Shown here: one piece after another, positions 1-64,000 of the stretch | Layout: each line of letters opens with the position of its first letter | How positions within the stretch are numbered: position 1 is the first letter of the stretch | Assembly: GCA_022768185.1 (NCBI GenBank) | Contig: JALEMS010000004.1 | Coordinates: 1-64,000, forward strand | DNA from: Clostridiales bacterium | Lineage (GTDB): Bacteria > Bacillota > Clostridia > Oscillospirales > Oscillospiraceae | Direction: 5' to 3' | Length of the DNA: 64,000 nucleotides | Made by a program: the position numbers and the translations under genes | The notes under the pieces: model-generated | What the model saw: only the letters and a program-made list of their open reading frames with translations | What the model was told of the DNA's origin: nothing | Databases searched by the model: none

Positions 1-326
1 CAGAAACGCTTTGTAAAGGCGATTGCGTACAAGTTTCCCATTGAACAAAAGGTGCTCACGCAATTTGATGAATGCGGGGCATCTGTGGAGACGGTGGTTC
101 TTTTATCCAGAAAAAACACCTGATGATACCATAGGAGTCGACTTGGATTTGGATGAGTTGGATATTACCTCTGCAGAGGCGAAAGCCACCTATCCGGGAG
201 CTGAAGGAATACACGTTACAAAGCTTCGGCTTCAAAGTCTCCAAGCGATTGTGGATTTTCACGAGCAATTCTGAGGATGTGAGGAAAAGAGGGATGCTGT
301 TACCGATGCTTGAAAGCATTATTTAA
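1..326 (+). pseudogene. Decayed 3' end of an RlmD-like gene (two frameshifts)
   Basis: Three reading frames carry one after another what looks like a single protein tail. Bases 1-123 read a segment ending in VETVVLLSRK. The next frame continues PDDTIGVDLDLDELD and SAEAKATY to about base 190. The third frame gives RELKEYTLQSFGFKVSK and runs to a stop at 324-326. As I recall it, this order (VETVVLLS, an acidic PDDxIxVDLDLDELD block, then a KEYxxxxFGFKVS block) occurs at the C-terminus of clostridial 23S rRNA uracil-5-methyltransferase-like proteins. The first shift falls at an A-run and the second near a CCGGGA, so real decay or sequencing error are both possible. The 5' part lies outside the window. 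The stretch is AT-richer than what follows. The family assignment is tentative. Confidence 0.45.
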
Positions 327-338
327 CAATATAATTTT

Positions 339-372
339 GGGGGGTTGGTTAAAGTCCCAACCCCCTTTTCGT
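339..372 (+). terminator. Rho-independent terminator
   Basis: A nine-pair G/C-rich stem (GGGGGTTGG against CCAACCCCC) with an eight-base loop is followed by TTTT. It lies just after the decayed gene at the left edge and marks the end of the AT-richer segment. Confidence 0.8.
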
Positions 373-598
373 TTTAGGCTCATTTTAAAAATGTGCATTT
401 GGCCTGTTTACCGAGCGTCCGGTCAAAAAGGCCCGCGCCGCTCAGGGTGACGATCCGGGCCAGGCTGTCGATCCCAGCCGGGCAGGCGCAGCGCCAGCCA
501 TACGGACGGGCGGAGCCGGCATATCATAAAGCAGTGCGCCGCCTGCGGAAAGCTGCGTCTGCGCCCCAAAACGCACATCCACGTACTCGGAGGAAGCC
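373..598. other. Intergenic, no gene recognised
   Basis: High-GC stretch between the terminator and the MFS gene. Short open frames exist on both strands, but none has a ribosome binding site plus a recognisable family. It ends in the Shine-Dalgarno sequence GGAGG (about 591-595) of the next gene. Confidence 0.4.
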
Positions 599-1741
599 AT
601 GAATCGAACCGGATCCAAAAATATTTCGCTCATTCTGGCCGCCAGCTTTTTTTACATGGCAGGCTCCATGCTGGTCACGCCGCTGATTGTCGGCTTTTCT
701 GCGCAGTCGGGCGCATCCGCCACATTGGCCGGTACGATCGGCGGGCTGATGAACCTCTGCTCACTTTTCTGCCGTCCGGCTGTCGGTAACCTGGCCGACC
801 GCGTCAGCAAATACCGGCTGTCGATGATCGGCGCCGGGATGATGGCACTGGCCTGCGTCGGATATATGCTGGCGCAGCGGGCATGGGTAATCGTTCTGGC
901 CCGCATTGCCAACGGGCTGGGCTTTGCCTGCTGTTCGGTATGCATGTCCACTTGGATGTCCAGCCTGCTGCCGAAGGAAAAGATCGGCTCCGGCATGGGG
1001 CTGTACGGCACGATGAACGCGCTGGCCATGGCGGTCGCTCCGGCAGCGGGCGTACGGGTCTATCAGCTGGCAGGCTATCGTACCGCGTTCGGCATTGCGC
1101 TGGCCTGTGCCGTTCTCACCGGCGTTATCATCCAGTTTGTGTCCGACCGCGGCCTGCCCGAGCGCAGTGCGGTACGAACGCGCCCGCAGCTGGCAGACCG
1201 CCGGGTGCTCCCCATCTCGCTGATCATCATGCTCTTCGCCATTCCATACTGTGCCACGCAGTCCTACCTCATCAGTTACACACAGGCACGACAGCTTTCC
1301 GTTTCCGTCAGCCTCTTCTTCCCGTTTTATGCCGCTGTCCTGCTGACGCTGCGCCTGTCTCTGCGCCGGCTGTTCGACCGTCTTCCGTTCCGTCGGTTTC
1401 TGTTTGCCGGCGCCGCGTCCGCGCTGGCTGCAATTGGCCTTCTGTCCGAAATGAAGAGCAATGCACTTTTGCTGCTGGCTGCCGCATTCATGGCCGGCGG
1501 CTACGGCGTCATGTGTTCTGTCTGCCAATCCACCGCGATTGTTCTGGCGGGAAAGGAACACCGCGGTCTGGCCAACAGCACCTATTACATCGGTCTTGAC
1601 CTCGGCATGACGCTCGGACCGTTTCTCGGCGGCCTGCTGTACGGAAGGGCGGATATCCGGCTGTTTTATCCTGCGCTGCTGCTCACCGTCCCGGCGGCGC
1701 TGCTTGTCTATTTTCTCTCCCGACGTGCTTCCCGACTCTGA
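599..1741 (+). CDS. Major facilitator superfamily transporter
   Basis: A 380-residue, almost wholly hydrophobic protein with the pattern of a 12-helix MFS carrier. It starts with a first helix at about residues 10-30 (LILAASFFYMAGSMLVTPLI). The loop between helices 2 and 3 has the GxLADRxSKYR form of the MFS signature near residues 60-72, and a MGLYGTMNALAMAVAPAAG stretch lies in the middle. This points to a drug or small-molecule exporter in the cytoplasmic membrane; the substrate cannot be read from sequence. The start ATG is preceded by GGAGG at good distance. The gene stands alone, with the next gene convergent. Length is typical of the family. Confidence 0.8.
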   Translation: MNRTGSKNISLILAASFFYMAGSMLVTPLIVGFSAQSGASATLAGTIGGLMNLCSLFCRPAVGNLADRVSKYRLSMIGAGMMALACVGYMLAQRAWVIVLARIANGLGFACCSVCMSTWMSSLLPKEKIGSGMGLYGTMNALAMAVAPAAGVRVYQLAGYRTAFGIALACAVLTGVIIQFVSDRGLPERSAVRTRPQLADRRVLPISLIIMLFAIPYCATQSYLISYTQARQLSVSVSLFFPFYAAVLLTLRLSLRRLFDRLPFRRFLFAGAASALAAIGLLSEMKSNALLLLAAAFMAGGYGVMCSVCQSTAIVLAGKEHRGLANSTYYIGLDLGMTLGPFLGGLLYGRADIRLFYPALLLTVPAALLVYFLSRRASRL

Positions 1742-1927
1742 GCTGATCGCCCGCCGGCACATTGGCGGCACACGCACAGCGCCGCGGGCAGATCTGCTCA
1801 TGCTGCTGCAGCGGAGCTGAACAGACTGCTCTGCACGCAAGCGCGCTCGTTCCCCATAGCAGTCGGGTCGGCGCCCTTTGATCCCATGCATTTGCCGCTT
1901 CCCTGCCGACAGCGGCCGAAATGAAAT

Positions 1928-1975
1928 ATCCCCCTCCCGGCGAACAGGCGCATACCTGCCGTTCGGAAAGGGGAT
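1928..1975 (-). terminator. Probable terminator hairpin after the DUF3793 gene
   Basis: On the minus strand a stem ATCCCC/GGGGAT encloses an inner CGAAC-GCAGG/CCTG-TTCG stem, followed by ATATTTCATTT. The T-tract is imperfect. It lies about 30 bases past the DUF3793 stop codon. Confidence 0.4.
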
Positions 1976-2003
1976 GTACAGCAAACCCGGAAACAAATCC
2001 GTA

Positions 2004-2513
2004 TCAAGAGGATTTCATGGCCGCTACCGGTTGGCCGATGGCCAGGCCGGCATGAATCCATTCACAAAAGCTTTCCGTGCACTGCTTGCAGCGTACAAAC
2101 AGCTCCGCTGCCCGGTCGACGTCGCCGTAGACCTTCCGGTAGCCGCAGAGCTTACAATGCTCCGCGCAGTTTTCGATAAAACCCCGCACGTCCTCCGGCG
2201 GATAACCGAGGAACAAACCGATCTCATGGGGAAACTCTGCATCTTCGTTCAGCCGCTCGATCAGACGGCTGATGCGCTTGCCGGAGTGAACACTTGGATA
2301 GCCAGCCGCTTCCAGCAGCGCGGCGGCTTCCCTGTTACCGAGATCCTCCTTTCGTTTTCCCGGGCTGAACACGTAAATCAGCGCGCGGCTCCCTTCACAG
2401 CGCAGCGGCATGGCACACAGGCCCTGCGGCACCAGCGCGTCGTTGCTGACGGCAATGCCCACATCGGTCTCAGAGCGCGCCGAAGAATCGTTGCCGCCGT
2501 CGCCGATCATCAC
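2004..2513 (-). CDS. DUF3793 family protein
   Basis: A 169-residue protein. Its centre and C-terminal half match the DUF3793 pattern well known from Clostridia: RALIYVFSPGKRKEDL, then EFPHEIGLFLGYPPEDVRGF, then CKLCGYRKVYGD. Several Cys residues (CKLCG, VRCKQCTESF) suggest metal or redox chemistry, but no function is established for the family. The start used is a GTG overlapping the stop of the upstream LysR gene (GTGA), so the two are probably translationally coupled. This start gives a slightly short N-terminus compared with typical members of about 190 residues. Confidence 0.75.
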   Translation of the reverse strand: MMIGDGGNDSSARSETDVGIAVSNDALVPQGLCAMPLRCEGSRALIYVFSPGKRKEDLGNREAAALLEAAGYPSVHSGKRISRLIERLNEDAEFPHEIGLFLGYPPEDVRGFIENCAEHCKLCGYRKVYGDVDRAAELFVRCKQCTESFCEWIHAGLAIGQPVAAMKSS

Positions 2514-3412
2514 GGCCGTGTCTCCGGCAGCATCTCCCCATAGCGCACCGCCACCCAGCGCCGGACGTGCTCAACAAAACGCGCCGTCGCCGGGCCGATG
2601 CTCTGCCCGCCGCGCACGGCAAGGCCGATGATGCGACTGGAGGGCGGCTCCAGCTCCAGCGCCGCCAGACGGCCCGCGCCGCCGGCCAGCAGCAGCTCCG
2701 GCACGATGCTCATGCCCAGGCCATGCTCCACCATGGAGATGAGGGCATAGTCATCCTTGGTGGTAAACTTGATGTTCGGATGCACGCCGGCTGCGTCCAG
2801 CGCCTGCCGCGCGTCCTGCGCCGAGCTTTCCGGCAGGCTGATGAACGGCTCGCGCGCAGCCGCCGTGATGGGAAAGCGTTCGGCTTCCGCCAGCGGATGA
2901 TCCTGCGGCAGGATCGCCAGCAGCCGGTCGCGCACCAGCGGAATACATTCATAGCCCGCCGCCGACGGCATATGTACAAAGCCGATATCCACTGCGCCCT
3001 CGCGCAGCCACTGATCGACGTCATAATAGTCGCCGTTGCGCAGGTTGAACTCAATGTTGGGATAATCCTGCTGAAACTGCTTGATCATCTCCGGCAGCCA
3101 GTGCACCGCCACGCTCGTGAACGTACCGATCCGCACTGTACCGGCGTCCATTCCGTGAATCGCCGCCACGATCTGCTTGAGCTGCTCACGGTAGCCGAGC
3201 ATGCCGCGCACGGCCGGCAGAAGCTTCTCTCCCGCGTCCGTCAGGCGTACGCCGGCCCGGCTGCGCAGCAGCAGCTGAAATCCCAGTTCGCTCTCCAGCG
3301 AGCTGATCATATGGCTGATACCGGACTGCGTATAGCCAAGCTGATCCGCCGCACGGGTCAGACTGCCCAGCTCCACCACCTGAAGAAACGCCTCGTATTT
3401 GTTCAGCGACAT
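2510..3412 (-). CDS. LysR family transcriptional regulator
   Basis: A 300-residue protein of normal LysR length. The N-terminal winged helix-turn-helix is clear (residues about 5-60: FLQVVELGSLTRAADQLGYT, then SHMISSLESELGFQLLLRS). It is followed by a periplasmic-binding-like effector domain from about residue 90 (TVRIGTFTSVAVHWLPEMIK). It is divergent from the putP-type symporter gene across about 160 bases and overlaps the DUF3793 gene downstream, so control of the symporter or of its own operon is likely but not proven. The ligand is unknown. Confidence 0.9.
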   Translation of the reverse strand: MSLNKYEAFLQVVELGSLTRAADQLGYTQSGISHMISSLESELGFQLLLRSRAGVRLTDAGEKLLPAVRGMLGYREQLKQIVAAIHGMDAGTVRIGTFTSVAVHWLPEMIKQFQQDYPNIEFNLRNGDYYDVDQWLREGAVDIGFVHMPSAAGYECIPLVRDRLLAILPQDHPLAEAERFPITAAAREPFISLPESSAQDARQALDAAGVHPNIKFTTKDDYALISMVEHGLGMSIVPELLLAGGAGRLAALELEPPSSRIIGLAVRGGQSIGPATARFVEHVRRWVAVRYGEMLPETRP

Positions 3413-3570
3413 GTTTTTCCTCCCGTTTTCCCGTTATTTCCCCATCGCAATTCCATGTGTCCCTTATTATACATGAATTTTTTTCAAGTATAAAGTCTTT
3501 TTCTTGCATGTTGGGATTTCCGCATGCTATAATGCAGACTATCCTTTAACTTGGAAGAGAGAGAAACACC
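3413..3570. promoter_or_regulatory. Divergent lysR/putP promoter region
   Basis: Plus strand: TTGCAT (3504-3509) and TATAAT (3528-3533), 18-base spacer, reading into the symporter. The -10 sits in a small palindrome, GCATGC-TATAAT-GCA. Minus strand: TATAAT (plus bases 3466-3471) with a weak -35, TTTATA, 17 bases upstream, reading into lysR. The AT-rich segment between them (about 3475-3500) is where a LysR site would be expected; no clean T-N11-A repeat was assigned. Confidence 0.55.
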
Positions 3571-5103
3571 ATGAATGTAGGACAACTCGTTGCATTTGCC
3601 GCATATCTGATTTTACTGCTGTGTATCGGCATCTATTTCTTTATCAAATCAACCGACAGCGGCGACAAGGAATACTTCCTCGGCGGCCGCCAGATGGGAC
3701 CGTGGGTCACCGCGCTGAGCGCGCAGGCCTCAGACATGAGCGCATGGCTGTTGATGGGCCTGCCCGGCAGCATTCTGGCCTGGGGCATGGGCCAGGTGTG
3801 GATTGCCATCGGCTTGGCGCTCGGTACGGCGCTCAACTGGATTTTCCTCGCCACGCGCCTGCGCCGTTTTTCCCAGGCAGCGGACGACTCCATCACCCTG
3901 CCGCAGTATCTCACCAACCGTTTTGCCTCCACCAACCCCGCACTGAAGGTCGTGTGCGCCGTTGTCTTTCTGGTCGCCTTCACGGTGTACGTGGCTTCCG
4001 CCTTTGTTGCCGGGCGCACGGTGCTGCTGTCGATTATCCCCACGATGAATCCGACGCTTGCCATCGTCATCTTCGCCGTCATCGTGCTGTTGTATACGTT
4101 CCTCGGCGGCTATAAGGCCGTGTGCTGGACGGACTTTTTCCAGGGTCTGCTGATGCTGGTGGCACTGGTGAGCGTTCCCATCGTGATGGTCGCGCTTGGC
4201 CACTTCGGCGGCGCAGAGCTGTACGGAGACGTTGGCGGTACAGTCTTTGAAAAGAGTCTGTTCAGCGCCAGTTGGACTGACATCGTCACCGGTCTGTCCT
4301 GGGGCCTCGGCTACTTTGGCATGCCGCACATCATTGTGCGCTTCATGGCCATTGAAAAGCCCTCTATGGTCAAAAAGTCCGCAACCGTTGCCATCATCTG
4401 GCTGATCCTCACCATGGGCTCCACCACCGCCATCGCCGTTCTGGGCCGCACCTGGATCCTGTCAAACGGCGCGTCCCTGGCGGAAGCCCTGCTGCCCGGC
4501 GCGCGCAACAGCATTTTCATCTGCCTGGTGCAGGACCTGCTGCCGGGCCTCCTTGCCGGCATCCTGCTCTCGGCCATCGTCGCCGCCTCCATGAGCACCG
4601 CCGACTCCCAGTTGCTCGTCGCCTCCTCGTCCTTCACCAGTGATATTTACAAGCCTCTCATCCGCAAGAACCGCGCCTCTGACAAGGAGGTTCTGTGGGT
4701 TGGACGCGCCGTCGTGGCCGTTGTCGCCGTGATTGCCTTCCTCATCGCAACCAGCGATTCCGAATGGGCCGGCGACATTATGAACATGGTTGAAAACGCA
4801 TGGGGCCTGTTCGGCGCAGCCTTCAGCCCCGTCATCATCCTGTCCCTGTTCTGGAAGCGCTTCAACTTTGCCGGCGCGCTGGCAGGTATCGTCGCAGGCG
4901 CGGCGGCCGATATTGCCTGGCTGCTGCTGTTCACCTCCACAATGCGCGAGGCCGTCATCTTCAACACCAATATCTATGAGATTCTGCCGGGCTTCCTCGT
5001 CGGCCTGCTCGTCGCCGTGATCGTCACGCTGGCCACTCCCGCACCGAATGAAAAGGTGCAGAAGATTTTCGAGACCGCCACCGCCCCCACGACCTGCGAC
5101 TGA
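3571..5103 (+). CDS. putP: Sodium/proline symporter (PutP-type)
   Basis: A 510-residue, highly hydrophobic protein of the sodium:solute symporter family. Early landmarks are GDKEYFLGGRQMGPWVTALS and ASDMSAWLLMGLPGSILAWG, the substrate and sodium site region of PutP. Later comes AASMSTADSQLLVASSSFTSD, the family signature with the Na+-ligating Ser/Thr of helix 8. It would import proline with Na+ across the cytoplasmic membrane, though related substrates cannot be excluded. A GGAAGAGAG ribosome site precedes the ATG. It is monocistronic and followed by a strong terminator. It would draw on the sodium gradient that the Mrp-like operon at 49-58 kb may build. Confidence 0.9.
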   Translation: MNVGQLVAFAAYLILLLCIGIYFFIKSTDSGDKEYFLGGRQMGPWVTALSAQASDMSAWLLMGLPGSILAWGMGQVWIAIGLALGTALNWIFLATRLRRFSQAADDSITLPQYLTNRFASTNPALKVVCAVVFLVAFTVYVASAFVAGRTVLLSIIPTMNPTLAIVIFAVIVLLYTFLGGYKAVCWTDFFQGLLMLVALVSVPIVMVALGHFGGAELYGDVGGTVFEKSLFSASWTDIVTGLSWGLGYFGMPHIIVRFMAIEKPSMVKKSATVAIIWLILTMGSTTAIAVLGRTWILSNGASLAEALLPGARNSIFICLVQDLLPGLLAGILLSAIVAASMSTADSQLLVASSSFTSDIYKPLIRKNRASDKEVLWVGRAVVAVVAVIAFLIATSDSEWAGDIMNMVENAWGLFGAAFSPVIILSLFWKRFNFAGALAGIVAGAAADIAWLLLFTSTMREAVIFNTNIYEILPGFLVGLLVAVIVTLATPAPNEKVQKIFETATAPTTCD

Positions 5104-5143
5104 TTGCAGCACGCCGGTCCTGAAAAATCAGCTCAGTAAATCC

Positions 5144-5188
5144 GAAAAAGGCGCTTTCGTTGTCAGAGACAATGAAAGCGCCTTTTTC
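5144..5188. terminator. Bidirectional terminator between putP and araC-type gene
   Basis: A near-perfect inverted repeat: GAAAAAGGCGCTTTC against GAAAGCGCCTTTTTC, extended by GTTGTC/GACAAT around a small loop. A- and T-runs at the two ends allow use on both strands between convergent genes. Confidence 0.9.
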
Positions 5189-5247
5189 ATTGGACAAGCT
5201 GAGATGCATCTTTTCAGAGATGCACCTTTGTGCCCGGGGCAGACGGG

Positions 5248-6126
5248 TCATTTCTTTTTCACGGCCTTCAGCTCGATATATCCGCGTTCGCCGCGCGGCT
5301 CGAGCTGGATGCGGGGATTGTCCGGATCCCACACATACCCGATGACGGACGGATCATAGCGCGTCATTGCCTGCTGCACGGCGGAGATGGCCTGACAGTA
5401 GTCCTCCTCGGCAAACGGCTCGCCCTGAAACATCAGGTAATCCGCCGCGGGCAGCCGGATTACATCAAAGCCCTCCGGCACTGCGCCGTCATATCCGGCC
5501 TCCACCTCCACGCCCTGCACATAAACCGAGGTGCCCGGCTTCCGGTACGCCTCCGGCAGCCAGAGGCACACCGGCTCGCCGCAGAGGGAATCCATACTCA
5601 GCAGCGTCCCCCAGACGTCGCAGCCCACCTCCTCGCAGTATGGGAAATAGTCCGCTGCATGAACGCCCCGCTTGAGAATGACCCTGCGTTCCGGCTTGCG
5701 GATCACCTGAAGAAAAACACTCTGCACCTGCTCCATGGTCGTTCGCTCCTTTCCAAGCGCTCTGAATTTCACTCCGTAAGGGACGAACAGGGTGATGGGA
5801 ACCGGATGGCGCGCATACGCGCTGGGCGTGCAGCCGAACTGACGGGAAAACGCCCGCGTGTAACCGTCCGCGCTGCCGAAGCCCAGCTCAAAGGCCACGT
5901 CGGTGATCCGGCAGCGTTCGTTTTTCAGCCGCAGCGCCGAGCGCGACAGGCGCAGCCGCCGGATATACTCCGCCGGTGTCAGCCCGGTATACACACGAAA
6001 AAGTCGGCCTGCGTGCCACGGAGAAAAGCAGGCCGCCCGCGCCAGCGCGGCCGGGGTGATCTCCCCATCCAGATGCTCCTCAATATAATCCTGCATCCGC
6101 TGCACCGCCAGCACCTGTTCCTGCAT
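5248..6126 (-). CDS. AraC family regulator with GyrI-like effector domain
   Basis: 292 residues. The N-terminal ~110 residues hold two AraC helix-turn-helix motifs (MQDYIEEHLDGEITPAALAR, then FELGFGSADGYTRAFSRQFG, ending GCTPSAYA). The C-terminal ~170 residues fit a GyrI-like/SOUL small-molecule domain (FEGEPF-type segment near YLMFQGEPFAEEDY; WDPDNPRIQLEPRGERGYIE near the end). Such proteins usually sense drugs or small hydrophobic molecules. It is the last gene of a tight minus-strand group (VOC, GNAT, small ORF, this gene). The ATG follows GGAGGCGAACCGT. Confidence 0.88.
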   Translation of the reverse strand: MQEQVLAVQRMQDYIEEHLDGEITPAALARAACFSPWHAGRLFRVYTGLTPAEYIRRLRLSRSALRLKNERCRITDVAFELGFGSADGYTRAFSRQFGCTPSAYARHPVPITLFVPYGVKFRALGKERTTMEQVQSVFLQVIRKPERRVILKRGVHAADYFPYCEEVGCDVWGTLLSMDSLCGEPVCLWLPEAYRKPGTSVYVQGVEVEAGYDGAVPEGFDVIRLPAADYLMFQGEPFAEEDYCQAISAVQQAMTRYDPSVIGYVWDPDNPRIQLEPRGERGYIELKAVKKK

Positions 6127-6139
6127 ACGGTTCGCCTCC

Positions 6140-6340
6140 TTACCGTTTACAGCGCCATTTTACCGGCCCCCGCCGGAAAACGCTCGATGTTTTTTGCGCT
6201 CTTTTCTTCCGTCGGCAAATCAGGTCTGTATACTCTGCTGCAAGGCGCACAAAGGCCGTGGGTTTTGCCTGCATGGAAAATCCCCCGGCCAGCCGTCTCC
6301 TGCAGCCGGAGATCGGCGCAAAGCGGATCGTATAACGCAT
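6140..6340 (-). CDS. Small basic protein, unknown (66 aa)
   Basis: A 66-codon frame fills the gap between the GNAT and AraC genes. Its ATG has a strong ribosome site (GGAGG, six bases before the ATG) and lies 32 bases past the GNAT stop. Its TAA touches the ribosome site of the AraC gene. The product is rich in Arg/Lys at the C-terminus (CRRKKRAQK, RGPVKWRCKR) and has no recognised domain. Position and Shine-Dalgarno argue for translation; the composition and lack of a known family argue for caution. It might act as a leader peptide for the AraC gene instead. Confidence 0.4.
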   Translation of the reverse strand: MRYTIRFAPISGCRRRLAGGFSMQAKPTAFVRLAAEYTDLICRRKKRAQKTSSVFRRGPVKWRCKR

Positions 6341-6372
6341 CACCCGCCTCCTCTCCCCCTCTGCCCGTGCGC

Positions 6373-7122
6373 TCAAACCGCATGCAGCAGCTTTTCCAGC
6401 CCGCGGACGTCCAGCTGGTTCACCGTCCGCAGCCGTCCCTGATAAAACACGGCCCAGTTGTTGAACACACACGGCAGCGCCTTGGCCTGCTGCAGCGAAT
6501 CCACCCGGATGAATGCCGCCGGGATTGCCTTCTCGCGGCAATACTGCTCCAGCTGCGCCGCGCGCTGCGGAATGAAGGGACACTGCACATCGTAATATAC
6601 CGTCAGCTCAGACCGGTCGATCCGCTGCGCCTTTGCGTTCCGCGCAAAGTGCGGCGCCGTCCCGTCAAAGGAGCGCGCCAGCAGCAGATATCCGTCATCC
6701 GTCTCGTCCACAGGCACAAAGCCGAATTTTGCTGCAAACGCCTGATCGGACAGCCACGCCTTCTGCTTTCTTGCACCGAGCATACACACGCCGGATTTTC
6801 CGCTGTGTTCGGCATCCGCCAGACAATACTCCATCAATGCGCGGCCAAACCCGTGTCCTTTCTCTGCCCCGTCGACCCACAGGCAATATACATAGAGATA
6901 GTTTGCGCCCTCCACCGGCGTCCAGGCTGTCTCCAGCGGCGCGTATTCGATGAACGCGCAGCCAGACCCCTTCCGCTTGCGGAAAACATGTCCCTCCCGC
7001 AAACGCGCGGCAAGCCACTGCCGCTTGGCCTCAACGCCCGGGTGCGGCTTTTTGCGGATGATGCAGCACAGGTGCTCGTCCGCAAGATTTTCCGGTGTTA
7101 GGTTTACATAATTTTCTTCCAT
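6373..7122 (-). CDS. GNAT N-acetyltransferase, YoaP-like two-domain
   Basis: 249 residues. The N-terminal ~150 residues are a GNAT domain, with an acetyl-CoA loop recognisable as WVDGAEKGHGFGRALMEYC (R/Q-x-x-G-x-G/A form) and a FGFVPVDET segment near its end. The C-terminal ~90 residues (LTVYYDVQCPFIPQRAAQLE to the end) resemble the thioredoxin-like tail of YoaP-type proteins, with a CPFI site where a CxxC might be. The acceptor substrate is unknown. It sits 33 bases after the VOC gene and is probably co-transcribed with it. Confidence 0.8.
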   Translation of the reverse strand: MEENYVNLTPENLADEHLCCIIRKKPHPGVEAKRQWLAARLREGHVFRKRKGSGCAFIEYAPLETAWTPVEGANYLYVYCLWVDGAEKGHGFGRALMEYCLADAEHSGKSGVCMLGARKQKAWLSDQAFAAKFGFVPVDETDDGYLLLARSFDGTAPHFARNAKAQRIDRSELTVYYDVQCPFIPQRAAQLEQYCREKAIPAAFIRVDSLQQAKALPCVFNNWAVFYQGRLRTVNQLDVRGLEKLLHAV

Positions 7123-7155
7123 CGATTCATACCTAAGCCTTCGGCCGAAGCCGCC

Positions 7156-7620
7156 TCATTTCTGTGCCTGACAGGCGCGCACATAGTCTTCCGGCACGTC
7201 CATGCGTGCCGCCGTCTCGCATACAGTCATGCCGCTGTCAAGAAACCGACGGCAGACGGCGGCCAGATTCTCGCCTACCTCGATGATGTTCCGATCCGGA
7301 TCAAAAAAACGCACAACGCGCTGACCCCACGGATGCTCTAGGACCGGGTGGACATAGTCCACATCCAGCCCGCCGAGCCGCTCGGCGAAATCATCGAACG
7401 CATCCTCCTCAAAATACAGCTCTCCGGCGTTGCCGCCGTAAGCAACCGGCCTTCCCGCGATGAAATCCTTCCACGTCTCCGCCGTCTGCAGAACGATTCC
7501 GCCGGTCAGCGTTTTATTTGCGCCGAAGTCCCGCTCCACTGTAAGGCCCAGCACCGTCCGGTAAAACTCCAGCGAGCGCGCCATATCCCGCACAGCAATC
7601 AGTGTGGAACAATAATGCAT
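7156..7620 (-). CDS. VOC family protein (glyoxalase/bleomycin-resistance-like)
   Basis: 154 residues with the vicinal-oxygen-chelate fold pattern: IAVRDMARSLEFYRTVLGL at the start and VVRFFDPDRNIIEVGENL near residue 120, including the metal-binding Glu of the second beta-alpha-beta module. The last 35 residues form a helical tail (FLDSGMTVCETAARMDVPEDY) resembling a helix-turn-helix and seen in some members. Substrate unknown; it could be a lactoylglutathione-lyase relative or a resistance protein. It is the first gene of the operon leading to the AraC regulator. Confidence 0.82.
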   Translation of the reverse strand: MHYCSTLIAVRDMARSLEFYRTVLGLTVERDFGANKTLTGGIVLQTAETWKDFIAGRPVAYGGNAGELYFEEDAFDDFAERLGGLDVDYVHPVLEHPWGQRVVRFFDPDRNIIEVGENLAAVCRRFLDSGMTVCETAARMDVPEDYVRACQAQK

Positions 7621-7706
7621 CCTTTTTCCCTCCTCCGCTCAGTCTGCACCGCTGCGCCGTCTGCAGTCCGGCAGCGCAAGGCGATGTGCAGCATTTGGTG
7701 TCTATC

Positions 7707-7735
7707 ATTATGATGCACGCCCGCTGCCTTGTCAA
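7707..7735 (-). promoter_or_regulatory. Promoter of the VOC-GNAT-AraC operon
   Basis: On the minus strand TTGACA (plus bases 7730-7735) and CATAAT (7707-7712) are separated by 17 bases, about 90 bases upstream of the VOC start codon. Confidence 0.7.
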
Positions 7736-7755
7736 CCGTCGGGCGGCAGAGCATA

Positions 7756-7789
7756 CAAAAACGGCGCAGCTTTTGCTGCGCCGTTTTCG
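7756..7789. terminator. Terminator after the DUF3048/membrane protein operon
   Basis: AAAACGGCGCAGC and GCTGCGCCGTTTT form a perfect stem around TTTT. On the minus strand it ends in a T-run and lies about 35 bases past the membrane protein stop. It also lies upstream of the VOC promoter. Confidence 0.85.
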
Positions 7790-7822
7790 ACAGAATCTGT
7801 TTTTTGTAAATTGCGCCCCGGC

Positions 7823-8845
7823 TTACGCCTTTTTGAGCAGTCGGTTCCTTTTGTAGAAATAGAGGATCAGCGCAATCGCCATCAGGCCAACATAGAAGCA
7901 GAGGATGAGCACCAGGGCCATCATGGTGTTGTGCCGGTCGATGTGATTGGTCTCGTCAAAGCTGAGGTAGGTCACGCCGTTGGCCTCCAGCTGCATGATG
8001 GTGTGCCACTGGTCAGGCTTGCAGTGCAGGAGGACCGTATCGCCCGGCTCGACCTCCGAGGCAAACTGCTCCGCCGGGAAATTGTAGATATTGGAAACGC
8101 CAAACTCCTCATCCTGCCCCGTCAGTGTTATGCGGTAAGTATTTTCCACGCTGGTCTCGCGGATGGACACATATCCGCCCTCCACGGCGACCAGCTTGTC
8201 AAAGGTAAGCTTCTTGCTGAACACGCCGGTCATACCCGCGCCCAGCAGCGCCAGCAGCGTGCCGGCAATGACGGCAAAAATGATTGCCCGGTTCATCTGA
8301 CGCTTTTTGTCGGCGACCCACGCCTCACGTTCTGCACCGGTCAGCTGCTGCTGACGCTGCTGCTCCTGCTTATAGACGCCGTTGATCTCGTCGGTGAACT
8401 CCTGGCAGCGCTTACCAAATGCACGGATCGCGGGATTGGTGAGATACACCAGGCCCAGCGCGATGCACAGCAGGCTCAGAAATATCTGATACTGGGTATA
8501 ACGGTTACAGGCGATGAAGGCCGTCACGCTGGAGGTGTCAACCTCGACATTCGCCCAGCCCAGGCAGATGGTCGCCACGCCGATGAGGATGCACAGCCAG
8601 CCGGAGAAGCGGCGCTGCCCGTCCCGCGAGGAGAAGAAAATGCACACGCCCATCAGCAGCGGAAAGATCACGTCTGCCATGAAGTCGGGGACAATGTGGG
8701 AGGTAAACCATCCCATTGCAGGGGAAAGAAGGCGGATCACGATCAGCGCGATCGCCAGCTCGCTGCAGAGCTGATAGCCTCTCCGGAAACGCGGGTCGTT
8801 GGCACGCTCGTCCTGGATCCGGCTTCTGAGGGAACTTCCATTCAT
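7823..8845 (-). CDS. Membrane protein, unknown function
   Basis: 340 residues, no family recognised. Hydrophobic helices are visible near residues 25-45, 55-75, 80-100, 120-140, 185-205 and at the C-terminus (about 310-332), the last followed by the positive tail YKRNRLLKKA. A polar segment with EINGVYKQEQQRQQQL (about 145-185) is probably cytoplasmic. Residues about 205-300 form an extracytoplasmic or soluble domain with YVSIRETSVENTYRITLTG. The gene lies 32 bases after the DUF3048 lipoprotein gene in the same direction, so the two are probably co-expressed. Confidence 0.6.
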   Translation of the reverse strand: MNGSSLRSRIQDERANDPRFRRGYQLCSELAIALIVIRLLSPAMGWFTSHIVPDFMADVIFPLLMGVCIFFSSRDGQRRFSGWLCILIGVATICLGWANVEVDTSSVTAFIACNRYTQYQIFLSLLCIALGLVYLTNPAIRAFGKRCQEFTDEINGVYKQEQQRQQQLTGAEREAWVADKKRQMNRAIIFAVIAGTLLALLGAGMTGVFSKKLTFDKLVAVEGGYVSIRETSVENTYRITLTGQDEEFGVSNIYNFPAEQFASEVEPGDTVLLHCKPDQWHTIMQLEANGVTYLSFDETNHIDRHNTMMALVLILCFYVGLMAIALILYFYKRNRLLKKA

Positions 8846-8877
8846 AAATTGCTGTCTCCTCTAATTTTTATCTTTTA

Positions 8878-9978
8878 TCATTCAAAGGTGATGCTGCTTC
8901 CGGTGGGAACAATGGCAATGTAGGTTTTGCCGACGCCGAAGGACAGCGGCGTGCCGTCCTTGAGGGCATAGGTAAAGCTGTCGTCCACGCTGTCGCGCGA
9001 CCAGGTGATCTCGGTGTATTTTCCGCCACAGGCGAAGTACCCGTCCCCGCTGCCGGTCAGCGTGACGGACAGACGACCGGCGCTGTCGAGCACAGAGGTG
9101 GCTGCATACAGCACCAGGATGTTTGTGAAGGTCAGGGGCTGGCCGGTGGTCTCGTCGATCCAGTCTCCGCCGTACTGCATGCCGCGGTAGAGGCCGTCCT
9201 CGCCCAGCTTCATGGTCATGGTCTTATAGCCGGAGAAGTTGACCTCGATGTCCTTTGCGGGGCTTCCGCCGGCCGGCGTACCGTCCTCAGCAAAGCTGAG
9301 ACCGTAGGTTCGGTTCTCCTGCTCATGATAGGCAGCGTATCCCTTCTTTTCGGCATAGGCCATCAGCAGCGGTCCGTTGCCGAACAGGCTGTGCTCAAAG
9401 CCGCGGGACATGCGCGTCTGGTCGCGGTAGAAGGTGCCGGAAGCATAGCTGCCCAGCACGCCGTCCAGATGGTCAATATCGAACGAGCTCATATCCCGGT
9501 AGCTCTGTTCGCTGCCGCCGGCATGAACGGCGATGGCGTCATACGATTTGGCAATGCTGGCATAATACGGACGAATGCTGCGCAGGCTGCCCAGGTCATC
9601 CACGTCCTCCAGTGTGGGGAAGATGGCCATCATTCTCGTAACGCCGCCCTCTGCCAGCACCTCATAGAGGATGGACGCCTTGGAAATGCCGCGTGACGGG
9701 ACAGCCATCTTGATGTTGTTGATCATGACGGCATAGGGGCGCGCGTTGTCATACGGCTCTTCCTGCAATTCACCCGTCAGCGGGTCGGGGTAACGCTCCG
9801 GCTCCTCGGGTTCCTCTGGCTTTTCCGGCTTTTCATGCTCGGTCAGCCCCGACTCGGACTGCGAGGGCTTAACCGGATCCGGCGTCTTCTGTCCGCATCC
9901 GGTCAGCCCGGCCATGCAGCCGAGCAGCAGCGTCAGGGACAGAAGCAGCGCAATGCATTTTTTGCGATTCATAGACAT
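8878..9978 (-). CDS. DUF3048 (YerB-like) lipoprotein
   Basis: 366 residues. The signal peptide has a lipobox LTGCG at about residues 25-29, so the mature protein should be anchored outside the membrane through Cys. A low-complexity linker rich in Pro and Glu (KPEKPEEPEEPE) follows. The DUF3048 domain begins at ARPYAVMINN and includes ISKASILYEVLAEGGVTRMM, and SLRSIRPYYASIA. Family role is poorly defined; YerB is its Bacillus member. First gene of a two-gene operon with the membrane protein downstream, transcribed from a promoter that shares its -35 with the divergent gene. Confidence 0.85.
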   Translation of the reverse strand: MSMNRKKCIALLLSLTLLLGCMAGLTGCGQKTPDPVKPSQSESGLTEHEKPEKPEEPEEPERYPDPLTGELQEEPYDNARPYAVMINNIKMAVPSRGISKASILYEVLAEGGVTRMMAIFPTLEDVDDLGSLRSIRPYYASIAKSYDAIAVHAGGSEQSYRDMSSFDIDHLDGVLGSYASGTFYRDQTRMSRGFEHSLFGNGPLLMAYAEKKGYAAYHEQENRTYGLSFAEDGTPAGGSPAKDIEVNFSGYKTMTMKLGEDGLYRGMQYGGDWIDETTGQPLTFTNILVLYAATSVLDSAGRLSVTLTGSGDGYFACGGKYTEITWSRDSVDDSFTYALKDGTPLSFGVGKTYIAIVPTGSSITFE

Positions 9979-10016
9979 AACCGTTCCTTATCTGAGATAT
10001 TGCGGGGGTATTCTCT

Positions 10017-10067
10017 ATGATATACCGAAAGCGTCTGCTTGTCAAACAATGCCTTGTGTGATACAAT
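10017..10067. promoter_or_regulatory. Overlapping divergent promoters, shared -35 element
   Basis: Plus strand: TTGTCA at 10039-10044, 17-base spacer, TACAAT at 10062-10067, reading into ywlG. Minus strand: TTGACA (plus 10040-10045), 17-base spacer, TATCAT (plus 10017-10022), reading into the DUF3048 gene. The two -35 hexamers share five bases of the same TTGTCAA heptamer, so polymerase cannot occupy both at once. Confidence 0.75.
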
Positions 10068-10104
10068 TCAAAATCATAACTTTTTTCGCACGGAGATGAA
10101 AAAT

Positions 10105-10656
10105 ATGGATTCCTCCATTTTCAATGCTGCAGCCGCTGCGCTCGAAGAATTGCTGGAATGCGCAAGGCTGCGCCCCGGTCAGCTGGTCGTCATCGGCTGC
10201 TCGTCCAGCGAGATCGTCGGTCAGCACATCGGAAAAGGCTCGTCCCCTGCGGCGGCACAGGCCGTCTATGCCGCCGTCGCGCCCATTCTGGCCGAGCATG
10301 GACTTTCTCTGGCTGCCCAGTGCTGTGAGCACCTCAACCGCGCGCTCGTCATGGAGCGGGCCGACGCCGAGCGCTTCGGGTATGCGCCCGTTTGCGTGCG
10401 CCCTGTCCCCAAAGCCGGCGGCAGCTTCGCCTCCGCCGTGTACGACGGCATGACGGACCCCGTGGTCGTCGAGCACGTCCGCGCCGACGCCGGACTGGAC
10501 ATCGGTCTGACGCTCATCGGTATGCACCTGAAGGAGGTCGCAGTTCCGGTACGCCTGCAGACCTGCCGGATCGGCGAAGCGGTCGTCACCGCCGCGCGCA
10601 CCCGCCCCAAGCTCATCGGCGGCTGCCGCGCCGTCTACCCGGAGGAAGTGCGCTGA
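10105..10656 (+). CDS. ywlG: TIGR01440/UPF0340 family protein (YwlG-like)
   Basis: 183 residues matching the YwlG/UPF0340 family: LVVIGCSSSEIVGQHIG near the N-terminus, QCCEHLNRALVMER in the middle, and DIGLTLIGMHLKEVAVPVR toward the end. The family is conserved in Firmicutes, often near serine/threonine metabolism or glyA, but its biochemistry is unclear. The ATG at 10105 is preferred over one at 10096 because the GGAG ribosome site sits nine bases before it. Its stop codon overlaps the start of the downstream aldolase gene (TGATG), so the two are translationally coupled. Confidence 0.85.
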   Translation: MDSSIFNAAAAALEELLECARLRPGQLVVIGCSSSEIVGQHIGKGSSPAAAQAVYAAVAPILAEHGLSLAAQCCEHLNRALVMERADAERFGYAPVCVRPVPKAGGSFASAVYDGMTDPVVVEHVRADAGLDIGLTLIGMHLKEVAVPVRLQTCRIGEAVVTAARTRPKLIGGCRAVYPEEVR

Positions 10657-11693
10657 TGATTTATTTCACCTGTGACTACGCCGAGGGCGCACATCCGAAG
10701 ATTCTGCAGCGCATGGCCGAAACGAACCTGGAGCAGACCCCCGGCTACGGGCTGGACGTCCACTGTGAGCGCGCACGCGCGCTCATCCGCGCCGCCTGCG
10801 GTAAGCCGGAGGCCGAGGTACACTTTCTTGTCGGCGGCACACAGACCAACCTGACCGTCATCGCCTCCGTCCTTCGCCCGCATCAGGGCGTCGTGGCCGC
10901 CGCCACCGGGCACATCGGCGTGCATGAGACCGGCGCCATCGAAGCCGGCGGCCACAAGGTGCTGACGCTGCCCACAGCCGACGGCAAGATCACGGCCGCG
11001 CAGATCGACGCCTGCTTCCGTTCCCATTTCGAAGACCCCACACATGAGCATATGGTGCAGCCCGGCATGGTATACCTCTCCTTCCCGACCGAGACGGGCC
11101 TGCTTTACAGCAAGTCGGAGCTGACTGCCATCCACGAGGTCTGCCGCAGATACGGCGCGCCGCTGTATCTCGACGGAGCGCGCCTGGGCTACGGTCTCGC
11201 CTCCCCGGAAAACGATCTGACACTGCAGGACATCGCCCGGCTATGCGATGTGTTTTATATCGGCGGTACAAAGGTCGGCGCGCTGTTCGGCGAGGCAGTG
11301 GTCATCACCGATCCCGCGCTGGGGAGCGATTTCCGTTATCTCATCAAGCAGCGCGGCGGCATGCTGGCCAAGGGCCGGCTGCTGGGCATCCAGTTTGAAA
11401 CGCTGTTTGAAAACGGCCTGTATGACGAGATTTCCCGCCATGCCGTCAACTGTGCCATGCGCATCCGTCGCGCGCTGGAGCAGCGCGGCATTCCGATGCA
11501 TCCCGTCTCCCCCACCAACCAGCAGTTTCCCGTGCTGACGCAGGCGCAGTTCGACGCGCTCTCGCAGCAATTTGTGCTGGATATATGGGGCGCCGAGGAC
11601 GGCAGCCGCAGCTGCCGCATCTGTACCAGCTGGGCCACGCGCGAGGAGGCCGTCGACGCTCTCGTCGGCGCCATCGCCTCGCTGCCGGACTGA
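10656..11693 (+). CDS. ltaE: Low-specificity L-threonine aldolase / beta-eliminating lyase
   Basis: 345 residues, fold-type I PLP enzyme that cleaves L-threonine or L-allo-threonine to glycine and acetaldehyde. Visible landmarks: YGLDVHCERARALI near the start, FLVGGTQTNLTVI (cofactor phosphate region), ATGHIGVHETGAIEAGGHKV, LYLDGARLGYGLA with the conserved Asp, and FYIGGTKVGALFGEA with the PLP-binding Lys. Length fits the family. The frame is open further upstream, but the ATG that overlaps the ywlG stop is the natural start. Cytosolic; role in glycine/threonine interconversion. Confidence 0.9.
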   Translation: MIYFTCDYAEGAHPKILQRMAETNLEQTPGYGLDVHCERARALIRAACGKPEAEVHFLVGGTQTNLTVIASVLRPHQGVVAAATGHIGVHETGAIEAGGHKVLTLPTADGKITAAQIDACFRSHFEDPTHEHMVQPGMVYLSFPTETGLLYSKSELTAIHEVCRRYGAPLYLDGARLGYGLASPENDLTLQDIARLCDVFYIGGTKVGALFGEAVVITDPALGSDFRYLIKQRGGMLAKGRLLGIQFETLFENGLYDEISRHAVNCAMRIRRALEQRGIPMHPVSPTNQQFPVLTQAQFDALSQQFVLDIWGAEDGSRSCRICTSWATREEAVDALVGAIASLPD

Positions 11694-11709
11694 GCGTCCG
11701 GATACGGCA

Positions 11710-11747
11710 AAAGGATCGATGTGACCAGGGTCACACCGATCCTTTTT
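11710..11747. terminator. Bidirectional terminator between ltaE and rplA
   Basis: AAAGGATCG-TGTGACC and GGTCACA-CGATCCTTTTT pair with one internal mismatch. A-run and T-run flank the stem, so it can serve both convergent operons. Confidence 0.85.
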
Positions 11748-11779
11748 ACGTTATGCAGGAATGCGTCGTTCCGAACCGA

Positions 11780-12475
11780 TCAGGCCTGTCTGTTGGCAGC
11801 GTTGATCTTGACGCCGGGGCCCATGGTGGAGGCGGTGACGCAGCTCTTGATATACTGACCCTTGGCGGCAGCCGGCTTGGACTTGATGATGGCGCTGATG
11901 AGCGCGTCGAAGTTCTCGTTGAGCTTCTCTGCGCCGAAGCTGACCTTGCCGATGGGGCAGTGGATGATGTTGCTCTTGTCGAGACGGTACTCGACCTTAC
12001 CGGCCTTCACTTCGGCAACGCCCTTGGCGATGTCGGGCGTGACAGTACCGGCCTTCGGGGACGGCATCAGGCCCTTGGGGCCGAGAACCTTCCCACGGCG
12101 GCCGACGGTGCCCATCATATCGGGCGTGGCGATGACGGTGTCGAACTCAAACCAGTTTTCGGTCTGGATCTTCTGAACCAGCTCCTGGCCGCCGGCATAG
12201 TCGGCGCCGGCTGCAAGGGCCTCTTCCACACGCTCGGGCTTGCAGAAGACCAGCACGCGCTTGGTCTTGCCGGTGCCGTTGGGCAGGACGATGGCGCCGC
12301 GGACCTGCTGGTCTGCATGACGGCCATCAACGCCGAGCTTGACGTGCAGCTCGACGGTCTCGTCGAACTTCGCCTTTGCACCGCTGATGACAAGGCCGAA
12401 GGCCTCCAGCGGCTCATACTGGGTCTGCTTATCGATGAGCTTTGCGCTCTCTTTATAATTCTTACCTCTGAACAA
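11780..12475 (-). CDS. rplA: 50S ribosomal protein L1
   Basis: 231 residues of standard L1. Core motifs: [62 protein letters not shown] (the L1 signature; quoted here only as the central [14 protein letters not shown]) and VKINAANRQ at the end. It binds 23S rRNA at the stalk and is a translational repressor in many bacteria. Start: TTG at 12475 (Met-Phe-Arg-Gly-Lys), because AGGAGG ends nine bases before it; the more upstream in-frame TTG lies inside the ribosome site itself. Last gene of the rpmG-secE-nusG-rplK-rplA operon. Confidence 0.95.
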
Positions 12476-12537
12476 TTTGTGTGTCCTCCTCAAAATGTGG
12501 TGTGTCGGAATAATCCTCCCACTGGGAAACGGTGAGC

Positions 12538-12966
12538 TTACTCAGCTGCGACAACAACGCCCATGCTGCGGCAGGTGCCGGCAATCATGCTCATGGCGGC
12601 GTCGATGTCGGTGCAGTTAAGGTCCTTCATCTTGGTCTCGGCGATCTTACGCAGATCTTCGCGGCTGATGGTGGCGACCTTATCACGCTGAGGCACGCCG
12701 GAGGCAGTCTCGATGCCGCAGGCCTTCTTGATCAGCAGAGCGGCGGGGGGCGTCTTGGTGATGAAGGAGAAGGTGCGGTCGGAGTAGACGGTGATGACGA
12801 CAGGGATCATCATGCCCATGTCGCCCTTGGTACGCTCATTGAAGTCCTTGGTGAACTGGCCGATGTTCACGCCATACTGGCCGAGAGCGGGACCGACCGG
12901 GGGAGCCGGCGTTGCCTTGCCGGCAGGAACCTGGAATCTGACGTAGCCAACTACTTTCTGTGCCAT
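12538..12966 (-). CDS. rplK: 50S ribosomal protein L11
   Basis: 142 residues, the normal L11 length. Recognisable segments are [24 protein letters not shown]-type N-terminus ([20 protein letters not shown]), [19 protein letters not shown], and the C-terminal RNA-binding domain with [13 protein letters not shown]. It binds the GTPase-associated region of 23S rRNA. The ATG at 12966 is chosen over further upstream frames because of the GAGGTG ribosome site and family alignment. Lies between nusG and rplA. Confidence 0.97.
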
Positions 12967-12994
12967 TAAAGAGCACCTCTTTCTAAAACTAATG

Positions 12995-13519
12995 TTATTC
13001 GGAAACTGCCTCGACCTGGTCAAGCTCCAGATCGACGGGCGTTTCTCTTCCGAACATGGAGACGACCACACGGATGCGGTCCTTTTCCGGCTCCAACTCG
13101 TCGACAACGCCGATGAAGCCTTCCAGCGGCCCGTCCATTACGCGGACATGGTCGCCCACGTCGAAGCCCACAACGATCTCACGGCGCTCGACGCCCAAAT
13201 CAAGAATCTCCTGCTCGGTGAGGGGAACCGCCTTGCCGGCCGAGCCGACAAATCCGGTAACGCCTCGTACATTACGGACAAGATGCCAGCTCTCGTCCGT
13301 CAAAACCATCTTGACGAGCACATAGCCGGGAAAGACCTTTCGCTCGACGGTCTTGTCCCCGCCCTCACCGCGCTCGACGACGGTTTCCATCGGGATGTTG
13401 ATCTCAAGGATCAGATCCTGCATCTTCCGGTTTTCCGCTGCTTTCATGACTGCGGCTGCCACAGCGTTTTCATAACCGGAATAGGTATGGATCACATACC
13501 ATTTTGCTGTTTCGGCCAT
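12995..13519 (-). CDS. nusG: Transcription termination/antitermination factor NusG
   Basis: 174 residues. The NGN domain starts with [17 protein letters not shown] and includes [25 protein letters not shown] domain follows ([19 protein letters not shown]), with a short C-terminal strand [15 protein letters not shown]. It binds RNA polymerase and couples it to ribosomes. Begins two bases after the secE stop; same operon as the ribosomal proteins, as is usual in bacteria. Confidence 0.97.
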
Positions 13520-13521
13520 CG

Positions 13522-13791
13522 TTATGCTCCGATGTCGATGAGCAGCCGGATGACCATCTGCGCCAACTCGTCAAAGCCCCAGAGGACCACTGCCGAGATG
13601 AACATGGAAACCAGCGCCACGAGGGTGTTGTTCGTCACCTGCTTCGTGCCCGGCCAGGACACCTTCTTCAGCTCACTCTTCATCTCGCGCCACCACTTCT
13701 TGGTGCGCTGGCCGAAGGAGAGCTTTTCGTCCGTCTTCTTTACAGCGGTTGCGGGCTTTGCTGCCTGATAGGGCTTCTTTTCTTCTGCCAT
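13522..13791 (-). CDS. secE: Preprotein translocase subunit SecE
   Basis: 89 residues. A charged, Lys-rich N-terminus precedes the amphipathic helix KKWWREMKSELKKVSWPG, the SecE hallmark, and a single transmembrane helix (about 60-85) near the C-terminus. It belongs to the SecYEG channel in the cytoplasmic membrane. Sits between rpmG and nusG. Confidence 0.95.
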   Translation of the reverse strand: MAEEKKPYQAAKPATAVKKTDEKLSFGQRTKKWWREMKSELKKVSWPGTKQVTNNTLVALVSMFISAVVLWGFDELAQMVIRLLIDIGA

Positions 13792-13812
13792 TTTGCGCTT
13801 CCTTCCGTAAAA

Positions 13813-13962
13813 CTACTTGGTTTCGTTGTGCAGCGTGTGCTTGCGGCAGAACGGGCAGTACTTCTTCATCTCAACACGGTCGGGCGTGTTCTTCTTGTTC
13901 TTGACCGTATTGTAGTTTCTGTTCTTGCACTCTGAGCATCTCAGGGTGATCTTTACTCGCAT
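13813..13962 (-). CDS. rpmG: 50S ribosomal protein L33 (zinc type)
   Basis: 49 residues, [17 protein letters not shown] at the start and [15 protein letters not shown] at the end. Both CxxC pairs are kept, so this is the zinc-binding form. The ATG at 13962 is preceded by AAAGGAGG. First gene of the operon leading to rplA. Confidence 0.95.
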
Positions 13963-14034
13963 GTTCGGCACCTCCTTTAATATTTGGCCTCGCTGGGCCA
14001 TGCCTCCCTGTGTATGACGCCTGGATCAAGCCGC

Positions 14035-14098
14035 AAAAAATTGACCCATCGGCCGACAGGTAATGCATATTATAGCATACCTTGTCCGATGGGTCAAT
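14035..14098 (-). terminator. proB terminator hairpin enclosing the rpmG promoter
   Basis: On the minus strand a 13-base arm ATTGACCCATCGG (plus 14086-14098) pairs perfectly with CCGATGGGTCAAT (14040-14052), and TTTTTT follows. An inner, partly paired stem (ACA-GGTA / TACC-TGT) closes the loop. It begins 13 bases after the proB stop. The rpmG promoter lies inside it. Confidence 0.75.
14069..14097 (-). promoter_or_regulatory. Promoter of the rpmG-secE-nusG-rplK-rplA operon
   Basis: Minus-strand TTGACC (plus 14092-14097) and TATAAT (14069-14074) with a 17-base spacer. The -35 lies in the 5' arm and the -10 in the loop of the proB terminator hairpin. Confidence 0.8.
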
Positions 14099-14110
14099 AG
14101 TCGTCTGCCC

Positions 14111-14968
14111 TTATTTTTCAGGAATTTTTCCCGGTTCTGCAGGATTTTTGCCTGCCTGCGCCGTGTTCTTCCGGGCGGCCTGACGCCCTGCGAACAGCGT
14201 GCCGACCGGTCTGCCCTCCACGATGTCATAGAGCAGCTCGGGATCGGCTCCGTTGGCAATGATCATGTCCGCGCCGCTTTCCATGATGATCGAAGCCGCG
14301 TTGAGCTTGGTGACCATACCGCCGGTGCCGCGGTCAGTGCCCGCGCCGCGCGCCAGCGCGCGGATATCGTCATCGAGCACGCGCACCTCGCGGATGAGCC
14401 GGGCGCCGGGCGCCTCGCGCGGGTCTGCCTCATACAGTCCGTCGATATCCGACATCAGCACCAGCAGCTCCGCCGAGCACATCACCGCCACGATGGCCGA
14501 AAGCGTGTCGTTATCGCCGAACACCTTGTGCTCCGACTCGATCTCCGTATGGCTCACCGAGTCGTTCTCATTGACGATGGGGATGATGCCCATCTCCAGC
14601 AGGGCTTCAAATGTACCGATGAGGTTTTCCTTCTTCTCCGGCAGCTCGATGTCCTCGTCCGTCAGCAGGATCTGCGCCACGATCTGGCCGTATTCACCGA
14701 AGAACTTGTCGTAAATATGCATCAGCTCGCACTGGCCGACCGCTGCCGCCGCCTGCTTCATGCGGATCTCCGTAGGCTTTTCCTTCAGGCGCAGCTTGTT
14801 GCGCCCCACCGCAATCGCACCGGAGGAAACCAGCACGACCTCATGGCCCATGTTGTGAATCTCCGTAAGCACGCGTGCCAGGCGCTCAAAGCTGCGAAAA
14901 TTGATCTCGCCGCCGTCGTGCGTCAGCGTGGAGGTTCCGATCTTGACTACGATTCGTTTCTTTTCCAT
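14111..14968 (-). CDS. proB: Glutamate 5-kinase (no PUA domain)
   Basis: 285 residues. The amino-acid kinase fold is clear: RIVVKIGTSTLTHDGGEI at the start, VLVSSGAIAVGRNKL, NENDSVSHTEIESEHKVFGDND in the middle (quoted core NENDSVSHTE and FGDNDTLSA), LLVLMSDIDGLYEADPR, and GTGGMVTKLNAA. It phosphorylates glutamate in proline synthesis. The RNA-binding PUA domain of longer ProB proteins is missing; a short Lys/Pro-rich tail replaces it, as in other short ProBs. proA is not adjacent. Start: the ATG at 14968, since AAAGG lies at better distance from it than from the ATG three codons upstream. Probably co-transcribed with the AEC transporter. Confidence 0.9.
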   Translation of the reverse strand: MEKKRIVVKIGTSTLTHDGGEINFRSFERLARVLTEIHNMGHEVVLVSSGAIAVGRNKLRLKEKPTEIRMKQAAAAVGQCELMHIYDKFFGEYGQIVAQILLTDEDIELPEKKENLIGTFEALLEMGIIPIVNENDSVSHTEIESEHKVFGDNDTLSAIVAVMCSAELLVLMSDIDGLYEADPREAPGARLIREVRVLDDDIRALARGAGTDRGTGGMVTKLNAASIIMESGADMIIANGADPELLYDIVEGRPVGTLFAGRQAARKNTAQAGKNPAEPGKIPEK

Positions 14969-15001
14969 CGTCCGCATCCTTTCGTATTATGTAAACCGCT
15001 T

Positions 15002-15940
15002 TCAAAAGACCCCGAGCCACTGAAACAGCAGGATCCACAAAAACATGGTAAAACAAACCAGAGCGCTCGTCACCACTACGATGTCGCCGGCCAGCTCTGC
15101 ATCGCCGCCCATCTGCTGCGTCATGGTAAAGGAGGAAATGGCGTTGGCCGAGGCAAACGCGCCGATGAGCGAGACAAACTCCACCCCGCGGAAGCCGAGC
15201 AGCGCCGCCAGCCCAAGAAACACCGCCGGGATGATGACCAGCCGCCACGCTGTAACATACAAAAGCTCCCGCTTATAGCGGCGCAGTCCGTCGAACCGGA
15301 AGAATGCGCCCAGCAGAAACAGCTGCAGAGGCGTGGCCACATCACCCATATACTCCACTGCCGTCACCAGAAACTGCGGCAGGCGCAGCCCGCTCAGCAG
15401 TACCAGAAGGCCGAGGCACGAGCCGATGATCAGTGGATTTTTGAGAATGTCGAGCACCATCCGTCCGGGATGGAGCTTCCCGCCGCGGAAAACCGTCAGA
15501 GTGATGACAGCCAGTACGTTCAACTCCGGAACAACCACGGCAATGAGAATGGCGATCGGCCCGAGGTTGCCCTTGCCCAGCAGCGCTGTGGCGACGGGTA
15601 CGCCCATGATGACGTAATTGCAGCGATAAATGCCCTGGATCATCACACCGCGCTTATCCGGGCTTTTCTCCACCAGCAGCACAAAGCCCAGGCCAAGCAG
15701 ATACGCGCCCAGAATGCCCAGCACCGCATAGGCCATCAGCGCCGGCCGCACCGCGCTGCTCAGATCGGAGCAGTAAACATGATAAAACAGCATGACCGGC
15801 AGAAACACGCGAAAGGCCACGTTGTTCATGCGCGGCAGATCCTCGTCGCGCAGCATGCCCGTCCGTCGCACCAGATAACCTGTGGCCAGAATCAGGAACA
15901 TCGGCACGACGGCATTGACACAAACCAGAAAATGATTCAC
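15002..15940 (-). CDS. AEC family transporter (auxin efflux carrier type)
   Basis: 312 residues with about ten hydrophobic helices. N-terminus NAVVPMFLILATGYLVRRTGML and the central VMIQGIYRCNYVIMGVPVATAL (core GIYRCNYVIMGVPVA) fit AEC carriers. A C-terminal five-helix repeat includes NAISSFTMTQQMGGDAEL. Probable substrates are organic acids or amino acids; none can be assigned. It lies 33 bases upstream of proB in the same direction, so a link with glutamate or proline metabolism is possible but only inferred from position. Confidence 0.83.
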   Translation of the reverse strand: MNHFLVCVNAVVPMFLILATGYLVRRTGMLRDEDLPRMNNVAFRVFLPVMLFYHVYCSDLSSAVRPALMAYAVLGILGAYLLGLGFVLLVEKSPDKRGVMIQGIYRCNYVIMGVPVATALLGKGNLGPIAILIAVVVPELNVLAVITLTVFRGGKLHPGRMVLDILKNPLIIGSCLGLLVLLSGLRLPQFLVTAVEYMGDVATPLQLFLLGAFFRFDGLRRYKRELLYVTAWRLVIIPAVFLGLAALLGFRGVEFVSLIGAFASANAISSFTMTQQMGGDAELAGDIVVVTSALVCFTMFLWILLFQWLGVF

Positions 15941-16125
15941 ATGCGGGTCCCTCTTGCTATGGCAGGATCGTTAATGATTCAGTTTACTCCCTGTCCGCCG
16001 AAATTGCAAGCACCCCCTCCCATTCTGCCGAAAAAATTGTGCGGCGTGCCGTCCTCTGCGGGCGTACAGAAGCCCGGCTGCTCCGAACGGGCGGATCAGC
16101 CGGGCTTTCCGGGTTTGCTGCGGTA

Positions 16126-16467
16126 TTACAGCACTGCGTTGGACGGGCGGATGACCGGTATACCGCCGGCTGCGTCGACGGTGATCATGACGGCCCGATC
16201 CATCAGCGCCGGGTCAATGTGAAAGCGATATCCTCCGGCGGAGACGATCCGGTCGCCCGGCGCGCCGTCCCCGCAGAGCAGCTTCATCTGGTTTTTGCAG
16301 GCACGGCAGGCCTTGCAGCCGACGCTGCAGCGGTCTCCCTGCAGACGGATGCACAGATCGGCAATCCCCTGCGTGCGGTATTCGCTGTCCAGCCAGAACT
16401 GGCCCAGCTCGGTGATATGGATCATATACAGTCCTTCCCCTTTCTCCCCATCATGTTCCATGCGCAT
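16126..16467 (-). CDS. Cys-rich protein, paralogue B (IscA-like pattern?)
   Basis: 113 residues, or 99 if the internal ATG at MIHITELG is the start. That start makes the product collinear with its neighbour. Order of features: GQFWLDSEYRTQGIADL, a Cys cluster CSVGCKACRACK (C-x3-C-x2-C-x2-C), then GGYRFHIDPALMDRAV and a GIPVIRPS tail. The VxGYxFxxDPxLM segment faintly recalls HesB/IscA iron-sulfur carriers, but the usual C-terminal CxC is absent. Function unknown; metal or cluster binding is an inference from the cysteines. 25 bases downstream of its paralogue. Confidence 0.6.
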   Translation of the reverse strand: MRMEHDGEKGEGLYMIHITELGQFWLDSEYRTQGIADLCIRLQGDRCSVGCKACRACKNQMKLLCGDGAPGDRIVSAGGYRFHIDPALMDRAVMITVDAAGGIPVIRPSNAVL

Positions 16468-16492
16468 GCCCGGAGCACGGCGGGACGCCGCC

Positions 16493-16792
16493 TCAGAAAA
16501 TGGGCTTGGACGGACGGATGTCGAAGAAGCCGGCGGGCGCGTCGATGTTGAGATTGACGGCCTTGGCCATCAGTGCAGGATCCACGCTGAAGTTATAGCC
16601 CTCCACCGTGTAGACCTCGTCGCCGGCTGCGCCGGGCTTGGTCTCCAGCTGAATCTGACCCTGGCAGCATCTGCACACCGGACAGCACTGACGGCACTTC
16701 CAGCCCTTGACGATGATGTGCAGGTCGGTGATGTTCCGTCTGCCGTATTCCTTATCGAGCTGAGTCTTGCCGTCCTTGGTGAGGTTGATCAT
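16493..16792 (-). CDS. Cys-rich protein, paralogue A (IscA-like pattern?)
   Basis: 99 residues, clearly paralogous to the next gene downstream. MINLTKDGKTQLDKEYG opens it, followed by the Cys cluster CRQCCPVCRCC, which contains the same C-x3-C-x2-C-x2-C frame with two extra cysteines. Then come VEGYNFSVDPALMAKAVNLN and FFDIRPSKP. No signal peptide. Role unknown; iron-sulfur or other metal handling would fit. A GGGGGA ribosome site precedes the ATG, and a good promoter lies about 70 bases upstream. Confidence 0.65.
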   Translation of the reverse strand: MINLTKDGKTQLDKEYGRRNITDLHIIVKGWKCRQCCPVCRCCQGQIQLETKPGAAGDEVYTVEGYNFSVDPALMAKAVNLNIDAPAGFFDIRPSKPIF

Positions 16793-16857
16793 GAGAAAAT
16801 CCCCCTTTTTATCATTTTTACAATCCCTCTTGATTCTCCGCGAGAATAACTATCTAT

Positions 16858-16885
16858 AGTATATAAAGCCTGAAAAATCAGGCAA
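16858..16885 (-). promoter_or_regulatory. Promoter of the Cys-rich pair with inverted repeat in the spacer
   Basis: Minus-strand TTGCCT (plus 16880-16885) and TATACT (16858-16863), 16-base spacer. The spacer holds a perfect inverted repeat GCCTGA-AAAA-TCAGGC (16868-16883) that runs into the -35 and could be an operator. Confidence 0.6.
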
Positions 16886-17049
16886 TACTACTTTCGGCAT
16901 ATTTCTTGCCGATTCGGGGCTGTGTCGGGGGAAACGGCCCTCCAAAAGCGGAATCAGAACACAGGTGTTGACACAGGTGTGAATGTCTGACGGTACAGCC
17001 GCTGTGGCCCTCCAGGCCTCTGCTTCCCCTTTCGGAGGTCTTTAAAATA

Positions 17050-17078
17050 TTGACCACCCGGTCTGTTTATGCTATCAT
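17050..17078 (+). promoter_or_regulatory. Promoter upstream of the protease remnant and lipoprotein gene
   Basis: TTGACC (17050-17055), 17-base spacer, TATCAT (17073-17078). It precedes the remnant at 17120 and is the likely promoter for the lipoprotein gene at 17415. A direct repeat of ACACAGGTGT occurs 80 bases upstream (16959-16968, 16971-16980). Confidence 0.65.
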
Positions 17079-17119
17079 GAAATGAACGATTGCTTGTGCT
17101 CGGCTTCCGGGAGGGCCAA

Positions 17120-17385
17120 ATGAAGAAAACGATTGCAGTATTTTTGACGGCGTGGCTGCTCACCACATCAGTCTTTGCCGCGGGAACCGGAGCAAGCTGA
17201 CCTATACCATCCTGCACGAATACGGCCATGTTCTGCCGGAGGACGAGACCCAGATGGACCTCTCCGTCGGGACCAATACCCATGACCCCGCAGGCTTCAT
17301 GGAAGGCTCGTTCCGAATGCGGTATGATGAGCCGGATATGCCGGCTTTGCGTTCCGCGATCCGTGAGAATTTCGGGTTGAGCTAA
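17120..17385 (+). pseudogene. Remnant of an exported zinc metalloprotease
   Basis: The ATG at 17120 has a ribosome site (GGGAGGG) and encodes a good signal peptide (MKKTIAVFLTAWLLTTSVFA) that ends in a stop about 27 codons later. In another frame, starting immediately, a C-terminal fragment reads LTYTILHEYGHVLPEDETQ and ends GSFRMRYDEPDMPALR before a stop at 17383-17385. HEYGH is a classic HExxH zinc site. The two parts look like the ends of one secreted protease joined by an internal deletion that also broke the frame. No intact catalytic protein can be made. Confidence 0.6.
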
Positions 17386-17414
17386 GCGCATTGAGAGCGA
17401 TTAGGGAGGCATCT

Positions 17415-18680
17415 GTGACAAATTATAAGAATATAAAACAAGGTTTCCGCATCCTTTGCGTGGTATTGCTGTTGGCCTGTGTTTTGGCCGGGTGCGGAAA
17501 AAAAGAGGAAACCTCACCCGCTCCGCCTGCTTCCGCAGAGAATGCGCCTCCGGCGTCCGTGCAGGATCCGGAAGCCGAACCGGCAGGTGAGACCGATATG
17601 GAGCAGGAGCAAATTCCTTCCGAAGATACGAATGCCGTCCCCCCGGCAGAATCCGAACTGCCTTCTTCAAAACCGGAACAAGGGCCGGTGGAACCAGAAC
17701 CGCCTCAGCCGGAAACGCTCCTTGCGGTTTCCGACCGGGATATGCTGAAAACGGAGCTGACAGAAGCCATCGTACATCTGCGCCAGCCCGTGCGCATGGA
17801 TATTTCAAAAGTTGGGTTGGCCTCTCCCGAAATGGATATCAAAAACATCTATTATGAGATCGTGGCACAAAATCCACGCCTGAAATACGCCTATAATGTG
17901 ACTGCCATGGTAAATGGGGCGGAATTGACCTGCAAGGTTCATTATATGCCCTATAAAACCGGTGACTTCTCCGCCGATTTTTCCGGTGCGGAGGTTGCAT
18001 CATTAAAGGACCTGCTTCTGACCGCTGAAGAACACATCGGAGAAGAGCCGGTATCCATCCGCATTACAGACTCCGCACTGGACCCGGATACCATGAATCG
18101 CGCTTTGCAGCAGGCAGGGGGCGGATATGTCAATTGCATCCTGAATGTGGATGCTACCGAGATCCGGTACAACGCCCCGGTAGGCATGACGATGGAGGAA
18201 TGCCTGGCGGCACTGCATTCGGCGGAACAGTTGGCCGACGAGGTGATCGCCCAGGTCATCACAGACGGCATGACCCGGCAGGAGCAGGCAGAAGCGCTCT
18301 ATTCTTATGTGACGGAACATGTGACCTACGACCATCGGTATTATGCAGACAGGGCCAATATGCCGTATGCGTCTCAGACCGCGCTGGGCGCGCTGCGGGA
18401 CAGCGTCGCTATTTGCGGCGGCTATTCTCATGCCGTGAAGCTGCTATTTGAGAAGGTTGGAATTCCCTGCTTCAATGTGACCGGTTCTTACTTCCGTGAG
18501 AATCATATGTGGAATTACGTAATACTCGATGGCAAGGGCTACTACTGTGATGCAACTGCTGACAGGGGTGGCCGGAGCAATCATTTTATGCTGACCCCGG
18601 ACGAAATGACGGCGCTCGGAGAGCATAAATGGGATCAGGAATCGGTCGTGAATCTTGCGCATGCCATGGAAGGGATTTGA
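17415..18680 (+). CDS. Lipoprotein with transglutaminase-like domain
   Basis: 421 residues. Signal peptide with lipobox LAGCG at about residues 25-29, followed by a Pro/Glu/Ser-rich linker (roughly 30-100), then a soluble domain. The C-terminal third is transglutaminase-like: SVAICGGYSHAVKLLFEKVG (catalytic Cys), ENHMWNYVILDG (His) and YYCDATADRG (Asp). It may act on the cell envelope as a peptidase or amidase, or only bind. The GTG at 17415 is chosen because AGGGAGG lies six bases before it; an upstream TTG has no ribosome site. It follows the protease remnant by 30 bases. Confidence 0.83.
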   Translation: MTNYKNIKQGFRILCVVLLLACVLAGCGKKEETSPAPPASAENAPPASVQDPEAEPAGETDMEQEQIPSEDTNAVPPAESELPSSKPEQGPVEPEPPQPETLLAVSDRDMLKTELTEAIVHLRQPVRMDISKVGLASPEMDIKNIYYEIVAQNPRLKYAYNVTAMVNGAELTCKVHYMPYKTGDFSADFSGAEVASLKDLLLTAEEHIGEEPVSIRITDSALDPDTMNRALQQAGGGYVNCILNVDATEIRYNAPVGMTMEECLAALHSAEQLADEVIAQVITDGMTRQEQAEALYSYVTEHVTYDHRYYADRANMPYASQTALGALRDSVAICGGYSHAVKLLFEKVGIPCFNVTGSYFRENHMWNYVILDGKGYYCDATADRGGRSNHFMLTPDEMTALGEHKWDQESVVNLAHAMEGI

Positions 18681-19051
18681 AGCTCCCCACCCTCCGCCTG
18701 ATGCTGATTTTCATGCGAAGCCGAAGAAGCCAAACCAGAGCGCGGAGCGCATGGATTGCAAATTAAGAAGGCGGGCTTACGCTTCACCCCGTTGTGGAAG
18801 CAGGTGATTTGATATCGGTCAAAGGAAACAAAGAGTCCGAACCCATCATCAATTGGAAATGGGTTCGGATTCGATCGTTTGTAAGATTCAAGCAGGATCG
18901 ATGCCGTCGTTTTCAGGCCTGTAGCAAAACCAAATCGAAGCCCAGCGGAGCGGGTTCGATTCGGAAAGGGGAAGCGAAGGAATGAGCGAGAGATGACGTT
19001 TGCTTTGAAGAAGAAAACGTCGCCGCAGACGATATGCAGTCCGCGACGACG
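18681..19051. other. Noncoding stretch with a strong hairpin
   Basis: No gene was recognised in 371 bases. TCCGAACCCAT (18836-18846) and ATGGGTTCGGA (18859-18869) form a perfect 11-pair hairpin without a following T-run. The minus strand is open through this region and into tRNA-Leu, but that frame translates a tRNA and is not believable as a protein. Confidence 0.45.
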
Positions 19052-19138
19052 TGGTGCCGGTGACGGGGGTCGAACCCGTACGCTGTCGCCAGCTCGGGAT
19101 TTTAAGTCCCGTGCGTCTGCCTGTTCCGCCACACCGGC
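19052..19138 (-). tRNA. tRNA-Leu (TAA)
   Basis: On the minus strand the acceptor arm GCCGGTG pairs with CACCGGC, followed by A and an encoded CCA. The D-loop reads TGGCGGAACAGGCAGACGC, typical of leucine tRNA, the anticodon loop contains TTAAAAT with anticodon TAA, a long variable arm is present, and the T-loop reads GGTTCGACCCC. 87 bases including CCA. Confidence 0.95.
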
Positions 19139-19152
19139 ACAATTACGCGGTC

Positions 19153-19181
19153 ATCTTAACATTCCGCCCGGAAATTGTCAA
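19153..19181 (-). promoter_or_regulatory. Promoter of tRNA-Leu
   Basis: Minus-strand TTGACA (plus 19176-19181), 17-base spacer, TAAGAT (19153-19158), 15 bases before the mature tRNA. Confidence 0.75.
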
Positions 19182-19221
19182 CGGCTTTCCCCGCCGCATC
19201 CATGCGCCGGAAAAGTTTTCG

Positions 19222-19250
19222 TTGACTTCCGGCGACATTTATGCTATAGT
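19222..19250 (+). promoter_or_regulatory. Promoter of tRNA-Thr
   Basis: TTGACT (19222-19227), 17-base spacer, TATAGT (19245-19250), about 70 bases before the mature tRNA. It is back to back with the tRNA-Leu promoter. Confidence 0.7.
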
Positions 19251-19319
19251 AGCACCGTTCTGTTCCATCCCTCCCGGTCGCAGAGCGGCTGTTTTTCAGA
19301 AGCGGTCTCAAGTTCATAT

Positions 19320-19395
19320 GCTGGCATAGCTCAGTCGGTAGAGCAGCTGATTCGTAATCAGCAGGTCGTGTGTTCGAGTCACATTGCCAGCTCCA
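19320..19395 (+). tRNA. tRNA-Thr (CGT)
   Basis: Acceptor GCTGGCA pairs with TGCCAGC, then T and encoded CCA. D-arm AGCTCAGTCGGTAGAGC, anticodon stem CTGAT/ATCAG with loop TCGTA and anticodon CGT, T-loop TGTTCGAGTCAC. 76 bases. Confidence 0.96.
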
Positions 19396-19396
19396 C

Positions 19397-19432
19397 AAAA
19401 GCGGTGAAAATCCTTTGATTTTCACCGCTTTT
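19397..19432. terminator. Terminator after tRNA-Thr
   Basis: AAAAGCGGTGAAAATC and GATTTTCACCGCTTTT form a perfect 16-pair stem with a four-base loop. Ends in A- and T-runs on both sides, so it also serves the convergent HD-domain gene. Confidence 0.9.
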
Positions 19433-19439
19433 GCAGCTT

Positions 19440-19985
19440 TTAAATCACATTTGACGCACATGAGGAGCTTTCCGGGCAGGAGCCGCGCTCGCCGGACAGA
19501 TACAGGCTGCGCAGCAGGCGTTTGCCGGAAGCTGTTTCGAAGATGTGCTCCAGCGCAGCGCGGACGGCCTGCTCACTGTAGCCGTTCTCTCCGGCATTCA
19601 CCAGGTAGTCCGCCTCCAGCAGGATCCGGTGATCCGGGCCGTCGACGCCGGTATACGTATGGTGGTGCGCCGTCAGCCATGAGACACGCCGGACGGTTTC
19701 CTGCGAAACGGGCAATCCGTCGAAAAACGCCTCCACCAGCGGAGGGCTTTCCAGCTCCTGTTTTTTCCCGTCGGTATTCCCGTATTTCTTGCGGCAGAGC
19801 GGACAGGCAATGTCATGCACGATGGCCGCCAGCTCCAGCGTCTGCTGCATACCGGCATCCAACCCTTCCAGCGCTCCGATCATTTCTGCAAAGGCATGCA
19901 CCTTCATAAAGTGCTCCACATCGTGCAGGTTTCCCTGCGAAAGGGCGATCATCTTTTCCATCGCATCGGCAATCAGCACAGCCAT
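19440..19985 (-). CDS. HD domain phosphohydrolase
   Basis: 181 residues. HD-superfamily metal ligands are visible as DVEHFMKVHAFAEMI, AAIVHDIACPLCRKKYGN (His-Asp pair) and a later AHHHTYTGVDGPDHRILLEADYLVN segment (core LTAHHHTYTG). Likely acts on nucleotides or phosphoesters; substrate unknown. The ATG at 19985 follows GGGAG; the longer upstream frame lacks a ribosome site and overlaps ogt. Third gene of the minus-strand group zinc ribbon, ogt, HD. Confidence 0.85.
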   Translation of the reverse strand: MAVLIADAMEKMIALSQGNLHDVEHFMKVHAFAEMIGALEGLDAGMQQTLELAAIVHDIACPLCRKKYGNTDGKKQELESPPLVEAFFDGLPVSQETVRRVSWLTAHHHTYTGVDGPDHRILLEADYLVNAGENGYSEQAVRAALEHIFETASGKRLLRSLYLSGERGSCPESSSCASNVI

Positions 19986-20016
19986 TTCTCCCTTCCATGC
20001 GCCATTGCGCCGTTTC

Positions 20017-20529
20017 CTACGGAACGGACAGGCGCTGCACGCCGTCCGCCTCCAGCGCCAGCAGGAAACGCTTTTTCTCCACTCCGCCGGAATATCCGGC
20101 CAGATTTCCATTTGATCCCACCACCCTATGGCACGGAATAAGAACGGAAATGGGATTTCTCCCCACCGCGCCGCCAATGGCCTGCGCAGACATTCCGGGC
20201 AGACCGCGGTCCCGCGCCAGCTCCCGGGCCAGCGCGCCGTAGCTTGTCGTCTGCCCATATGGGATCTTCAGCACAAGCCGCCATACTGCAAGCTGAAACG
20301 CCGTACCGCGTGGATGCAGCGGCGGCAGCGCACCCGGCTCCTGATCGGAAAAGTATCCGTCCAGCCACCGCCGCGCCGCCGCCAGCACGGCGGTCTCCCG
20401 CTCCCTGCACGCGTCCGGCAGTCCGGCGCCGAAATAGCTTGCCCCGTCAAACCAGGCCCCGGTGAGGCCCGTCTCATCGGCCGCCAGCAGCATACCGCCA
20501 AGCGGCGAGCTGTAATGCAGCACATCCAC
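20017..20529 (-). CDS. ogt: Methylated-DNA-[protein]-cysteine S-methyltransferase
   Basis: 170 residues. It takes the methyl group from O6-methylguanine onto its own cysteine. The active site IPCHRVVG lies near residues 131-138 (Cys at about 133), with TAFQLAVWRLVLKIPYGQTT before it (the DNA-binding helix-turn-helix) and GNLAGYSGGVEKKRFLL after it. Start chosen: GTG at 20529, eight bases after GGGAGG; the frame is open further up but without a ribosome site. Gap of 31 bases to the HD gene. Confidence 0.9.
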   Translation of the reverse strand: MDVLHYSSPLGGMLLAADETGLTGAWFDGASYFGAGLPDACRERETAVLAAARRWLDGYFSDQEPGALPPLHPRGTAFQLAVWRLVLKIPYGQTTSYGALARELARDRGLPGMSAQAIGGAVGRNPISVLIPCHRVVGSNGNLAGYSGGVEKKRFLLALEADGVQRLSVP

Positions 20530-20668
20530 ACGCACTACCTCCCTGTCATATTGCTCCCGCTGCCACATCAGGCAGCGCTGCACTCCGGCCGGTACGTCGA
20601 ACCGAAACGCCCGGGGCCGCGCAGGCGCGTCTCTGCGCACGGTGCAGTCCGGGGTGGGGCGGCCCGGC

Positions 20669-20965
20669 TCAGCGGCCGGTGTATGCATGCCGGCAGAACG
20701 GGCACCGGGGGTAGTCGGCATCGTGCGTCTTCCCGCAGACAGGGCAGGTACGCTGCGCGATCTGCAGCGGCTCTGCCGCAGGCTCGGTCTGAAACAGCTC
20801 CAGCTTTCCGCAGTTGGGGCAGGCATAGATATCCACTTCCATGGCGCCGGCAATGAGGTTCGGCCAGTCGCCAAACAGCCAGCTGGTCTGTCCCAGCTGG
20901 ATCATCGCGGTCTTAACATAGTGCATCCCCGCGCCGCAGCGCAGGCATTTGAGCGCTCGTGCCAT
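20669..20965 (-). CDS. Zinc-ribbon protein, unknown function
   Basis: 98 residues with four CxxC pairs: CLRCG near residue 7, CPNCG at about 48, CPVCG at about 74 and CPFCR at about 88. This pattern fits one or two zinc ribbons. A hydrophobic middle (SWLFGDWPNLIAGAMEVDIYAC) links them. Small clostridial proteins of this type are common and uncharacterised. First gene of the group leading to ogt and the HD protein; the 139-base gap to ogt holds no obvious gene. Confidence 0.7.
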   Translation of the reverse strand: MARALKCLRCGAGMHYVKTAMIQLGQTSWLFGDWPNLIAGAMEVDIYACPNCGKLELFQTEPAAEPLQIAQRTCPVCGKTHDADYPRCPFCRHAYTGR

Positions 20966-20997
20966 CGTCCGTCGTCCCTTTCATGAAGCTTTTCTTT

Positions 20998-21026
20998 ATC
21001 ATAGCACAGCGGGCGGGCATTTTCCA
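20998..21026 (-). promoter_or_regulatory. Likely promoter of the zinc-ribbon/ogt/HD group
   Basis: Minus-strand TGGAAA (plus 21021-21026), 17-base spacer, TATGAT (20998-21003). It starts right at the T-tract of the rplL terminator. Confidence 0.5.
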
Positions 21027-21028
21027 GC

Positions 21029-21066
21029 AAAAAAAGCAGGGCGGCGTCAAAATGACGCCGCCCTGC
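21029..21066 (-). terminator. Terminator of rplJ-rplL
   Basis: GCAGGGCGGCGTC and GACGCCGCCCTGC form a perfect 13-pair stem around a five-base loop, followed by seven T on the minus strand. Confidence 0.92.
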
Positions 21067-21079
21067 GGATAAAACAAAA

Positions 21080-21454
21080 TTACTTGAGTTCGATGGTAGC
21101 GCCGACAGCCTCGAGCTTCTTCTTGAGCTCCTCGGCCTCGTCCTTGGAAACCTGCTCCTTGATCTTGGCGGGGATGCCTTCGACCATGGCCTTGGCCTCG
21201 GCCAGACCCAGGCCGGTGATGCCGCGGACTTCCTTGATGACCTTGATCTTCTCAGCGCCGAAGTTGGTCATGACAACGTCAAACTCGGTCTTCTCTTCCA
21301 CGGGGGCTGCAGCAGCAGCGCCGCCGGCAGGAGCAGCGACAGCAGCGGCGGAAACGCCAAAGGTCTCCTCCAGAGCGTGAACCAGCTCGGACAGCTCCAG
21401 AACGGTAAGATTCTTGATCTCCTCGATGAGGGCGGTGACTTTCTCGGTAGCCAT
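21080..21454 (-). CDS. rplL: 50S ribosomal protein L7/L12
   Basis: 124 residues. N-terminal dimerisation domain ([20 protein letters not shown]), Ala/Gly-rich hinge, and C-terminal factor-binding domain ([20 protein letters not shown], then [15 protein letters not shown]). Stalk protein that recruits translation factors. Downstream of rplJ with a 47-base gap; terminated by a strong hairpin. Confidence 0.97.
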
Positions 21455-21501
21455 TATGATGTTCCTCCTAATTCAAATTAAGATGCTGCAGGTGCAGCGA
21501 T

Positions 21502-22041
21502 TCAGGCTTCGGCCGGGGCTTCCTCGGCGGCAGGCTCGACGGAGCCGCCCTTCTGCTCGAGGATCTGACCCAGGCAGACTGCCAGGCTGGTGATGGGGGC
21601 AAGCATGGTGCCCAGAACCTTCGAATAAAGCGCGTCCTTGGAGGGCAGCTCGGCGATTTCCGCCATCTGCTCGTCGGTCAGGACCTGACCGTCCATGAAG
21701 CCGGCCTTGATCTCGAAGACGTTGCCAAACTTCTTGGCATACTCGCTGATGATGCGGATGGGCAGAATGGGATCGGTGGCCGAGGTCGCCAGAGAGGTCG
21801 TTCCGTTGAGGACGTGATCGAGACCGTTGAGGCCGACCTTGTCCACTGCGAAGCGGGCCAGCGTGTTCTTGACGACGTTGTACTCAACACCGTTGTCGCG
21901 CAGCTCGGCACGCAGCTGCGTGTCCTGTGCGACGGTGATGCCCCGGTAATCCACAAAAACGCCCGCCTCTGCACCCTTGATTCGCTCTGCCAGCGCTTCT
22001 ACGATGGCCTGCTTTTCGCTGAGAACTCGTGCGTTCGGCAT
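21502..22041 (-). CDS. rplJ: 50S ribosomal protein L10
   Basis: 179 residues. Segments VLSEKQAIVEALAERIK, AGVFVDYRGITVAQDTQLR and VVKNTLARFAV are typical of L10; the C-terminal helix that carries L7/L12 dimers ends in an acidic Ala/Glu tail. Start: ATG at 22041 with GGAGG 11 bases before; a GTG four codons upstream overlaps the ribosome site and is less likely. The mRNA leader carries an L10-binding element and attenuator, so the gene is probably autoregulated. Confidence 0.96.
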   Translation of the reverse strand: MPNARVLSEKQAIVEALAERIKGAEAGVFVDYRGITVAQDTQLRAELRDNGVEYNVVKNTLARFAVDKVGLNGLDHVLNGTTSLATSATDPILPIRIISEYAKKFGNVFEIKAGFMDGQVLTDEQMAEIAELPSKDALYSKVLGTMLAPITSLAVCLGQILEQKGGSVEPAAEEAPAEA

Positions 22042-22080
22042 ATGTGTTTTCACCTCCGGATTTTACTGGTCGCGCCCACA

Positions 22081-22111
22081 AAAGAAAAAGCCTTCATGCA
22101 AAAGCACGAAG
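22081..22111 (-). terminator. Attenuator hairpin in the rplJ leader
   Basis: Minus strand: CTTCGTGC (plus 22104-22111) pairs with GCATGAAG (22092-22099), followed by GCTTTTTCTTT. It lies between the L10-binding element and the rplJ start, where a regulated terminator would be expected. Confidence 0.7.
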
Positions 22112-22145
22112 ACAGAAAGCAATCAAAATCAGTCAATTGATGCCA

Positions 22146-22188
22146 TCCTCGGCAGGATTTACGGCGTGACGCCACCTGCTGTCTTCGG
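22146..22188 (-). promoter_or_regulatory. Ribosomal protein L10 leader
   Basis: The minus strand reads CCGAAGACAGCAGG, a GTGGCGTCACGCC hairpin, and then CCTGCCGAGGA. As I recall it, these two conserved blocks around a variable hairpin are the hallmark of the Firmicutes L10 leader that binds L10(L12)4. The element is followed by an attenuator hairpin and then rplJ. Confidence 0.88.
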
Positions 22189-22199
22189 AGCGCTCAATT

Positions 22200-22228
22200 A
22201 AAATATCATCTTTTTCCTTGCTTGTCAA
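22200..22228 (-). promoter_or_regulatory. Promoter of rplJ-rplL
   Basis: Minus-strand TTGACA (plus 22223-22228), 17-base spacer, TATTTT (22200-22205), just upstream of the L10 leader. Confidence 0.7.
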
Positions 22229-22272
22229 GGGTTTTCTCCGGTTTTTCCAGCCCAAATTCGGAATAATTCTAC

Positions 22273-22301
22273 TTGCCTTTGCCGGGCCGACTCTGTATAA
22301 T
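22273..22301 (+). promoter_or_regulatory. Promoter of the E2-like gene
   Basis: TTGCCT (22273-22278), 17-base spacer, consensus TATAAT (22296-22301), about 65 bases before the GTG start. GGAGG at about 22354 lies in a GGAGGTTCCTCC palindrome that may affect access. Confidence 0.75.
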
Positions 22302-22366
22302 GTCTTTGTTATGGCCGCAGCATTCCGCGCGGCGGCCGCCAAATCCAGATTGCGGAGGTTCCTCCT

Positions 22367-23251
22367 GTGGCAAGAACAGACGACAAACGCCGCTTCGGCG
22401 ACCGCAAGGAGGGGCGCTGGCTGCGCTCTCTCAACCCCTTTTATACCATTATCCCTTATATCATGATCGAACGCAGCGACGCAATGAACTATTTTCAGGA
22501 CCGCGTCGACATGGGCGTTCCAGACCGCTGGATGCGCCAGAAGCGCGCCGAGGGCTTCAAGGGTCTGGGCTTCCTGCACCTGTTCGTGGCCGCCTATGTG
22601 CGCACCATCGCCGAAATGCCCGGCATCAACCGCTTCATCAACGGCCGGCGCATCTACGCGCGCAACAACATTGAGATCAACATGGCCGTCAAGCGCAGCT
22701 TCGCGCTGGATGCGCCGGAGACGACCATCAAGGTCGTCCTCGATCGGACGGACACCATTTTTGACGTCTACCGTAAGTTCACGGCCAAGACCGAGGAGAT
22801 CAAGGCCAACATCGGCGACAACAACACCGAGCAGGCCGCCGCCGCCTTCACGAAGCTGCCGCGCTTTCTGCTGCGCTTCGGCATGTGGTGCGTGCGCGTG
22901 CTCGACTATTTCGGCCTGCTGCCGCAGAGGCTGCTCGACGCCAGTCCCTTCCACGGCTCAATGATCATCTCCGACCTCGGCTCGCTGGGTATCCCGCCGA
23001 TCTACCATCACCTGTACAACCTCGGCAACCTGCCGGTGTTCATCACCTTCGGCGCAAAATACAAGGTCAACGAGATCAACCGCAACGGCGAGCTGGAGGA
23101 GCACAAATACGTCGATTTCACCGCCGTCACCGACGAGCGCGTATGCGACGGCTTCTACTATGCCACCGCCTTCAAGCGTATTAAGTTCTATCTCAAGAAT
23201 CCCCAGCTGCTCGAGCTGCCGCCCGAGCGCGTGGAACAGGATGTTTTCTAA
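22367..23251 (+). CDS. Stand-alone E2-like acyltransferase domain protein
   Basis: 294 residues resembling the catalytic core of 2-oxo acid dehydrogenase E2 / chloramphenicol acetyltransferase fold proteins, without lipoyl or E1/E3-binding domains. Segments: MNYFQDRVDMGVPDRWMRQK, a FLHLFVAAYVRTIAEMPGIN helix, SMIISDLGSLGIPPIYHHLY and FITFGAKYKVNEI. The motif that should be HxxxDG reads DERVCDG, so the general-base His is replaced by Glu. Transferase activity is therefore doubtful. The GTG start follows GGAGG at eight bases. Monocistronic, with its own promoter and terminator. Similar short E2-like proteins are annotated in Clostridia without known role. Confidence 0.72.
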   Translation: MARTDDKRRFGDRKEGRWLRSLNPFYTIIPYIMIERSDAMNYFQDRVDMGVPDRWMRQKRAEGFKGLGFLHLFVAAYVRTIAEMPGINRFINGRRIYARNNIEINMAVKRSFALDAPETTIKVVLDRTDTIFDVYRKFTAKTEEIKANIGDNNTEQAAAAFTKLPRFLLRFGMWCVRVLDYFGLLPQRLLDASPFHGSMIISDLGSLGIPPIYHHLYNLGNLPVFITFGAKYKVNEINRNGELEEHKYVDFTAVTDERVCDGFYYATAFKRIKFYLKNPQLLELPPERVEQDVF

Positions 23252-23257
23252 ACGGAA

Positions 23258-23315
23258 ACAGCCCTGCAGTACAGTCCCGCCGGCCATGCGGGCTGCGCTG
23301 CAGGGCTGTTTTTTT
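23258..23315 (+). terminator. Terminator of the E2-like gene
   Basis: ACAGCCCTGCAG (23258-23269) pairs with CTGCAGGGCTGT (23298-23309), with a second small stem inside (CCCGC/GCGGG), followed by TTTTTT. Confidence 0.85.
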
Positions 23316-23323
23316 GCCCCGGC

Positions 23324-23638
23324 TCAGCCGATTACGCAATAGATCAGAAAATCCGCCGCCACCGCCGCCAGCACGCACACCATGACCGGGCACTTCCGCC
23401 ACGCCAGCAGCGCCGCCACCCCGCCGCCGGCCAGCCCGACCGACGGATGCGCCGCATCCACCGTGAACACGCCCGGCACGATCAGCGCCGCCATGGCCGT
23501 GTAGGGGATCAGATTCAGGAATTTTTCCACGCTTCCGCCAAAGTGCAGCTTTTCGAGCAAAACAACGGGCAGTGCGCGCGGAATGTAGGTGACAAGCGCC
23601 ATACCCAGAATGATCCAAACTGCTCTGTTGTCAGGCAT
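23324..23638 (-). CDS. azlD: Branched-chain amino acid exporter small subunit (AzlD)
   Basis: 104 residues with about four membrane helices: WIILGMALVTYIPRALPVVL at the start and FLNLIPYTAMAALIVPGVF in the middle, the AzlD pattern. Works with AzlC. The ATG lies inside the end of azlC (eight-base overlap), indicating translational coupling. Confidence 0.88.
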   Translation of the reverse strand: MPDNRAVWIILGMALVTYIPRALPVVLLEKLHFGGSVEKFLNLIPYTAMAALIVPGVFTVDAAHPSVGLAGGGVAALLAWRKCPVMVCVLAAVAADFLIYCVIG

Positions 23639-24335
23639 GCTCCGCCTCCTCCCCGCTCTCCGGCTCCAGCTCGACGAAAAACACGCCGGCAAACGCGCAC
23701 ACGAGCGTCGAGACGATCAACGCCCAGCTGGACGGCATCACACGTGTCAGGACCGTGTTGCACACCGCCGTCAGCACCACCAGCGCCCCCAATCTCCAGT
23801 TGCCGGACAGACCCGGAATGAGAATGGCAATGAACATGGCGTACAGCGATACGGCAAGGCTCGCCGTCACGATCGGCGGCAGAATGTCCGATATCAGCGC
23901 GCCGGCCAGCGTGCCCACGTTCCACGAGGCCCAGCTTGACAGCGCCAGCCCGAGAAAGCACGGCACCGTTGCATTTTCCCGCGGGCCGGTGGTGAACACC
24001 GCAAAGGTCTCGTCCGTCACGCCGAACGCCGCCAGCAGCTTTTTGCGCGTTTCGCCCGGCCCCATACGGTTGGCCACACAGGTGCTCATAATAAAGTGGC
24101 GCAGGTTCAGAATGAACGTGGCCAGCACAATGGCCAGCACGCCCGCTCCCTGCGCATACATGCCGGCAGCCATCATCTGGCTTGCCCCGGCATATACAAA
24201 AAAGGACATGGCGCATGTCTCCGCCGCCGAAAACCCGGCCTGCCGGGCCATGAGCGCATAGGCGATTCCAACAGGGATATAGCCCAGCACCACGGGCACG
24301 CCCGCCCGCAGCCCCCGGACAAACTGCTGCTTCAA
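23631..24335 (-). CDS. azlC: Branched-chain amino acid exporter large subunit (AzlC)
   Basis: 234 residues. AzlC landmarks: GVPVVLGYIPVGIAYALMAR at the start, FFVYAGASQMMAAGMY, LNLRHFIMSTCVANRM, and AFGVTDETFAVFTT. Together with AzlD it exports branched-chain amino acids or analogues across the cytoplasmic membrane. First gene of a two-gene operon, divergent from uvrB. Confidence 0.92.
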   Translation of the reverse strand: MKQQFVRGLRAGVPVVLGYIPVGIAYALMARQAGFSAAETCAMSFFVYAGASQMMAAGMYAQGAGVLAIVLATFILNLRHFIMSTCVANRMGPGETRKKLLAAFGVTDETFAVFTTGPRENATVPCFLGLALSSWASWNVGTLAGALISDILPPIVTASLAVSLYAMFIAILIPGLSGNWRLGALVVLTAVCNTVLTRVMPSSWALIVSTLVCAFAGVFFVELEPESGEEAEHA

Positions 24336-24425
24336 CTTGGGTCTTCCCTTCCCGCAGGCAGGCCGCAGCTGTTCTGCGCAGCACCGGTCTGCCGTCCGTC
24401 TGTATTGTTTTGAAAATGATCGTTA

Positions 24426-24454
24426 ATTGTATCATATGGCCGCGTACAGCGCAA
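24426..24454 (-). promoter_or_regulatory. Promoter of azlC-azlD
   Basis: Minus-strand TTGCGC (plus 24449-24454), 17-base spacer, TACAAT (24426-24431), about 90 bases before azlC. Confidence 0.6.
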
Positions 24455-24469
24455 GCATCTTTCCGGGTA

Positions 24470-24498
24470 TTGATTTTGCCGCGCCTGAGTGATAATAT
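24470..24498 (+). promoter_or_regulatory. Promoter of the uvrB operon
   Basis: TTGATT (24470-24475), 17-base spacer, TAATAT (24493-24498), 35 bases before the uvrB ATG. No LexA-type CGAAC-N4-GTTCG box was seen here. Confidence 0.6.
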
Positions 24499-24532
24499 TT
24501 AAAAATAACGATAACGCATACCGGGAGGGTCT

Positions 24533-26530
24533 ATGCCTGCTTTTCATGTGGTAAGTGAATATCAGCCGTCCGGTGACCAGCCGGACGCCATCGAAACGCT
24601 GGCCTCCGGCCTGGAGAACGGCATTTCAGAGCAGATTCTCCTGGGCGTCACCGGCTCCGGTAAAACCTACACCATGGCCAAGGTCATCGAGCGCATCCAG
24701 CGCCCCACGCTGGTGCTGGCGCACAACAAGACACTGGCCGCGCAGCTTTGCGCCGAGTTCCGCGAGTTCTTCCCGGACAACGCCGTGGAATACTTTGTCT
24801 CCTACTACGATTACTATCAGCCCGAGGCGTATATCGCCCACACGGATACCTATATAGAAAAGGACAGCGCCATCAACGACGAGATCGAGCGCCTGCGCCA
24901 CAGCGCGACAAGCAGCCTGTTTGAACGGCGCGACGTCATCGTCGTGGCCTCCGTCTCCTGCATCTACGGTCTGGGCGACCCCATTGACTACGCCAATATG
25001 GTCGTCTCTCTGCGCCCCGGCCAGCAGCGCAGCCGCGACGAGCTGCTGCGCAAGCTCGTTGAGATCCGTTACGAGCGCAACGACGTGGCCTTTGAGCGCA
25101 ACACGTTCCGCGTACGCGGCGACACGGTGGAGATTTGGCCCGTTTACTCCTCAGGCACGGCCATCCGCGTGGAGTTCTTCGGCGACGAGGTCGACCGCAT
25201 CAGCGAGATCAATCCGCTCACCGGCGTGCCGGAGCGTTGGCTCAACCACGTGGCTGTCTACCCGGCCAGCCACTATGTCACCACGCCGGAGAAAATGGCC
25301 CGTGCCATCGGCGAGATCCGCCGCGAGTGCGACGAGCGCGTTGCCTGGTTCCAGGCGCATGACAAACTCATTGAGGCCCAGCGCATCGCCCAGCGCACGG
25401 AGTTTGACATTGAGATGATGCAGGAATTGGGGTACTGCAACGGCATCGAAAACTACAGCCGCATCATCAGCGGACGCGCTCCCGGCAGCCCGCCGATGAC
25501 GCTGCTCGACTATTTCCCGAAGGATTTCGTTCTGTTCGTCGACGAGAGCCACGTCACGCTGCCGCAGGTGCGCGCCATGTACCGGGGCGACCGCAGCCGC
25601 AAGGAGTCGCTCGTCGAATACGGCTTCCGCCTGCCCTCAGCCTTCGACAACCGGCCTCTGAAGTTTGACGAATTTACCGCGCGCATCGGCCAGGCCGTAT
25701 ACGTCTCGGCCACCCCGGGCGAATACGAGCGCGAGCGCGCCGGCCAGGTCGCCGAACAGATCATCCGACCGACCGGTCTGCTGGATCCGCAGGTCTTCGT
25801 GCGCCCCGTTGAGGGGCAGATCGACGATCTCATCGGCGAGATTCAGTCCCGCATTGAAAAGCAGCAGCGCACGCTGGTCACCACGCTCACCAAGCGCATG
25901 GCCGAAGATCTCACCGAGTTTCTCATCCGGGCTGGCATCCGCTGCCGCTATATGCACCATGATATCGGCGCCATCGAGCGCATGGAGATCATCCGCGACC
26001 TGCGCCTGGGCGAGTTTGACGTGTTGGTGGGCATCAACCTGCTGCGCGAGGGCCTTGACCTGCCGGAGGTTTCGCTGGTGGCGATTCTCGACGCAGACAA
26101 GGAGGGCTTTCTCCGCAGCGAGACGAGCCTCATTCAGACCATCGGCCGCGCCGCGCGCAACGCAGAGGGCACAGTCATCCTCTACGCCGACGCCGTCACC
26201 CCCTCCATGCATGCGGCCATCACCGAGACCGAGCGCCGCCGCGCCAAGCAGAGCGAATACAACCGACGCATGGGCATCACGCCCAAAACCCTCACCAAGA
26301 GCGTGCGCGACCTCATCGAGATCTCCGGCTCCGCCCCCGCCGCCCGCGGCGGCAGGGACGGCGTGCGCATGACCGAGCGGGAGCGCCGCGAGGCCATCGC
26401 ACGACTGGAGAAGGAAATGAAGAAGGCCGCCCAGATGCTGGAGTTTGAATATGCCGCCGTGCTCCGCGATCAGCTCATCAAGCTGCGCGGCGAGGCAAGC
26501 ACCACGCAGAAACAGGAGGGCAAACGATGA
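24533..26530 (+). CDS. uvrB: UvrABC system protein B
   Basis: 665 residues, full length. Walker [16 protein letters not shown], beta-hairpin region [22 protein letters not shown] (motif III area), and motifs [23 protein letters not shown] and [13 protein letters not shown]-terminal UVR domain with [20 protein letters not shown] for UvrC contact. Damage-verification helicase of nucleotide excision repair, cytosolic. The start ATG follows GGGAGGGTCT. Overlaps polA by four bases, so repair incision and gap filling are co-transcribed. Confidence 0.98.
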
Positions 26531-29094
26531 AGCTGATGATTCTGGACGGCAACAGCGTGGCAAACCGCGCCTTTTACGGCGTGCGCACGCTCACCGCGCC
26601 GGACGGCACGCCGACCAACGCCGTATACGGCTTTCTGTCCCTGCTGCACAAGCTGCTGGAGACGCATGCGCCCGAAGCGCTATGCGTTGCCTTCGACCTG
26701 TCCGCTCCCACCTTCCGTCATCTGCGTTACGACAGCTATAAGGCCACGCGCAAAAAGATGCCGGAGGAGCTGGCCGTGCAGCTGCCGTTGATCAAGCAGG
26801 CGCTTGACGCCATGGGCGTGCTGCGCCTCGAGCTGGAGGGCTATGAGGCGGATGACCTCATCGGCACCGTCAGCCGCCTGTGTGAGCAGGGCGGTACGGA
26901 ATGCCTCATCGTCACCGGCGACCGGGACAGCTTTCAGCTCATCTCGGAGACCACGCACGTGCTGCACATGCGCACCAGGGGCGGGCAGACCGACACAACG
27001 GACTACACCCTCGCCCTTTTCCGCGAGGAATACGGCTTTGAGCCGCCGCAGCTGATCGACCTCAAGGCGCTGATGGGCGACAGCTCCGACAACATCCCCG
27101 GCGTACCCGGTGTGGGCGAAAAGACCGCGCTCGACCTCGTGCGCCGCTTCCACTCGGTGGATACCGTTTACGCCCGGCTCGATACGCTGGACATCCGTGA
27201 CAGCCTGCGCAAAAAGCTTGCCGCAGGCGAGGCGTCGGCCCGTTTGTCGTATGAGCTGGCCACCATCGACCGCAACGCCCCCATCGACTTCAAGCTGTCA
27301 GACGCACAGCGCCCCATCGTATACGGCGGCGCGCTGTACGCACTGTTTCAGCGGCTGGGCTTCCGGTCTTTTCTCGAAAAGTGGGGCGTTTCCAGGGACG
27401 TCGGCGAAGCGGCGGAGACGGAAAACGTCCCTGCCGCCCCGGACGAAGCCGTTTGCGAGGACGCCGCGGCCTTCTCAGCCTGGCTGGAGCAGGCACAGCA
27501 AGCGGAATATGTGGCCGTGCTGCCCGCCGGCGAGGGGCTGGACACGCTCTGCCTCTGCGACGGGAGCCAGGTGCTCACCGTTCAGCGGGCCTGCCTTGGA
27601 GACGACTGGCAGCCGCTGCTCCGTCGTCTCTTTTCCGCCGGCATCCCGAAGGTCTCGCACGACAGCAAGGATCTGATCCGCCTGCTGCTCGAGGCCGGTC
27701 TCCCTGCCGACGACATCGTGTTCGACACGGCGCTGGCGGCCTACCTGCTCGATGCGACGGAAAGCGGCTACGAGCTGCCGCGCATCAGCGCGCGCTACCT
27801 TGGGCACGAATGCAGCGGAGCCGCAGCGGTGTTTGCGCTGTATCCCGTGCTGCGCGCGCAGCTGGAGACGCTGGGTATGCAGCAGCTTTACGAGGAGATC
27901 GAGCATCCGCTCTGCCGTGTGCTGGCCGAAATGGAGCTGGCCGGTTTTCTCATCGACCGGGAGGCGCTGCGCCGCTTCGGCGACTCGCTCACCGGCTCGA
28001 TCGACGCACTGCAGCAGAGCATCTGGGCACTGGCCGGCACGCAGTTCAACATCAACTCGCCCAAACAGCTGGGCAGCGTGCTGTTTGACACGCTGCTGCT
28101 CCCGGCCGGCAAAAAGACGAAAACAGGCTGGAGCACCAATGCCGACGTGCTGGAGCGGCTGCGCGGCAAGCATCCCATCGTGCAGCAGGTACTCGACTAC
28201 CGCATGCTCACCAAGCTCAAATCCACCTATGCCGACGGGCTGCTGAAGGTCATTGCGCCCGACGGGCGCATCCATTCGCACTTCAGGATGACCGTCACGG
28301 CCACGGGCCGTCTCTCCTCCACCGAGCCGAATCTTCAGAACATCCCCATCCGGAAAGAGCTGGGCGCGGAAATCCGGCGCATGTTTGTACCCGCGCCGGG
28401 CATGGTGCTGGTGGACGCAGACTACAGCCAGATCGAGCTGCGCCTGCTGGCGCACATCTCCGGCGACGAAACGATGCGCCGGGCCTTCCGCGAGGGCGCG
28501 GATATCCACCGCGCCACGGCTGCGCAGGTGTTCGGCGTACCGTTTGAGGAGGTCACCGCGCTGCAGCGCAGTCGGGCCAAGGCCGTCAACTTCGGCATTG
28601 TCTACGGCATCTCTGCCTTCTCGCTGGCACAGGACATCGGCGTGTTTCAGAGCGAGGCGAAGGCTTATATGGAGGCGTATCTGGAGAAATACGCCGGCGT
28701 GCACGCCTATATGAAATCCGTCGTGGAGCAGGCCCGGCAGGACGGCTACGTCAGCACGCTGTTCGGCCGGCGCAGGAGTCTTCCTGAGCTGAAATCCTCC
28801 AATTTTCAGCAGCGCGCCTTCGGCGAGCGCGTGGCGCTCAACATGCCCATTCAGGGCACGGCGGCAGATATCATCAAGCTGGCCATGGTCAACGCTGCGC
28901 GGCGCCTGCGCGCCGAGCAGCTGCAGGCGCGGCTGATCCTGCAGGTGCACGACGAGCTGATCGTCGAGTCTCCCGTGCAGGAGGCCGAACAGGTCGCCGC
29001 CCTGCTCAAGGAAGAAATGGAACAGGCCGTCAGTCTGAGCATCCCGCTGACGGTCGACGTGAAGATCGGGAGCACCTGGGCGGAGGCGCATTGA
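26527..29094 (+). CDS. polA: DNA polymerase I
   Basis: 855 residues. 5'-nuclease domain at residues 1-~290 ([13 protein letters not shown], then [14 protein letters not shown], then [20 protein letters not shown]). Polymerase domain with motif [15 protein letters not shown], motif [20 protein letters not shown], and motif [11 protein letters not shown]. The middle (about 300-470) keeps the 3'-5' exonuclease fold ([26 protein letters not shown]), but the first carboxylate motif (FDTE in active enzymes) reads VLPAGEG, so proofreading is probably lost, as in several Firmicutes. Second gene of the uvrB operon. Confidence 0.97.
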
Positions 29095-29095
29095 T

Positions 29096-29932
29096 ATGCT
29101 CAGCTTTGAAGAGGCAGGAACGATTCTGGACGAGGCGGCGGACGCGCTGCCGGAGGAAATTTTTCAGGGACTCAACGGCGGCGTCAGCCTGCTGCCGCGG
29201 CTGGTCACCGACGATGACGGCTTCTGCATCATGGGCCAGTATATCGTCGACTCGATGGGCCGCCGTGTGGAGATTTATTACGGTTCGTTTGAGGACGTCC
29301 ACGCGGAGGATCCGGACGACGTGGTGGCCTCTGAGCTGCGCAAAACGCTTTATCATGAGCTGACACACCATCTGGAGAATCGCGCCGGAGACCGCAGTCT
29401 TGAGCTGTGGGACGCGGCCTATAAGATGGCCGCGCTGGAAGACGCCGAGGCCGAGGCGCGGAATGCCCCGCCGCGCGAACGGGCACTCTGCCGGATCGTT
29501 CATGCCCGGCAGGAGCACCTGCCCGAGATGGCACGGCTGGAGCGCCTGTGCTTCTCCGATCCGTGGCCGGAGCGCACGCTGGCGGAAAATCTCACCGACG
29601 GATGCCGCAAGCTCTGCCTGGCCGCGCTGGAGGGCGGCGAGCTGCGCGGCTATATTCTGCTGCAGTACGTGCTGGATGAAGCGGAGATCTCCAACGTCGC
29701 CGTCGATCCGGATGAGCAGTGCCGCGGCATCGGAGGACAGCTGGTATCGGCTGCGGCCAACATGTGCCGTAAAATGGGCATTCGTCTGATCCATCTGGAG
29801 GTGCGCGAATCCAATGAGCCGGCCCGCCGGCTCTACACGCGGCAGGGCTTTGAAATCGCCGGTCGCAGAAAGCGCTATTACCGTTTCCCGAAAGAGGACG
29901 CAATCCTTATGACAAAGAGGCTCGAAGCATGA
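29096..29932 (+). CDS. Fusion: zincin-like metallopeptidase + RimI N-acetyltransferase
   Basis: 278 residues in one frame. Residues 1-~125 match the small zincin-like family: FEEAGTILDEAADALPEEIF, GLNGGVSLLPR, IYYGSFEDV and LRKTLYHELTHHLENRAGD with an HExxHxxE-type zinc site. Residues ~130-278 are RimI-like: LPEMARLERLCFSDPW, EAEISNVAVDPDEQCRGIGG (acetyl-CoA loop RGIGG), then NEPARRLYTRQGFEIAGRRK. RimI acetylates ribosomal protein S18. It normally stands alone next to tsaD; here the zincin is joined to it. The ATG is one base after the polA stop; tsaD overlaps the end by four bases. Confidence 0.85.
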   Translation: MLSFEEAGTILDEAADALPEEIFQGLNGGVSLLPRLVTDDDGFCIMGQYIVDSMGRRVEIYYGSFEDVHAEDPDDVVASELRKTLYHELTHHLENRAGDRSLELWDAAYKMAALEDAEAEARNAPPRERALCRIVHARQEHLPEMARLERLCFSDPWPERTLAENLTDGCRKLCLAALEGGELRGYILLQYVLDEAEISNVAVDPDEQCRGIGGQLVSAAANMCRKMGIRLIHLEVRESNEPARRLYTRQGFEIAGRRKRYYRFPKEDAILMTKRLEA

Positions 29933-30930
29933 TTATTCTCTCAGTTGAAAGCACCTGCGACGAAACCGCCGTCGCCGTCACGGAAAACGGGCGGAACGTC
30001 CTGACCGATCAGATCTTCTCCCAGGCCCGCCTGCATGCCGTCTACGGCGGCGTGGTGCCGGAGATCGCCTCCCGCAGCCACGTGGAGGTCATCAGCCAGC
30101 TGGCCGACCGCGCCGTCGCCGAGGCCGGCGTCACGCGCGGCGACATCGATGCGGTGGCCGTCTCCTACGCGCCGGGTCTCATCGGTGCGGTGCTGGTGGG
30201 CGTCAGCTTTGCCAAGTCCGCCGCGATGGCGCTGGGCGTGCCCATCATTCCGGTGCACCATATCCGCGGCCACATCGCCGCAAACTACATTGCCTTTCCG
30301 GAGCTGGAGCCGCCGTTTCTGTGTCTGGCCATTTCCGGCGGCAACACGATGATCGTCGACGTGCGCGATTATACCGACCTGCACGTGCTGGGTGCCACGC
30401 GCGACGACGCAGCCGGCGAGTGCTTCGACAAGGTAGCCCGCGTCCTGGGTCTGGGTTATCCCGGCGGCGCGCCGGTCGACCGGCTCTCACAGGGCGGAGA
30501 CGACAAAAAATACCATTTCCCCATCGGTCACGTCGCGGATCATCCCTATGACATGAGCTTTTCCGGCCTGAAAACAGCCGTCATCAACCTCGTACACGGA
30601 GCAGAGCAGCGCGGTGAGGCGCTGGATGTCCCCTCGCTGTGCGCCAGCTTTTCCGCCGCAGTCAGCGCCAGCCTTGTGCCGCGCACCATGGCCGCCGCGC
30701 GCGAGCTGGGACGCGAGCGGGTGGCCGTCGCCGGCGGTGTGGCCGCAAATTCCCGCATCCGGCATGATTTTGAAGCCGCCGTGCGCGCTGAGGGAAAGCA
30801 GCTGTTTGTCCCGCCCTTGCGCCTGTGCGGCGACAACGCCGCCATGATCGGCTGCCAGGGCTATTATGAATACCGCGCCGGCCATACCGCCGGACCGGAT
30901 CTGAACGCATACGCAACAATGGAGCTATGA
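29929..30930 (+). CDS. tsaD: tRNA threonylcarbamoyl transferase TsaD
   Basis: 333 residues, full-length Kae1/TsaD. SVESTCDETAVAV at the start, metal-binding HHIRGHIAANYIAF, LAISGGNTMIVDV, GLGYPGGAPVDRL and VAVAGGVAANSRIR. It completes t6A37 formation on ANN-reading tRNAs with TsaB, TsaE and threonylcarbamoyl-AMP. tsaB, tsaC and tsaE are not in this window. Overlaps the RimI fusion gene by four bases. Confidence 0.97.
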   Translation: MIILSVESTCDETAVAVTENGRNVLTDQIFSQARLHAVYGGVVPEIASRSHVEVISQLADRAVAEAGVTRGDIDAVAVSYAPGLIGAVLVGVSFAKSAAMALGVPIIPVHHIRGHIAANYIAFPELEPPFLCLAISGGNTMIVDVRDYTDLHVLGATRDDAAGECFDKVARVLGLGYPGGAPVDRLSQGGDDKKYHFPIGHVADHPYDMSFSGLKTAVINLVHGAEQRGEALDVPSLCASFSAAVSASLVPRTMAAARELGRERVAVAGGVAANSRIRHDFEAAVRAEGKQLFVPPLRLCGDNAAMIGCQGYYEYRAGHTAGPDLNAYATMEL

Positions 30931-30934
30931 TTTT

Positions 30935-31612
30935 ATGGGTATACATGACGGACACCGTGCACGGATGAAACTGCAGATGATGGAACACGGCCTCGACACC
31001 ATGAACGACCACGAGGTGCTCGAGCTGCTGCTGTATTATGCCATTCCCCGGCGGGACACCAACGAACTGGCGCACCGCCTGCTGGAACATTTCGGATCGC
31101 TGGCCGGCGTATTTGAAGCCAGCCCCCGGGATCTGCAGTCCGTCCCCGGCGTGGGTCAGCATGCCGCCTGTCTGCTTCATCTCATTCCGCAGGTCAATCG
31201 CCGCTATCTCATTTCCCGGGAAACACGAAGCTGCGGGTGCATCCTCAGCACGGCCGCAGACGTGCGCGACTACGTGCAGGCCCATCTGCTTTACGAGCGC
31301 AACGAGGTGGTCTACGCCGTCTGCCTGGATTCCTCCTTCCGCGTCATCAACTGCCGGAAGCTCAGCCAGGGCACGGTCAATGCCGTGGACATCAGCATCC
31401 GCATGCTCATCGAGCACGTGCTCAATTGCAACGCCGTCTCCCTGCTGCTGGCGCATAACCATCCGGATGCGCCGGCCTTTCCCTCCGAAGCGGACATTGA
31501 GACCACGGTGCGTATCCGCACGGCGCTGGAAAACATCGGCGTCTATCTGCTTGACCACGTCATCATCGGCAGCGACAGCTATCTTTCCTTCTCCGAGAGC
31601 GGCTTGCTCTGA
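30935..31612 (+). CDS. radC: RadC/YsxA family JAMM-domain protein
   Basis: 225 residues. N-terminal UPF0758 helical part (HGHRARMKLQMMEHGLD, LELLLYYAIPRRDTNELAH), with a helix-hairpin-helix (LQSVPGVGQHAACLLHLI), then the JAMM metalloprotease-like domain with LLLAHNHPDAPAFPSEADI (H-x-H plus S and D). Despite the name, a role in DNA repair is not established. Begins four bases after tsaD; last gene of the uvrB operon. Confidence 0.95.
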   Translation: MGIHDGHRARMKLQMMEHGLDTMNDHEVLELLLYYAIPRRDTNELAHRLLEHFGSLAGVFEASPRDLQSVPGVGQHAACLLHLIPQVNRRYLISRETRSCGCILSTAADVRDYVQAHLLYERNEVVYAVCLDSSFRVINCRKLSQGTVNAVDISIRMLIEHVLNCNAVSLLLAHNHPDAPAFPSEADIETTVRIRTALENIGVYLLDHVIIGSDSYLSFSESGLL

Positions 31613-31689
31613 CCGGCCGGTCCCGCCGCATTGTACATATTTTCCTGCACCGTTCGGAGCATTTGGTTAAAACGTTATGCCAATTTTTC

Positions 31690-31718
31690 TGGACCTTTCT
31701 TCGACCTTATGCTACAAT
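31690..31718 (+). promoter_or_regulatory. Promoter of the CODH-hydrogenase operon
   Basis: TGGACC (31690-31695), 17-base spacer, TACAAT (31713-31718), about 100 bases before the cooS start codon. Confidence 0.55.
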
Positions 31719-31787
31719 ATTCCCAAACATGGGAATTTTTATATTGTCTTCCCATGCAGCGGCACGCCCGATACGGCGCTCCGCTGC
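31719..31787 (+). promoter_or_regulatory. Leader hairpins ahead of cooS (possible attenuator)
   Basis: Directly after the promoter, ATTCCC-AAACAT-GGGAAT is followed by TTTT (31719-31740), which looks like a small terminator. A second hairpin, GCAGCGG with CCGCTGC, spans about 31756-31787 before the ribosome site. Conditional termination is possible but unproven. Confidence 0.35.
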
Positions 31788-31816
31788 TCAGTTTATTTGT
31801 TTGGAGGAATGTAAAA

Positions 31817-33733
31817 ATGAACAAGCCGATTTGCAGCAGCGCCGACAAACCCCTTGAGCAGTTTCTGTGCAGCTGCGGAGAAGATACCTCGCATCATCGC
31901 ATGGTCACCCAGCAGAACAAGTGCGGCTACGGGCTGAGCGGCGTCTGCTGCCGTCTGTGCTCCAACGGCCCGTGTCGTCTCTCTCCGTCCAAGCCGAAGG
32001 GTGTGTGCGGCGCGGATGCGGACACCATTGCCTGCCGCGGCTTCCTGCGCTCCGTGGCCGCCGGCTCCGGCTGCTACATCCATGTTGTGGAAAACACTGC
32101 AAAGCGTCTGCGTGAGCTGGCACAGGCCCGCATCGCCGACGGCGGCGAGATGCCGCACCCCGAGGCCGTCGCAAAGCTGGCCGGCATTTTGGACATTCCC
32201 TGTGAAGGCTCCTGTGCGCAGACCGCGCTGGCCATCGCCGACGCAGTCCTGGCCGACCTGCGCAAGCCTGTCGACGAAAAGATGGAGCTCACTGAAAAGA
32301 TCGCTTTGCCCAAGCGCTACGAGGTCTGGAAAAAGCTGGGCATTCTGCCTGGCGGCTCGAAGGATGAAATCCTCAACGCCGTCGTCAAGACGTCCACCAA
32401 TCTCAACTCCGATCCCGTGGACATGCTCTTCCAGTGCCTGCGTCTGGGCATCTCCACCGGCACCTACGGACTGATCCTCACCAACCTGCTCAACGACATC
32501 ATCATGGGCGCGCCGCAGATCTCGCTCGATCCTGTCGGTCTGCGCGTCGTTGACGCAGACTACATCAACATCATGATCACCGGCCACCAGCAGGCGATGT
32601 TCGCCGACCTGCAGGCCACCCTCGAAACCGAGGCCGTCCAGCAGGCCGCGCAGAAGCTCGGCGCAAAGGGCATGCGCATCGTCGGCTGCACCTGCGTCGG
32701 ACAGGACTACCAGTGCCGCTCCGCCTGCTACAACGGCATCTTCTGCGGCCACGCCGGCAACAACTACACCAGCGAGGCCGTTCTGCTCACCGGCTGTATC
32801 GACCTGGTCGTCTCGGAGTTCAACTGCACCATCCCGGGCATCGAGCCGATCTGCGAGAAGCTCGACATTCCCATGCTCTGCCTGGACGACGTTGCCAAGA
32901 AGCGCAACGCAAAGCTTCTGCCGTACTCTGATGAAAAGAAGGCCGACATCTCCGCCGAAATCGTCTCCGCCGCCCTTGCCGGCTACAAAAACCGCAAGGC
33001 CCAGCTTACCGGCGAGCAGCCCGCTCCCGGCGAAAAGCGTGTCAATCCCATGGCCAATCACGGCTTTGACGGCTCCGTCACCGGCGTGAGCGAGGACACG
33101 CTCGTTCAGGTGCTCGGCGGCAGTCTCAAGCCGCTGATCGACGTGATCGTCTCCGGCAAGATCAAGGGTCTGTGCGCCATCGTCGGCTGCTCCAACCTCC
33201 GCGCCAAGGGCCACGACGTCTTCAGCGTGGAAATGGCCAAGGAGCTGATCAAGCGCGACATTCTCGTGCTCACCGCCGGCTGCACCAGCGGCGGACTGGA
33301 AAACTGCGGCCTGATGAACCTCGACGCCATTGAGCTGGCCGGCGACGGACTCAAGGAGGTCTGCAAGGCGCTGGGCGTGCCGCCCGTGCTGAACTTCGGT
33401 CCGTGCCTCGCCATCGGCCGCATTGAGCTGGCCGCCTGCGCGCTGGCCAAGGAGCTGGGCGTCGACCTGCCCCAGCTGCCCGTCGTCATCAGCGCGCCGC
33501 AGTGGCTTGAGGAGCAAGCGCTGGCAGACGGCTCCTACGCGCTGGCGCTCGGCTTCCCGCTCCACCTGGCGCTGGCTCCGTTTGTGATCGGCAGCGAAAC
33601 GGCCGTCTCCGTGCTCACCGAGGGCCTCAAGGAACTCACCGGCGGCCACCTGTTCATCGACACCGAGGTAGCCTCCACCTGCCAGACCGTCGAGGACATC
33701 ATCCTCGAAAAGCGCAAGGGCCTCGGCCTGTAA
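31817..33733 (+). CDS. cooS: Anaerobic (Ni-Fe) carbon monoxide dehydrogenase, divergent
   Basis: 638 residues, the usual CooS length. The N-terminal cysteines for the D and B clusters are in place (CGYGLSGVCCRLCSNGPCR, quoted core GVCCRLCSNGPCR). Further Cys-bearing segments fit C-cluster positions: MITGHQQAM (His), RIVGCTCVGQDYQCR, VVSEFNCTIPG, AIVGCSNLRA, LTAGCTSGG and NFGPCLAIGR. Several differ from the canonical forms as I remember them: GICCTGNE-like is GCTCVGQD, and the region with the catalytic Lys (SEKA) reads LEEQALADG. CO oxidation may thus be altered. The start at 31817 follows GGAGG. The hydrogenase gene follows 21 bases later. Confidence 0.9.
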   Translation: MNKPICSSADKPLEQFLCSCGEDTSHHRMVTQQNKCGYGLSGVCCRLCSNGPCRLSPSKPKGVCGADADTIACRGFLRSVAAGSGCYIHVVENTAKRLRELAQARIADGGEMPHPEAVAKLAGILDIPCEGSCAQTALAIADAVLADLRKPVDEKMELTEKIALPKRYEVWKKLGILPGGSKDEILNAVVKTSTNLNSDPVDMLFQCLRLGISTGTYGLILTNLLNDIIMGAPQISLDPVGLRVVDADYINIMITGHQQAMFADLQATLETEAVQQAAQKLGAKGMRIVGCTCVGQDYQCRSACYNGIFCGHAGNNYTSEAVLLTGCIDLVVSEFNCTIPGIEPICEKLDIPMLCLDDVAKKRNAKLLPYSDEKKADISAEIVSAALAGYKNRKAQLTGEQPAPGEKRVNPMANHGFDGSVTGVSEDTLVQVLGGSLKPLIDVIVSGKIKGLCAIVGCSNLRAKGHDVFSVEMAKELIKRDILVLTAGCTSGGLENCGLMNLDAIELAGDGLKEVCKALGVPPVLNFGPCLAIGRIELAACALAKELGVDLPQLPVVISAPQWLEEQALADGSYALALGFPLHLALAPFVIGSETAVSVLTEGLKELTGGHLFIDTEVASTCQTVEDIILEKRKGLGL

Positions 33734-33754
33734 GCGAAAGCGAGGGTACAAATC

Positions 33755-35104
33755 ATGTTGATGGATCGTGTTAAGCCACGCGTCGTCCCGGTCGATCCCG
33801 ACAATCCCGCGATTGTCAAAAATCACGACCTGTGCAGCAAATGCGGACACTGCTATGAGACCTGTGAGAGCGAGATCGGCGTGGCCGCCAAGTTCCGCTT
33901 CGGCACGGACGACACCTACAAATGCATTCACTGCGGCCAGTGCGCCGCAAGCTGCCCCGAGCAGGCGCTGACCGGCAAGAGCCAGTATCAGATCGTCAGG
34001 ACGCTGGTGAAGGACCCGACCAAGGTGGTCGTCTTCTCCACCTCTCCGTCGGTGCGCGTCGGCTTTGCCGACGGCTTCGGCATGGAGCCGGGCACCTTCT
34101 CGCAGGATCAGATGGTCGGCGCGCTGCGCCGGCTGGGCGCGGATTTTGTCTTCGACGTCACCTTCTCCGCCGACCTCACCATCATGGAGGAGGGCAGCGA
34201 GCTGCTCCGCCGCGTCACCACCGGTCAGGGCGTGCTGCCGCAGTTTACCAGCTGCTGCCCCGCCTGGGTCAAATACATGGAATACTTCCATCCCGACAAG
34301 CTGGCGCACCTGTCCTCCGCCAAAAGTCCCATCGGCATGCAGGGCGCCATCATCAAGGGCTATTTTGCCGCGCTCAAGCGCATCGATCCGCGCAAGATCG
34401 TCAACGTCGCCGTCACGCCGTGCACGGCCAAGAAGTTTGAGATCACGCGCGAGGAGCTGTGCGACGCCGGCAAGTTCCTCGGTCTGCAGGAGACCATGCG
34501 CGATAACGACTATGTGATCACCACGCGCGAGCTGGTGCAGTGGTGCCGCGAGGAGGGCCTCAAGCTGGAGGATATCCAGCCCTCGAAGTTCGACAGCGTG
34601 CTCGGCGAGGGCACCGGCGCCGGCATGATTTTCGGCAACACCGGCGGCGTGATGGAGGCCGCGCTGCGCGCAGCCTACACGCTCGTGGAAAAGAAGCAGC
34701 CGCCTGCGGACTTCTTCCGTCTGCAGCCCGTCCGCGGTCTGGCCAACCGCAAGGTGGCCGAGGTCACCATCGGCGGCGTTCGCCTGAAGGCCTGCGTGCT
34801 CTACGGAACAGCCGAGGCAGAGCGTTTTCTCAGCGAGGACATGAGCGGCTATCACTTCGTGGAAGTGATGACCTGCCCCGGCGGCTGCATCGGCGGCGCG
34901 GGCCAGCCCAACTGCGGCGTCACCCCCGTGCCCGACGACGTGCGCGCCAAGCGCATCGCCAGCCTCTACGCAGCCGACGAGCGCGCCGAGCGCCGCAACT
35001 CGATCGACAATCCCGAAATCACCGACCTCTACGAAAAATTCCTCGGCGAGCCGCTCAGCGAACGCGCCGAGCAGCTGCTGCACACCACCTATCACGCCAG
35101 ATGA
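33755..35104 (+). CDS. [FeFe] hydrogenase with two 4Fe-4S clusters
   Basis: 449 residues. N-terminal ferredoxin domain with two cluster motifs, CSKCGHCYETCESE and CIHCGQCAASCPEQAL. H-cluster domain with L1 FTSCCPAWVKYME, L2 TPCTAKKFE (preceded by AKSPIGMQGAI) and L3 TCPGGCIGGAGQPNC. The Ala in TSCCPAW and the altered SPxxM and GGxGQ positions recall the less-studied group B hydrogenases (from memory). Cytosolic; would exchange electrons between ferredoxin and protons. Tight linkage to the CODH suggests a shared redox partner or a CO-to-H2 unit. No HydEFG maturases are in the window. Confidence 0.92.
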   Translation: MLMDRVKPRVVPVDPDNPAIVKNHDLCSKCGHCYETCESEIGVAAKFRFGTDDTYKCIHCGQCAASCPEQALTGKSQYQIVRTLVKDPTKVVVFSTSPSVRVGFADGFGMEPGTFSQDQMVGALRRLGADFVFDVTFSADLTIMEEGSELLRRVTTGQGVLPQFTSCCPAWVKYMEYFHPDKLAHLSSAKSPIGMQGAIIKGYFAALKRIDPRKIVNVAVTPCTAKKFEITREELCDAGKFLGLQETMRDNDYVITTRELVQWCREEGLKLEDIQPSKFDSVLGEGTGAGMIFGNTGGVMEAALRAAYTLVEKKQPPADFFRLQPVRGLANRKVAEVTIGGVRLKACVLYGTAEAERFLSEDMSGYHFVEVMTCPGGCIGGAGQPNCGVTPVPDDVRAKRIASLYAADERAERRNSIDNPEITDLYEKFLGEPLSERAEQLLHTTYHAR

Positions 35105-35123
35105 TCCGCAGCGATTCCCAAAA

Positions 35124-35163
35124 GCAAAGAACGCGCCGCCCTGCCGGGCGGCGCGTTCTTTGC
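35124..35163. terminator. Terminator of the CODH-hydrogenase operon
   Basis: GCAAAGAACGCGCCGCCC pairs perfectly with GGGCGGCGCGTTCTTTGC around a four-base loop; the T-run lies within the stem end. 20 bases after the hydrogenase stop. Confidence 0.85.
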
Positions 35164-35298
35164 AATCGGCAGGAGTTTTTCACAAGCGTTTCCGCCCGCC
35201 GCCGTGGAAATTGATGGAAAACCACGGCAGATTTCTTATCGTCTTTTGTCCAATGCTGTGGTAAACTGAGTATAATTTGTTTTAAGGAGGCGTTGTTC

Positions 35299-36279
35299 AT
35301 GCGCATCGGTATTTACGGCTACGGCAACCTTGGAAAGGGCGTGGCACTCTCCGTCCGGCAGAACGCGGACCTGGAGCTGGCCGCCATCTTCACGCGCCGC
35401 CCGCCTGAGCAGCTCAAGCAGCAGAATCCGGAGCTGCCCTTCGTTTCAGCAAGCGAGATCAACAACTGGAAGGACCGTATCGACGTGCTCGTCATCTGCG
35501 GCGGCAGCGCCACCGACCTGCCCGGCATGACGCCCGCGCTGGCAGAGCATTTTCATGTCATTGACAGCTTTGACACGCATGCCAACATCCCCGCACACTT
35601 TGACGCAGTAGACACGGCCGCCCGCGCCGGCGGCCGGCTGGGCCTGATCTCCGCCGGCTGGGATCCCGGCGTGTTCTCTCTCATGCGCACCTATGCCGGC
35701 GCATTTTTGCCCGACGGCTGCGTCAATACTTTCTGGGGACGCGGCGTCAGCCAGGGCCATTCCGACGCCGTGCGCCGCATCGACGGCGTGCTCGACGCCC
35801 GGCAGTACACCCTTCCCGTTCCGGCTGCGCTGGAGGCCGTACGCAGCGGGGACGCCCCGGAGCTGACGACACGCCAGCGCCATACGCGCGAATGCTTTGT
35901 CGTGGCCGCCGAGGGAGCCGACCGCGCCCGCATCGAGCACGAAATCGTCACAATGCCCAATTATTTTGACGAATACGACACGACGGTGCATTTCATCACG
36001 GCCGAGGAGATGGCGCGCGACCACGCTGCGCTGCCGCACGGCGGCTTCGTCATCCGCACCGGCCGCACCGGCGCGCAGCACGAGCACCGCCACGTCATGG
36101 AGCTGCGCCTGCAGCTGGATTCCAACCCCGAGTTCACCGCCAGCGTACTGACCGCCTGCGCCCGCGCAGTCTGGCGCATGGCCGCGCAGGGCCGCACCGG
36201 CTGCATCACCATGCTGGATATTCCCCCGGCCCTGCTCAGCCCGCTGCCGGCGGAGGAGCTGCGCGCGCATCTGCTCTAA
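35299..36279 (+). CDS. ddh: meso-Diaminopimelate dehydrogenase
   Basis: 326 residues. NADP-binding start RIGIYGYGNLGKGVALSV, FTRRPPEQL, then VLVICGGSATDLP, SFDTHANIPAHFDAVD, GLISAGWDPGVFSLMR and FWGRGVSQGHSDAVRRIDGV, all typical of Ddh. It makes meso-DAP from tetrahydrodipicolinate in one step, for peptidoglycan and lysine. The ATG at 35299 has AAGGAGG eight bases before it. Monocistronic. A weak TTGTCC/TATAAT pair with a 19-base spacer lies upstream. Confidence 0.94.
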   Translation: MRIGIYGYGNLGKGVALSVRQNADLELAAIFTRRPPEQLKQQNPELPFVSASEINNWKDRIDVLVICGGSATDLPGMTPALAEHFHVIDSFDTHANIPAHFDAVDTAARAGGRLGLISAGWDPGVFSLMRTYAGAFLPDGCVNTFWGRGVSQGHSDAVRRIDGVLDARQYTLPVPAALEAVRSGDAPELTTRQRHTRECFVVAAEGADRARIEHEIVTMPNYFDEYDTTVHFITAEEMARDHAALPHGGFVIRTGRTGAQHEHRHVMELRLQLDSNPEFTASVLTACARAVWRMAAQGRTGCITMLDIPPALLSPLPAEELRAHLL

Positions 36280-36313
36280 GCCCGGGAAATTTCCGGAAAA
36301 GCGAAAATTCTTC

Positions 36314-36342
36314 TTGAAAAGCGGAGTATGGTGTGCTATTAT
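36314..36342 (+). promoter_or_regulatory. Promoter of secG
   Basis: TTGAAA (36314-36319), 17-base spacer, TATTAT (36337-36342), about 60 bases before secG. Confidence 0.7.
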
Positions 36343-36400
36343 ATTTTTTGCTATGTGAATTGTGCGCGGACTTCCGCTTAAATCGAAAGGATTGAACAAA

Positions 36401-36628
36401 ATGAATCTCGCTCTCACCATTATCCAGCTGCTCTCCTGTCTGTTTCTGATCGTCGTCGTCCTGCTCCAGTCCGGCAAGAGCGCGGGCCTGTCCGGCGCCA
36501 TCTCCGGCGGCGCGGAGACCTTCCTTTCCAAGGGTAAGGCGCAGACGCTTGACACCAAGCTTGCCAAGATGACCAAGTGGGTCGCGCTGCTGTTCGTCAT
36601 CCTGACGGTCGTGCTCAATATTCTGTAA
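36401..36628 (+). CDS. secG: Preprotein translocase subunit SecG
   Basis: 75 residues with two membrane helices (about 3-22 and 53-73). The conserved VVLLQSGKSAGLSGAISGGA loop follows helix 1 and includes the SecG Gln-Ser/Gly-rich motif. Accessory subunit of the SecYEG channel. The ATG at 36401 is preceded by AAAGG; an upstream in-frame ATG lies too far from it. Own promoter and terminator. Confidence 0.93.
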   Translation: MNLALTIIQLLSCLFLIVVVLLQSGKSAGLSGAISGGAETFLSKGKAQTLDTKLAKMTKWVALLFVILTVVLNIL

Positions 36629-36643
36629 AATTGCGTTTCCGTG

Positions 36644-36673
36644 CGCCCCAGGCAAGGCCTGGGGCGTTTTTTT
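36644..36673 (+). terminator. Terminator of secG
   Basis: CGCCCCAGGC and GCCTGGGGCG stem with a three-base loop, then seven T. Confidence 0.93.
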
Positions 36674-36698
36674 GTGCAGACGTCCCCGCCGCCGGTAT

Positions 36699-36727
36699 TT
36701 GACATTCCCGGCGTTCTGACTTAAAAT
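36699..36727 (+). promoter_or_regulatory. Promoter of ktrB-ktrA
   Basis: Consensus TTGACA (36699-36704), 17-base spacer, TAAAAT (36722-36727), 45 bases before the ktrB ATG. Confidence 0.82.
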
Positions 36728-36771
36728 AGGATATCATTGTGCGTTTTACCGCGCGACAGAAAGGAGACCGT

Positions 36772-38061
36772 ATGAGGCGCCGAAGCATGCCCCCGGGGCT
36801 TATCATCATTTTGTGCTTTCTCTGCGTGATCGGGCTTGGATCGCTCCTGCTGTCGTTTCCGTTTGCGCAAACCGGCGCGGTAAGGCTGTCCTACCTCGAC
36901 GTGCTCTTCACCGCAACGAGCGCCACCTGCGTAACGGGCCTGACCGTGGCAAGCACGGCGGAGGCCTTCAGTGGCTTTGGTCAGGCCGTGCTGTTGTGCC
37001 TGATCCAGATCGGCGGTCTGGGCGCCGCCGCTCTGGGCATCCTCGTTACAATGGCCGTGCGCCGGCACATCAGCCTTAAGGACGCCGTGCTCCTGAAGGA
37101 ATCGTGGAACATCGTCAGCCTCAGCGACCTGTATCACCTCATCCGTCGGGTTCTGTTGCTCACCATCAGCTTTGAAGCCGTGGGCGCGGCGCTGAGCCTG
37201 TGCTTCTTTGCTCGACACATGCCGTTTGGCCGGGCCGTTTGGGTCAGTGTATTTCATTCCGTATCCGCTTTCAACAATGCCGGCTTTGATCTGGTCGGCC
37301 CCAACAGCCTGACGGTATACGGCGATGCGCCGATGCTCAACCTCGTCACCATCGGACTGATTCTCTTCAGCGGGCTGGGCTATCTTGTGCTGATTGACCT
37401 CATCACACCGCACCACGGCTTCCGTCAGTTCAGCCTGCAGTCAAAGGTCGTGCTGTGCACGACGGGATTCCTGCTCGTCGGCGGCACGCTGCTGCTGCGT
37501 CTGACCGAGCACATCAGCTGGATGGGCGCGCTGTTTCAGTCCGTCACCTGCCGCACGGCCGGCTTTTGCACCTGGGATCTCACGCAGTTCTCCCCTGCGG
37601 GCCTGATGGTGATGTGCCTGCTGATGTTTGTCGGTGCGTCTCCCGGCTCCACCGGCGGCGGAACCAAAACCACCACGCTGTTCGCCCTGCTGCTGGCCCT
37701 GCGCTCGGCAGCCACAGGCCGGCCCGCGCAGGCCTTCCGGCGCAGGGTGCCGGACGAGCTGATCTCGCGGGCGTTCGTGGTATCGTTTTCCGGCGCGCTG
37801 GTGCTGTTTGTATGCACGCTGCTGCTCAGCGTGCTCAACCCGGCATTGGATTTCATGACCGTACTGTTTGAGTCGGTCTCTGCCTTCTCCACCTGCGGAC
37901 TGAGCCTTTCGGCCACGCCCCTGCTCACATCCGCCTCGCATATCATTCTCATCGTCACCATGTTCATCGGCCGTGTCGGCCCGCTCACCATTGCAACGCT
38001 GTGGGCCTACCGCTGCACCCCCGCCTTCCGCTATACGGAAGAGAGCTTCACCATCGGCTGA
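36772..38061 (+). CDS. ktrB: Potassium uptake channel subunit KtrB (TrkH family)
   Basis: 429 residues with four repeated membrane-pore-membrane units. The four filter loops are visible: TSATCVTGLTVAS, SAFNNAGFDLVG, SVTCRTAGFCTWD and SAFSTCGLSLSAT, each with the filter Gly. Forms the sodium-dependent K+ channel of the Ktr system in the cytoplasmic membrane. The ATG at 36772 follows AAAGGAG. ktrA follows 15 bases later. Confidence 0.93.
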   Translation: MRRRSMPPGLIIILCFLCVIGLGSLLLSFPFAQTGAVRLSYLDVLFTATSATCVTGLTVASTAEAFSGFGQAVLLCLIQIGGLGAAALGILVTMAVRRHISLKDAVLLKESWNIVSLSDLYHLIRRVLLLTISFEAVGAALSLCFFARHMPFGRAVWVSVFHSVSAFNNAGFDLVGPNSLTVYGDAPMLNLVTIGLILFSGLGYLVLIDLITPHHGFRQFSLQSKVVLCTTGFLLVGGTLLLRLTEHISWMGALFQSVTCRTAGFCTWDLTQFSPAGLMVMCLLMFVGASPGSTGGGTKTTTLFALLLALRSAATGRPAQAFRRRVPDELISRAFVVSFSGALVLFVCTLLLSVLNPALDFMTVLFESVSAFSTCGLSLSATPLLTSASHIILIVTMFIGRVGPLTIATLWAYRCTPAFRYTEESFTIG

Positions 38062-38076
38062 CGGAAGGAGGAAACC

Positions 38077-38748
38077 ATGAAAAAAAAGAAAAAACCGCAG
38101 GACATCTTCGGCGTGATCGGGCTGGGCCGCTTCGGTCTGTGCCTGGTCGGAGAGCTGGCACGCTCCGGCGCGGAGGTGCTGGCCGTCGACCGCAACCCGA
38201 ACCTGGTGCGCGAGGCGCGGGAGTTTACCGAATTTGCCTACGTCGCCGCAGACTATACAAAGGATACGCTCTCGCAGATGGGCATTCCCAACTGCAGCAC
38301 CGTCGTCATCTGCATTGACGACCGGCTCGACACCAGCCTGCTGGCCACGCTCAACGTGCTCAATCTGAATGTGCAGAACGTATATGTCAAGGCCATCAGC
38401 CCTGAGCATGGAGAGCTTGCCGCCAAAATCGGCGCTGAAGTGGTCTATCCCGAGCGGGACATGGGCGTACGTCTGGCCAAAAAACTGCAGGCAAACTCGG
38501 TGATGGAATACATCTCTCTCTCCAACGACATCGACATATCCGAATACCCCGTTCCCCACACATTGGTGGGGAAGCGCGTGGCAGACTGCGGCCTGCGCAG
38601 CCAATACTGTCTGAATATCATCGCGATTCAGCATGACAGCGACACCACGGTCTCCATCGACCCGTGCCGCGTCTTTCAGGCGGAGGACACCCTCGTACTC
38701 ATCGGAAAATCAAGCGATCTGCACCGCTTTGAAAACGACCTCTGCTGA
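38077..38748 (+). CDS. ktrA: Potassium uptake regulatory subunit KtrA
   Basis: 223 residues. RCK-N Rossmann domain with FGVIGLGRFGLCLVGELA (GxGxxG) and the Asp of VLAVDRN. RCK-C domain at about 140-220 (ISEYPVPHTLVGKRVADCG). A run of six Lys near the start. Binds nucleotides and gates KtrB from the cytosol. Ends 20 bases before thyX, which may be in the same transcript. Confidence 0.93.
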   Translation: MKKKKKPQDIFGVIGLGRFGLCLVGELARSGAEVLAVDRNPNLVREAREFTEFAYVAADYTKDTLSQMGIPNCSTVVICIDDRLDTSLLATLNVLNLNVQNVYVKAISPEHGELAAKIGAEVVYPERDMGVRLAKKLQANSVMEYISLSNDIDISEYPVPHTLVGKRVADCGLRSQYCLNIIAIQHDSDTTVSIDPCRVFQAEDTLVLIGKSSDLHRFENDLC

Positions 38749-38768
38749 AGGCAGGGAAAGGAGCTTCC

Positions 38769-40103
38769 ATGACAGACATGAATCTCGACCTCTGCACCCG
38801 CTCCGCGGCGCAGATCATCGGCTGCAGCCCCGAGGGCGTCACCGTCTGTGCCTCGGCCGCACGCATCTCCACCATGCAGGGTACAGCGCTGGAGCTGTTC
38901 GAGCGCTCCAGAGAAAAGACCAACAACGTCGCGCTGGTGCAGAAGGTGCTCGCCTCCGGACACAAATCCGTGATGGAGCACTGCTGCTTTAATCTGGCGT
39001 TCAATAACGTCTCCATCTTTGCCGAGCAGTTTATCATTGAGTTTCGTCTGGCGTCGTACACGGTGAAATCCCGCCGGTACGTCGACTTCGGCGGGATGGG
39101 CTATTACGTTGACGAAGCCGCCCCCGACGCGCTGCAGACACTGACGCGCGAGACTGCCGAAGCGCTCTTTGCGCGCTACAGCCGGCTGCTGGAGCTGGGC
39201 ATTCCGAAGGAGGATGCGCGCTTCGTGCTGCCGTACTGCGCATACAGCAACTTTTTCTGCACCTGCAACGCGCGCGAGCTGCTGCATATGATCTGCTCCA
39301 TGCAGTGGGGCCGCGGCCGGGTCTATCCGGAAATCGCCGCGCTGGGCGCACAGCTGGCCGCGCAGTTTGAGGCATACTTCCCCGGCGTTCTTGCCGGAGA
39401 GGCCGCCGCCTATGCAGCCGAGCCGGTACCCGAGGCGGGTATCCCGCTTGCCGCGCCGCAACCGGCACGCTGCACCGTCTCGCTGCCGGCACACAGCGCC
39501 GCCCCCGACGCGCTACTGCAGGCCGCCTATGAGATCAGCGGAACTGCGCCCGACGCCATGCATCGCACCACGCGCCCGCGCGAGCTGGAGCTGCTCCACT
39601 TCACCTACCGCATCGGCGGCATCTCGCTGGCCGCCGTCACACATCTGGTACGCCACCGGATGCAAAGCGTGCTCATCCCGCCGGTGCAGCGCGCCGCGCT
39701 GGAGGCACGCTACGTCCTGCCCGAAAGCGTATCTGCGCTGCCGGAGGCGCTGGCACTCTACCGCGGCGCATTCGAGCTGGCAGGCGAGGCTGCAAAACAG
39801 GCCCTGAACCTGGGAGCGGCAGAGCAGGCGTTGGTCTATTTTGCCCTGAGCGGCCATACGCTCCATGTGATCACCGATATGAACGGCCGCGAGCTGATGC
39901 ACTTCTGCCGCCTGCGCACCTGCACCCGCGCCCAATGGGAGATTCGCAAAATTGCGCTGGAGATGCTCCGCCAGGCACGCGCCGCCGCCCCGGGGGCCGT
40001 GCAGGGCTTCGGCCCGGCCTGCTACAGCCTCGGACGCTGTACGGAGGGCCGCATGTGCTGCGGCCATGCGGACGAGGTCGCCGCGCAGATCGATTCTCTT
40101 TAA
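38769..40103 (+). CDS. thyX: ThyX-type flavin-dependent thymidylate synthase, duplicated domain
   Basis: 444 residues, about twice the single ThyX domain. N-terminal half: TVCASAARISTMQG, LASGHKSVMEHCCFNLAFNN, EFRLASYTVKSRRYVDFGG (the ThyX-motif region RHRxxSxNExSxRY, with altered first residues). C-terminal half repeats it: LVRHRMQSVLIPPVQRAALE, then ALEARYVLP and ELMHFCRLRTCTRAQWEIRK. The end has a Cys-rich GRCTEGRMCCGH. It would convert dUMP to dTMP with FAD and methylenetetrahydrofolate. Long two-domain forms are known in Clostridia; how the active sites are divided is unclear. Followed by a strong terminator. Confidence 0.82.
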   Translation: MTDMNLDLCTRSAAQIIGCSPEGVTVCASAARISTMQGTALELFERSREKTNNVALVQKVLASGHKSVMEHCCFNLAFNNVSIFAEQFIIEFRLASYTVKSRRYVDFGGMGYYVDEAAPDALQTLTRETAEALFARYSRLLELGIPKEDARFVLPYCAYSNFFCTCNARELLHMICSMQWGRGRVYPEIAALGAQLAAQFEAYFPGVLAGEAAAYAAEPVPEAGIPLAAPQPARCTVSLPAHSAAPDALLQAAYEISGTAPDAMHRTTRPRELELLHFTYRIGGISLAAVTHLVRHRMQSVLIPPVQRAALEARYVLPESVSALPEALALYRGAFELAGEAAKQALNLGAAEQALVYFALSGHTLHVITDMNGRELMHFCRLRTCTRAQWEIRKIALEMLRQARAAAPGAVQGFGPACYSLGRCTEGRMCCGHADEVAAQIDSL

Positions 40104-40118
40104 AATACCGCTCGTCCC

Positions 40119-40161
40119 GGCACGCCGCGCTCCCTCCGGAGCAGCGGCGTGCCGTTTTTTT
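40119..40161 (+). terminator. Terminator after thyX
   Basis: GGCACGCCGC pairs with GCGGCGTGCC, with an inner GCTCC/GGAGC stem, followed by seven T. Confidence 0.92.
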
Positions 40162-40216
40162 GTGCCGGAGCATATGCCGGAACTACTGCTTTGGGACCGT
40201 TTTTGCTCCTTCCCAT

Positions 40217-40264
40217 TTGACAAATTTTGGAAAAAGGAGCATGATTGTTGTGGAATGAACGTTC
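40217..40264 (+). promoter_or_regulatory. Promoter and likely operator of the tetR-type gene
   Basis: TTGACA (40217-40222), 17-base spacer, CATGAT (40240-40245). The palindrome GAACGTTC (40257-40264), with TATACAGAAC beyond it, lies at the expected start of transcription, where a TetR-family protein would block its own gene. Confidence 0.5.
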
Positions 40265-40408
40265 TATACAGAACAAATGCTGCATCCGGCCATCCGGCAC
40301 ACGGACTGCCCTTGCAGCGCATATCCATTTTACGGGCCGGACGCGGCAAAGATGCGTGCAGCCCGCCGCATCCTCAAAAAAACTACCAAAAACCGGAGTG
40401 CGACATTT

Positions 40409-41002
40409 ATGGCAGCAGTGGGAAAACTGGACACCAGAAGCAAGCTCATCCGAACGGCCTGCGCCCTGTTCAACAAGCGCGGCTACAACGCCACCGGCAT
40501 CAGCGAAATTCTGCGCACCTGTGAGACCTCCATCGGCTCGCTCTACTATCATTTCCCCGGAGGAAAGGAAGAGCTGGGCGTCGAAGCCATCCGTTATGCC
40601 GCCGATCTGATCGTCGCCCGCATTTCCCGCATTCTTTCCGCGCACAAACGCACCATCGACGGCGTATGCGCCTGCCTGGCAGACAGTGCCGACCACCTGG
40701 ACACACTTGGCTCGGAAAACGGTCTGCTGGTCGCGCTGGTCGCGCTGGAGACCTATCAGTCCAACGAACAGATCCGCAACGCCTGCCGCGACGTATTCGA
40801 CCGCATTCAGGCCCTGCACGTCCAGCATATGATTGCAGAAGGCTATGCTTCTGAGGCGGCTCAGGAGATCAGCAGCTTCATCCTGTCCGTCAACGAGGGG
40901 GCCATCATGCTGAGCGTCAACAGCGGCACGGGCGAGCCGCTGCGCGCCGCCGCGCGTCAGCTGCGGCGCATGTATGACGCTCTGCCGCACCCCGCCGACT
41001 GA
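40409..41002 (+). CDS. TetR family transcriptional regulator
   Basis: 197 residues. N-terminal helix-turn-helix: SKLIRTACALFNKRGYNATG, then SEILRTCETSIGSLYYHFPG with the family YxHF motif. The C-terminal ligand domain shows LVALVALETYQSN and HMIAEGYASEAAQEISSFIL. It resembles regulators of drug or lipid efflux genes. The ATG at 40409 is chosen because the helix-turn-helix begins at the usual distance; upstream in-frame ATGs would add ~45 residues. Lies upstream of the truncated radical-SAM gene, which it may have controlled. Confidence 0.87.
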   Translation: MAAVGKLDTRSKLIRTACALFNKRGYNATGISEILRTCETSIGSLYYHFPGGKEELGVEAIRYAADLIVARISRILSAHKRTIDGVCACLADSADHLDTLGSENGLLVALVALETYQSNEQIRNACRDVFDRIQALHVQHMIAEGYASEAAQEISSFILSVNEGAIMLSVNSGTGEPLRAAARQLRRMYDALPHPAD

Positions 41003-41067
41003 AGCGCTCCGCAGCCGTCGGGAGCCTTACTATGTTATAATTTTTTTGAAACAGGAGGAAACCCGCC

Positions 41068-41601
41068 ATGAGTAAAAACACAGCGAAGGAAACGGTCCAG
41101 GCGTTTGCGCTCAAGCAGGCGCTCCGCTACGTAGAAGGAAACCCCGAGGAGAATCTCCCCAGGCTTGCAGAGCTTGCAGACAAGCTGCTGCCGGAAGGCA
41201 TGTACCCTGCCCAGCGCAAGGCCATTCTGGACGCCGTCGAGTCCAGGGGAAACTGGTATCAGCTGATGCTGCGGTTTTTCGAGCTGGATCCCGGCGTGCG
41301 CAAAACCTTTTTTGAAAACTTCATCTTCAACGCCAGCATCCGGGGCGGCGCACGACAGCAGGAACTGGCCCGCAAATACGACTGCAATATTCCCTGGGCC
41401 ATTCTGCTCGACCCCACCTCCGCCTGCAACCTGCGCTGCACCGGCTGCTGGGCCGCGGAATACGGCCACCAGCTCAACCTGAGCCTGGAGGACATCGACT
41501 CCATCATCCGCCAGGGCAAGGAGCTGGGCGTCTATATGTATATCTACACCGGCGGCGAGCCGCTCGTGCGCAAAAAGGACCTCATCCGCCTGTGCCAAGA
41601 C
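41068..41601 (+). pseudogene. 3'-truncated radical SAM protein
   Basis: The ATG follows AGGAGG and an extended -10 (TGTTATAAT near 41030). About 177 residues match the start of a large clostridial radical SAM family: NTAKETVQAFALKQALRYVE, FENFIFNASIRGG, CNIPWAILLDPTSACNLRC, then CTGCWAAEYG (CxxxCxxC for the 4Fe-4S cluster), and YMYIYTGGEPLVRKKDLI. The match stops abruptly at LIRLC, where the terminator of the convergent malic enzyme begins. The frame then runs on in nonsense antisense to that gene until 41910. About 60% of the protein is missing, so function is unlikely. Confidence 0.75.
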
Positions 41602-41609
41602 AGACAAAC

Positions 41610-41643
41610 AGCGGCGGCAGACCTCAAAAGGTCTGCCGCCGCT
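41610..41643. terminator. Terminator of the murD-to-malic-enzyme operon
   Basis: AGCGGCGGCAGACC pairs perfectly with GGTCTGCCGCCGCT (14 pairs, six-base loop). It lies between the malic enzyme stop and the broken radical-SAM gene. Confidence 0.88.
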
Positions 41644-41663
41644 TTGACTTTTCTTTGGGGATC

Positions 41664-42839
41664 TCAGATCCGCGCCACGCCGGTGTCGCGTGCAGCCTGC
41701 GCCACAGCCTTCGCCACAGCCGGGCCAACACGCGGATCAAACGCCGCGGGAATGATGTATTCTGCCGTCAGCTCGTCCTCTCCGATCAATTCTGCCAGCG
41801 CGCGGGCCGCAGCCAGCTTCATCTCCTCATTGATCTCGCTGGCGCGCACGTCAAACGCGCCGCGGAAGATGCCCGGGAAGGCCAGCACGTTGTTGATCTG
41901 GTTGGGATAGTCGCTGCGCCCGGTGGCGACCACGGCCGCGCCTGCCGCCTTCGCCTCGTCCGGAAAGATCTCCGGGGTAGGATTGGCACAGGCAAACAGG
42001 ATGGCGTCCTTCGCCATCGTGCGCACCATCTCGCCCGTCACCATCTTCGGCGCGGAAACACCGATGAACACGTCGGCCCCCACCAGCATGTCCACCAGCG
42101 TGCCGGCGCGCTTTTCACGGTTGGTCCGGCGGGCCATGTCCTCCTTGTAGGGATTCATGCCCTCGGGGCGGCCCTCCCAGATCGCGCCGCGCCGGTCGCA
42201 CAGCACGATGTCCGCAAAGCCCGCCGACAGCAGCAGCCGCGCAATGGAGATGGCCGCCGCGCCCGCACCGTTGATGACCACACGCACGTCCTCGCGGCGC
42301 TTACCCACCACGCGCAGCGCGTTGGTCAGGCCGGCCAGCGTGATGATAGCCGTACCGTGCTGGTCGTCGTGAAACACCGGGATGTCGCACTTTTCCTTGA
42401 GCTTTTCCTCGATCTCAAAGCAACGGGGCGCGGCAATGTCCTCGAGGTTGATGCCGCCGAAGCTGCCGGAAATGAGATAGATCGTGTTGACGATCTCGTC
42501 GACGTCCTTGCTGCGGATGCACAGCGGGAAGGCGTCCACCCCGCCGAAGGACTTGAACAGCACGCATTTGCCCTCCATCACCGGCATGCCGGCCTCGGGA
42601 CCGATGTCGCCCAGACCCAGCACCGCCGTGCCGTCGGTCACGACCAGACACAGGTTCCACCGGCGCGTGAGCGTGTAGCTCTTGTCCGGATCCTTCTGAA
42701 TTTCCAGGCAGGGGCGTGCAACGCCCGGCGTGTAGGCAAGCGACAGATCCTCGCGGCCGTCGACCGGCACGCGGGAGACCACCTCAATTTTGCCCTGCCA
42801 CTGCTCGTGCAGGCGCAGGGATTCGCTGGCATAATCCAT
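41664..42839 (-). CDS. NAD(P)-dependent malic enzyme
   Basis: 391 residues, short bacterial type. YASESLRLHEQWQGKIEVV at the start, DLSLAYTPGVARPCLEI, GPEAGMPVMEGKCVLFKSF, PVFHDDQHGTAIITLAGLTN (metal-binding D-D), and VVINGAGAAAISIARLLL for nucleotide binding. Decarboxylates malate to pyruvate, cytosolic. The ATG at 42839 has GAGG at good distance. 43 bases after ligA, last gene of the run. Confidence 0.94.
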   Translation of the reverse strand: MDYASESLRLHEQWQGKIEVVSRVPVDGREDLSLAYTPGVARPCLEIQKDPDKSYTLTRRWNLCLVVTDGTAVLGLGDIGPEAGMPVMEGKCVLFKSFGGVDAFPLCIRSKDVDEIVNTIYLISGSFGGINLEDIAAPRCFEIEEKLKEKCDIPVFHDDQHGTAIITLAGLTNALRVVGKRREDVRVVINGAGAAAISIARLLLSAGFADIVLCDRRGAIWEGRPEGMNPYKEDMARRTNREKRAGTLVDMLVGADVFIGVSAPKMVTGEMVRTMAKDAILFACANPTPEIFPDEAKAAGAAVVATGRSDYPNQINNVLAFPGIFRGAFDVRASEINEEMKLAAARALAELIGEDELTAEYIIPAAFDPRVGPAVAKAVAQAARDTGVARI

Positions 42840-42882
42840 GTGCGTTCCTCTTTCTCTCAAAATATCGCAGTCCGGCTGAAAT

Positions 42883-45499
<2,617 letters not shown>

Positions 45500-45532
45500 G
45501 GGATCACCCCCCGTGCAGTATACGCGGCAGGG

Positions 45533-46783
45533 TCAGTCCATCATTTCCGCCAGCGCCAGCAAAATGCCGAGCCGGCCGGATTCATAGGTCAGCCCGCCCT
45601 GCAGATAGCCGGTGTACGGCGGCTTCATCGGGCCGTCGCACGACAGCTCGATCGACGCGCCCTGCACGAATGCGCCGGCCGCCATGATGACCTCGCAGTC
45701 GTACCCCGGCATTTTCCACGGCTCGGGCGTGACAAAGCTGTCGACCGGCGCGCCGTGCTGAATACCGCGGCAGAAGCGGCGCAGCTTATCTCCGTCGCCG
45801 AAGCAGATCATCTGAATGATGTCGTTTCGCTCCTCAAAGGGGCCGGGCGAGCTTTCCAGGCCGAAGCGCTGCAGCATGGCCGCGCAGAACGCCGCCGTTT
45901 TCAGCGCCTGCGCCACCGTGTGCGGAGCCAGAAACAGGCCCTGATACAGCGTGCGATAGCCGGCCTCCTCGCTGCCGCACTCACCGCCGATGCCCGGCGA
46001 GGTCAGCCGAAAGGCCGCCCGCTCCACCAGGTCGGCACGCCCTGCGACATAGCCGCCTGTCGGAGCCAGGCCGCCGCCGGGATTTTTGATGAGCGAGCCG
46101 GCGATCAGGTCGGCCCCCAGCATGGTCGGCTCAGTCGTACCGACAAACTCGCCGTAGCAGTTATCGCACACACACACCGTCTCCGGCGAAATTTCCTTCA
46201 CGCAGCGGCAGATTTCGCCGATCTCCTCTGACGAGAGTGCGCGCCGCTGCCCGTAGCCGCGGCTGCGCTGGATGGTGACCGCTGCCGGACGGATGCGCCG
46301 CACGGCCTCAGCGATGGCCGGCAGATCCGCCCCGCCGTCGGCGGCCAGCTCCACCTGTGCATAGTCCACGCCGTAAAAGCGCAGCGAGCCGAAGGCGTCG
46401 CCCTGAATGCCGATGGCCTCGCGCAGCGTGTCATACGGCGCGCCGGTCACCGACAGCAGCGTGTCGCCCGGGCGCACCGCGGCAAACAGCGAGGCGGTGA
46501 TGGCATGCGTGCCGTTGACGAAGCTGCGGCGCACCAGCGCGGCCTCCGCGCCGAACACGCGCGCCCAGATGCGGTCGAGCGTGTCGCGCCCGCGGTCGTC
46601 ATAGCCATAGCCTGCCGTGCCGGCAAACAACGTGTCGGACACGCGCTCCTCCTGAAAGGCCTCCAGCACGCGCTGTGTGTTTTTCGAGGCGACCTCGTCG
46701 ATGTGCGCAAACACGCCGGCCAGCTCCTGCTCGGCCTGACGCGCCTGCTCATACAGGGATGCGGGGATTTCCGAAAACTTCAT
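45533..46783 (-). CDS. Methionine gamma-lyase family protein (YnbB-like)
   Basis: 416 residues, fold-type I PLP protein of the Firmicutes YnbB/aluminium-resistance family. SDTLFAGTAGYGYDDRGRDT, RRSFVNGTHAITASLFAAV, CVCDNCYGEFVGTTEPTMLG (Asp for the PLP ring), and GSLIKNPGGGLAPTGGYVAG with the PLP Lys. The C-terminal GPMKPPYTGYLQGGLTYES is also family-typical. Reaction not firmly known despite the name. The start overlaps the murD stop by four bases, so the two are coupled. Confidence 0.9.
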   Translation of the reverse strand: MKFSEIPASLYEQARQAEQELAGVFAHIDEVASKNTQRVLEAFQEERVSDTLFAGTAGYGYDDRGRDTLDRIWARVFGAEAALVRRSFVNGTHAITASLFAAVRPGDTLLSVTGAPYDTLREAIGIQGDAFGSLRFYGVDYAQVELAADGGADLPAIAEAVRRIRPAAVTIQRSRGYGQRRALSSEEIGEICRCVKEISPETVCVCDNCYGEFVGTTEPTMLGADLIAGSLIKNPGGGLAPTGGYVAGRADLVERAAFRLTSPGIGGECGSEEAGYRTLYQGLFLAPHTVAQALKTAAFCAAMLQRFGLESSPGPFEERNDIIQMICFGDGDKLRRFCRGIQHGAPVDSFVTPEPWKMPGYDCEVIMAAGAFVQGASIELSCDGPMKPPYTGYLQGGLTYESGRLGILLALAEMMD

Positions 46784-48174
46784 GGTCTTCTGTGCTCCAG
46801 TTCGTTTACAATGGATTTAAAAGTGTTTCCGCGTTCCTCAAAGTTGCGGAAGTGATCAAAGGAAGAGCAGGCCGGGCTGAGCAGCACGGTATCGCCCGGC
46901 TCGGCGTCTGCCGCCGCGGCCAGCACCGCCTGACGGAAATCGTCGATCACCGTCACCGGCAGCCTTTTCGGGTCATATCCCGGCGCGGCGTACACCGCCG
47001 CGGCAATGGCCTGCGCCGTCTCGCCCGTGAGGTACAGACGCTTGACGCGCTGCACGATCTCTTCGGCCAGCCCGTCAAAGCGCAGATGCTTGTCGTGTCC
47101 GCCGGCGATGAGAATGAGCTTCTTGTCGAAGGCGCGCAGACCGGCGATGGTGCGCGTAGGGCTGGAGGCAATGCTGTCGTTGCAGAAGTCGACGCCCTCA
47201 AGCGTGCGTACCTGCTCGAGCCGGTGCGCCACGCCGCCGAAGCTGCGCGCCACCGCGCGGCAGGCCTCCGCGTCCGCCAGGCCCTGCACAGCGGCGAAGG
47301 CGGCCATGCAGTTGGAAACGTTGTGCTCGCCCGGCAGGCGGATCTCGGAAGCCGGCAGCAGCCGCTCCCGCCGCCCGTCTTCCGCGCGCCAGAGCACGCC
47401 GTCGTCCAGCCATACGCCGTTTTCCACCGGACCGCCGCGGCCGAACCACCGCACCTGTCCCGGCGATTGCGCAGCAAACGAAGCGCACAGCGGGTCCTCC
47501 CGGTTAAGCACCAGGCAGTCCCCCGGCCTCTGATGGCGGAAAATCTGCTTTTTGGCCGTGATGTAGTCATCCAGATCGGGATGAATGTCCAGATGGTTGG
47601 GCGACAGGTTCGTAATGAGCGCCGTGTCCGGCCTGCAGTCCATACTGTGAAGCTGAAAGGACGACAGCTCCAGCACCGCCGCGTCCTCCGGCCGCATGTC
47701 CGGGACCTCGCTGAGCAGCGGACGGCCGATATTGCCGCCCAGATGCACGCGCCGTCCGGCAGCACGCAGCGTCTCGGCGATCAGCGTGGAGGTGGTGGTC
47801 TTCCCGTCCGACCCCGTCACGGCGATCGTCCGGCAGGGGCACACGGCAAAAAACGCCTCCATCTCACTGGTAATGCGCACGCCGCGCTGCGCCGCGCGCA
47901 TCAGCGCCGGGTGCACCGGCAGCAGACTCGGCGCGCGGAACAGGACGTCACAGTCGAGCGTGTCGAGATACTCCGCGCCCAGCTGCAGCACAGCCCCGCG
48001 CGCCTGCCATTCGTCCGCCTGCGCGCCGAGCTGGGCCCGGCTGCGCCGGTCGTGTACCGAGACGGACACGCCCGCCTCCAGCAGCAGCCGGATCAGCGGC
48101 ACGTTGCTCACGCCCGCGCCCACCACGGCCACACGTTTTCCGACCAGCGCAGAAAGATATTCGGATAATGTCAA
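46780..48174 (-). CDS. murD: UDP-N-acetylmuramoylalanine-D-glutamate ligase
   Basis: 464 residues. RVAVVGAGVSNVPLIRLLLE at the N-terminus, ATP loop AVTGSDGKTTTSTLIAETLR, then LSSFQLHSMDCRPDTALITNL, SPNHLDIHPDLDDYI, and NDSIASSPTRTIAGLRAF and LLSPACSSFDHFRNFEERG near the C-terminus. Adds D-Glu to UDP-MurNAc-Ala, cytosolic. Start chosen: TTG at 48174, eight bases after GAGG, giving MTLSEYL as in relatives; a GTG three codons upstream is possible. First gene of the operon ending at malic enzyme. Confidence 0.94.
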   Translation of the reverse strand: MTLSEYLSALVGKRVAVVGAGVSNVPLIRLLLEAGVSVSVHDRRSRAQLGAQADEWQARGAVLQLGAEYLDTLDCDVLFRAPSLLPVHPALMRAAQRGVRITSEMEAFFAVCPCRTIAVTGSDGKTTTSTLIAETLRAAGRRVHLGGNIGRPLLSEVPDMRPEDAAVLELSSFQLHSMDCRPDTALITNLSPNHLDIHPDLDDYITAKKQIFRHQRPGDCLVLNREDPLCASFAAQSPGQVRWFGRGGPVENGVWLDDGVLWRAEDGRRERLLPASEIRLPGEHNVSNCMAAFAAVQGLADAEACRAVARSFGGVAHRLEQVRTLEGVDFCNDSIASSPTRTIAGLRAFDKKLILIAGGHDKHLRFDGLAEEIVQRVKRLYLTGETAQAIAAAVYAAPGYDPKRLPVTVIDDFRQAVLAAAADAEPGDTVLLSPACSSFDHFRNFEERGNTFKSIVNELEHRRP

Positions 48175-48266
48175 ATCATTCACCTCACAGCCGCGTCGTC
48201 TGACAGCGGAGCGCACATGGAAGCGGCCGGAACGCGCGTTCTCCTGTCAGCCGGCGCTATCTGAAT

Positions 48267-48295
48267 ATTATAACCCACCGCCCATTCAAATTCAA
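48267..48295 (-). promoter_or_regulatory. Promoter of the murD operon
   Basis: Minus-strand TTGAAT (plus 48290-48295), 17-base spacer, consensus TATAAT (48267-48272). Its -35 lies only nine bases from the -35 of the divergent rnpB promoter. Confidence 0.78.
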
Positions 48296-48303
48296 CAAAT
48301 ATA

Positions 48304-48332
48304 TTGACGGCCGGGCGCGATCCTGCTAAAAT
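48304..48332 (+). promoter_or_regulatory. Promoter of rnpB
   Basis: TTGACG (48304-48309), 17-base spacer, TAAAAT (48327-48332), seven bases before the RNase P RNA. Confidence 0.82.
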
Positions 48333-48338
48333 ACTTGC

Positions 48339-48684
48339 GCGAGTATGCCGAACGGTCGCGGGTGCAGGCCGAAAGGCCGCATCTGAGGAAAGTCCGGGCT
48401 TCATAGGGCAGGATAACGGGTAACACCCGCCAGGGGCGACCCTCGGACAAGTGCAACAGAGAGATACCGCCGCGCTCCGTGCGCGGTAAGGGTGGAAAGG
48501 CGAGGTAAGAGCTCACCCGCCGGCTGGAGACAGTTCGGCGCTGTAAACTCTATCCGAAGCAACGCCGTGGAGGGACATATGGCCGGCCCGGCCGTCCCGG
48601 GGAGGCGGCTTGAGCGCATCGGCAACGGTGCGTCGAGATAGATGACCGTTTAAGACAGAACCCGGCTTACAGACATACTCGTAC
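48339..48684 (+). ncRNA. rnpB: RNase P RNA
   Basis: The catalytic RNA that trims tRNA 5' ends. Universal blocks are present: GAGGAAAGTCCGGGCTTC at about 48387 and the matching ACAGAACCCGGCTTACAG near the 3' end. Also present are the GTAAGGGTGGAAAGG-GAGGTAAGAG region and AAACTCTATCCG. The ends pair as GAGTATG with CATACTC (P1). About 345 bases; exact ends are estimated. Own promoter and terminator. Confidence 0.95.
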
Positions 48685-48723
48685 CAAAACGCCAGACCGG
48701 CTGCGCCGGTCTGGCGTTTTGGC
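48684..48723 (+). terminator. Terminator of rnpB
   Basis: CCAAAACGCCAGACCGGC pairs with GCCGGTCTGGCGTTTTGG around a short loop; T-run at the 3' arm. Confidence 0.9.
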
Positions 48724-48989
48724 TGTCCGGACGCCTCTGCGCGCCGGAGGCGCGCGTTTTCTCCGGGCGATGCACGGCGTCTGTCTGCCAAACCCAGCAC
48801 GGCAATCCCACATCCCGCAGCACGCCGTGATATCCCTTCGCCGGAAAAACTGCGGAAGGAACGCCAGGCTCCGTATACTTTTCCTGAGTAACGGTATAAT
48901 TCCGGCCGGAAATATGAACAATATGTTAAAAGTTAAAAAATACACAAATTTTCATGCTTTGCTCTGCTGAAAAATCGCAGAAACACACC
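48724..48989. other. Intergenic between rnpB and the Mrp-type operon
   Basis: High-GC first half, AT-rich second half. No gene is recognised. A stray TATAAT at about 48893 lacks a clear -35. Confidence 0.4.
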
Positions 48990-49018
48990 TTGCCTTTTCC
49001 TTCCAACACACTTATAAT
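48990..49018 (+). promoter_or_regulatory. Promoter of the Mrp-type operon
   Basis: TTGCCT (48990-48995), 17-base spacer, consensus TATAAT (49013-49018), 63 bases before the first ATG. Confidence 0.75.
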
Positions 49019-49080
49019 TGTGCTAATCGTTTATTTTCATAATGGGGGAGATTTTTATTTTCCCGTAAGGAGGCGCTGCA

Positions 49081-49542
49081 ATGTACGTGTTAACCTTTGT
49101 GCTGTGGCTCATCCTGAACGCCAGACTCACATGGGAGGTGGCGGGGATGGGACTTGTGCTCACGGCGCTCTTCGGCGTGTTTTTCGGCTGTTTTCTGGAC
49201 TACCGGCCCCGGAATGAGCTGCGTGCCTGGCGGCGTTTCTTCCTGATGCTGGGATACGTCGGCCTGCTGATCCGGGAGGTCATCAAGTCCAACCTCGCCA
49301 TGATCGACATCGTCTGGGACAAAAGCGTGCCCGTCGCGCCGACGCTCATCACCTTTGACGTGCCGTTGCAGACGCGCTTCTGCCGGATGCTGCTGGCCAA
49401 CTCCATCACCCTCACACCCGGCACCATCACCGTCTCTGTGGACGGCAGCCGCTTCACGGTGCATTGTCTCAGCCGCAGCATGATCGAGGGCATTGAAAGC
49501 GGCGGCATCGCCCGTCTGCTCGGAAAAATGGAGGCCGTATGA
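49081..49542 (+). CDS. mrpE: Na+/H+ antiporter subunit E (MrpE/MbhA-like)
   Basis: 153 residues. Two N-terminal helices (about 3-40), LGYVGLLIREVIKSNLAMI, then a soluble beta domain with ANSITLTPGTITVSVDGSRFTVHCL, typical of MrpE. Start ATG has AAGGAGG nine bases before it. First gene of the ten-gene operon; overlaps mrpF by four bases. Membrane subunit of uncertain role in the ion-pumping complex. Confidence 0.92.
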   Translation: MYVLTFVLWLILNARLTWEVAGMGLVLTALFGVFFGCFLDYRPRNELRAWRRFFLMLGYVGLLIREVIKSNLAMIDIVWDKSVPVAPTLITFDVPLQTRFCRMLLANSITLTPGTITVSVDGSRFTVHCLSRSMIEGIESGGIARLLGKMEAV

Positions 49543-49862
49543 TGGACAGATATTATCACATGCTTTACACCGTGGTGCTGCTTGGCCTCGGTGTGGGGCT
49601 GCTGCTGGCGCTCATCCGCTCCATCCGCGGCCCGCGCGTGGCCGACCGCATCATCGGCGTCAACCTCATCGGCACGCTGGGGGCGCTCTGCATCGTTCTG
49701 CTGGCGCTGCTGCTGGAGGAGGGCTTCATCATCGACGTGGCCCTCATCTACTGTCTGGTGAGCTTTCTTGCCGTGATCGTGCTGGCACGCATCTATATTT
49801 CCACAGAAGCTGCAAAGCAGCGTCTGCAGGAAGCGGAGAAGCAGGAGGACGGCTATGAGTAA
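49539..49862 (+). CDS. mrpF: Na+/H+ antiporter subunit F (MrpF/MbhB-like)
   Basis: 107 residues, three membrane helices. LIRSIRGPRVADRIIGVNLIG is the MrpF hallmark, followed by IIDVALIYCLVSFLAVIVLAR. The tail is polar (AAKQRLQEAEKQE). Overlaps mrpE by four and mrpG by eight bases. Confidence 0.92.
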   Translation: MMDRYYHMLYTVVLLGLGVGLLLALIRSIRGPRVADRIIGVNLIGTLGALCIVLLALLLEEGFIIDVALIYCLVSFLAVIVLARIYISTEAAKQRLQEAEKQEDGYE

Positions 49863-50235
49863 TGTCTGGGACGTGATCCGCTTTATTCTGGCCGCAGTGC
49901 TGATGCTCTTCGGCCTGTTTGATATCCTCACCGGCATTGCGGGCACCTTCCGCTTCCGCTATGCCGTCAACCGCATGCATACGGCCGCCACAGTGGACAG
50001 TCTCGGCACGCTTTCACTGGTGCTGGGCGTGCTCGTCGCAGTCGGGTGGGACGCATCGCTCACCCTCAAGCTGATCTTGCTGGTCGCCTTCCTGTGGCTG
50101 ACCAGCCCGCTGTGCGCGCACATGGTGGCCCGGCTCGAGCTGTGGACCAATGACGAGCCGGAGCGGCATATGACCGTTGAGCAGACGTCGGAGGGCGTCT
50201 GCGGCGTTCCCGAACGGAAGGAGGACAACACATGA
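49855..50235 (+). CDS. mrpG: Na+/H+ antiporter subunit G (MrpG/MbhC-like)
   Basis: 126 residues, three helices: LAAVLMLFGLFDILTGIAG, FRYAVNRMHTAATVDSLGTL (MrpG signature, cf. YxRMHAA), LKLILLVAFLWLTSPLCAHM. A polar tail ends it. Overlaps both neighbours. Confidence 0.92.
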   Translation: MSNVWDVIRFILAAVLMLFGLFDILTGIAGTFRFRYAVNRMHTAATVDSLGTLSLVLGVLVAVGWDASLTLKLILLVAFLWLTSPLCAHMVARLELWTNDEPERHMTVEQTSEGVCGVPERKEDNT

Positions 50236-50507
50236 GCGGACTGGAACTGTTTGCCATCCTGCTTCTGGTTCTGATGGCTGTCTGCGCCATTGCGGTGGTT
50301 TTCATCCGCAGGCTGCTCTCAGCCGTGATCGTCTATTCCATTTTCGGCGTTCTGATGTCGATCATGTGGCTGCTGCTGGAGGCGCCGGATCTGGCCATCA
50401 CCGAGGCCGCCGTCGGCGTCGGCATCAGCGGCATGCTGTTCTTCATCCTGCTGCGGCGCATCCATAAGGTGGACCGGCAGAGAAAGGAGGACCCGACCGA
50501 TGAATGA
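50232..50507 (+). CDS. MbhD-like subunit (DUF4040, MrpA C-terminal part)
   Basis: 91 residues, three helices. LLSAVIVYSIFGVLMSIMWL and LEAPDLAITEAAVGVGISGM are the DUF4040/MbhD pattern, with the conserved acidic residues that line the ion path in MbhD or the MrpA tail. In canonical Mrp this domain is fused to MrpA; here, as in archaeal Mbh, it is a separate protein. Overlaps mrpG by four and the next gene by eight bases. Confidence 0.85.
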   Translation: MSGLELFAILLLVLMAVCAIAVVFIRRLLSAVIVYSIFGVLMSIMWLLLEAPDLAITEAAVGVGISGMLFFILLRRIHKVDRQRKEDPTDE

Positions 50508-51429
50508 ACCCCGCTCCCCCGGTTTTGTCGCCAAATGGAAGCGCTGGCGCAAAGGCTCGCCCGAGCTGCTGCGTGATCTGCAGTGTGAGGCGCTGCCGCA
50601 CATGCACCCGGATCGCCGCGCCAAATACGGCTGGGAGGACCGGCCAAAGGCCCCCATCTCCGCGCAGGACCGAAAGCGCCTGCGCAGCATTTACCGGTCC
50701 CTCGCCATCGTAGCCTGCTCGGTCATCTTCCTGTTTTTCCTGGCCACGGCGCTGACGCTGCCGCGCGTCGGCGACCCTGACGCGCCGGCCATGAACGAGG
50801 TGGTCGACCGTTATCTCAACGACAGCATGGAGGAAACCGGCGTGGTCAACACCGTGGCCGGCGTCATCCTCAGCTATCGTGCCTTCGATACGCTGGGCGA
50901 GGCGCACGTGCTGTTTTCCGCACTGGCTGCCGTGATGATCCTGCTGGAGACGCACGCCGTCACAAAGCGCACAAAGCAGGAGCGTCTGCTGCAGCGCGTC
51001 GTCTGGGGCGCGCAGGGCGACCCCATCATGCAGGAGGTCACGCGCATTCTCTTCCCCGCCGTGGCGCTCTTTGGCATTTACGTCATTTTCAACGGCCACC
51101 TGTCTCCCGGCGGCGGCTTCTCCGGCGGCACCGTCTTCGGCGCCTGCCTGATTCTGCATTCGATCGCCTTCGGCGACGACGAGACGCGCCGCTTCTTCAG
51201 CGAACGCATCTTCCTCATCGTCAAGGTCAGCACCCTGCTGGTCTACAGCATCGTCATGTTCGCCTTTTTCTTCACCGGGGCAAACGGCCTGCCCTGGGCC
51301 TTCCCGCTCGGCACGGTGGGCAACATTTTCAGCTCCGGCCACATTCTGCTCGTCAACATTGTAGTCGGTTTTGAGGTTGCCTGCACGATGTACGGCATGT
51401 ACTCGATGTTTGAAAGGGGGCATGTCTGA
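50500..51429 (+). CDS. MbhE-MrpB fusion subunit
   Basis: 309 residues. Residues 1-65 are polar and cytoplasmic, rich in Arg/Lys/Trp (FVAKWKRWRKGSPELL). A helix at about 68-88 leads to GDPDAPAMNEVVDRYLND-SMEETGVVNTVAGVILSYRAFDTLGE, the MbhE pattern (quoted in two parts). From about residue 165 the MrpB part follows: VTRILFPAVALFGIYVIF, GHLSPGGGFSGGTVFGACL, then NIVVGFEVACTMYGMYSMF. In most systems these are separate (MbhE, MbhF/MrpB) or joined to MrpA. Overlaps mrpC by one base. Confidence 0.85.
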   Translation: MNEPRSPGFVAKWKRWRKGSPELLRDLQCEALPHMHPDRRAKYGWEDRPKAPISAQDRKRLRSIYRSLAIVACSVIFLFFLATALTLPRVGDPDAPAMNEVVDRYLNDSMEETGVVNTVAGVILSYRAFDTLGEAHVLFSALAAVMILLETHAVTKRTKQERLLQRVVWGAQGDPIMQEVTRILFPAVALFGIYVIFNGHLSPGGGFSGGTVFGACLILHSIAFGDDETRRFFSERIFLIVKVSTLLVYSIVMFAFFFTGANGLPWAFPLGTVGNIFSSGHILLVNIVVGFEVACTMYGMYSMFERGHV

Positions 51430-51803
51430 TGCTGGAACTGCTCCGCTCCAATTACATTGAATGCTTTGCCATGTTCCTGTACGCCGTCGGCCTGTTCACG
51501 CTGATCCTCGACAAAAATCTGGTCAAGAAGATCATCGGCATGGACATCATGGACTCTGCGGTCTATCTGCTGCTCGGCTCCATGGGCTATATCCGGGGCG
51601 GCAAGGCGCCCATCCTCACCGAGGGCGTGGAAACCTACGTTTCCCCGCTGCCCACGGGTCTGGTCCTCACCGGCATCGTCGTGTCGGTCAGCGTCAGCGC
51701 GCTGATGATGGCGCTCGCCATCCGGCTCTATGGAAAATACCACACGCTGGATATCGACGAGATCTACCTGCTCGCCAGGCGCGGAGAGGGGGAGAACGTA
51801 TGA
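51429..51803 (+). CDS. mrpC: Na+/H+ antiporter subunit C (MrpC/NuoK-like)
   Basis: 124 residues, three helices, NuoK-like. AMFLYAVGLFTLILDKNLVKKIIG at the start (core LILDKNLVKKIIGMDI), then LPTGLVLTGIVVSVSVSALM, the conserved MrpC segment. Overlaps the first pump gene by four bases. Confidence 0.92.
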   Translation: MLELLRSNYIECFAMFLYAVGLFTLILDKNLVKKIIGMDIMDSAVYLLLGSMGYIRGGKAPILTEGVETYVSPLPTGLVLTGIVVSVSVSALMMALAIRLYGKYHTLDIDEIYLLARRGEGENV

Positions 51804-53341
51804 GACCGGTCTTTTATAACTTCCCGATGGTCTCCATCGTGCTCTCGCTTGTGTGCGCTGTGATCTCCTCGGTGCTGCGCGGTCGGGCTGCGCGAACACT
51901 GTCGCTGTTTCTGTGTACGGCGGTCGCGGTGCTCTCGGCCTGCACACTGGGGTATACGGTATCCTGCGGCGAGGAGCTGACCTACGTCATGGGCCGGTTT
52001 CCCGCCCCGTGGGGCAACGAGATCCGCTTCGGCATCGTCGAGCCGCTCATCGCCCTGTCCTTCAGCATCGTTCTGCTGCTGTGCATCGTCGGCGGGAAAA
52101 AGCAGCTGCAGCGCGACATCGACACGGGCAAGGCAAACCTTTATTATGTCATGATCGATCTGGTGCAGGCAGCGCTGCTGACCCTGTCGTACACCAACGA
52201 CATCTTCACCGCCTTCGTCTTCGTCGAAATCTGCACCATTTCCTCCAGCGGCCTGCTGATGATCCGCGGCCTCGGCCGCACCACGCTGGCCTCCATCCGC
52301 TATCTGGTGTTCAGCCTGGTCGGCTCGGGCCTGTTCCTCATCGGGTGCGTGCTCATCTACGGCGTCACCGGACATCTGCTCATGCCGTTTATCAAGGAGC
52401 AGATTGCCGTGCTCTGGGCCACTGGACAGTACCGGCTGCCGCTGCTGATGATTGTCGGGCTGATCACGATGGGGCTTGCCATCAAGAGCGGCATGTGGCC
52501 CTTCCACTTCTGGATGCCCGACACCTACAGCTACACCACCCCCGCCTCCTCCGGCATTCTGTCTGGCCTCATCTCCAAAATCTACATTCTCCTGCTGCTG
52601 CGCTTTGTCTTCTGCGTGTTCGGCACAGAGGTGTTCTATGCCACCGGCATTGCCGCCGTGCTGTTTGTGTGCGGGCTGGCCGGGATGCTGTTCGGCTCGC
52701 TGCGCGCCATCCGCGAAAACCACATCATGCGTATGCTGGCCTTCTCCTCAGCGGCACAGATCGGCTACATTTATATGGGCATCGGTCTGTCTCCGGCACT
52801 GGGCGTTGCAGCCGCCGTGCTGCACATCCTGTGCCACGCCGTCACTAAGCCCCCGCTGTTTCTTGCCGCTGCCGAGCTGACGGACGCCGCCGGCGGCAGC
52901 GCCCGCTTTGCCGATCTGCAGGGTGCGGCATACCGTGCGCCGATGTCCGCCGCCGTGTTCCTGATCGGCTCGCTGTCGATGGTGGGCATTCCGCTCCTCT
53001 TCGGCTTCATTACGAAATTCCGCTTTGCTGCCGCAGCCATCACGGGCGGCGGCTGGATGATGCTGCCGGCGCTGGTCATGCTGGCCGTCAGCACCGTTCT
53101 CAACACCATGTACCTGCTGCGCACGGTGCTGCGCATCTACTCCACGAGGCTTGAGCCGGAGGAGCACGGCCCCGCCCGCGAGGCGGGCGAACCGCCGATG
53201 GCGCCCGAGCCGGTTCCGCACCTGCACTCCGGAGCATGCTTTGCCGGGGCAACGGGCGTGTTCTGCGCGCTCAACGTGGCCTTCGGCGTGTGGTCGCAGC
53301 CGCTGTGGGATCTGCTGGTCCGCGGCCTGCAGCTGCTTTAA
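51800..53341 (+). CDS. Antiporter-like subunit 1 (MrpD/NuoN type)
   Basis: 513 residues, about 14 helices, complex I antiporter-like fold. Key residues retained: Glu at about 143 (TAFVFVEICTISSS) and Lys at about 229 (GLAIKSGMWPFHFWMPDTY), the charged pair of the proton channel. A polar loop near residues 445-470 (RLEPEEHGPAREAGEPP) precedes the last helix. The ATG at 51800 overlaps the mrpC stop, which sets the start. First of four such subunits in the operon; position matches MbhH/MrpD. Confidence 0.92.
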   Translation: MRPVFYNFPMVSIVLSLVCAVISSVLRGRAARTLSLFLCTAVAVLSACTLGYTVSCGEELTYVMGRFPAPWGNEIRFGIVEPLIALSFSIVLLLCIVGGKKQLQRDIDTGKANLYYVMIDLVQAALLTLSYTNDIFTAFVFVEICTISSSGLLMIRGLGRTTLASIRYLVFSLVGSGLFLIGCVLIYGVTGHLLMPFIKEQIAVLWATGQYRLPLLMIVGLITMGLAIKSGMWPFHFWMPDTYSYTTPASSGILSGLISKIYILLLLRFVFCVFGTEVFYATGIAAVLFVCGLAGMLFGSLRAIRENHIMRMLAFSSAAQIGYIYMGIGLSPALGVAAAVLHILCHAVTKPPLFLAAAELTDAAGGSARFADLQGAAYRAPMSAAVFLIGSLSMVGIPLLFGFITKFRFAAAAITGGGWMMLPALVMLAVSTVLNTMYLLRTVLRIYSTRLEPEEHGPAREAGEPPMAPEPVPHLHSGACFAGATGVFCALNVAFGVWSQPLWDLLVRGLQLL

Positions 53342-53353
53342 GGGGGTGCGGAC

Positions 53354-54823
53354 ATGAAACACTTCTGTATGCCTGTTCTGATCGCGCTGCCCGTTCTGGC
53401 CGGCATCGTGCTGGCCGCGGCGCGGATGCGCCGCCGGACGTGCAAGCTCTGGCTGATGACCGCCGTGTTTGCCGTGGAGGCCGCCGGCGTCGTGTGGCTG
53501 GCGCTCAACGGCGCCGATGACGTCACGCTCTTCCGCCTCACCGACACGCTGGTCATCTCGCTCTCGCTCGACCGGCTGGGCAAGCTGTTTGCGCTCGTGT
53601 TCAGCTTTGCATGGATGCTGGTCGGTATCTTCTCCTTCCGGTATATGACACATGAGAAGCGCGAGGATCTGTTTTTCTCCTTCTTTCTCATCTGCGAGGG
53701 CATGCTGCTGGGCGCGTGCTTTGCGGCAAATCTCATTTCGCTCTACCTCTTTTATGAAATGGTCTCGCTGCTGTCGATGCCGCTGGTGCTGCATTCGCTC
53801 ACGCGCGAGGCCGTGGCCGCCGCGCTCAAGTATCTGTTCTATTCCGTTGGCGGCGCATTTCTGGCCCTGTTCGGCCTGTTTGTCCTGTCCCGATACTGCA
53901 CCACGCTCACCTTCACGCCGGGCGGCACGCTCGATCTTGCCGCGCTGCCTGGCAAGGAAAACCTCGTGCGCGCGGCTGCCTTCTGCTCCATCCTCGGCTT
54001 CGGCGTGAAGGCAGGTCTCTTCCCGCTGCACGCTTGGCTGCCGACGGCGCACCCGGTCGCCCCCGCGCCGGCCAGCGCGGTGCTCTCCGGCATCATCACG
54101 AAAATCGGCGTCATCGCCTCCATCCGCATGATCTACTGCATCACCGGCACCCAACTGCTGGCCGGCAGCTGGGTACAGCAGACGCTGCTCGTGCTCTCTC
54201 TCATCTCGGTGTTCATGGGATCGATGATGGCCCTCCGCGAAACGGTCTTCAAAAAGCGTCTGGCCTACTCCACGGTCAGTCAGGTGTCCTACGTGCTGAC
54301 GGGTGTGTTTCTCATGAATGAGCAGGCGCTCACCGGCGGTCTGCTGCATGTCGTCTTCCATGCGAGCATCAAGGTCTGTCTCTTCCTCACAGCCGGCTCC
54401 ATCATCTACCACACCGGCAAGACCAACGTCACCGACTACCGCGGGCTCGGAAAGCAGATGCCGCTGACGCTGTGGTGCTTCACCTTTGCCTCGCTTGCGC
54501 TGGTGGGTATCCCGCCGTTTTCGGGCTTTGTCAGCAAATGGTATCTGGCCGCCGGCGCGCTCGGCTCCGGCCTGGGCGCATTCACGTGGGTCATCCCGGC
54601 AGTGCTGCTCATCTCGGCGCTGCTGACAGCCGGCTACCTCATCACCATCACGGCCATCGGCTTCTTCCCGGGCAAGGACTTCGTCGTCCGCGGAAAACGG
54701 TGCGACGGTTCCGTTCTCATGTGGGGGCCCATTGCGGCTCTGGCGCTGTTTTGCCTGCTGGCCGGCGTCTTCTCCGGCGTGCTCGTCGACCTGGCCCGGT
54801 CGGTCGCACAGAGCCTGATGTAA
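53354..54823 (+). CDS. Antiporter-like subunit 2 (MrpD/NuoM type)
   Basis: 489 residues. Conserved Glu at 135 (LYLFYEMVSLLSMPLV) and Lys at 219 (LGFGVKAGLFPLHAWLPTAH, then PVAPAPASAVLSG), close to E137/K219 of Bacillus-type MrpD. A second Lys in helix 12 area (ISAFSGFVSKW-type segment, FSGFVSKWYLAAGA). Likely carries one proton path. Twelve bases after subunit 1, with its own ribosome site. Confidence 0.92.
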   Translation: MKHFCMPVLIALPVLAGIVLAAARMRRRTCKLWLMTAVFAVEAAGVVWLALNGADDVTLFRLTDTLVISLSLDRLGKLFALVFSFAWMLVGIFSFRYMTHEKREDLFFSFFLICEGMLLGACFAANLISLYLFYEMVSLLSMPLVLHSLTREAVAAALKYLFYSVGGAFLALFGLFVLSRYCTTLTFTPGGTLDLAALPGKENLVRAAAFCSILGFGVKAGLFPLHAWLPTAHPVAPAPASAVLSGIITKIGVIASIRMIYCITGTQLLAGSWVQQTLLVLSLISVFMGSMMALRETVFKKRLAYSTVSQVSYVLTGVFLMNEQALTGGLLHVVFHASIKVCLFLTAGSIIYHTGKTNVTDYRGLGKQMPLTLWCFTFASLALVGIPPFSGFVSKWYLAAGALGSGLGAFTWVIPAVLLISALLTAGYLITITAIGFFPGKDFVVRGKRCDGSVLMWGPIAALALFCLLAGVFSGVLVDLARSVAQSLM

Positions 54824-54836
54824 GGAGGTGCTGAAG

Positions 54837-56318
54837 ATGCTTGGTTCTTATTGGATTCTGCTTCCGGTCTTCTTCCCCATCGTCATGGGTTGCCTCTATT
54901 TTGCCGTCGGTCTGGCGCTGAAAAACAACAAGGCTGCGCGCGAGTGGTTCCTGATGGCGGTGACGCTGGTCACCTCGCTGTCCATGTGGGCGCTGATCCT
55001 CTGGGGCGACGGGCAGCCGCTGGAGCTGTTCCGCTTCACGCGGGAGCTGTCCTTTGTCTTCCGCATCGACGGGCTGGGCAAGCTGTTCGCGGGGCTGGTG
55101 GCCACGCTGTGGCCCGTTACCATGCTGTACGCCTTCGAGTATATGCGCTATGAAAAGCGTCAGCGCACCTTCTTTGCGTTCTTCCTGATGGCCTACGGCG
55201 TCACGCTCGGCATCGCCTGCGCCGGCAACCTCACGACCATGTACTGCTTTTACGAAATGCTCACGCTCAGCACCGTGTACCTCGTGCTGCACCCGATGAC
55301 GGAGCGCTCCGTGCGCGCCGCGCGCGCGTATCTGGCCTATTCCATCGGCGGCGCGGCCTTCGGCTTCCTGGGGCTGGCCTTCCTGGTGATGCAGGGCGCG
55401 GGCGGTCTGTTCACGCTCGGCGGCCTGCTGACGGAATATGCCGGCAGCATTCACACACTGTGCTTCGTGTTCATGATGGGCTTCCTCGGCCTGAGCGTCA
55501 AGGCAGCCGTGTTCCCGTTCCACGGGTGGCTGGTGAAGGCCGCCGTCGCTCCCACGCCCGTCACGGCGCTGCTGCATGCCGTGGCCGTCGTCAAGGCCGG
55601 CGCGTTTGCCTGCATCCGCTTCACGTATTACTGCTTCAGCCCCGACCTGATGCGCGGCACCTGGGCGCAGACGGTCATTCAGGCGCTGGTGATCTTCACG
55701 ATCTTCTACGGCTCGGCCATGGCGCTGAAGGAAACGCACCTCAAGCGCCGGCTGGCCTATTCCACGGTATCGAATCTGTCCTACGTGCTCTTCGGCGTCG
55801 CGCTGATGACCAGGGCCGGCATGATGGCCGCGCTGCTGCACATCCTGTTCCACGCGGTGGTAAAGATCCTCGGCTTCTTCAACGCCGGCGGCATCCTGCA
55901 CGAGACGGGCCTGCAGTACCTGCCGGACCTCAACGGCATGGCGAAAAAAATGCCCGTTACCTGGGCCACCTTCACGGTTTCGGCGCTGGGCCTGTCCGGC
56001 ATCCCGCTGTTCAACGGCTTCATCAGCAAGTGGAACCTGCTGGTAGCCGCCGCGCAGGCGGACACGGTCATGGGCTACATCGGCTCGGTCGTGCTGCTCA
56101 TCTCGGCGCTGCTGACGGCCATCTACATGTTCAGCGTGGTCGTGCGCGCCTACTTCCCGCGCCGGGACGATGACCTCTCCCGGCTCGCGCAGGTGCACGA
56201 GGTCAACCTCTATATGGCCATTCCCTTCGTGCTGCTTGCCGTCATCATTGTCGTCACGGGCATTTACTGTGTTCCGCTGGAGCATCTGGCGCACAGCATT
56301 GCCTACGGCCTGCTGTAA
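54837..56318 (+). CDS. Antiporter-like subunit 3 (MrpD/NuoM type)
   Basis: 493 residues. Glu at 140 (TTMYCFYEMLTLSTVYLV) and Lys at 222 (GLSVKAAVFPFHGWLVKAAV, then APTPVTALLHAV). PLFNGFISKWNLLVAA marks the helix 12 Lys. The ATG at 54837 is chosen because AAGGAGG lies nine bases before it; a GTG three codons upstream overlaps the ribosome site. Differs enough from subunit 2 that the duplication is not recent. Confidence 0.92.
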   Translation: MLGSYWILLPVFFPIVMGCLYFAVGLALKNNKAAREWFLMAVTLVTSLSMWALILWGDGQPLELFRFTRELSFVFRIDGLGKLFAGLVATLWPVTMLYAFEYMRYEKRQRTFFAFFLMAYGVTLGIACAGNLTTMYCFYEMLTLSTVYLVLHPMTERSVRAARAYLAYSIGGAAFGFLGLAFLVMQGAGGLFTLGGLLTEYAGSIHTLCFVFMMGFLGLSVKAAVFPFHGWLVKAAVAPTPVTALLHAVAVVKAGAFACIRFTYYCFSPDLMRGTWAQTVIQALVIFTIFYGSAMALKETHLKRRLAYSTVSNLSYVLFGVALMTRAGMMAALLHILFHAVVKILGFFNAGGILHETGLQYLPDLNGMAKKMPVTWATFTVSALGLSGIPLFNGFISKWNLLVAAAQADTVMGYIGSVVLLISALLTAIYMFSVVVRAYFPRRDDDLSRLAQVHEVNLYMAIPFVLLAVIIVVTGIYCVPLEHLAHSIAYGLL

Positions 56319-56330
56319 AGGAGGCGCATC

Positions 56331-58403
56331 ATGAACGACAACCTGCTTCTTTTCATTGTTTTCTTCCCCTTTATCGCGGGCCTGCTGGCCTACCCGCTCG
56401 GCAAGGCGTCCAACCGGGCGCGCAACGTCTGGGTAGGGCTGGTGTCCATCGCGGAGTTTGCCGTGACGGTATACGCCTGCGTGCAGGCCGGCAGCGGCAC
56501 ACTGCATGCCGGCTGGCAGGGCTTCTGCAGTCTCGGCCTGCGTTTTGAGATGGACGGCTTCCGCCGCGTCTACTGCGTGGTGCTGGCCTTCATGTGGATG
56601 ATGACGCTGCTGTACTCCCCGGAGTATTTCGCCCATCACCATCACCGCAGCCGCTACTACCTGTTCAACCTCTTCACCCTCGGCGCAACAGCCGGCATGT
56701 TTCTTGCGCAGGATCTGTGCACCGCATTCGTCTTCTTTGAGATCATGTCCTTCACGTCCTACACCTGGGTCGTCCAGGAGGAGACGCCGGAGGCCATCCG
56801 CGCAGCCAACACCTACCTTGGCATCTGCATCATCGGCGGCCTGACGGCCCTGATGGGCCTGTTCCTGCTGCAGCACCACCTCGGCACGCTGGAGATCAGC
56901 CGCCTGTATGAGGCGGCCGCCGCCTTTGAAAACAAAACCGTCCTCTACTGGGCCGGCGCGTGCCTGCTGTTCGGCTTCGGCGCAAAGGCCGGTATGTTCC
57001 CGCTGCACATCTGGCTGCCGAAGGCGCACCCGGTGGCCCCGGCTCCGGCCAGCGCCCTGCTCTCCGGCATTCTCACAAAGGCCGGCGTGTTCGGCATCCT
57101 CGCCGTCACCTGCAGCGTGTTCCGCTATGACCCGGCCTGGGGTCGCGTGATCCTCGTGCTCGGCACGGTCACGATGGTGCTCGGCGCGCTGCTGGCGCTG
57201 GTTGGCGTCAATCTCAAGCGCGTGCTCGCCTGCTCCTCGCTGTCGCAGATCGGCTTCATTCTGGTCGGCGTGGGCATGATGGGCCTGCTGGGCGAGCACA
57301 ACGCCCTGGCCGGCCGCGGCGCGCTGCTGCACATGGTCAACCACTCCACCTTTAAGCTGGTGCTCTTCATGGTGGCCGGCGTCGTCTTCATGAACACGCA
57401 CAAGCTGGAGCTCAACGACATCCGCGGCTTTGGCCGCGGTAAGCCCCTGCTGCACTTCTGCTATCTCATGGGTGCGCTCGGCATCGGCGGCATCCCGCTG
57501 TGGAGCGGCTACGTCAGCAAAACGCTGCTGCATGAGTCCATCGTGGAATACGCCGCGGAGCTGGCCGCGCATGGGCTGCCCGCCGGCGGCATCCACGCTG
57601 TTGAATGGCTGTTTCTCTTCACCGGCGGCCTCACGCTCACCTATATGACCAAGCTTTACGTCGCGCTCTTCTGGGAAAAGAATCCGGATGCAAAGCTGCA
57701 GGCCGCCTACGACCGGAAGCGCCCGTGCATGAATCCTGTCAGCAGGTTCGCACTCGGGGTCCCGGCGGCGGCCATCCTCGTCATGGGTCTGTTGCCCAAC
57801 GCCGTGATGGATCGCATCGCCGACGTCGGCACGGACTTTCTGCACCTCGGCCCGATGGAGCACGCCGTGCACTACTTCACATGGACGAACCTGAAGGGGG
57901 CCGTCATCTGCATCGTCATCGCCGCCGTGCTCTATCCGCTCGTCGTTCGCCGTCTGCTGATGCGTACACAAAACGGCGTGCGTGTCTACGTCAACGTGCT
58001 GCCGACGTGGATGGATCTGGAGGACAGCGTCTACCGGCCGTTCTTCCGCGTCCTGTTCCGCTTTCTCGGCAACGTTGCCCACTGTGTATGCGACGCGCTG
58101 GACGCTGTCGTACTGCTGCTGCATAAGCTGATCTTCTTTGCAAAGGACGTAAAGAGCGACGACTCCACCTCCCGCTCGCTCGTCTACCGCACCGGCCGCC
58201 TGCTCGACCGTGTCTGCGCCGCCTGCAGGGGCGAGCCGCTCGCCTGGGACGAGGAAGGCCCCCATGCAGAGCATATGGTCGAGCGCGCCGCCGTGCGCCG
58301 CTATCGGGAAAGCCTCATCACCAGCGCCATGTCCTTTGCGCTGCTGCTGATGGTGATGGCGCTGGCCGCCGCGTTGATTTATTTGCTGATTCGCAATACC
58401 TGA
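56331..58403 (+). CDS. Antiporter-like subunit 4 (MrpA/NuoL type, extended C-terminus)
   Basis: 690 residues. Antiporter-like fold at about 1-520 with Glu 137 (TAFVFFEIMSFTSYTWVV) and Lys 219 (GFGAKAGMFPLHIWLPKAHP). The C-terminal ~170 residues hold a helix at about 525-545, a polar region with YVNVLPTWMDLEDSVYRPFF and DDSTSRSLVYRTGRLLDRVC, and a last helix (about 665-685). Such a lateral extension recalls the NuoL/MrpA tail that braces complex I-like machines, though homology cannot be shown by eye. The MbhD/MbhE domains usually found at the MrpA C-terminus are encoded separately upstream. Confidence 0.9.
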   Translation: MNDNLLLFIVFFPFIAGLLAYPLGKASNRARNVWVGLVSIAEFAVTVYACVQAGSGTLHAGWQGFCSLGLRFEMDGFRRVYCVVLAFMWMMTLLYSPEYFAHHHHRSRYYLFNLFTLGATAGMFLAQDLCTAFVFFEIMSFTSYTWVVQEETPEAIRAANTYLGICIIGGLTALMGLFLLQHHLGTLEISRLYEAAAAFENKTVLYWAGACLLFGFGAKAGMFPLHIWLPKAHPVAPAPASALLSGILTKAGVFGILAVTCSVFRYDPAWGRVILVLGTVTMVLGALLALVGVNLKRVLACSSLSQIGFILVGVGMMGLLGEHNALAGRGALLHMVNHSTFKLVLFMVAGVVFMNTHKLELNDIRGFGRGKPLLHFCYLMGALGIGGIPLWSGYVSKTLLHESIVEYAAELAAHGLPAGGIHAVEWLFLFTGGLTLTYMTKLYVALFWEKNPDAKLQAAYDRKRPCMNPVSRFALGVPAAAILVMGLLPNAVMDRIADVGTDFLHLGPMEHAVHYFTWTNLKGAVICIVIAAVLYPLVVRRLLMRTQNGVRVYVNVLPTWMDLEDSVYRPFFRVLFRFLGNVAHCVCDALDAVVLLLHKLIFFAKDVKSDDSTSRSLVYRTGRLLDRVCAACRGEPLAWDEEGPHAEHMVERAAVRRYRESLITSAMSFALLLMVMALAAALIYLLIRNT

Positions 58404-58603
58404 GCGCACACACCTGAGCCTGCCCTTTCGTGCTGTTCCGCATGCTGCGCGTGCGGAACAGCACGACGCATCAACCGGGGAACACCTGTCATAACGCAAA
58501 TTTAGGGGAGCCGGTCGGGTGAAAACACAGCGCACGACGCTGTGTTTTCACCCGGCTGGCGCCCGTATTTCTTTCTCCGGGAAACGCATGGCAACAAATT
58601 TAT
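58404..58603. other. Intergenic with two strong hairpins
   Basis: Hairpin 1: GTGCTGTTCCGC (58430-58441) with GCGGAACAGCAC (58453-58464). Hairpin 2: a perfect 17-pair stem beginning CGGGTGAAAACACAGCG (58516-58532) with its complement at 58538-58554, five-base loop, and extended by GCCGG/GGCTGGC. Neither is followed by a good T-run. They may terminate or stabilise the Mrp-type mRNA. Confidence 0.6.
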
Positions 58604-58632
58604 TTGAAAAACGATCAAAATTATTATATAAT
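58604..58632 (+). promoter_or_regulatory. Promoter of the dehydratase activase gene
   Basis: TTGAAA (58604-58609), 17-base spacer, consensus TATAAT (58627-58632), in an AT-rich island 45 bases before the ATG. Confidence 0.8.
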
Positions 58633-58676
58633 AAAAAATTAACAATACGTACTACAGGAAACGAGGTATATCCCCC

Positions 58677-61600
58677 ATGCTGGGAAGCTACGCATTTGGC
58701 ATCGACATTGGCTCCACCACCGTAAAGGTCGCGCTGCTCGACCAACAGCTCCGCCTGCTTTACGCAGACTATCAGCGCCATTTCGCCAACATTCAGGAAA
58801 CGCTCGCCGAGCTGCTCGAGCGTGCCTGCGCCAAGCTCGGCAGTCTGACGCTGCGCCCCGTCATCACCGGCTCCGGCGGTCTGGCGCTGGCACAAAAGCT
58901 GGGTATCCCGTTCGTTCAGGAGGTCATCGCCGTCTCCGCCGCGCTGCGGAAGGAAGCCCCCCAGACGGATGTGGCCATCGAGCTGGGCGGCGAGGACGCC
59001 AAGATCATTTATTTTGAAAACGGCAACACCGAGCAGCGCATGAACGGCATCTGCGCCGGCGGTACCGGTGCGTTCATCGACCAGATGGCCACCCTGCTGC
59101 ACACCGATGCAGCCGGCCTCAACGAGCTGGCCGAGCAGAGCGCCTCCATCTATCCCATCGCCGCACGCTGCGGCGTGTTTGCAAAAACCGACATTCAGCC
59201 GCTCATCAACGACGGCGCGGCACGTGAGGACCTGGCCGCCTCCATCTTTCAGGCGGTCGTCAACCAGACCATTTCCGGCCTGGCCTGCGGCAAGCCCATC
59301 CGCGGCCACGTGGCCTTTCTCGGCGGCCCGCTGCACTTTCTGCCGCAGCTCAAGCAGCGCTTTGTCCTCACGCTCGGACTGGACGAAGCGCACACCATCG
59401 CCCCGGAGCAGGCGCACCTGTTTGCCGCCATCGGCAGCGCCATGCAGGCCGACGGCGCGCCCGAATGCAGCGCAGACGAACTGATCGCCCGACTGCACAG
59501 TCATGTTGCCATCGACATGGAGGTAGAGCGCCTTGCCCCGCTGTTTGAAAGCGAGGCGGACTATGCCGCCTTCATCGCGCGCCAGAACCGCTACCATGTG
59601 CCCCGCCGCCCGCTTGAGCACTATCGCGGCCGCTGCTACCTGGGCATCGACGCCGGCTCTACCACGACGAAGGCCGTGCTGGTCGGTGAGGACGGCGCCC
59701 TGCTTTACGGCTTTTACGACAACAACCACGGCAACCCGCTCTCCACCGCCATCCGCGCCATGCGCGAGATCCACCACGTGCTGCCCGAGGGCGCGGAAAT
59801 TGCCTGGTCGTGCTCCACGGGGTATGGCGAGGCGCTCATCAAGGCCGCGCTCGAGCTGGACGAGGGCGAGGTGGAAACCGTCGCGCACTACACCGCCGCC
59901 GCCTTTTTCGATCCGCAGGTCGACTGTATCCTCGATATCGGCGGGCAGGACATGAAATGCATCACCATCCGCGACGGCGCGGTGGACAGTGTGCTGCTCA
60001 ACGAAGCCTGCTCCTCCGGCTGCGGCTCGTTCATCGAAACGTTTGCCCAGTCGCTCGGCTGCACGGTTCAGGAATTTGCGCAGCAGGCCCTGCACGCGGC
60101 GCACCCGATCGACCTGGGCACCCGCTGCACCGTGTTCATGAACTCCAAGGTCAAGCAGGCCCAAAAGGAAGGCGCAACCGTTGCCGACATTTCCGCAGGT
60201 CTGGCCTATTCCGTCATCAAAAACGCGCTTTATAAGGTCATCAAGGTCTCAGACGCCTCGCAGCTGGGCCGCCATATCGTTGCCCAGGGCGGCACATTCT
60301 ACAACGACGCCGTGCTCAAGAGCTTCGAGCGCATCGCCGGCTGTGAGGTCATCCGTCCGGACATCGCCGGCCTCATGGGTGCGTTCGGCGCAGCCCTCAT
60401 CGCACGCGACCGCGCCGTGCCAGGCCGGGCCTCGTCCATGCTGCCCATGGAGCAGATTTCCGCCCTGCAAAGCACCACGACCATGACCAACTGTAACGGC
60501 TGCTCCAATCACTGCCGCCTCACCGTCAATCATTTTTCCGACGGCCGCCGCTACATCAGCGGAAACCGCTGCGAACGCGGCGCAGGCAAGGCAAAGCGCC
60601 TGTCGGATGTTCCGAATCTCTTTGAATACAAATGCCGGCGGTTGTTCGACTATACGCCTTTGCAGGGCGAACAGGCGCCGCGCGGGCGCGTGGGTCTGCC
60701 GCGCGTGCTCAATTTCTACGAAAACTATCCCTTCTGGTTCACATTCTTCACGAAGCTTGGCTATGAGGTGGTGCTCTCGCCGGAGTCGACGCGCAAGATC
60801 TACGAGCTGGGCATCGAGTCGATCCCCAGCGAATCGGAGTGCTATCCGGCAAAGCTGGCCCACGGCCATGTCATGTGGCTGCTGCAGCAGGGCGTATCCT
60901 ACATTTTCTATCCCTGCATCCCCTACGAGCGCGCGGAGTTCCCCGGGGCCGTCAATCACTATAACTGCCCCATCGTCACCTCCTATGCGGAAAACATCAA
61001 AAACAACATAGAGGAGCTGACCGCGCCGGGCGTACGCTTTGAGTGCCCGTTTCTGGCCTTTACCAGCGAGGAGACCCTGACCGACGGTCTGCTCAAGGCC
61101 TTCCCCGCGCTGCCGCAGAACGAGGTTCGCGCTGCCGCACATGCCGGCTGGGAGGAGCTGGCCCGCATGCGTGAGGACATCCGCCGCAAGGGCGAGGAAA
61201 CGCTCGACTGGATGCAGAAAAACGGCCGCACCGGCATTGTCCTGGCCGGCAGGCCATACCATCTCGACCCTGAAATTCACCACGGGATCCCGGAGATGAT
61301 CGCCTCCTACGGTGTGGCCGTGCTGACGGAGGACGCCGTGTCCCACCTGGCCCCGATTGAGCGCCCGCTGCGTGTCAACGACCAGTGGATGTACCACACC
61401 CGGCTGTACGCTGCAGCCGCCCTCGTGCGTCAGCGGGAGGATCTCAATCTCATCCAGCTCAATTCCTTCGGCTGCGGTCTGGACGCCGTCACCACCGATC
61501 AGGTACACGAGATTCTTGAATCTGCCGGCAAGATCTACACCTGTCTGAAGATCGACGAGGTCAATAACCTTGGCGCGGCGCGCATCCGTGTGCGCTCGCT

Positions 61601-62912
61601 GCTGGCTGCGCTGGCGGCCCGGCAGAAGGCGGGCATGCCGCGCGTCATCCGGCCCATGTCCATCGAGCGCGTCCCCTTCACCAGGCAGATGCGGAAGGAA
61701 TACACCATTCTCTGTCCGCAGATGGCTCCCATCCACTTTGCCATCATTGAGGAGGCCTTCCGCGCCAGCGGCTACCGGCTGGTAATCCTGTCCAATGACA
61801 ACAAGCAGGCCGTAAACGTCGGCCTCAAATACGTCAACAACGACGCCTGCTACCCCTCCCTGCTTGTGGTGGGACAGATCATGCAGGCGCTGCTCAGCGG
61901 CGAGTACGATCTCAACCGTACCGCCGTCATCATGAGCCAGACCGGCGGCGGCTGCCGCGCGTCCAACTATATTGCCTTCATCCGCCGCGCGCTGAAGAAG
62001 GCCGGCATGGAGCAGATTCCCGTCATCTCCGCCAACCTCAGCGGACTGGAGCAGCACCCCGGCTTCAAAATCACGCCGGGTCTCGCCGTCCGCGCTGCCA
62101 TGGCTGCGGGCCTGGGAGATGTGCTGATGCGCTGCATCTACCGCATGCGGCCCTACGAGCTGGAGCCAGGCGCGGTCAACGCCCTGCACCGCCGGTGGGA
62201 AGCGCGCTGCCGCGCCCTTGTCGCCTCGGCACACCCGTCGCTGGCCGCTTACCGGCGCATGTGCCGCCAAATCATCGAAGACTTCGACCGCGTCCCCATC
62301 TCGGAGGAACGCAAGGTGCGCGTCGGCGTGGTCGGCGAGATCCTCGTCAAGTTCTCCCCCATGGCCAACAATCATCTGGTGGACACACTCGAGCGCGAGG
62401 GCGCAGAGGCTGTTGTGCCCGATCTGCTCGACTTCATGAGCTACTGCCTGTACAACACCAACTTCAAGGCCGAATACCTCGGCACGAAGCCCTCCTCCGC
62501 ACGCAAGGCCAATCTTGGCATCCGGCTGATCGAATGGCTGCGCAAAACCGCTGTGGAGGCCTTCTCCCGCAGCAGGCACTTCACTCCGCCGGCCCGCATC
62601 GAGCACCTGGCCGAGATGGCCAAAGCCGTCGTCTCGCTCGGCAACCAGACCGGCGAAGGGTGGTTTCTCACCGGCGAAATGCTTGAGCTGATCGAAAGCG
62701 GCGTGCCGAACATCGTGTGCACGCAGCCCTTCGGCTGCCTGCCCAACCACATTGTCGGAAAGGGCGTCATCAAGCAGCTGCGCCGCCTGCATCCCGAGGC
62801 CAACATCGTCGCCATCGACTACGACCCCGGCGCCAGCGAGGTCAACCAGCTCAACCGCCTCAAACTGATGCTCTCCAATGCACAGCGGAACCTGCAGGCA
62901 CAGAATGGATAA
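58677..62912 (+). CDS. Fused 2-hydroxyacyl-CoA dehydratase activase (BcrAD/BadFG type)
   Basis: 1411 residues. Two ASKHA ATPase domains in tandem: residues 1-~300 ([48 protein letters not shown]) and ~320-600 ([55 protein letters not shown]). A Cys-bearing segment [15 protein letters not shown] and GNRCERG follows near 610-650, then DUF2229 and a dehydratase-like C-terminal half ([57 protein letters not shown]). Such fused proteins are common in Clostridia; the smaller relatives inject electrons into dehydratases by ATP hydrolysis. No dehydratase genes are adjacent, so the client is unknown. Confidence 0.88.
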
Positions 62913-62952
62913 CACAGAGCTTCCGGGGCCGGTAACGCGGTCCCGGAACACA

Positions 62953-62987
62953 GAAAGCCCGGACAGCCTTATGCTGTCCGGGCTTTC
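62953..62987. terminator. Terminator between activase and S1-domain genes
   Basis: GAAAGCCCGGACAGC pairs perfectly with GCTGTCCGGGCTTTC (15 pairs, five-base loop). Lies between convergent genes. Confidence 0.85.
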
Positions 62988-63001
62988 AACAATATTTCGG
63001 T

Positions 63002-63448
63002 TTATCTGCGGCGGCGGCCGCTGCTCCGGCGGTTCTCACGCTGGCGTGTGTCGGAAATGCGGCTGTCAGACTCCTGCATAAAGTGCCGCAGCTTATCCTC
63101 AAACAGCGCGTCGCCCGACAAGGGCTGCGCCGGGCCGTTCTGAATTGCAGGGCGGCGCGGCGTCTGCGGACGCGGCCGCTCCGGCGGCATCTGCTGCTCA
63201 ACAGCGCGCTTGATGGACAGGTTGATGCGGTTGCCCTCTCCATAGGCCAGCAGCTTCACACGGACGGTCTGCCCCACCTGCAGATGATCGTGGATGTCCT
63301 TTACATAGGTGTCGGCAATTTCCGAAATGTGCACCAATCCGCTCTGCCCGTCCGGCATGGCAATGAATGCGCCGAACGCTGCGATGCCCGTCACCTTTCC
63401 TTCAAACACTGCGCCTGCTTCCAACTGTGCCAAGGCCCTGTCCTCCAT
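63002..63448 (-). CDS. S1 RNA-binding domain protein
   Basis: 148 residues. One S1 domain at about 8-78: GAVFEGKVTGIAAFGAFIAM, GLVHISEIADTYVKDIHDHL, VGQTVRVKLLAYGEGNRINL. The rest is a disordered Pro/Arg-rich tail ending GRRRR. Similar to YabR/YugI proteins; YabR lies next to divIC in Bacillus, and the arrangement here is the same, with divIC 114 bases upstream. RNA or ribosome binding is likely; precise role unknown. Confidence 0.88.
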   Translation of the reverse strand: MEDRALAQLEAGAVFEGKVTGIAAFGAFIAMPDGQSGLVHISEIADTYVKDIHDHLQVGQTVRVKLLAYGEGNRINLSIKRAVEQQMPPERPRPQTPRRPAIQNGPAQPLSGDALFEDKLRHFMQESDSRISDTRQRENRRSSGRRRR

Positions 63449-63562
63449 TGTATCTTTCTGTCAATACGCGACGCCAACCGCGACCGGAAAACCGCTTGTA
63501 AAGGCCTCTGCCCGCCGCACCCGCGCAGCCATGACACACCGGGCGCAGCACAACGGCGCGCC

Positions 63563-63841
63563 TCAGTTGCTCACATCATAAAAAATCTTCTCGCCGGGTT
63601 TGACGAGGCCCAGCTTTGTGCGTGCAATGCTTTCAATGGTCGAATCATCCCCGGCGTGCTCGATGTCGTAGGAGATTTCGGCGTTTTCCTGCATCAGATC
63701 GGTCACCTGCTGCCGCACGGTCTCCTGCGCCTGACGCGCCTCGGTAATCTGTGCCCGGGTGCGGATCAGACTGACGCAGGCGTAGACCACCAGAAGAGCA
63801 ATGACGATCTTCGTAAAAATACTTGCCCGCTTGAGCTTCAA
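63563..63841 (-). CDS. divIC: Septum formation initiator DivIC/FtsB-like
   Basis: 92 residues. A short basic N-terminus, one membrane helix (about 10-28, IVIALLVVYACVSLI), then a coiled coil (ITEARQAQETVRQQVTDLMQ) and the family segment SIARTKLGLVKPGEKIFYDV. Cell-division protein partnering FtsL and DivIB at the septum. TTG at 63841 is taken as start because GGAGGAGGGA lies just before it. Confidence 0.9.
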   Translation of the reverse strand: MKLKRASIFTKIVIALLVVYACVSLIRTRAQITEARQAQETVRQQVTDLMQENAEISYDIEHAGDDSTIESIARTKLGLVKPGEKIFYDVSN

Positions 63842-63891
63842 ATTCCGCTCCCTCCTCCTGTGCTGCAATGCGCCTTGCACCTATTTGATTT

Positions 63892-63920
63892 ATTGTAAAC
63901 CATTTCCATACGTTTTTAAA
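63892..63920 (-). promoter_or_regulatory. Possible promoter of divIC
   Basis: Minus-strand TTTAAA (plus 63915-63920), 17-base spacer, TACAAT (63892-63897), in an AT-rich patch about 50 bases before divIC. The remaining bases to the window end are GC-rich and hold no recognisable gene. Confidence 0.45.
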
Positions 63921-64000
63921 GAGTTTTTTCAAAAGTTTTTTCGTGCGGTCGGACGCACGGCCGCACGTGCGTCGCACCGGGCGCAGCGCACGCCGTCCGG

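Follow-up and report, generated by a model that had tools for sequence, protein, structure and literature searches.

The window, a stretch of 64,000 nucleotides from a Clostridiales bacterium, carries on its minus strand the locus studied here: the gap between the proB stop (14111) and the rpmG start (13962). NCBIfam confirmed the gene identities proposed in an earlier note on this DNA, namely an operon rpmG-secE-nusG-rplK-rplA with proB upstream. The features, in the order in which they would be transcribed, are as follows.

14111..14977, minus strand: proB, the codirectional upstream gene, whose read-through RNA would make the long stem (NCBIfam)
14086..14098, minus strand: 5′ arm of the 13-bp read-through stem, lineage-specific, ATTGACCCATCGG
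14092..14097, minus strand: -35 hexamer TTGACC, within the 5′ arm of the long stem
14069..14074, minus strand: -10 hexamer TATAAT with TGC upstream (extended -10), in the long-stem loop
14044..14061, minus strand: conserved leader hairpin ACCTGTC-GGCC-GATGGGT (model R1, 62.5 bits), opening at the predicted +1 (14061)
14040..14052, minus strand: 3′ arm of the 13-bp stem, CCGATGGGTCAAT, which is mostly the 3′ arm of the conserved leader hairpin
14035..14040, minus strand: T-run T6, fitting TTNTTT (direct reading); the class-wide T-run peak lies 20-29 nt past the -10
14007..14011, minus strand: ACAGG, part of the conserved CAGGGAGGCA motif, with CCTGT 14060-14056 as its candidate long-range partner
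13969..13977, minus strand: rpmG Shine-Dalgarno sequence AAGGAGGTG, family-conserved as AGGAGGTGCCG
13813..13962, minus strand: rpmG (L33), first gene of the operon, ATG at 13962, 49-aa form (NCBIfam)
13522-13791, downstream of rpmG: secE (NCBIfam)
12995-13519, minus strand: nusG (NCBIfam)
12538-12960, downstream of nusG: rplK (NCBIfam)
11780-12493, downstream of rplK: rplA (NCBIfam)

Promoter and stem between proB and rpmG

Read directly from the sequence, ATTGACCCATCGG and CCGATGGGTCAAT form a perfect 13-bp stem with a 33-nt loop, followed by T6; the first T of this run (14040-14035) closes the stem. The earlier note had described such a stem with its T-tract, with TTGACC in the 5′ arm and TATAAT in the loop, 17 bases apart, and this description is borne out by direct reading, by folding and by shuffling. 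The RNA fold of 14110-14030 reaches -36.8 kcal/mol, compared with -18.7 kcal/mol in shuffles (z = -6.1; 0/200 shuffles as low), and no 13-bp stem with a T-tail (a 13-bp inverted repeat, a loop of up to 60 and at least five T in the next eight positions) appeared in 40 dinucleotide shuffles of the window. The proB read-through RNA has the form of an intrinsic terminator, a stable hairpin (13 bp) followed directly by a U-tract (T6), with a loop that is partly folded itself and is longer than usual for this class of signal. The 81-bp sequence of the site occurs once in the genome, which rules out a dispersed repeat or mobile element. A divergent promoter arising from the symmetry of the palindrome was also rejected, as reading of the plus strand found no -10 at the proper distance.

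The promoter, TTGACC-17-TATAAT, matches 11 of the 12 consensus bases of the sigma-70/sigma-A hexamers and has a spacing within their 16-18 nt range. Among the promoter-like sites in positions 9000-20000 it ranks first, tied at 11/12 with one site that lacks the TG. Its -35 starts 13 nt after the stop codon of proB (14111-14113). A sigma-A-type promoter is kept ahead of rpmG across 19 aligned loci, and TTGACC itself is found in 102 of 136 distinct heads from the family (Oscillospiraceae-type genomes).

The same 3′ arm and T-run also belong to a second structure, overlooked in the earlier note: the leader hairpin (14061-14044), in RNA started at the promoter. The predicted folding energies of the promoter's own RNA and of the read-through RNA are -7.0 and -32.5 kcal/mol, respectively, in the window, and -2.0/-33.7 and -2.0/-22.0 kcal/mol at two loci with long stems outside the family (L096 and L084, respectively).

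Three other RNA-related features were observed in the window. At 23257-23317 (plus strand), another perfect stem (13 bp or more) has a T7 tail and a long loop of about 28 nt, and the reading frames on either side of it look convergent. An L10_leader (RF00557) lies ahead of rplJ at 22075-22206 (minus strand), a separate ribosomal leader in the same gene cluster. The RNase P RNA (bacterial class A) is found at 48340-48685 (plus strand).

The leader hairpin and T-run in the family and in Clostridia

When 200 family genomes were searched with the DNA, many matches started near the -10 and stopped at the T-run, and the 19 non-own loci fetched in this way all lie ahead of rpmG except one (L015). A head model (R1) built from 19 heads has matches in 120 of the 200 family genomes, nearly always one per genome, and among 100 family loci examined rpmG lies downstream in all but one, where the contig end cuts it (L275). 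The named relatives carrying the leader are metagenome-assembled genomes of Oscillospiraceae or Ruminococcaceae, mainly of gut and rumen origin. Their leader RNA, ACCUGUCGG..GAYGGGU-UUUAUUUUUGUGCGC, comprises a 7-bp hairpin (ACCUGUC/GAYGGGU) at the predicted +1 of the rpmG-secE-nusG-rplK-rplA RNA and a U-tract, downstream of which come CAGGGAGGCA and then AGGAGGUGCCG ahead of the start codon.

The positions of this helix are 92% paired in the family, compared with 28-43% when the arms are slid. Because its 5′ arm is nearly invariant, the family alignment offers no double-sided covariation; the support comes from one-sided changes and from the variable hairpins of other families. Rfam gave no match to the leader in the window at the gathering threshold, nor at E<=5 in eight loci, and a literature search covering listings and selected passages found no published account of an rpmG or nusG-operon leader. 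Only half of the 13-bp stem is conserved, namely the 3′ arm and the T-run, and the -35 arm is a lineage-specific addition. The earlier note had proposed comparing sequences to see whether promoter hexamers and stem pairing are conserved together. Such a comparison finds the promoter kept together with the leader hairpin, whereas the long stem accompanies it in few lineages only.

We then used an independent, protein-anchored sample of Clostridia, in which 125 of 128 genomes had a NusG match and 124 were used (one genome with only a distant NusG-like match, G386, and three without a match were left out). With a rule of at least seven T in eight, 12-29 nt past the -10 of the best promoter ahead of rpmG, a T-run is present in 71 of the 124 genomes, compared with 11.5 expected from shuffles; the other 53 fail this strict rule, as does the T6 of the window itself. 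The T-run starts are concentrated in the +20..29 bin (96) and the +10..19 bin (24), with at most nine in any other 10-nt bin. The sequence preceding the T-run folds with a mean of -2.9 kcal/mol, compared with -1.5 kcal/mol in shuffles (34% of the 71 at rank <=0.1), and the hairpins differ in their letters: ACUUCU/AGAAGU, GCUUC/GAAGU, CCUCU/AGAGG and GCUU/AGGU. Several Clostridia families in the 124-genome sample have nothing alike ahead of rpmG.

Among the class loci other than the window's own, 16 of 20 lie ahead of rpmG (L056, L059, L066 and L071 do not). Inspection by eye of 28 loci in the other classes of this phylum showed no case of the same arrangement (one of these loci, L199, has no promoter call and another, L200, no rpmG), which makes the promoter-leader T-run element a feature of Clostridia. 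The T-run is found in 33 of 57 genomes with a codirectional neighbour and in 18 of 22 with a divergent one, a further 45 genomes being ambiguous or at a contig edge. Since it is as frequent beside divergent genes, the element appears to concern the operon's own RNA.

A search for the promoter-plus-T-run pattern in 20 genomes returned the rpmG promoter among a few other sites per genome, with backward-pattern controls giving similar numbers in several genomes. In the window's own genome, a 6-T version found one other site and missed the rpmG promoter, owing to the spacing limit of the pattern. In the same genome (L314, about 1500-1560, contig C69), a sigma-factor-like reading frame has its ATG directly after T6, about 20 nt past the -10 of a strong promoter-like site. 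In one other Clostridia family (f11; three genomes, L311, L292 and L313, around position 1500), a GC-rich hairpin and T7 come immediately after the promoter of what we take from the sequence to be rplM-rpsI, so that hairpins at the start site may occur beyond the nusG operon.

Long stems and the upstream gene

Pairing between the -35 region and the leader is absent from most relatives, and the long stem is a feature of a minority of loci. The stem survey covered 81 loci (80 named loci and that of the window), of which 75 have a head and 68 were scored. The long stems of the family measure 13 bp in the window, 14 bp in L368, 11 bp in L389, and 10 bp in L369/L379 and in L013/L390/L392, and are of several different sequences. 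Outside the family, stems of 16 bp (L096) and 11 bp (L084) have their 5′ arm within the spacer between the hexamers, and the ends of codirectional reading frames lie 52 and 37 nt upstream, respectively. In the window and in L368, L369, L389, L392, L084 and L096 alike, 13-84 nt separate the end of such a frame from the -35 downstream of it. These frames differ: proB in the window, a membrane transporter related to that at 15002-15940 of the window in L369 and L389, and others elsewhere.

Our first neighbourhood test, which relied on longest-ORF calls, gave no difference in stem strength (2/59 versus 2/79); it was replaced by a test with codon-scored ORFs, restricted to the family, which did. 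Over the 83 family loci with scored neighbours, those that have the end of a codirectional gene at most 100 nt upstream score higher for the stem (Mann-Whitney p=0.0034). Strong stems, by a cut of 22 that was set after the stems had been seen, occur at 4 of 13 such loci versus 2 of the 70 other family loci (Fisher p=0.0048), where related loci are not independent and L369, L379 and L389 look like sister lineages. Of the 13 loci with a close codirectional gene, 9 have no stem at the threshold, and L319 (12 bp) and L003 (8 bp) have stems yet divergent neighbours. L379 is also scored as divergent, although in stem and promoter it is similar to L369 and L389; it was left so because the transporter of these two loci was not found there. 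When leader arms were shuffled among 136 promoters, 231 pairs were observed compared with 214.7 expected, and 67 of 2000 shuffles reached as many.

At the level of sequence we consider both anatomies, their conservation and the association with the gene neighbourhood to be established. The occurrence of strong stems near close codirectional gene ends, with sequences that differ from lineage to lineage, argues for long stems as the repeated evolution of a read-through terminator that would use promoter DNA as one of its arms. The earlier note saw a promoter as DNA and a terminator as proB RNA. As a reading this holds up well, given the gap between the energies of read-through and own RNA and the recurrence of stems near close codirectional genes. 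'Terminator of proB' does not stand as the primary role, since in many Clostridia, those with divergent neighbours included, the rpmG operon has the 3′ arm and T-run as a conserved 5′ leader, and since proB adjoins rpmG in no other family locus examined. The interpretation of the earlier note is partly supported: the promoter within a terminator of proB is a real anatomy, and a local extension of the conserved promoter-proximal hairpin of the rpmG-secE-nusG leader. As a separate observation, over 14111-15940 of the minus strand of the window a membrane transport protein (PF03547) precedes proB, and a relative of it stands directly before rpmG in L369 and L389. Together with the lack of any other proB-rpmG neighbourhood in the family loci examined, this suggests that proB may have been inserted or relocated in the window.

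Mechanism, alternatives and known systems

We lean, with modest confidence, towards two layers on one stretch of DNA: a conserved leader hairpin with its U-tract, and a lineage-specific read-through terminator. The start site, termination, pausing and any regulator are what we infer in this scheme. In the first layer, a strong sigma-A promoter would give an RNA in which a hairpin of 4-7 bp opens at the predicted +1 and runs directly into a U-tract ending at about nucleotide 25-30. This is the geometry expected of an intrinsic terminator, or of a hairpin-stabilized pause, that lies no further from the promoter than one polymerase footprint. Part of the polymerases would be held or released soon after initiation, and the output of rpmG-secE-nusG-rplK-rplA would be set in this way. 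An early brake, that is a promoter-proximal pause or attenuator acting on the operon RNA, is in our view the most likely role of the conserved hairpin and U-run. With an RNA as short as this, intrinsic termination (at about +28) may have a low efficiency. As in an attenuator, a terminator-like hairpin with a T-run precedes the first gene, although it is weak (-7.0 kcal/mol), and no mutually exclusive antiterminator was found upstream, the hairpin opening at the predicted +1 and the only competing partner found lying downstream. In the second layer, where a codirectional gene ends nearby, the DNA around the -35 would have become complementary to the 3′ arm of the hairpin. RNA from the upstream gene (here proB) would then fold into the long stem, ending at the shared U-tract, and terminate, whereas RNA started at the promoter would be without the 5′ arm and would mostly escape.

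Could the brake be a feedback device of NusG itself? The promoter-proximal U-tract would then be a NusG-stimulated pause or terminator, with which the nusG operon senses its own product without an aptamer, much as in the case of B. subtilis nusA. NusG is encoded by this operon in all 124 Clostridia genomes, and there is no room for a sensor upstream of the leader hairpin. TTNTTT occurs in 68 of 88 family heads (L231 left out) compared with 12.8 in shuffles, the window having TTTTTT, and TGYG in 76 of 88 compared with 12.7, at 8-13 nt past the hairpin; this about fits the consensus and spacing of hairpin pauses. T-rich conservation, however, yields TTNTTT by itself, and the similar hairpin and T7 that one family has at its rplM-rpsI promoters would suggest a general phenomenon. 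The NusG of the window (12995-13519, minus strand) reads H, N and V at what we take, from the motif context, to be the positions of B. subtilis Y77, N81 and T82. Most of the Clostridia sampled read Y, N and T, and this combination is equally common with the T-run (48/71) and without it (41/53), so that pausing-type residues show no association with the T-run. Passages of PMC8060035 and PMC12288461 describe NusG as stimulating pausing at TTNTTT and intrinsic termination; the substitutions Y77H/N81S/T82V abolish pausing by B. subtilis NusG according to a passage of one or other of the two, and B. subtilis NusA is autoregulated by attenuation (in a passage of PMC12288461). As the NusG residues do not favour a NusG-specific device, we give the main weight to a general attenuator or pause; feedback by NusG is doubtful, if the strongest of the competing explanations.

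Second among them, and unlikely, is an insulator only: the hairpin and U-tract would stop upstream read-through from entering the ribosomal operon, and the RNA from the promoter would be too short for termination. Read-through RNA always offers more partners for the 3′ arm and folds far more strongly, and the long stems do occur near close codirectional genes. As a sole function, though, insulation is rejected by the T-run being at least as frequent beside divergent genes (18/22) as beside codirectional ones (33/57), and the small hairpin has its 5′ arm, which hardly varies in the family, on the downstream side of the promoter.

The third alternative, also improbable, is a 5′ stabilizer or RNA switch, in which the paired 5′ end would guard the mRNA from 5′ exonuclease or decapping, CCUNU/ANAGG would refold, and the U-tract would be a by-product or a binding site. 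In its favour, each of the 87 family leaders has a base pair between position 5 and the tail (G-C in 81, G-U in two and A-U in four: L269, L271, L274 and L282). Dropped from this set were ten duplicate loci of counted genomes, L275 (cut by a contig end), and L035 and L225 (no tail motif), and L231 was re-anchored by hand in it. The resulting 85 Watson-Crick pairs were reached by 0 of 5000 tail shuffles. Four leaders change both sides of CCUG/CAGG, to CCUA and UAGG, the leader of the window is predicted to fold with the CCUG/CAGG long-range helix, and other families show, by eye, CCUC/GAGG, CCUU/AAGG and CCUGCC/GGCAGG. On the other hand, positions 6 and 7 do not covary, and a general test for long-range helices was positive (p<=0.05) for 4 of 60 class leaders, which is about chance, and for 3 of 87 family leaders, so that a class-wide helix was rejected. 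A stabilizer or switch would also leave the fixed distance of the T-run from the -10 unexplained. We treat the CCUG/CAGG contact as a candidate and not as a result.

Less probable than these three is a bolder scheme with a factor-dependent pause at about +28 on the nusG operon, where the hairpin from +1 and the T-rich non-template strand would block re-initiation when NusG is plentiful, and where some lineages would have recruited the -35 region to make a terminator for the preceding gene. If true, this pause would be the bacterial counterpart of Spt5-dependent promoter-proximal pausing, NusG being the bacterial Spt5. That a strong promoter and a proB terminator share letters by chance, with no function beyond that of each, is very improbable: arm-promoter pairing is indeed weak overall in the family, but stems recur in several lineages with different letters and an association with the neighbourhood, and the 3′ half is conserved class-wide.

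If the two-layer reading is true, a core operon for ribosomal proteins, SecE and NusG would be run, in a large group of gut bacteria, by a signal of about 30 nt without a sensor domain, and whether polymerase can be regulated by a hairpin that opens at the first nucleotide becomes a testable question. The closest parallels are the B. subtilis nusA and rplJL leaders, where a terminator-like hairpin and U-tract likewise lead a Nus-factor or ribosomal-protein operon: NusA stimulates termination in its own leader (PMC12288461), and the rplJL (L10(L12)4) leader comprises an anti-antiterminator, an antiterminator and a terminator (PMC4538822). Compared with the leaders as described there, the present hairpin opens at the predicted first nucleotide, without a preceding antiterminator or aptamer. 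Among the Rfam ribosomal leaders, L10_leader (RF00557) is also a cis-element of Firmicutes ribosomal operons; it matches elsewhere in the window, whereas the rpmG leader matches no Rfam family. NusG-dependent hairpin pauses of the B. subtilis trp leader type share with our site the hairpin, the non-template TTNTTT and a possible RNA 3′ end about 10 nt past the hairpin. Here the putative pause would be promoter-proximal and on the nusG operon itself, and the NusG of the window differs at two of the three key residues. A search of literature listings found no published description of a -35 box pairing with a leader element. Terminators of tandem genes can overlap the next promoter, so that the end of one unit and the beginning of the next share a stretch of DNA. 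Here, by comparison, the -35 box is itself an arm of the stem, and the arm opposite it belongs to the conserved leader of the next operon. If the two-layer reading is true, the site would illustrate how promoter DNA can evolve into the arm of a terminator while its promoter function is kept.

Follow-up and report, generated by a model that had tools for sequence, protein, structure and literature searches.

Group-3 Mrp antiporters have no fused MrpA and only MrpD-type subunits, with one or 'multiple copies' of mrpD (PMC8415708). In the stand-alone group-3 Mrp of Pyrococcus furiosus (mrpEFGBB'CD), E-F-G come first, the B subunits are of the MbhD/MbhE type, C is followed by D, a redox module is lacking and the genome also encodes an Mbh (PMC8415708). 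The archaeal sulfane sulfur reductase MBS/MBX (MbsE, MbsH, MbsH') combines two pumps with a redox arm at its periphery (PMC7684303), and for complex I, forms that carry four or five pumps are already known (PMC7419157, PMC9040806). In the open-access literature searched, we found no description of a stand-alone Mrp with four pumps, and the term 'under-described' used in a first-pass annotation of the locus studied here is thus fair. The locus lies in a window of 64,000 nucleotides of a Clostridiales bacterium (contig JALEMS010000004.1, positions 1 to 64,000). Our data indicate that its product is probably a stand-alone antiporter of monovalent cations and protons, of the group-3 Mrp type (CPA3) and with four proton-channel subunits, and that this form probably arose when an ancestor with three pumps duplicated its middle one.

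Ten genes on the forward strand (positions 49081-58403) match, in this order, the Pfam families MNHE, MrpF_PhaF, PhaG_MnhG, MbhD, MbhE plus MnhB, Oxidored_q2 and four times Proton_antipo_M. They encode MrpE (49081-49542, 153 aa, PF01899, 2e-24), MrpF (49539-49862, 107 aa, PF04066, 4e-11), MrpG (49855-50235, 126 aa, PF03334, 6e-17), MbhD, which is part 1 of the MrpA C-terminal region (50232-50507, 91 aa, PF13244, 6e-22), an MbhE-MrpB fusion (50500-51429, 309 aa, best PDB match 6u8y_E), the NuoK-like MrpC (51429-51803, 124 aa, PF00420, 1e-19) and the pumps P1 to P4. The fusion matches PF04039 at 1e-22, and its MbhE part matches PF20501 only weakly (1e-5; 25.7 bits, below the cut-off of 27). Successive genes are separated by -4, -8, -4, -8, -1, -4, +12, +4 and +12 bp, and a consensus scan found a promoter-like site, TTGCCT-17-TATAAT (48990-49018, forward strand), 62 bp 5' of the first gene. 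The E-F-G-MbhD-MbhE/MrpB-C-four-pump order read by the first-pass annotation is borne out by these matches and spacings, as is the lack of a hydrogenase module, no hydrogenase gene being present within 49081-58403. Homologues of MrpB, C, D, E, F and G are all found in one operon. The fused MrpA gene, with an N-terminal pump and a C-terminal domain in a single polypeptide, is absent, and its parts are separate genes (P4, MbhD and MbhE-MrpB), which rules out a canonical group 1 or 2 Mrp. Canonical Mrp (6Z16, 7D3U, 7QRU) has the same families in its cation module, and P1 resembles MrpD and P4, by its fold, the N-domain of MrpA, but our operon has two extra pumps. Compared with the P. furiosus operon, there are four pumps instead of one, and MbhE is fused to MrpB, whereas MbhD is fused to MbhE in P. 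furiosus (PMC8415708).

The four PF00361 proteins are P1, which is MrpD/MbsH/NuoN-like (51800-53341, 513 aa, 4e-45; PDB 6u8y_H and 7qru_D), the middle pumps P2 (53354-54823, 489 aa, 2e-58) and P3 (54837-56318, 493 aa, 2e-51), and the terminal, MrpA-N/NuoL-like P4 (56331-58403, 690 aa, 2e-53). P3 is counted from the ATG at 54837, which has a well-placed Shine-Dalgarno sequence; a start at the alternative GTG, 54828, would lengthen the protein to 496 aa. With this start, the helix-5 Glu (143, 135, 140 and 137) and helix-7 Lys (229, 219, 222 and 219) reported earlier are all found where they had been placed. The key residues are E143, K229, K260 and K406 in P1, E135, K219, K250 and K395 in P2, E137, K219, K250 and K397 in P4, and E140 and K222 (E143 and K225 from the GTG) with a helix-8 His and the helix-12 Lys in P3. 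Glu5, Lys7 and Lys12 are invariant in 52, 45, 45 and 43 homologs of P1, P2, P3 and P4, respectively. The TM8 Lys is invariant in P1, P2 and P4, which have only Lys in helix 8, whereas P3 has an invariant His there, plus a Lys in 36 of 45 homologs; P3 retains the helix-8 motif of the middle subunit of three-pump operons. P4 carries a C-terminal amphipathic (lateral) helix and TM16. Its AlphaFold model (pLDDT 84.5) predicts an MrpA-like fold that includes TM15 and, with low confidence, the lateral helix, and its best Foldseek matches are MrpA chains.

Several acidic residues of the predicted cation path are conserved, and the operon shares features with MBS. MBS has the MbhE-MrpB (MbsE) fusion and a terminal pump with a lateral helix, and its acidic residues E58 of MbsD and E37 of MbsG (PMC7684303) are matched by the invariant MbhD E58, at the same position, and the invariant MrpC D42. 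R127, D130, E134 and the GGGF motif of MbhE-MrpB are all invariant; D130, E134 and the Phe of this motif, in the MrpB part, are assigned to the cation path. D130 and E134 correspond to MrpA D792 and E796 of canonical Mrp (A. flavithermus numbering; PMC7419157), and E706 is offset to the Mbh-type E58. In MrpC, neither His of the canonical pair (H37 and H40) is kept, and D42 is found instead. According to a PDB alignment and the alignment column of the family, the Asp35/Asp38 site of canonical MrpF, which has been implicated in Na+ transfer, is replaced by Asn42 in 46 of 46 relatives. The loss of the MrpF Asp and of the MrpC His pair suggests that the cation path differs from that of characterised Mrp, and this weighs against the antiporter reading.

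A search of the Clostridia recovered the same ten-gene order in 43 distinct loci from many families, including anaerobic gut-type bacteria, and pumps that hold the same position in different loci are orthologs throughout. Chance or an assembly artefact is ruled out by these 43 loci; the recurrence of the order together with the invariant Glu5, Lys7 and Lys12 in 43-52 homologs per pump is far beyond chance. Close relatives in gene order are the three-pump group-3 Mrp operons of Peptoclostridium acidaminophilum and other Bacillota, which likewise stand alone. These run E-F-G-MbhD-MbhE-MrpB-C, followed by pumps orthologous to P1, P2/P3 and P4, but they have a single middle pump, and MbhE and MrpB are unfused. 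In the trees P2 and P3 are sisters (support 100/100) and nest together with the single middle pumps that three-pump operons encode (81/89, under the starred threshold). Duplication of the middle pump in a three-pump ancestor would give the four-pump form. A second, separate four-pump lineage (loci L214, L215 and L190) was also found, whose two middle pumps are not each other's sisters, and a single origin for all four-pump operons is therefore unsupported. The 2M complex I of Nitrospira and the green complex I of rhizobia (Chadwick 2018, cited in PMC7419157 and PMC9040806) offer a parallel in their convergent gain of a fourth pump; these are quinone-linked redox enzymes, and in the 2M form the lateral helix is lengthened. 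Our operon lacks a redox arm, and its predicted lateral helix is not lengthened against that of three-pump relatives.

The first-pass annotation had proposed either an expanded antiporter or an ion-pumping module docked to a redox enzyme whose genes lie elsewhere. Conserved order, intact pump residues and phylogeny support the former part of this proposal. According to the latter, the operon would encode the membrane part of a pump driven by redox chemistry, to which a soluble or membrane redox module such as a group-4 hydrogenase or a ferredoxin oxidoreductase, encoded at another site, would dock. MbhD, the MbhE-MrpB fusion and MrpC do resemble MBH/MBS more than canonical Mrp, and a search with Oxidored_q6 and Complex1_49kDa found one group-4 Mbh hydrogenase in the genome of the window, as a complete operon on another contig (C73). 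However, this Mbh operon has its own E-F-G-D-E-B-C-H set and a NuoH-like membrane subunit, and the Complex1_49kDa/group-4 hydrogenase large subunit (PF00346) is absent from 20 of the 22 operon-bearing genomes. No redox gene accompanies the operon in any of the 43 loci. The hydrogenase genes J, K, L and M, present on C73, are found neither in the operon of the window nor in any of these loci, so that the operon is not itself an Mbh group-4 [NiFe] hydrogenase. Complex I, including the 2M form, is ruled out as well, since the operon has no NuoH or Q-module (49 kDa, PSST) partners and PF00346 is missing from most of the genomes. Clustering of flanking genes in 56 loci revealed no recurrent redox neighbour except a divergent rnfCDG cluster, 116-192 bp from the operon in four loci. 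Rnf is present in 18 of 22 operon genomes and in 265 of 295 genomes of the order, a base rate that indicates no association, and its co-occurrence was discarded as evidence. Docking to a separate redox enzyme is therefore very unlikely.

The interpretation as a stand-alone antiporter raises the question of whether the four pumps work together. They may line up as the four proton channels of one Mrp complex, a form that would have evolved from three-pump antiporters on at least two occasions in Bacillota and in which each added pump would raise the proton-to-cation ratio; we propose this tentatively, at rather less than even probability. In our main reading of the operon, which we hold as probable, E, F, G, MrpB, MbhD, MbhE and MrpC would form the cation-translocating end, P1 would adjoin MrpC, P2 and P3 would lengthen the row, and P4, with its lateral helix and TM16, would cap the far end. 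The length of the lateral helix is reported to follow the number of pumps (PMC7684303). The TM15-TM16 lateral-helix linker of P4 has 117 residues (79-166 in the family) compared with 93-153 in three-pump relatives, so it is not longer and lends no support to a single four-pump row; helix length was dropped as proof of such a row. This lack of lengthening for a fourth pump, and the sister relationship of P2 and P3, would also fit two alternative assemblies built on a common E-F-G-B-C module, such as P1+P2+P4 next to P1+P3+P4. However, no complete locus has lost P2 or P3, their order is constant and all key residues are invariant, and a second, separate lineage also came to have four pumps, flanked by the same end subunits. 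Separate assemblies are therefore unlikely.

In the antiporter, the membrane potential would draw protons inward along the connected Glu-Lys-Lys/His-Lys axis of the pumps, and this influx would power the export of Na+ (or K+) at the opposite end. Another, primary pump would make the gradient, most relatives using Rnf and the organism of the window its Mbh hydrogenase. It has also to be considered that the antiporter runs mainly in reverse, so that an inward Na+ gradient from Rnf or Mbh drives proton export and adds to the proton gradient on which a proton-type ATP synthase runs. The Mbh of this genome is expected, from its analogy to P. furiosus MBH, to make a Na+ gradient. Na+-type c-rings have Ser/Thr after the Glu, and the only F-type c-subunit of this genome reads GQG...MEALAIY, with Ala at that position, so this subunit is probably proton-coupled. 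In characterised Mrp complexes, however, protons go in and the cation goes out, and a reversal at several protons per cation would require a very large Na+ gradient. We regard the reverse mode as distinctly improbable.

Experiments have yet to settle the stoichiometry of Mrp (PMC7419157, PMC9568556). Next to its three-pump relatives with orthologous end subunits, a widespread four-pump Mrp free of redox chemistry would allow pump number to vary while the cation module and the ends stay constant. If the four pumps assemble together, they provide a natural test of whether the number of protons moved depends on how many channel subunits there are. Together with one-, two- and three-pump Mrp, they would make a natural and redox-free 1-2-3-4 series for testing whether every antiporter-like subunit carries a proton of its own. 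The operon also draws attention to a system of ion cycling, largely unstudied, in anaerobic Clostridia that are common in the gut.

The ten genes lie on the + strand at 49081-58403, with spacing from -8 bp (overlap) to +12 bp (gap). Pfam assigns their products as MrpE, MrpF, MrpG, MbhD, a 309-aa fusion protein, MrpC and four Proton_antipo_M proteins, the pumps P1 to P4 in gene order. The 309-aa protein has a strong match to MnhB and a weak one to MbhE. NCBIfam gives the same subunit types, and among the matches listed none of the ten proteins reaches the curated cut-off. P3 most likely starts at the ATG at 54837 (493 aa), with an AAGGAG well spaced before it; the alternative is a GTG at 54828 (496 aa). 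A promoter-like site, a consensus match only, is found 62 bp upstream of MrpE.

The first-pass annotation had proposed looking for this gene order across Clostridia, and all ten genes were found in exactly the same order in 43 distinct loci, as annotated with the window's proteins and with two duplicates (same contigs) counted once. Hydrogenase J, K, L and M genes were present in none of the 43. The MbhE-MrpB fusion occurs in about 21 of the 295 genomes of the same order. When an alignment of P1 was searched against genome contigs, about 35 named loci matched with identities of 38-52%. They come from metagenome-assembled genomes and from isolates with labels such as Lachnospiraceae, Butyricicoccus pullicaecorum ET57, Oscillibacter sp., Eisenbergiella sp. 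and others, and class-wide and phylum-wide searches added further loci. Pumps at equal positions in different loci are orthologs.

The helix-5 Glu and helix-7 Lys, which had been noted in each pump, are indeed kept in P1-P4. Together with a helix-12 Lys they are invariant across 52 (P1), 45 (P2), 45 (P3) and 43 (P4) aligned homologs. In helix 8, an invariant Lys is shared by P1, P2 and P4. The corresponding motif of P3, LHAVAVVKAG, is longer by one residue and contains an invariant His, with a Lys besides the His in 36 of 45 homologs. In the cation module, MbhD E58, MbhE D130 and E134, MrpC D42 and the Phe of the MrpB GGGF motif are invariant. Compared with residues of the archaeal sulfane sulfur reductase MBS (PMC7684303), MbhD E58 aligns with MbsD E58 and MrpC D42 with MbsG E37. 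By motif and four-residue spacing, MbhE D130/E134 probably correspond to D792/E796 of Anoxybacillus flavithermus MrpA (PMC7419157). Neither His37/His40 of canonical MrpC nor Asp35 of canonical MrpF is conserved. Therefore, judged by these residues, the cation end appears to be of the Mbh/Mbs type.

It had been suggested that the complex docks to a redox enzyme encoded elsewhere. The operon's neighbours are a Mur ligase upstream on the opposite strand and, directly downstream, a 1411-aa BcrAD_BadFG/DUF2229 CoA-enzyme activase (58677-62912), and so neither is a redox partner. The activase gene has its own promoter-like site at 58604-58632, again by consensus match only. The only other PF00361 protein in the genome, and its only Oxidored_q6 and Complex1_49kDa proteins, are on contig C73. 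There they belong to a complete Mbh-type group-4 [NiFe] hydrogenase operon with HypA/HypE/HypD/HypC/HypF-like genes after it (L006, 6490-19666). This operon has its own E-F-G-MbhD-MbhE-B-C-H set as well as a NuoH-like M subunit and J, N, K and L subunits (N, K and the hyp genes identified from their position and by eye), and the CGIC and DPCFSC motifs are retained in its large subunit, as read from the sequence. The hydrogenase does not need the subunits of the ten-gene operon. Complex1_49kDa occurs in only 2 of 22 operon-bearing genomes, this one and one other. A partner of the complex I or Mbh type can therefore not be a general feature of the operon, and the docking proposal is not supported.

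The Rnf subunit family PF03116 is present in 18/22 operon genomes versus 265/295 genomes of the order, and these counts give no sign of a special link between the operon and Rnf. At L047, L054, L100 and L109, the operon lies 116-192 bp from divergent rnfCDG-like genes (named by eye), and regulation may be shared. PF03116 was not found in the window's genome, an assembly 90.6% complete; it is likewise absent from G013, G125 and G194, all three from the same related genus. In the window's organism, Mbh may have taken the place of Rnf.

Three-pump operons with separate MbhE and MrpB are common in Bacillota, for example in Peptoclostridium acidaminophilum, and occur in at least 8 further genomes of the class and others of the phylum. 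Two maximum-likelihood trees place P1 with the first pump of these operons and P4 with the last. P2 and P3 form a sister pair (99 SH-aLRT in one tree, 100/100 in the other), and in the latter tree the pair lies beside the single middle pump at 81/89, below the strict threshold. P3 retains the helix-8 motif of that middle subunit, which is altered in P2. The most likely origin of the four-pump operon is thus a duplication of the middle pump, accompanied by fusion of MbhE and MrpB. L214, L215 and L190 have four pumps with MbhE and MrpB unfused. Their extra pump is not sister to their other middle pump and sits on a different branch, with L132 at 96/95, which indicates a second, independent gain. 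In the three-pump operons L191 and L192 the final two pumps are P4-type, on sister branches, apparently another route to an extra pump. L147, from a Moritella genome, is a complex I-like cluster; of its four antiporter-like subunits, one falls near the middle Mrp pumps in the tree.

P4 was modelled with AlphaFold from an alignment of 25 sequences (mean pLDDT 84.5). The model shows the pump fold, TM15 at 518-542, a low-confidence amphipathic helix in two stretches (563-601 and 612-633) and a final TM helix. Its top Foldseek matches are MrpA chains. On this model, P4 therefore has the predicted features of a terminal, bracing subunit. According to the MBS paper (PMC7684303), the length of the lateral helix scales with pump number. 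The P4 TM15-TM16 linker has 117 residues (family 79-166) compared with 93-153 in three-pump orthologs, and is not longer; its length speaks neither for nor against one row of four pumps.

Group 3 Mrp, the class proposed for this operon, is defined by the absence of a fused mrpA and the presence of mrpD, "sometimes with multiple copies" (PMC8415708). The stand-alone EFGBB'CD of Pyrococcus furiosus has one pump and the Microbacterium FGBCDDAE cluster has three (PMC5703873), whereas the present operon has four. Among complex I enzymes, the 2M and green forms have four pumps, and that of Manganitrophaceae has five (PMC9040806, PMC7419157). No description of a four-pump stand-alone Mrp was found in open-licence papers. 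Within that literature, multi-copy mrpD in group 3 and four-pump complex I are already known, and a stand-alone Mrp operon with four pumps appears to be new.

By homology with Mrp, protons would enter through the central axis of the pumps, driven mainly by the membrane potential. Coupling would extend to the cation site, located close to MrpC, MbhD, MbhE and MrpB, and Na+ or K+ would leave the cell there. The source of the gradient would be Rnf in most relatives and Mbh in the window's organism. The ATP synthase c-subunit of its genome looks proton-type by the general motif rule for such subunits. The stoichiometry of canonical Mrp is itself unmeasured (PMC7419157, PMC9568556). Extra pumps could move more protons per cation, so that even a weak proton-motive force would sustain a steeper gradient of the cation. 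If this is true, the higher proton/cation ratio would suit fermenters.
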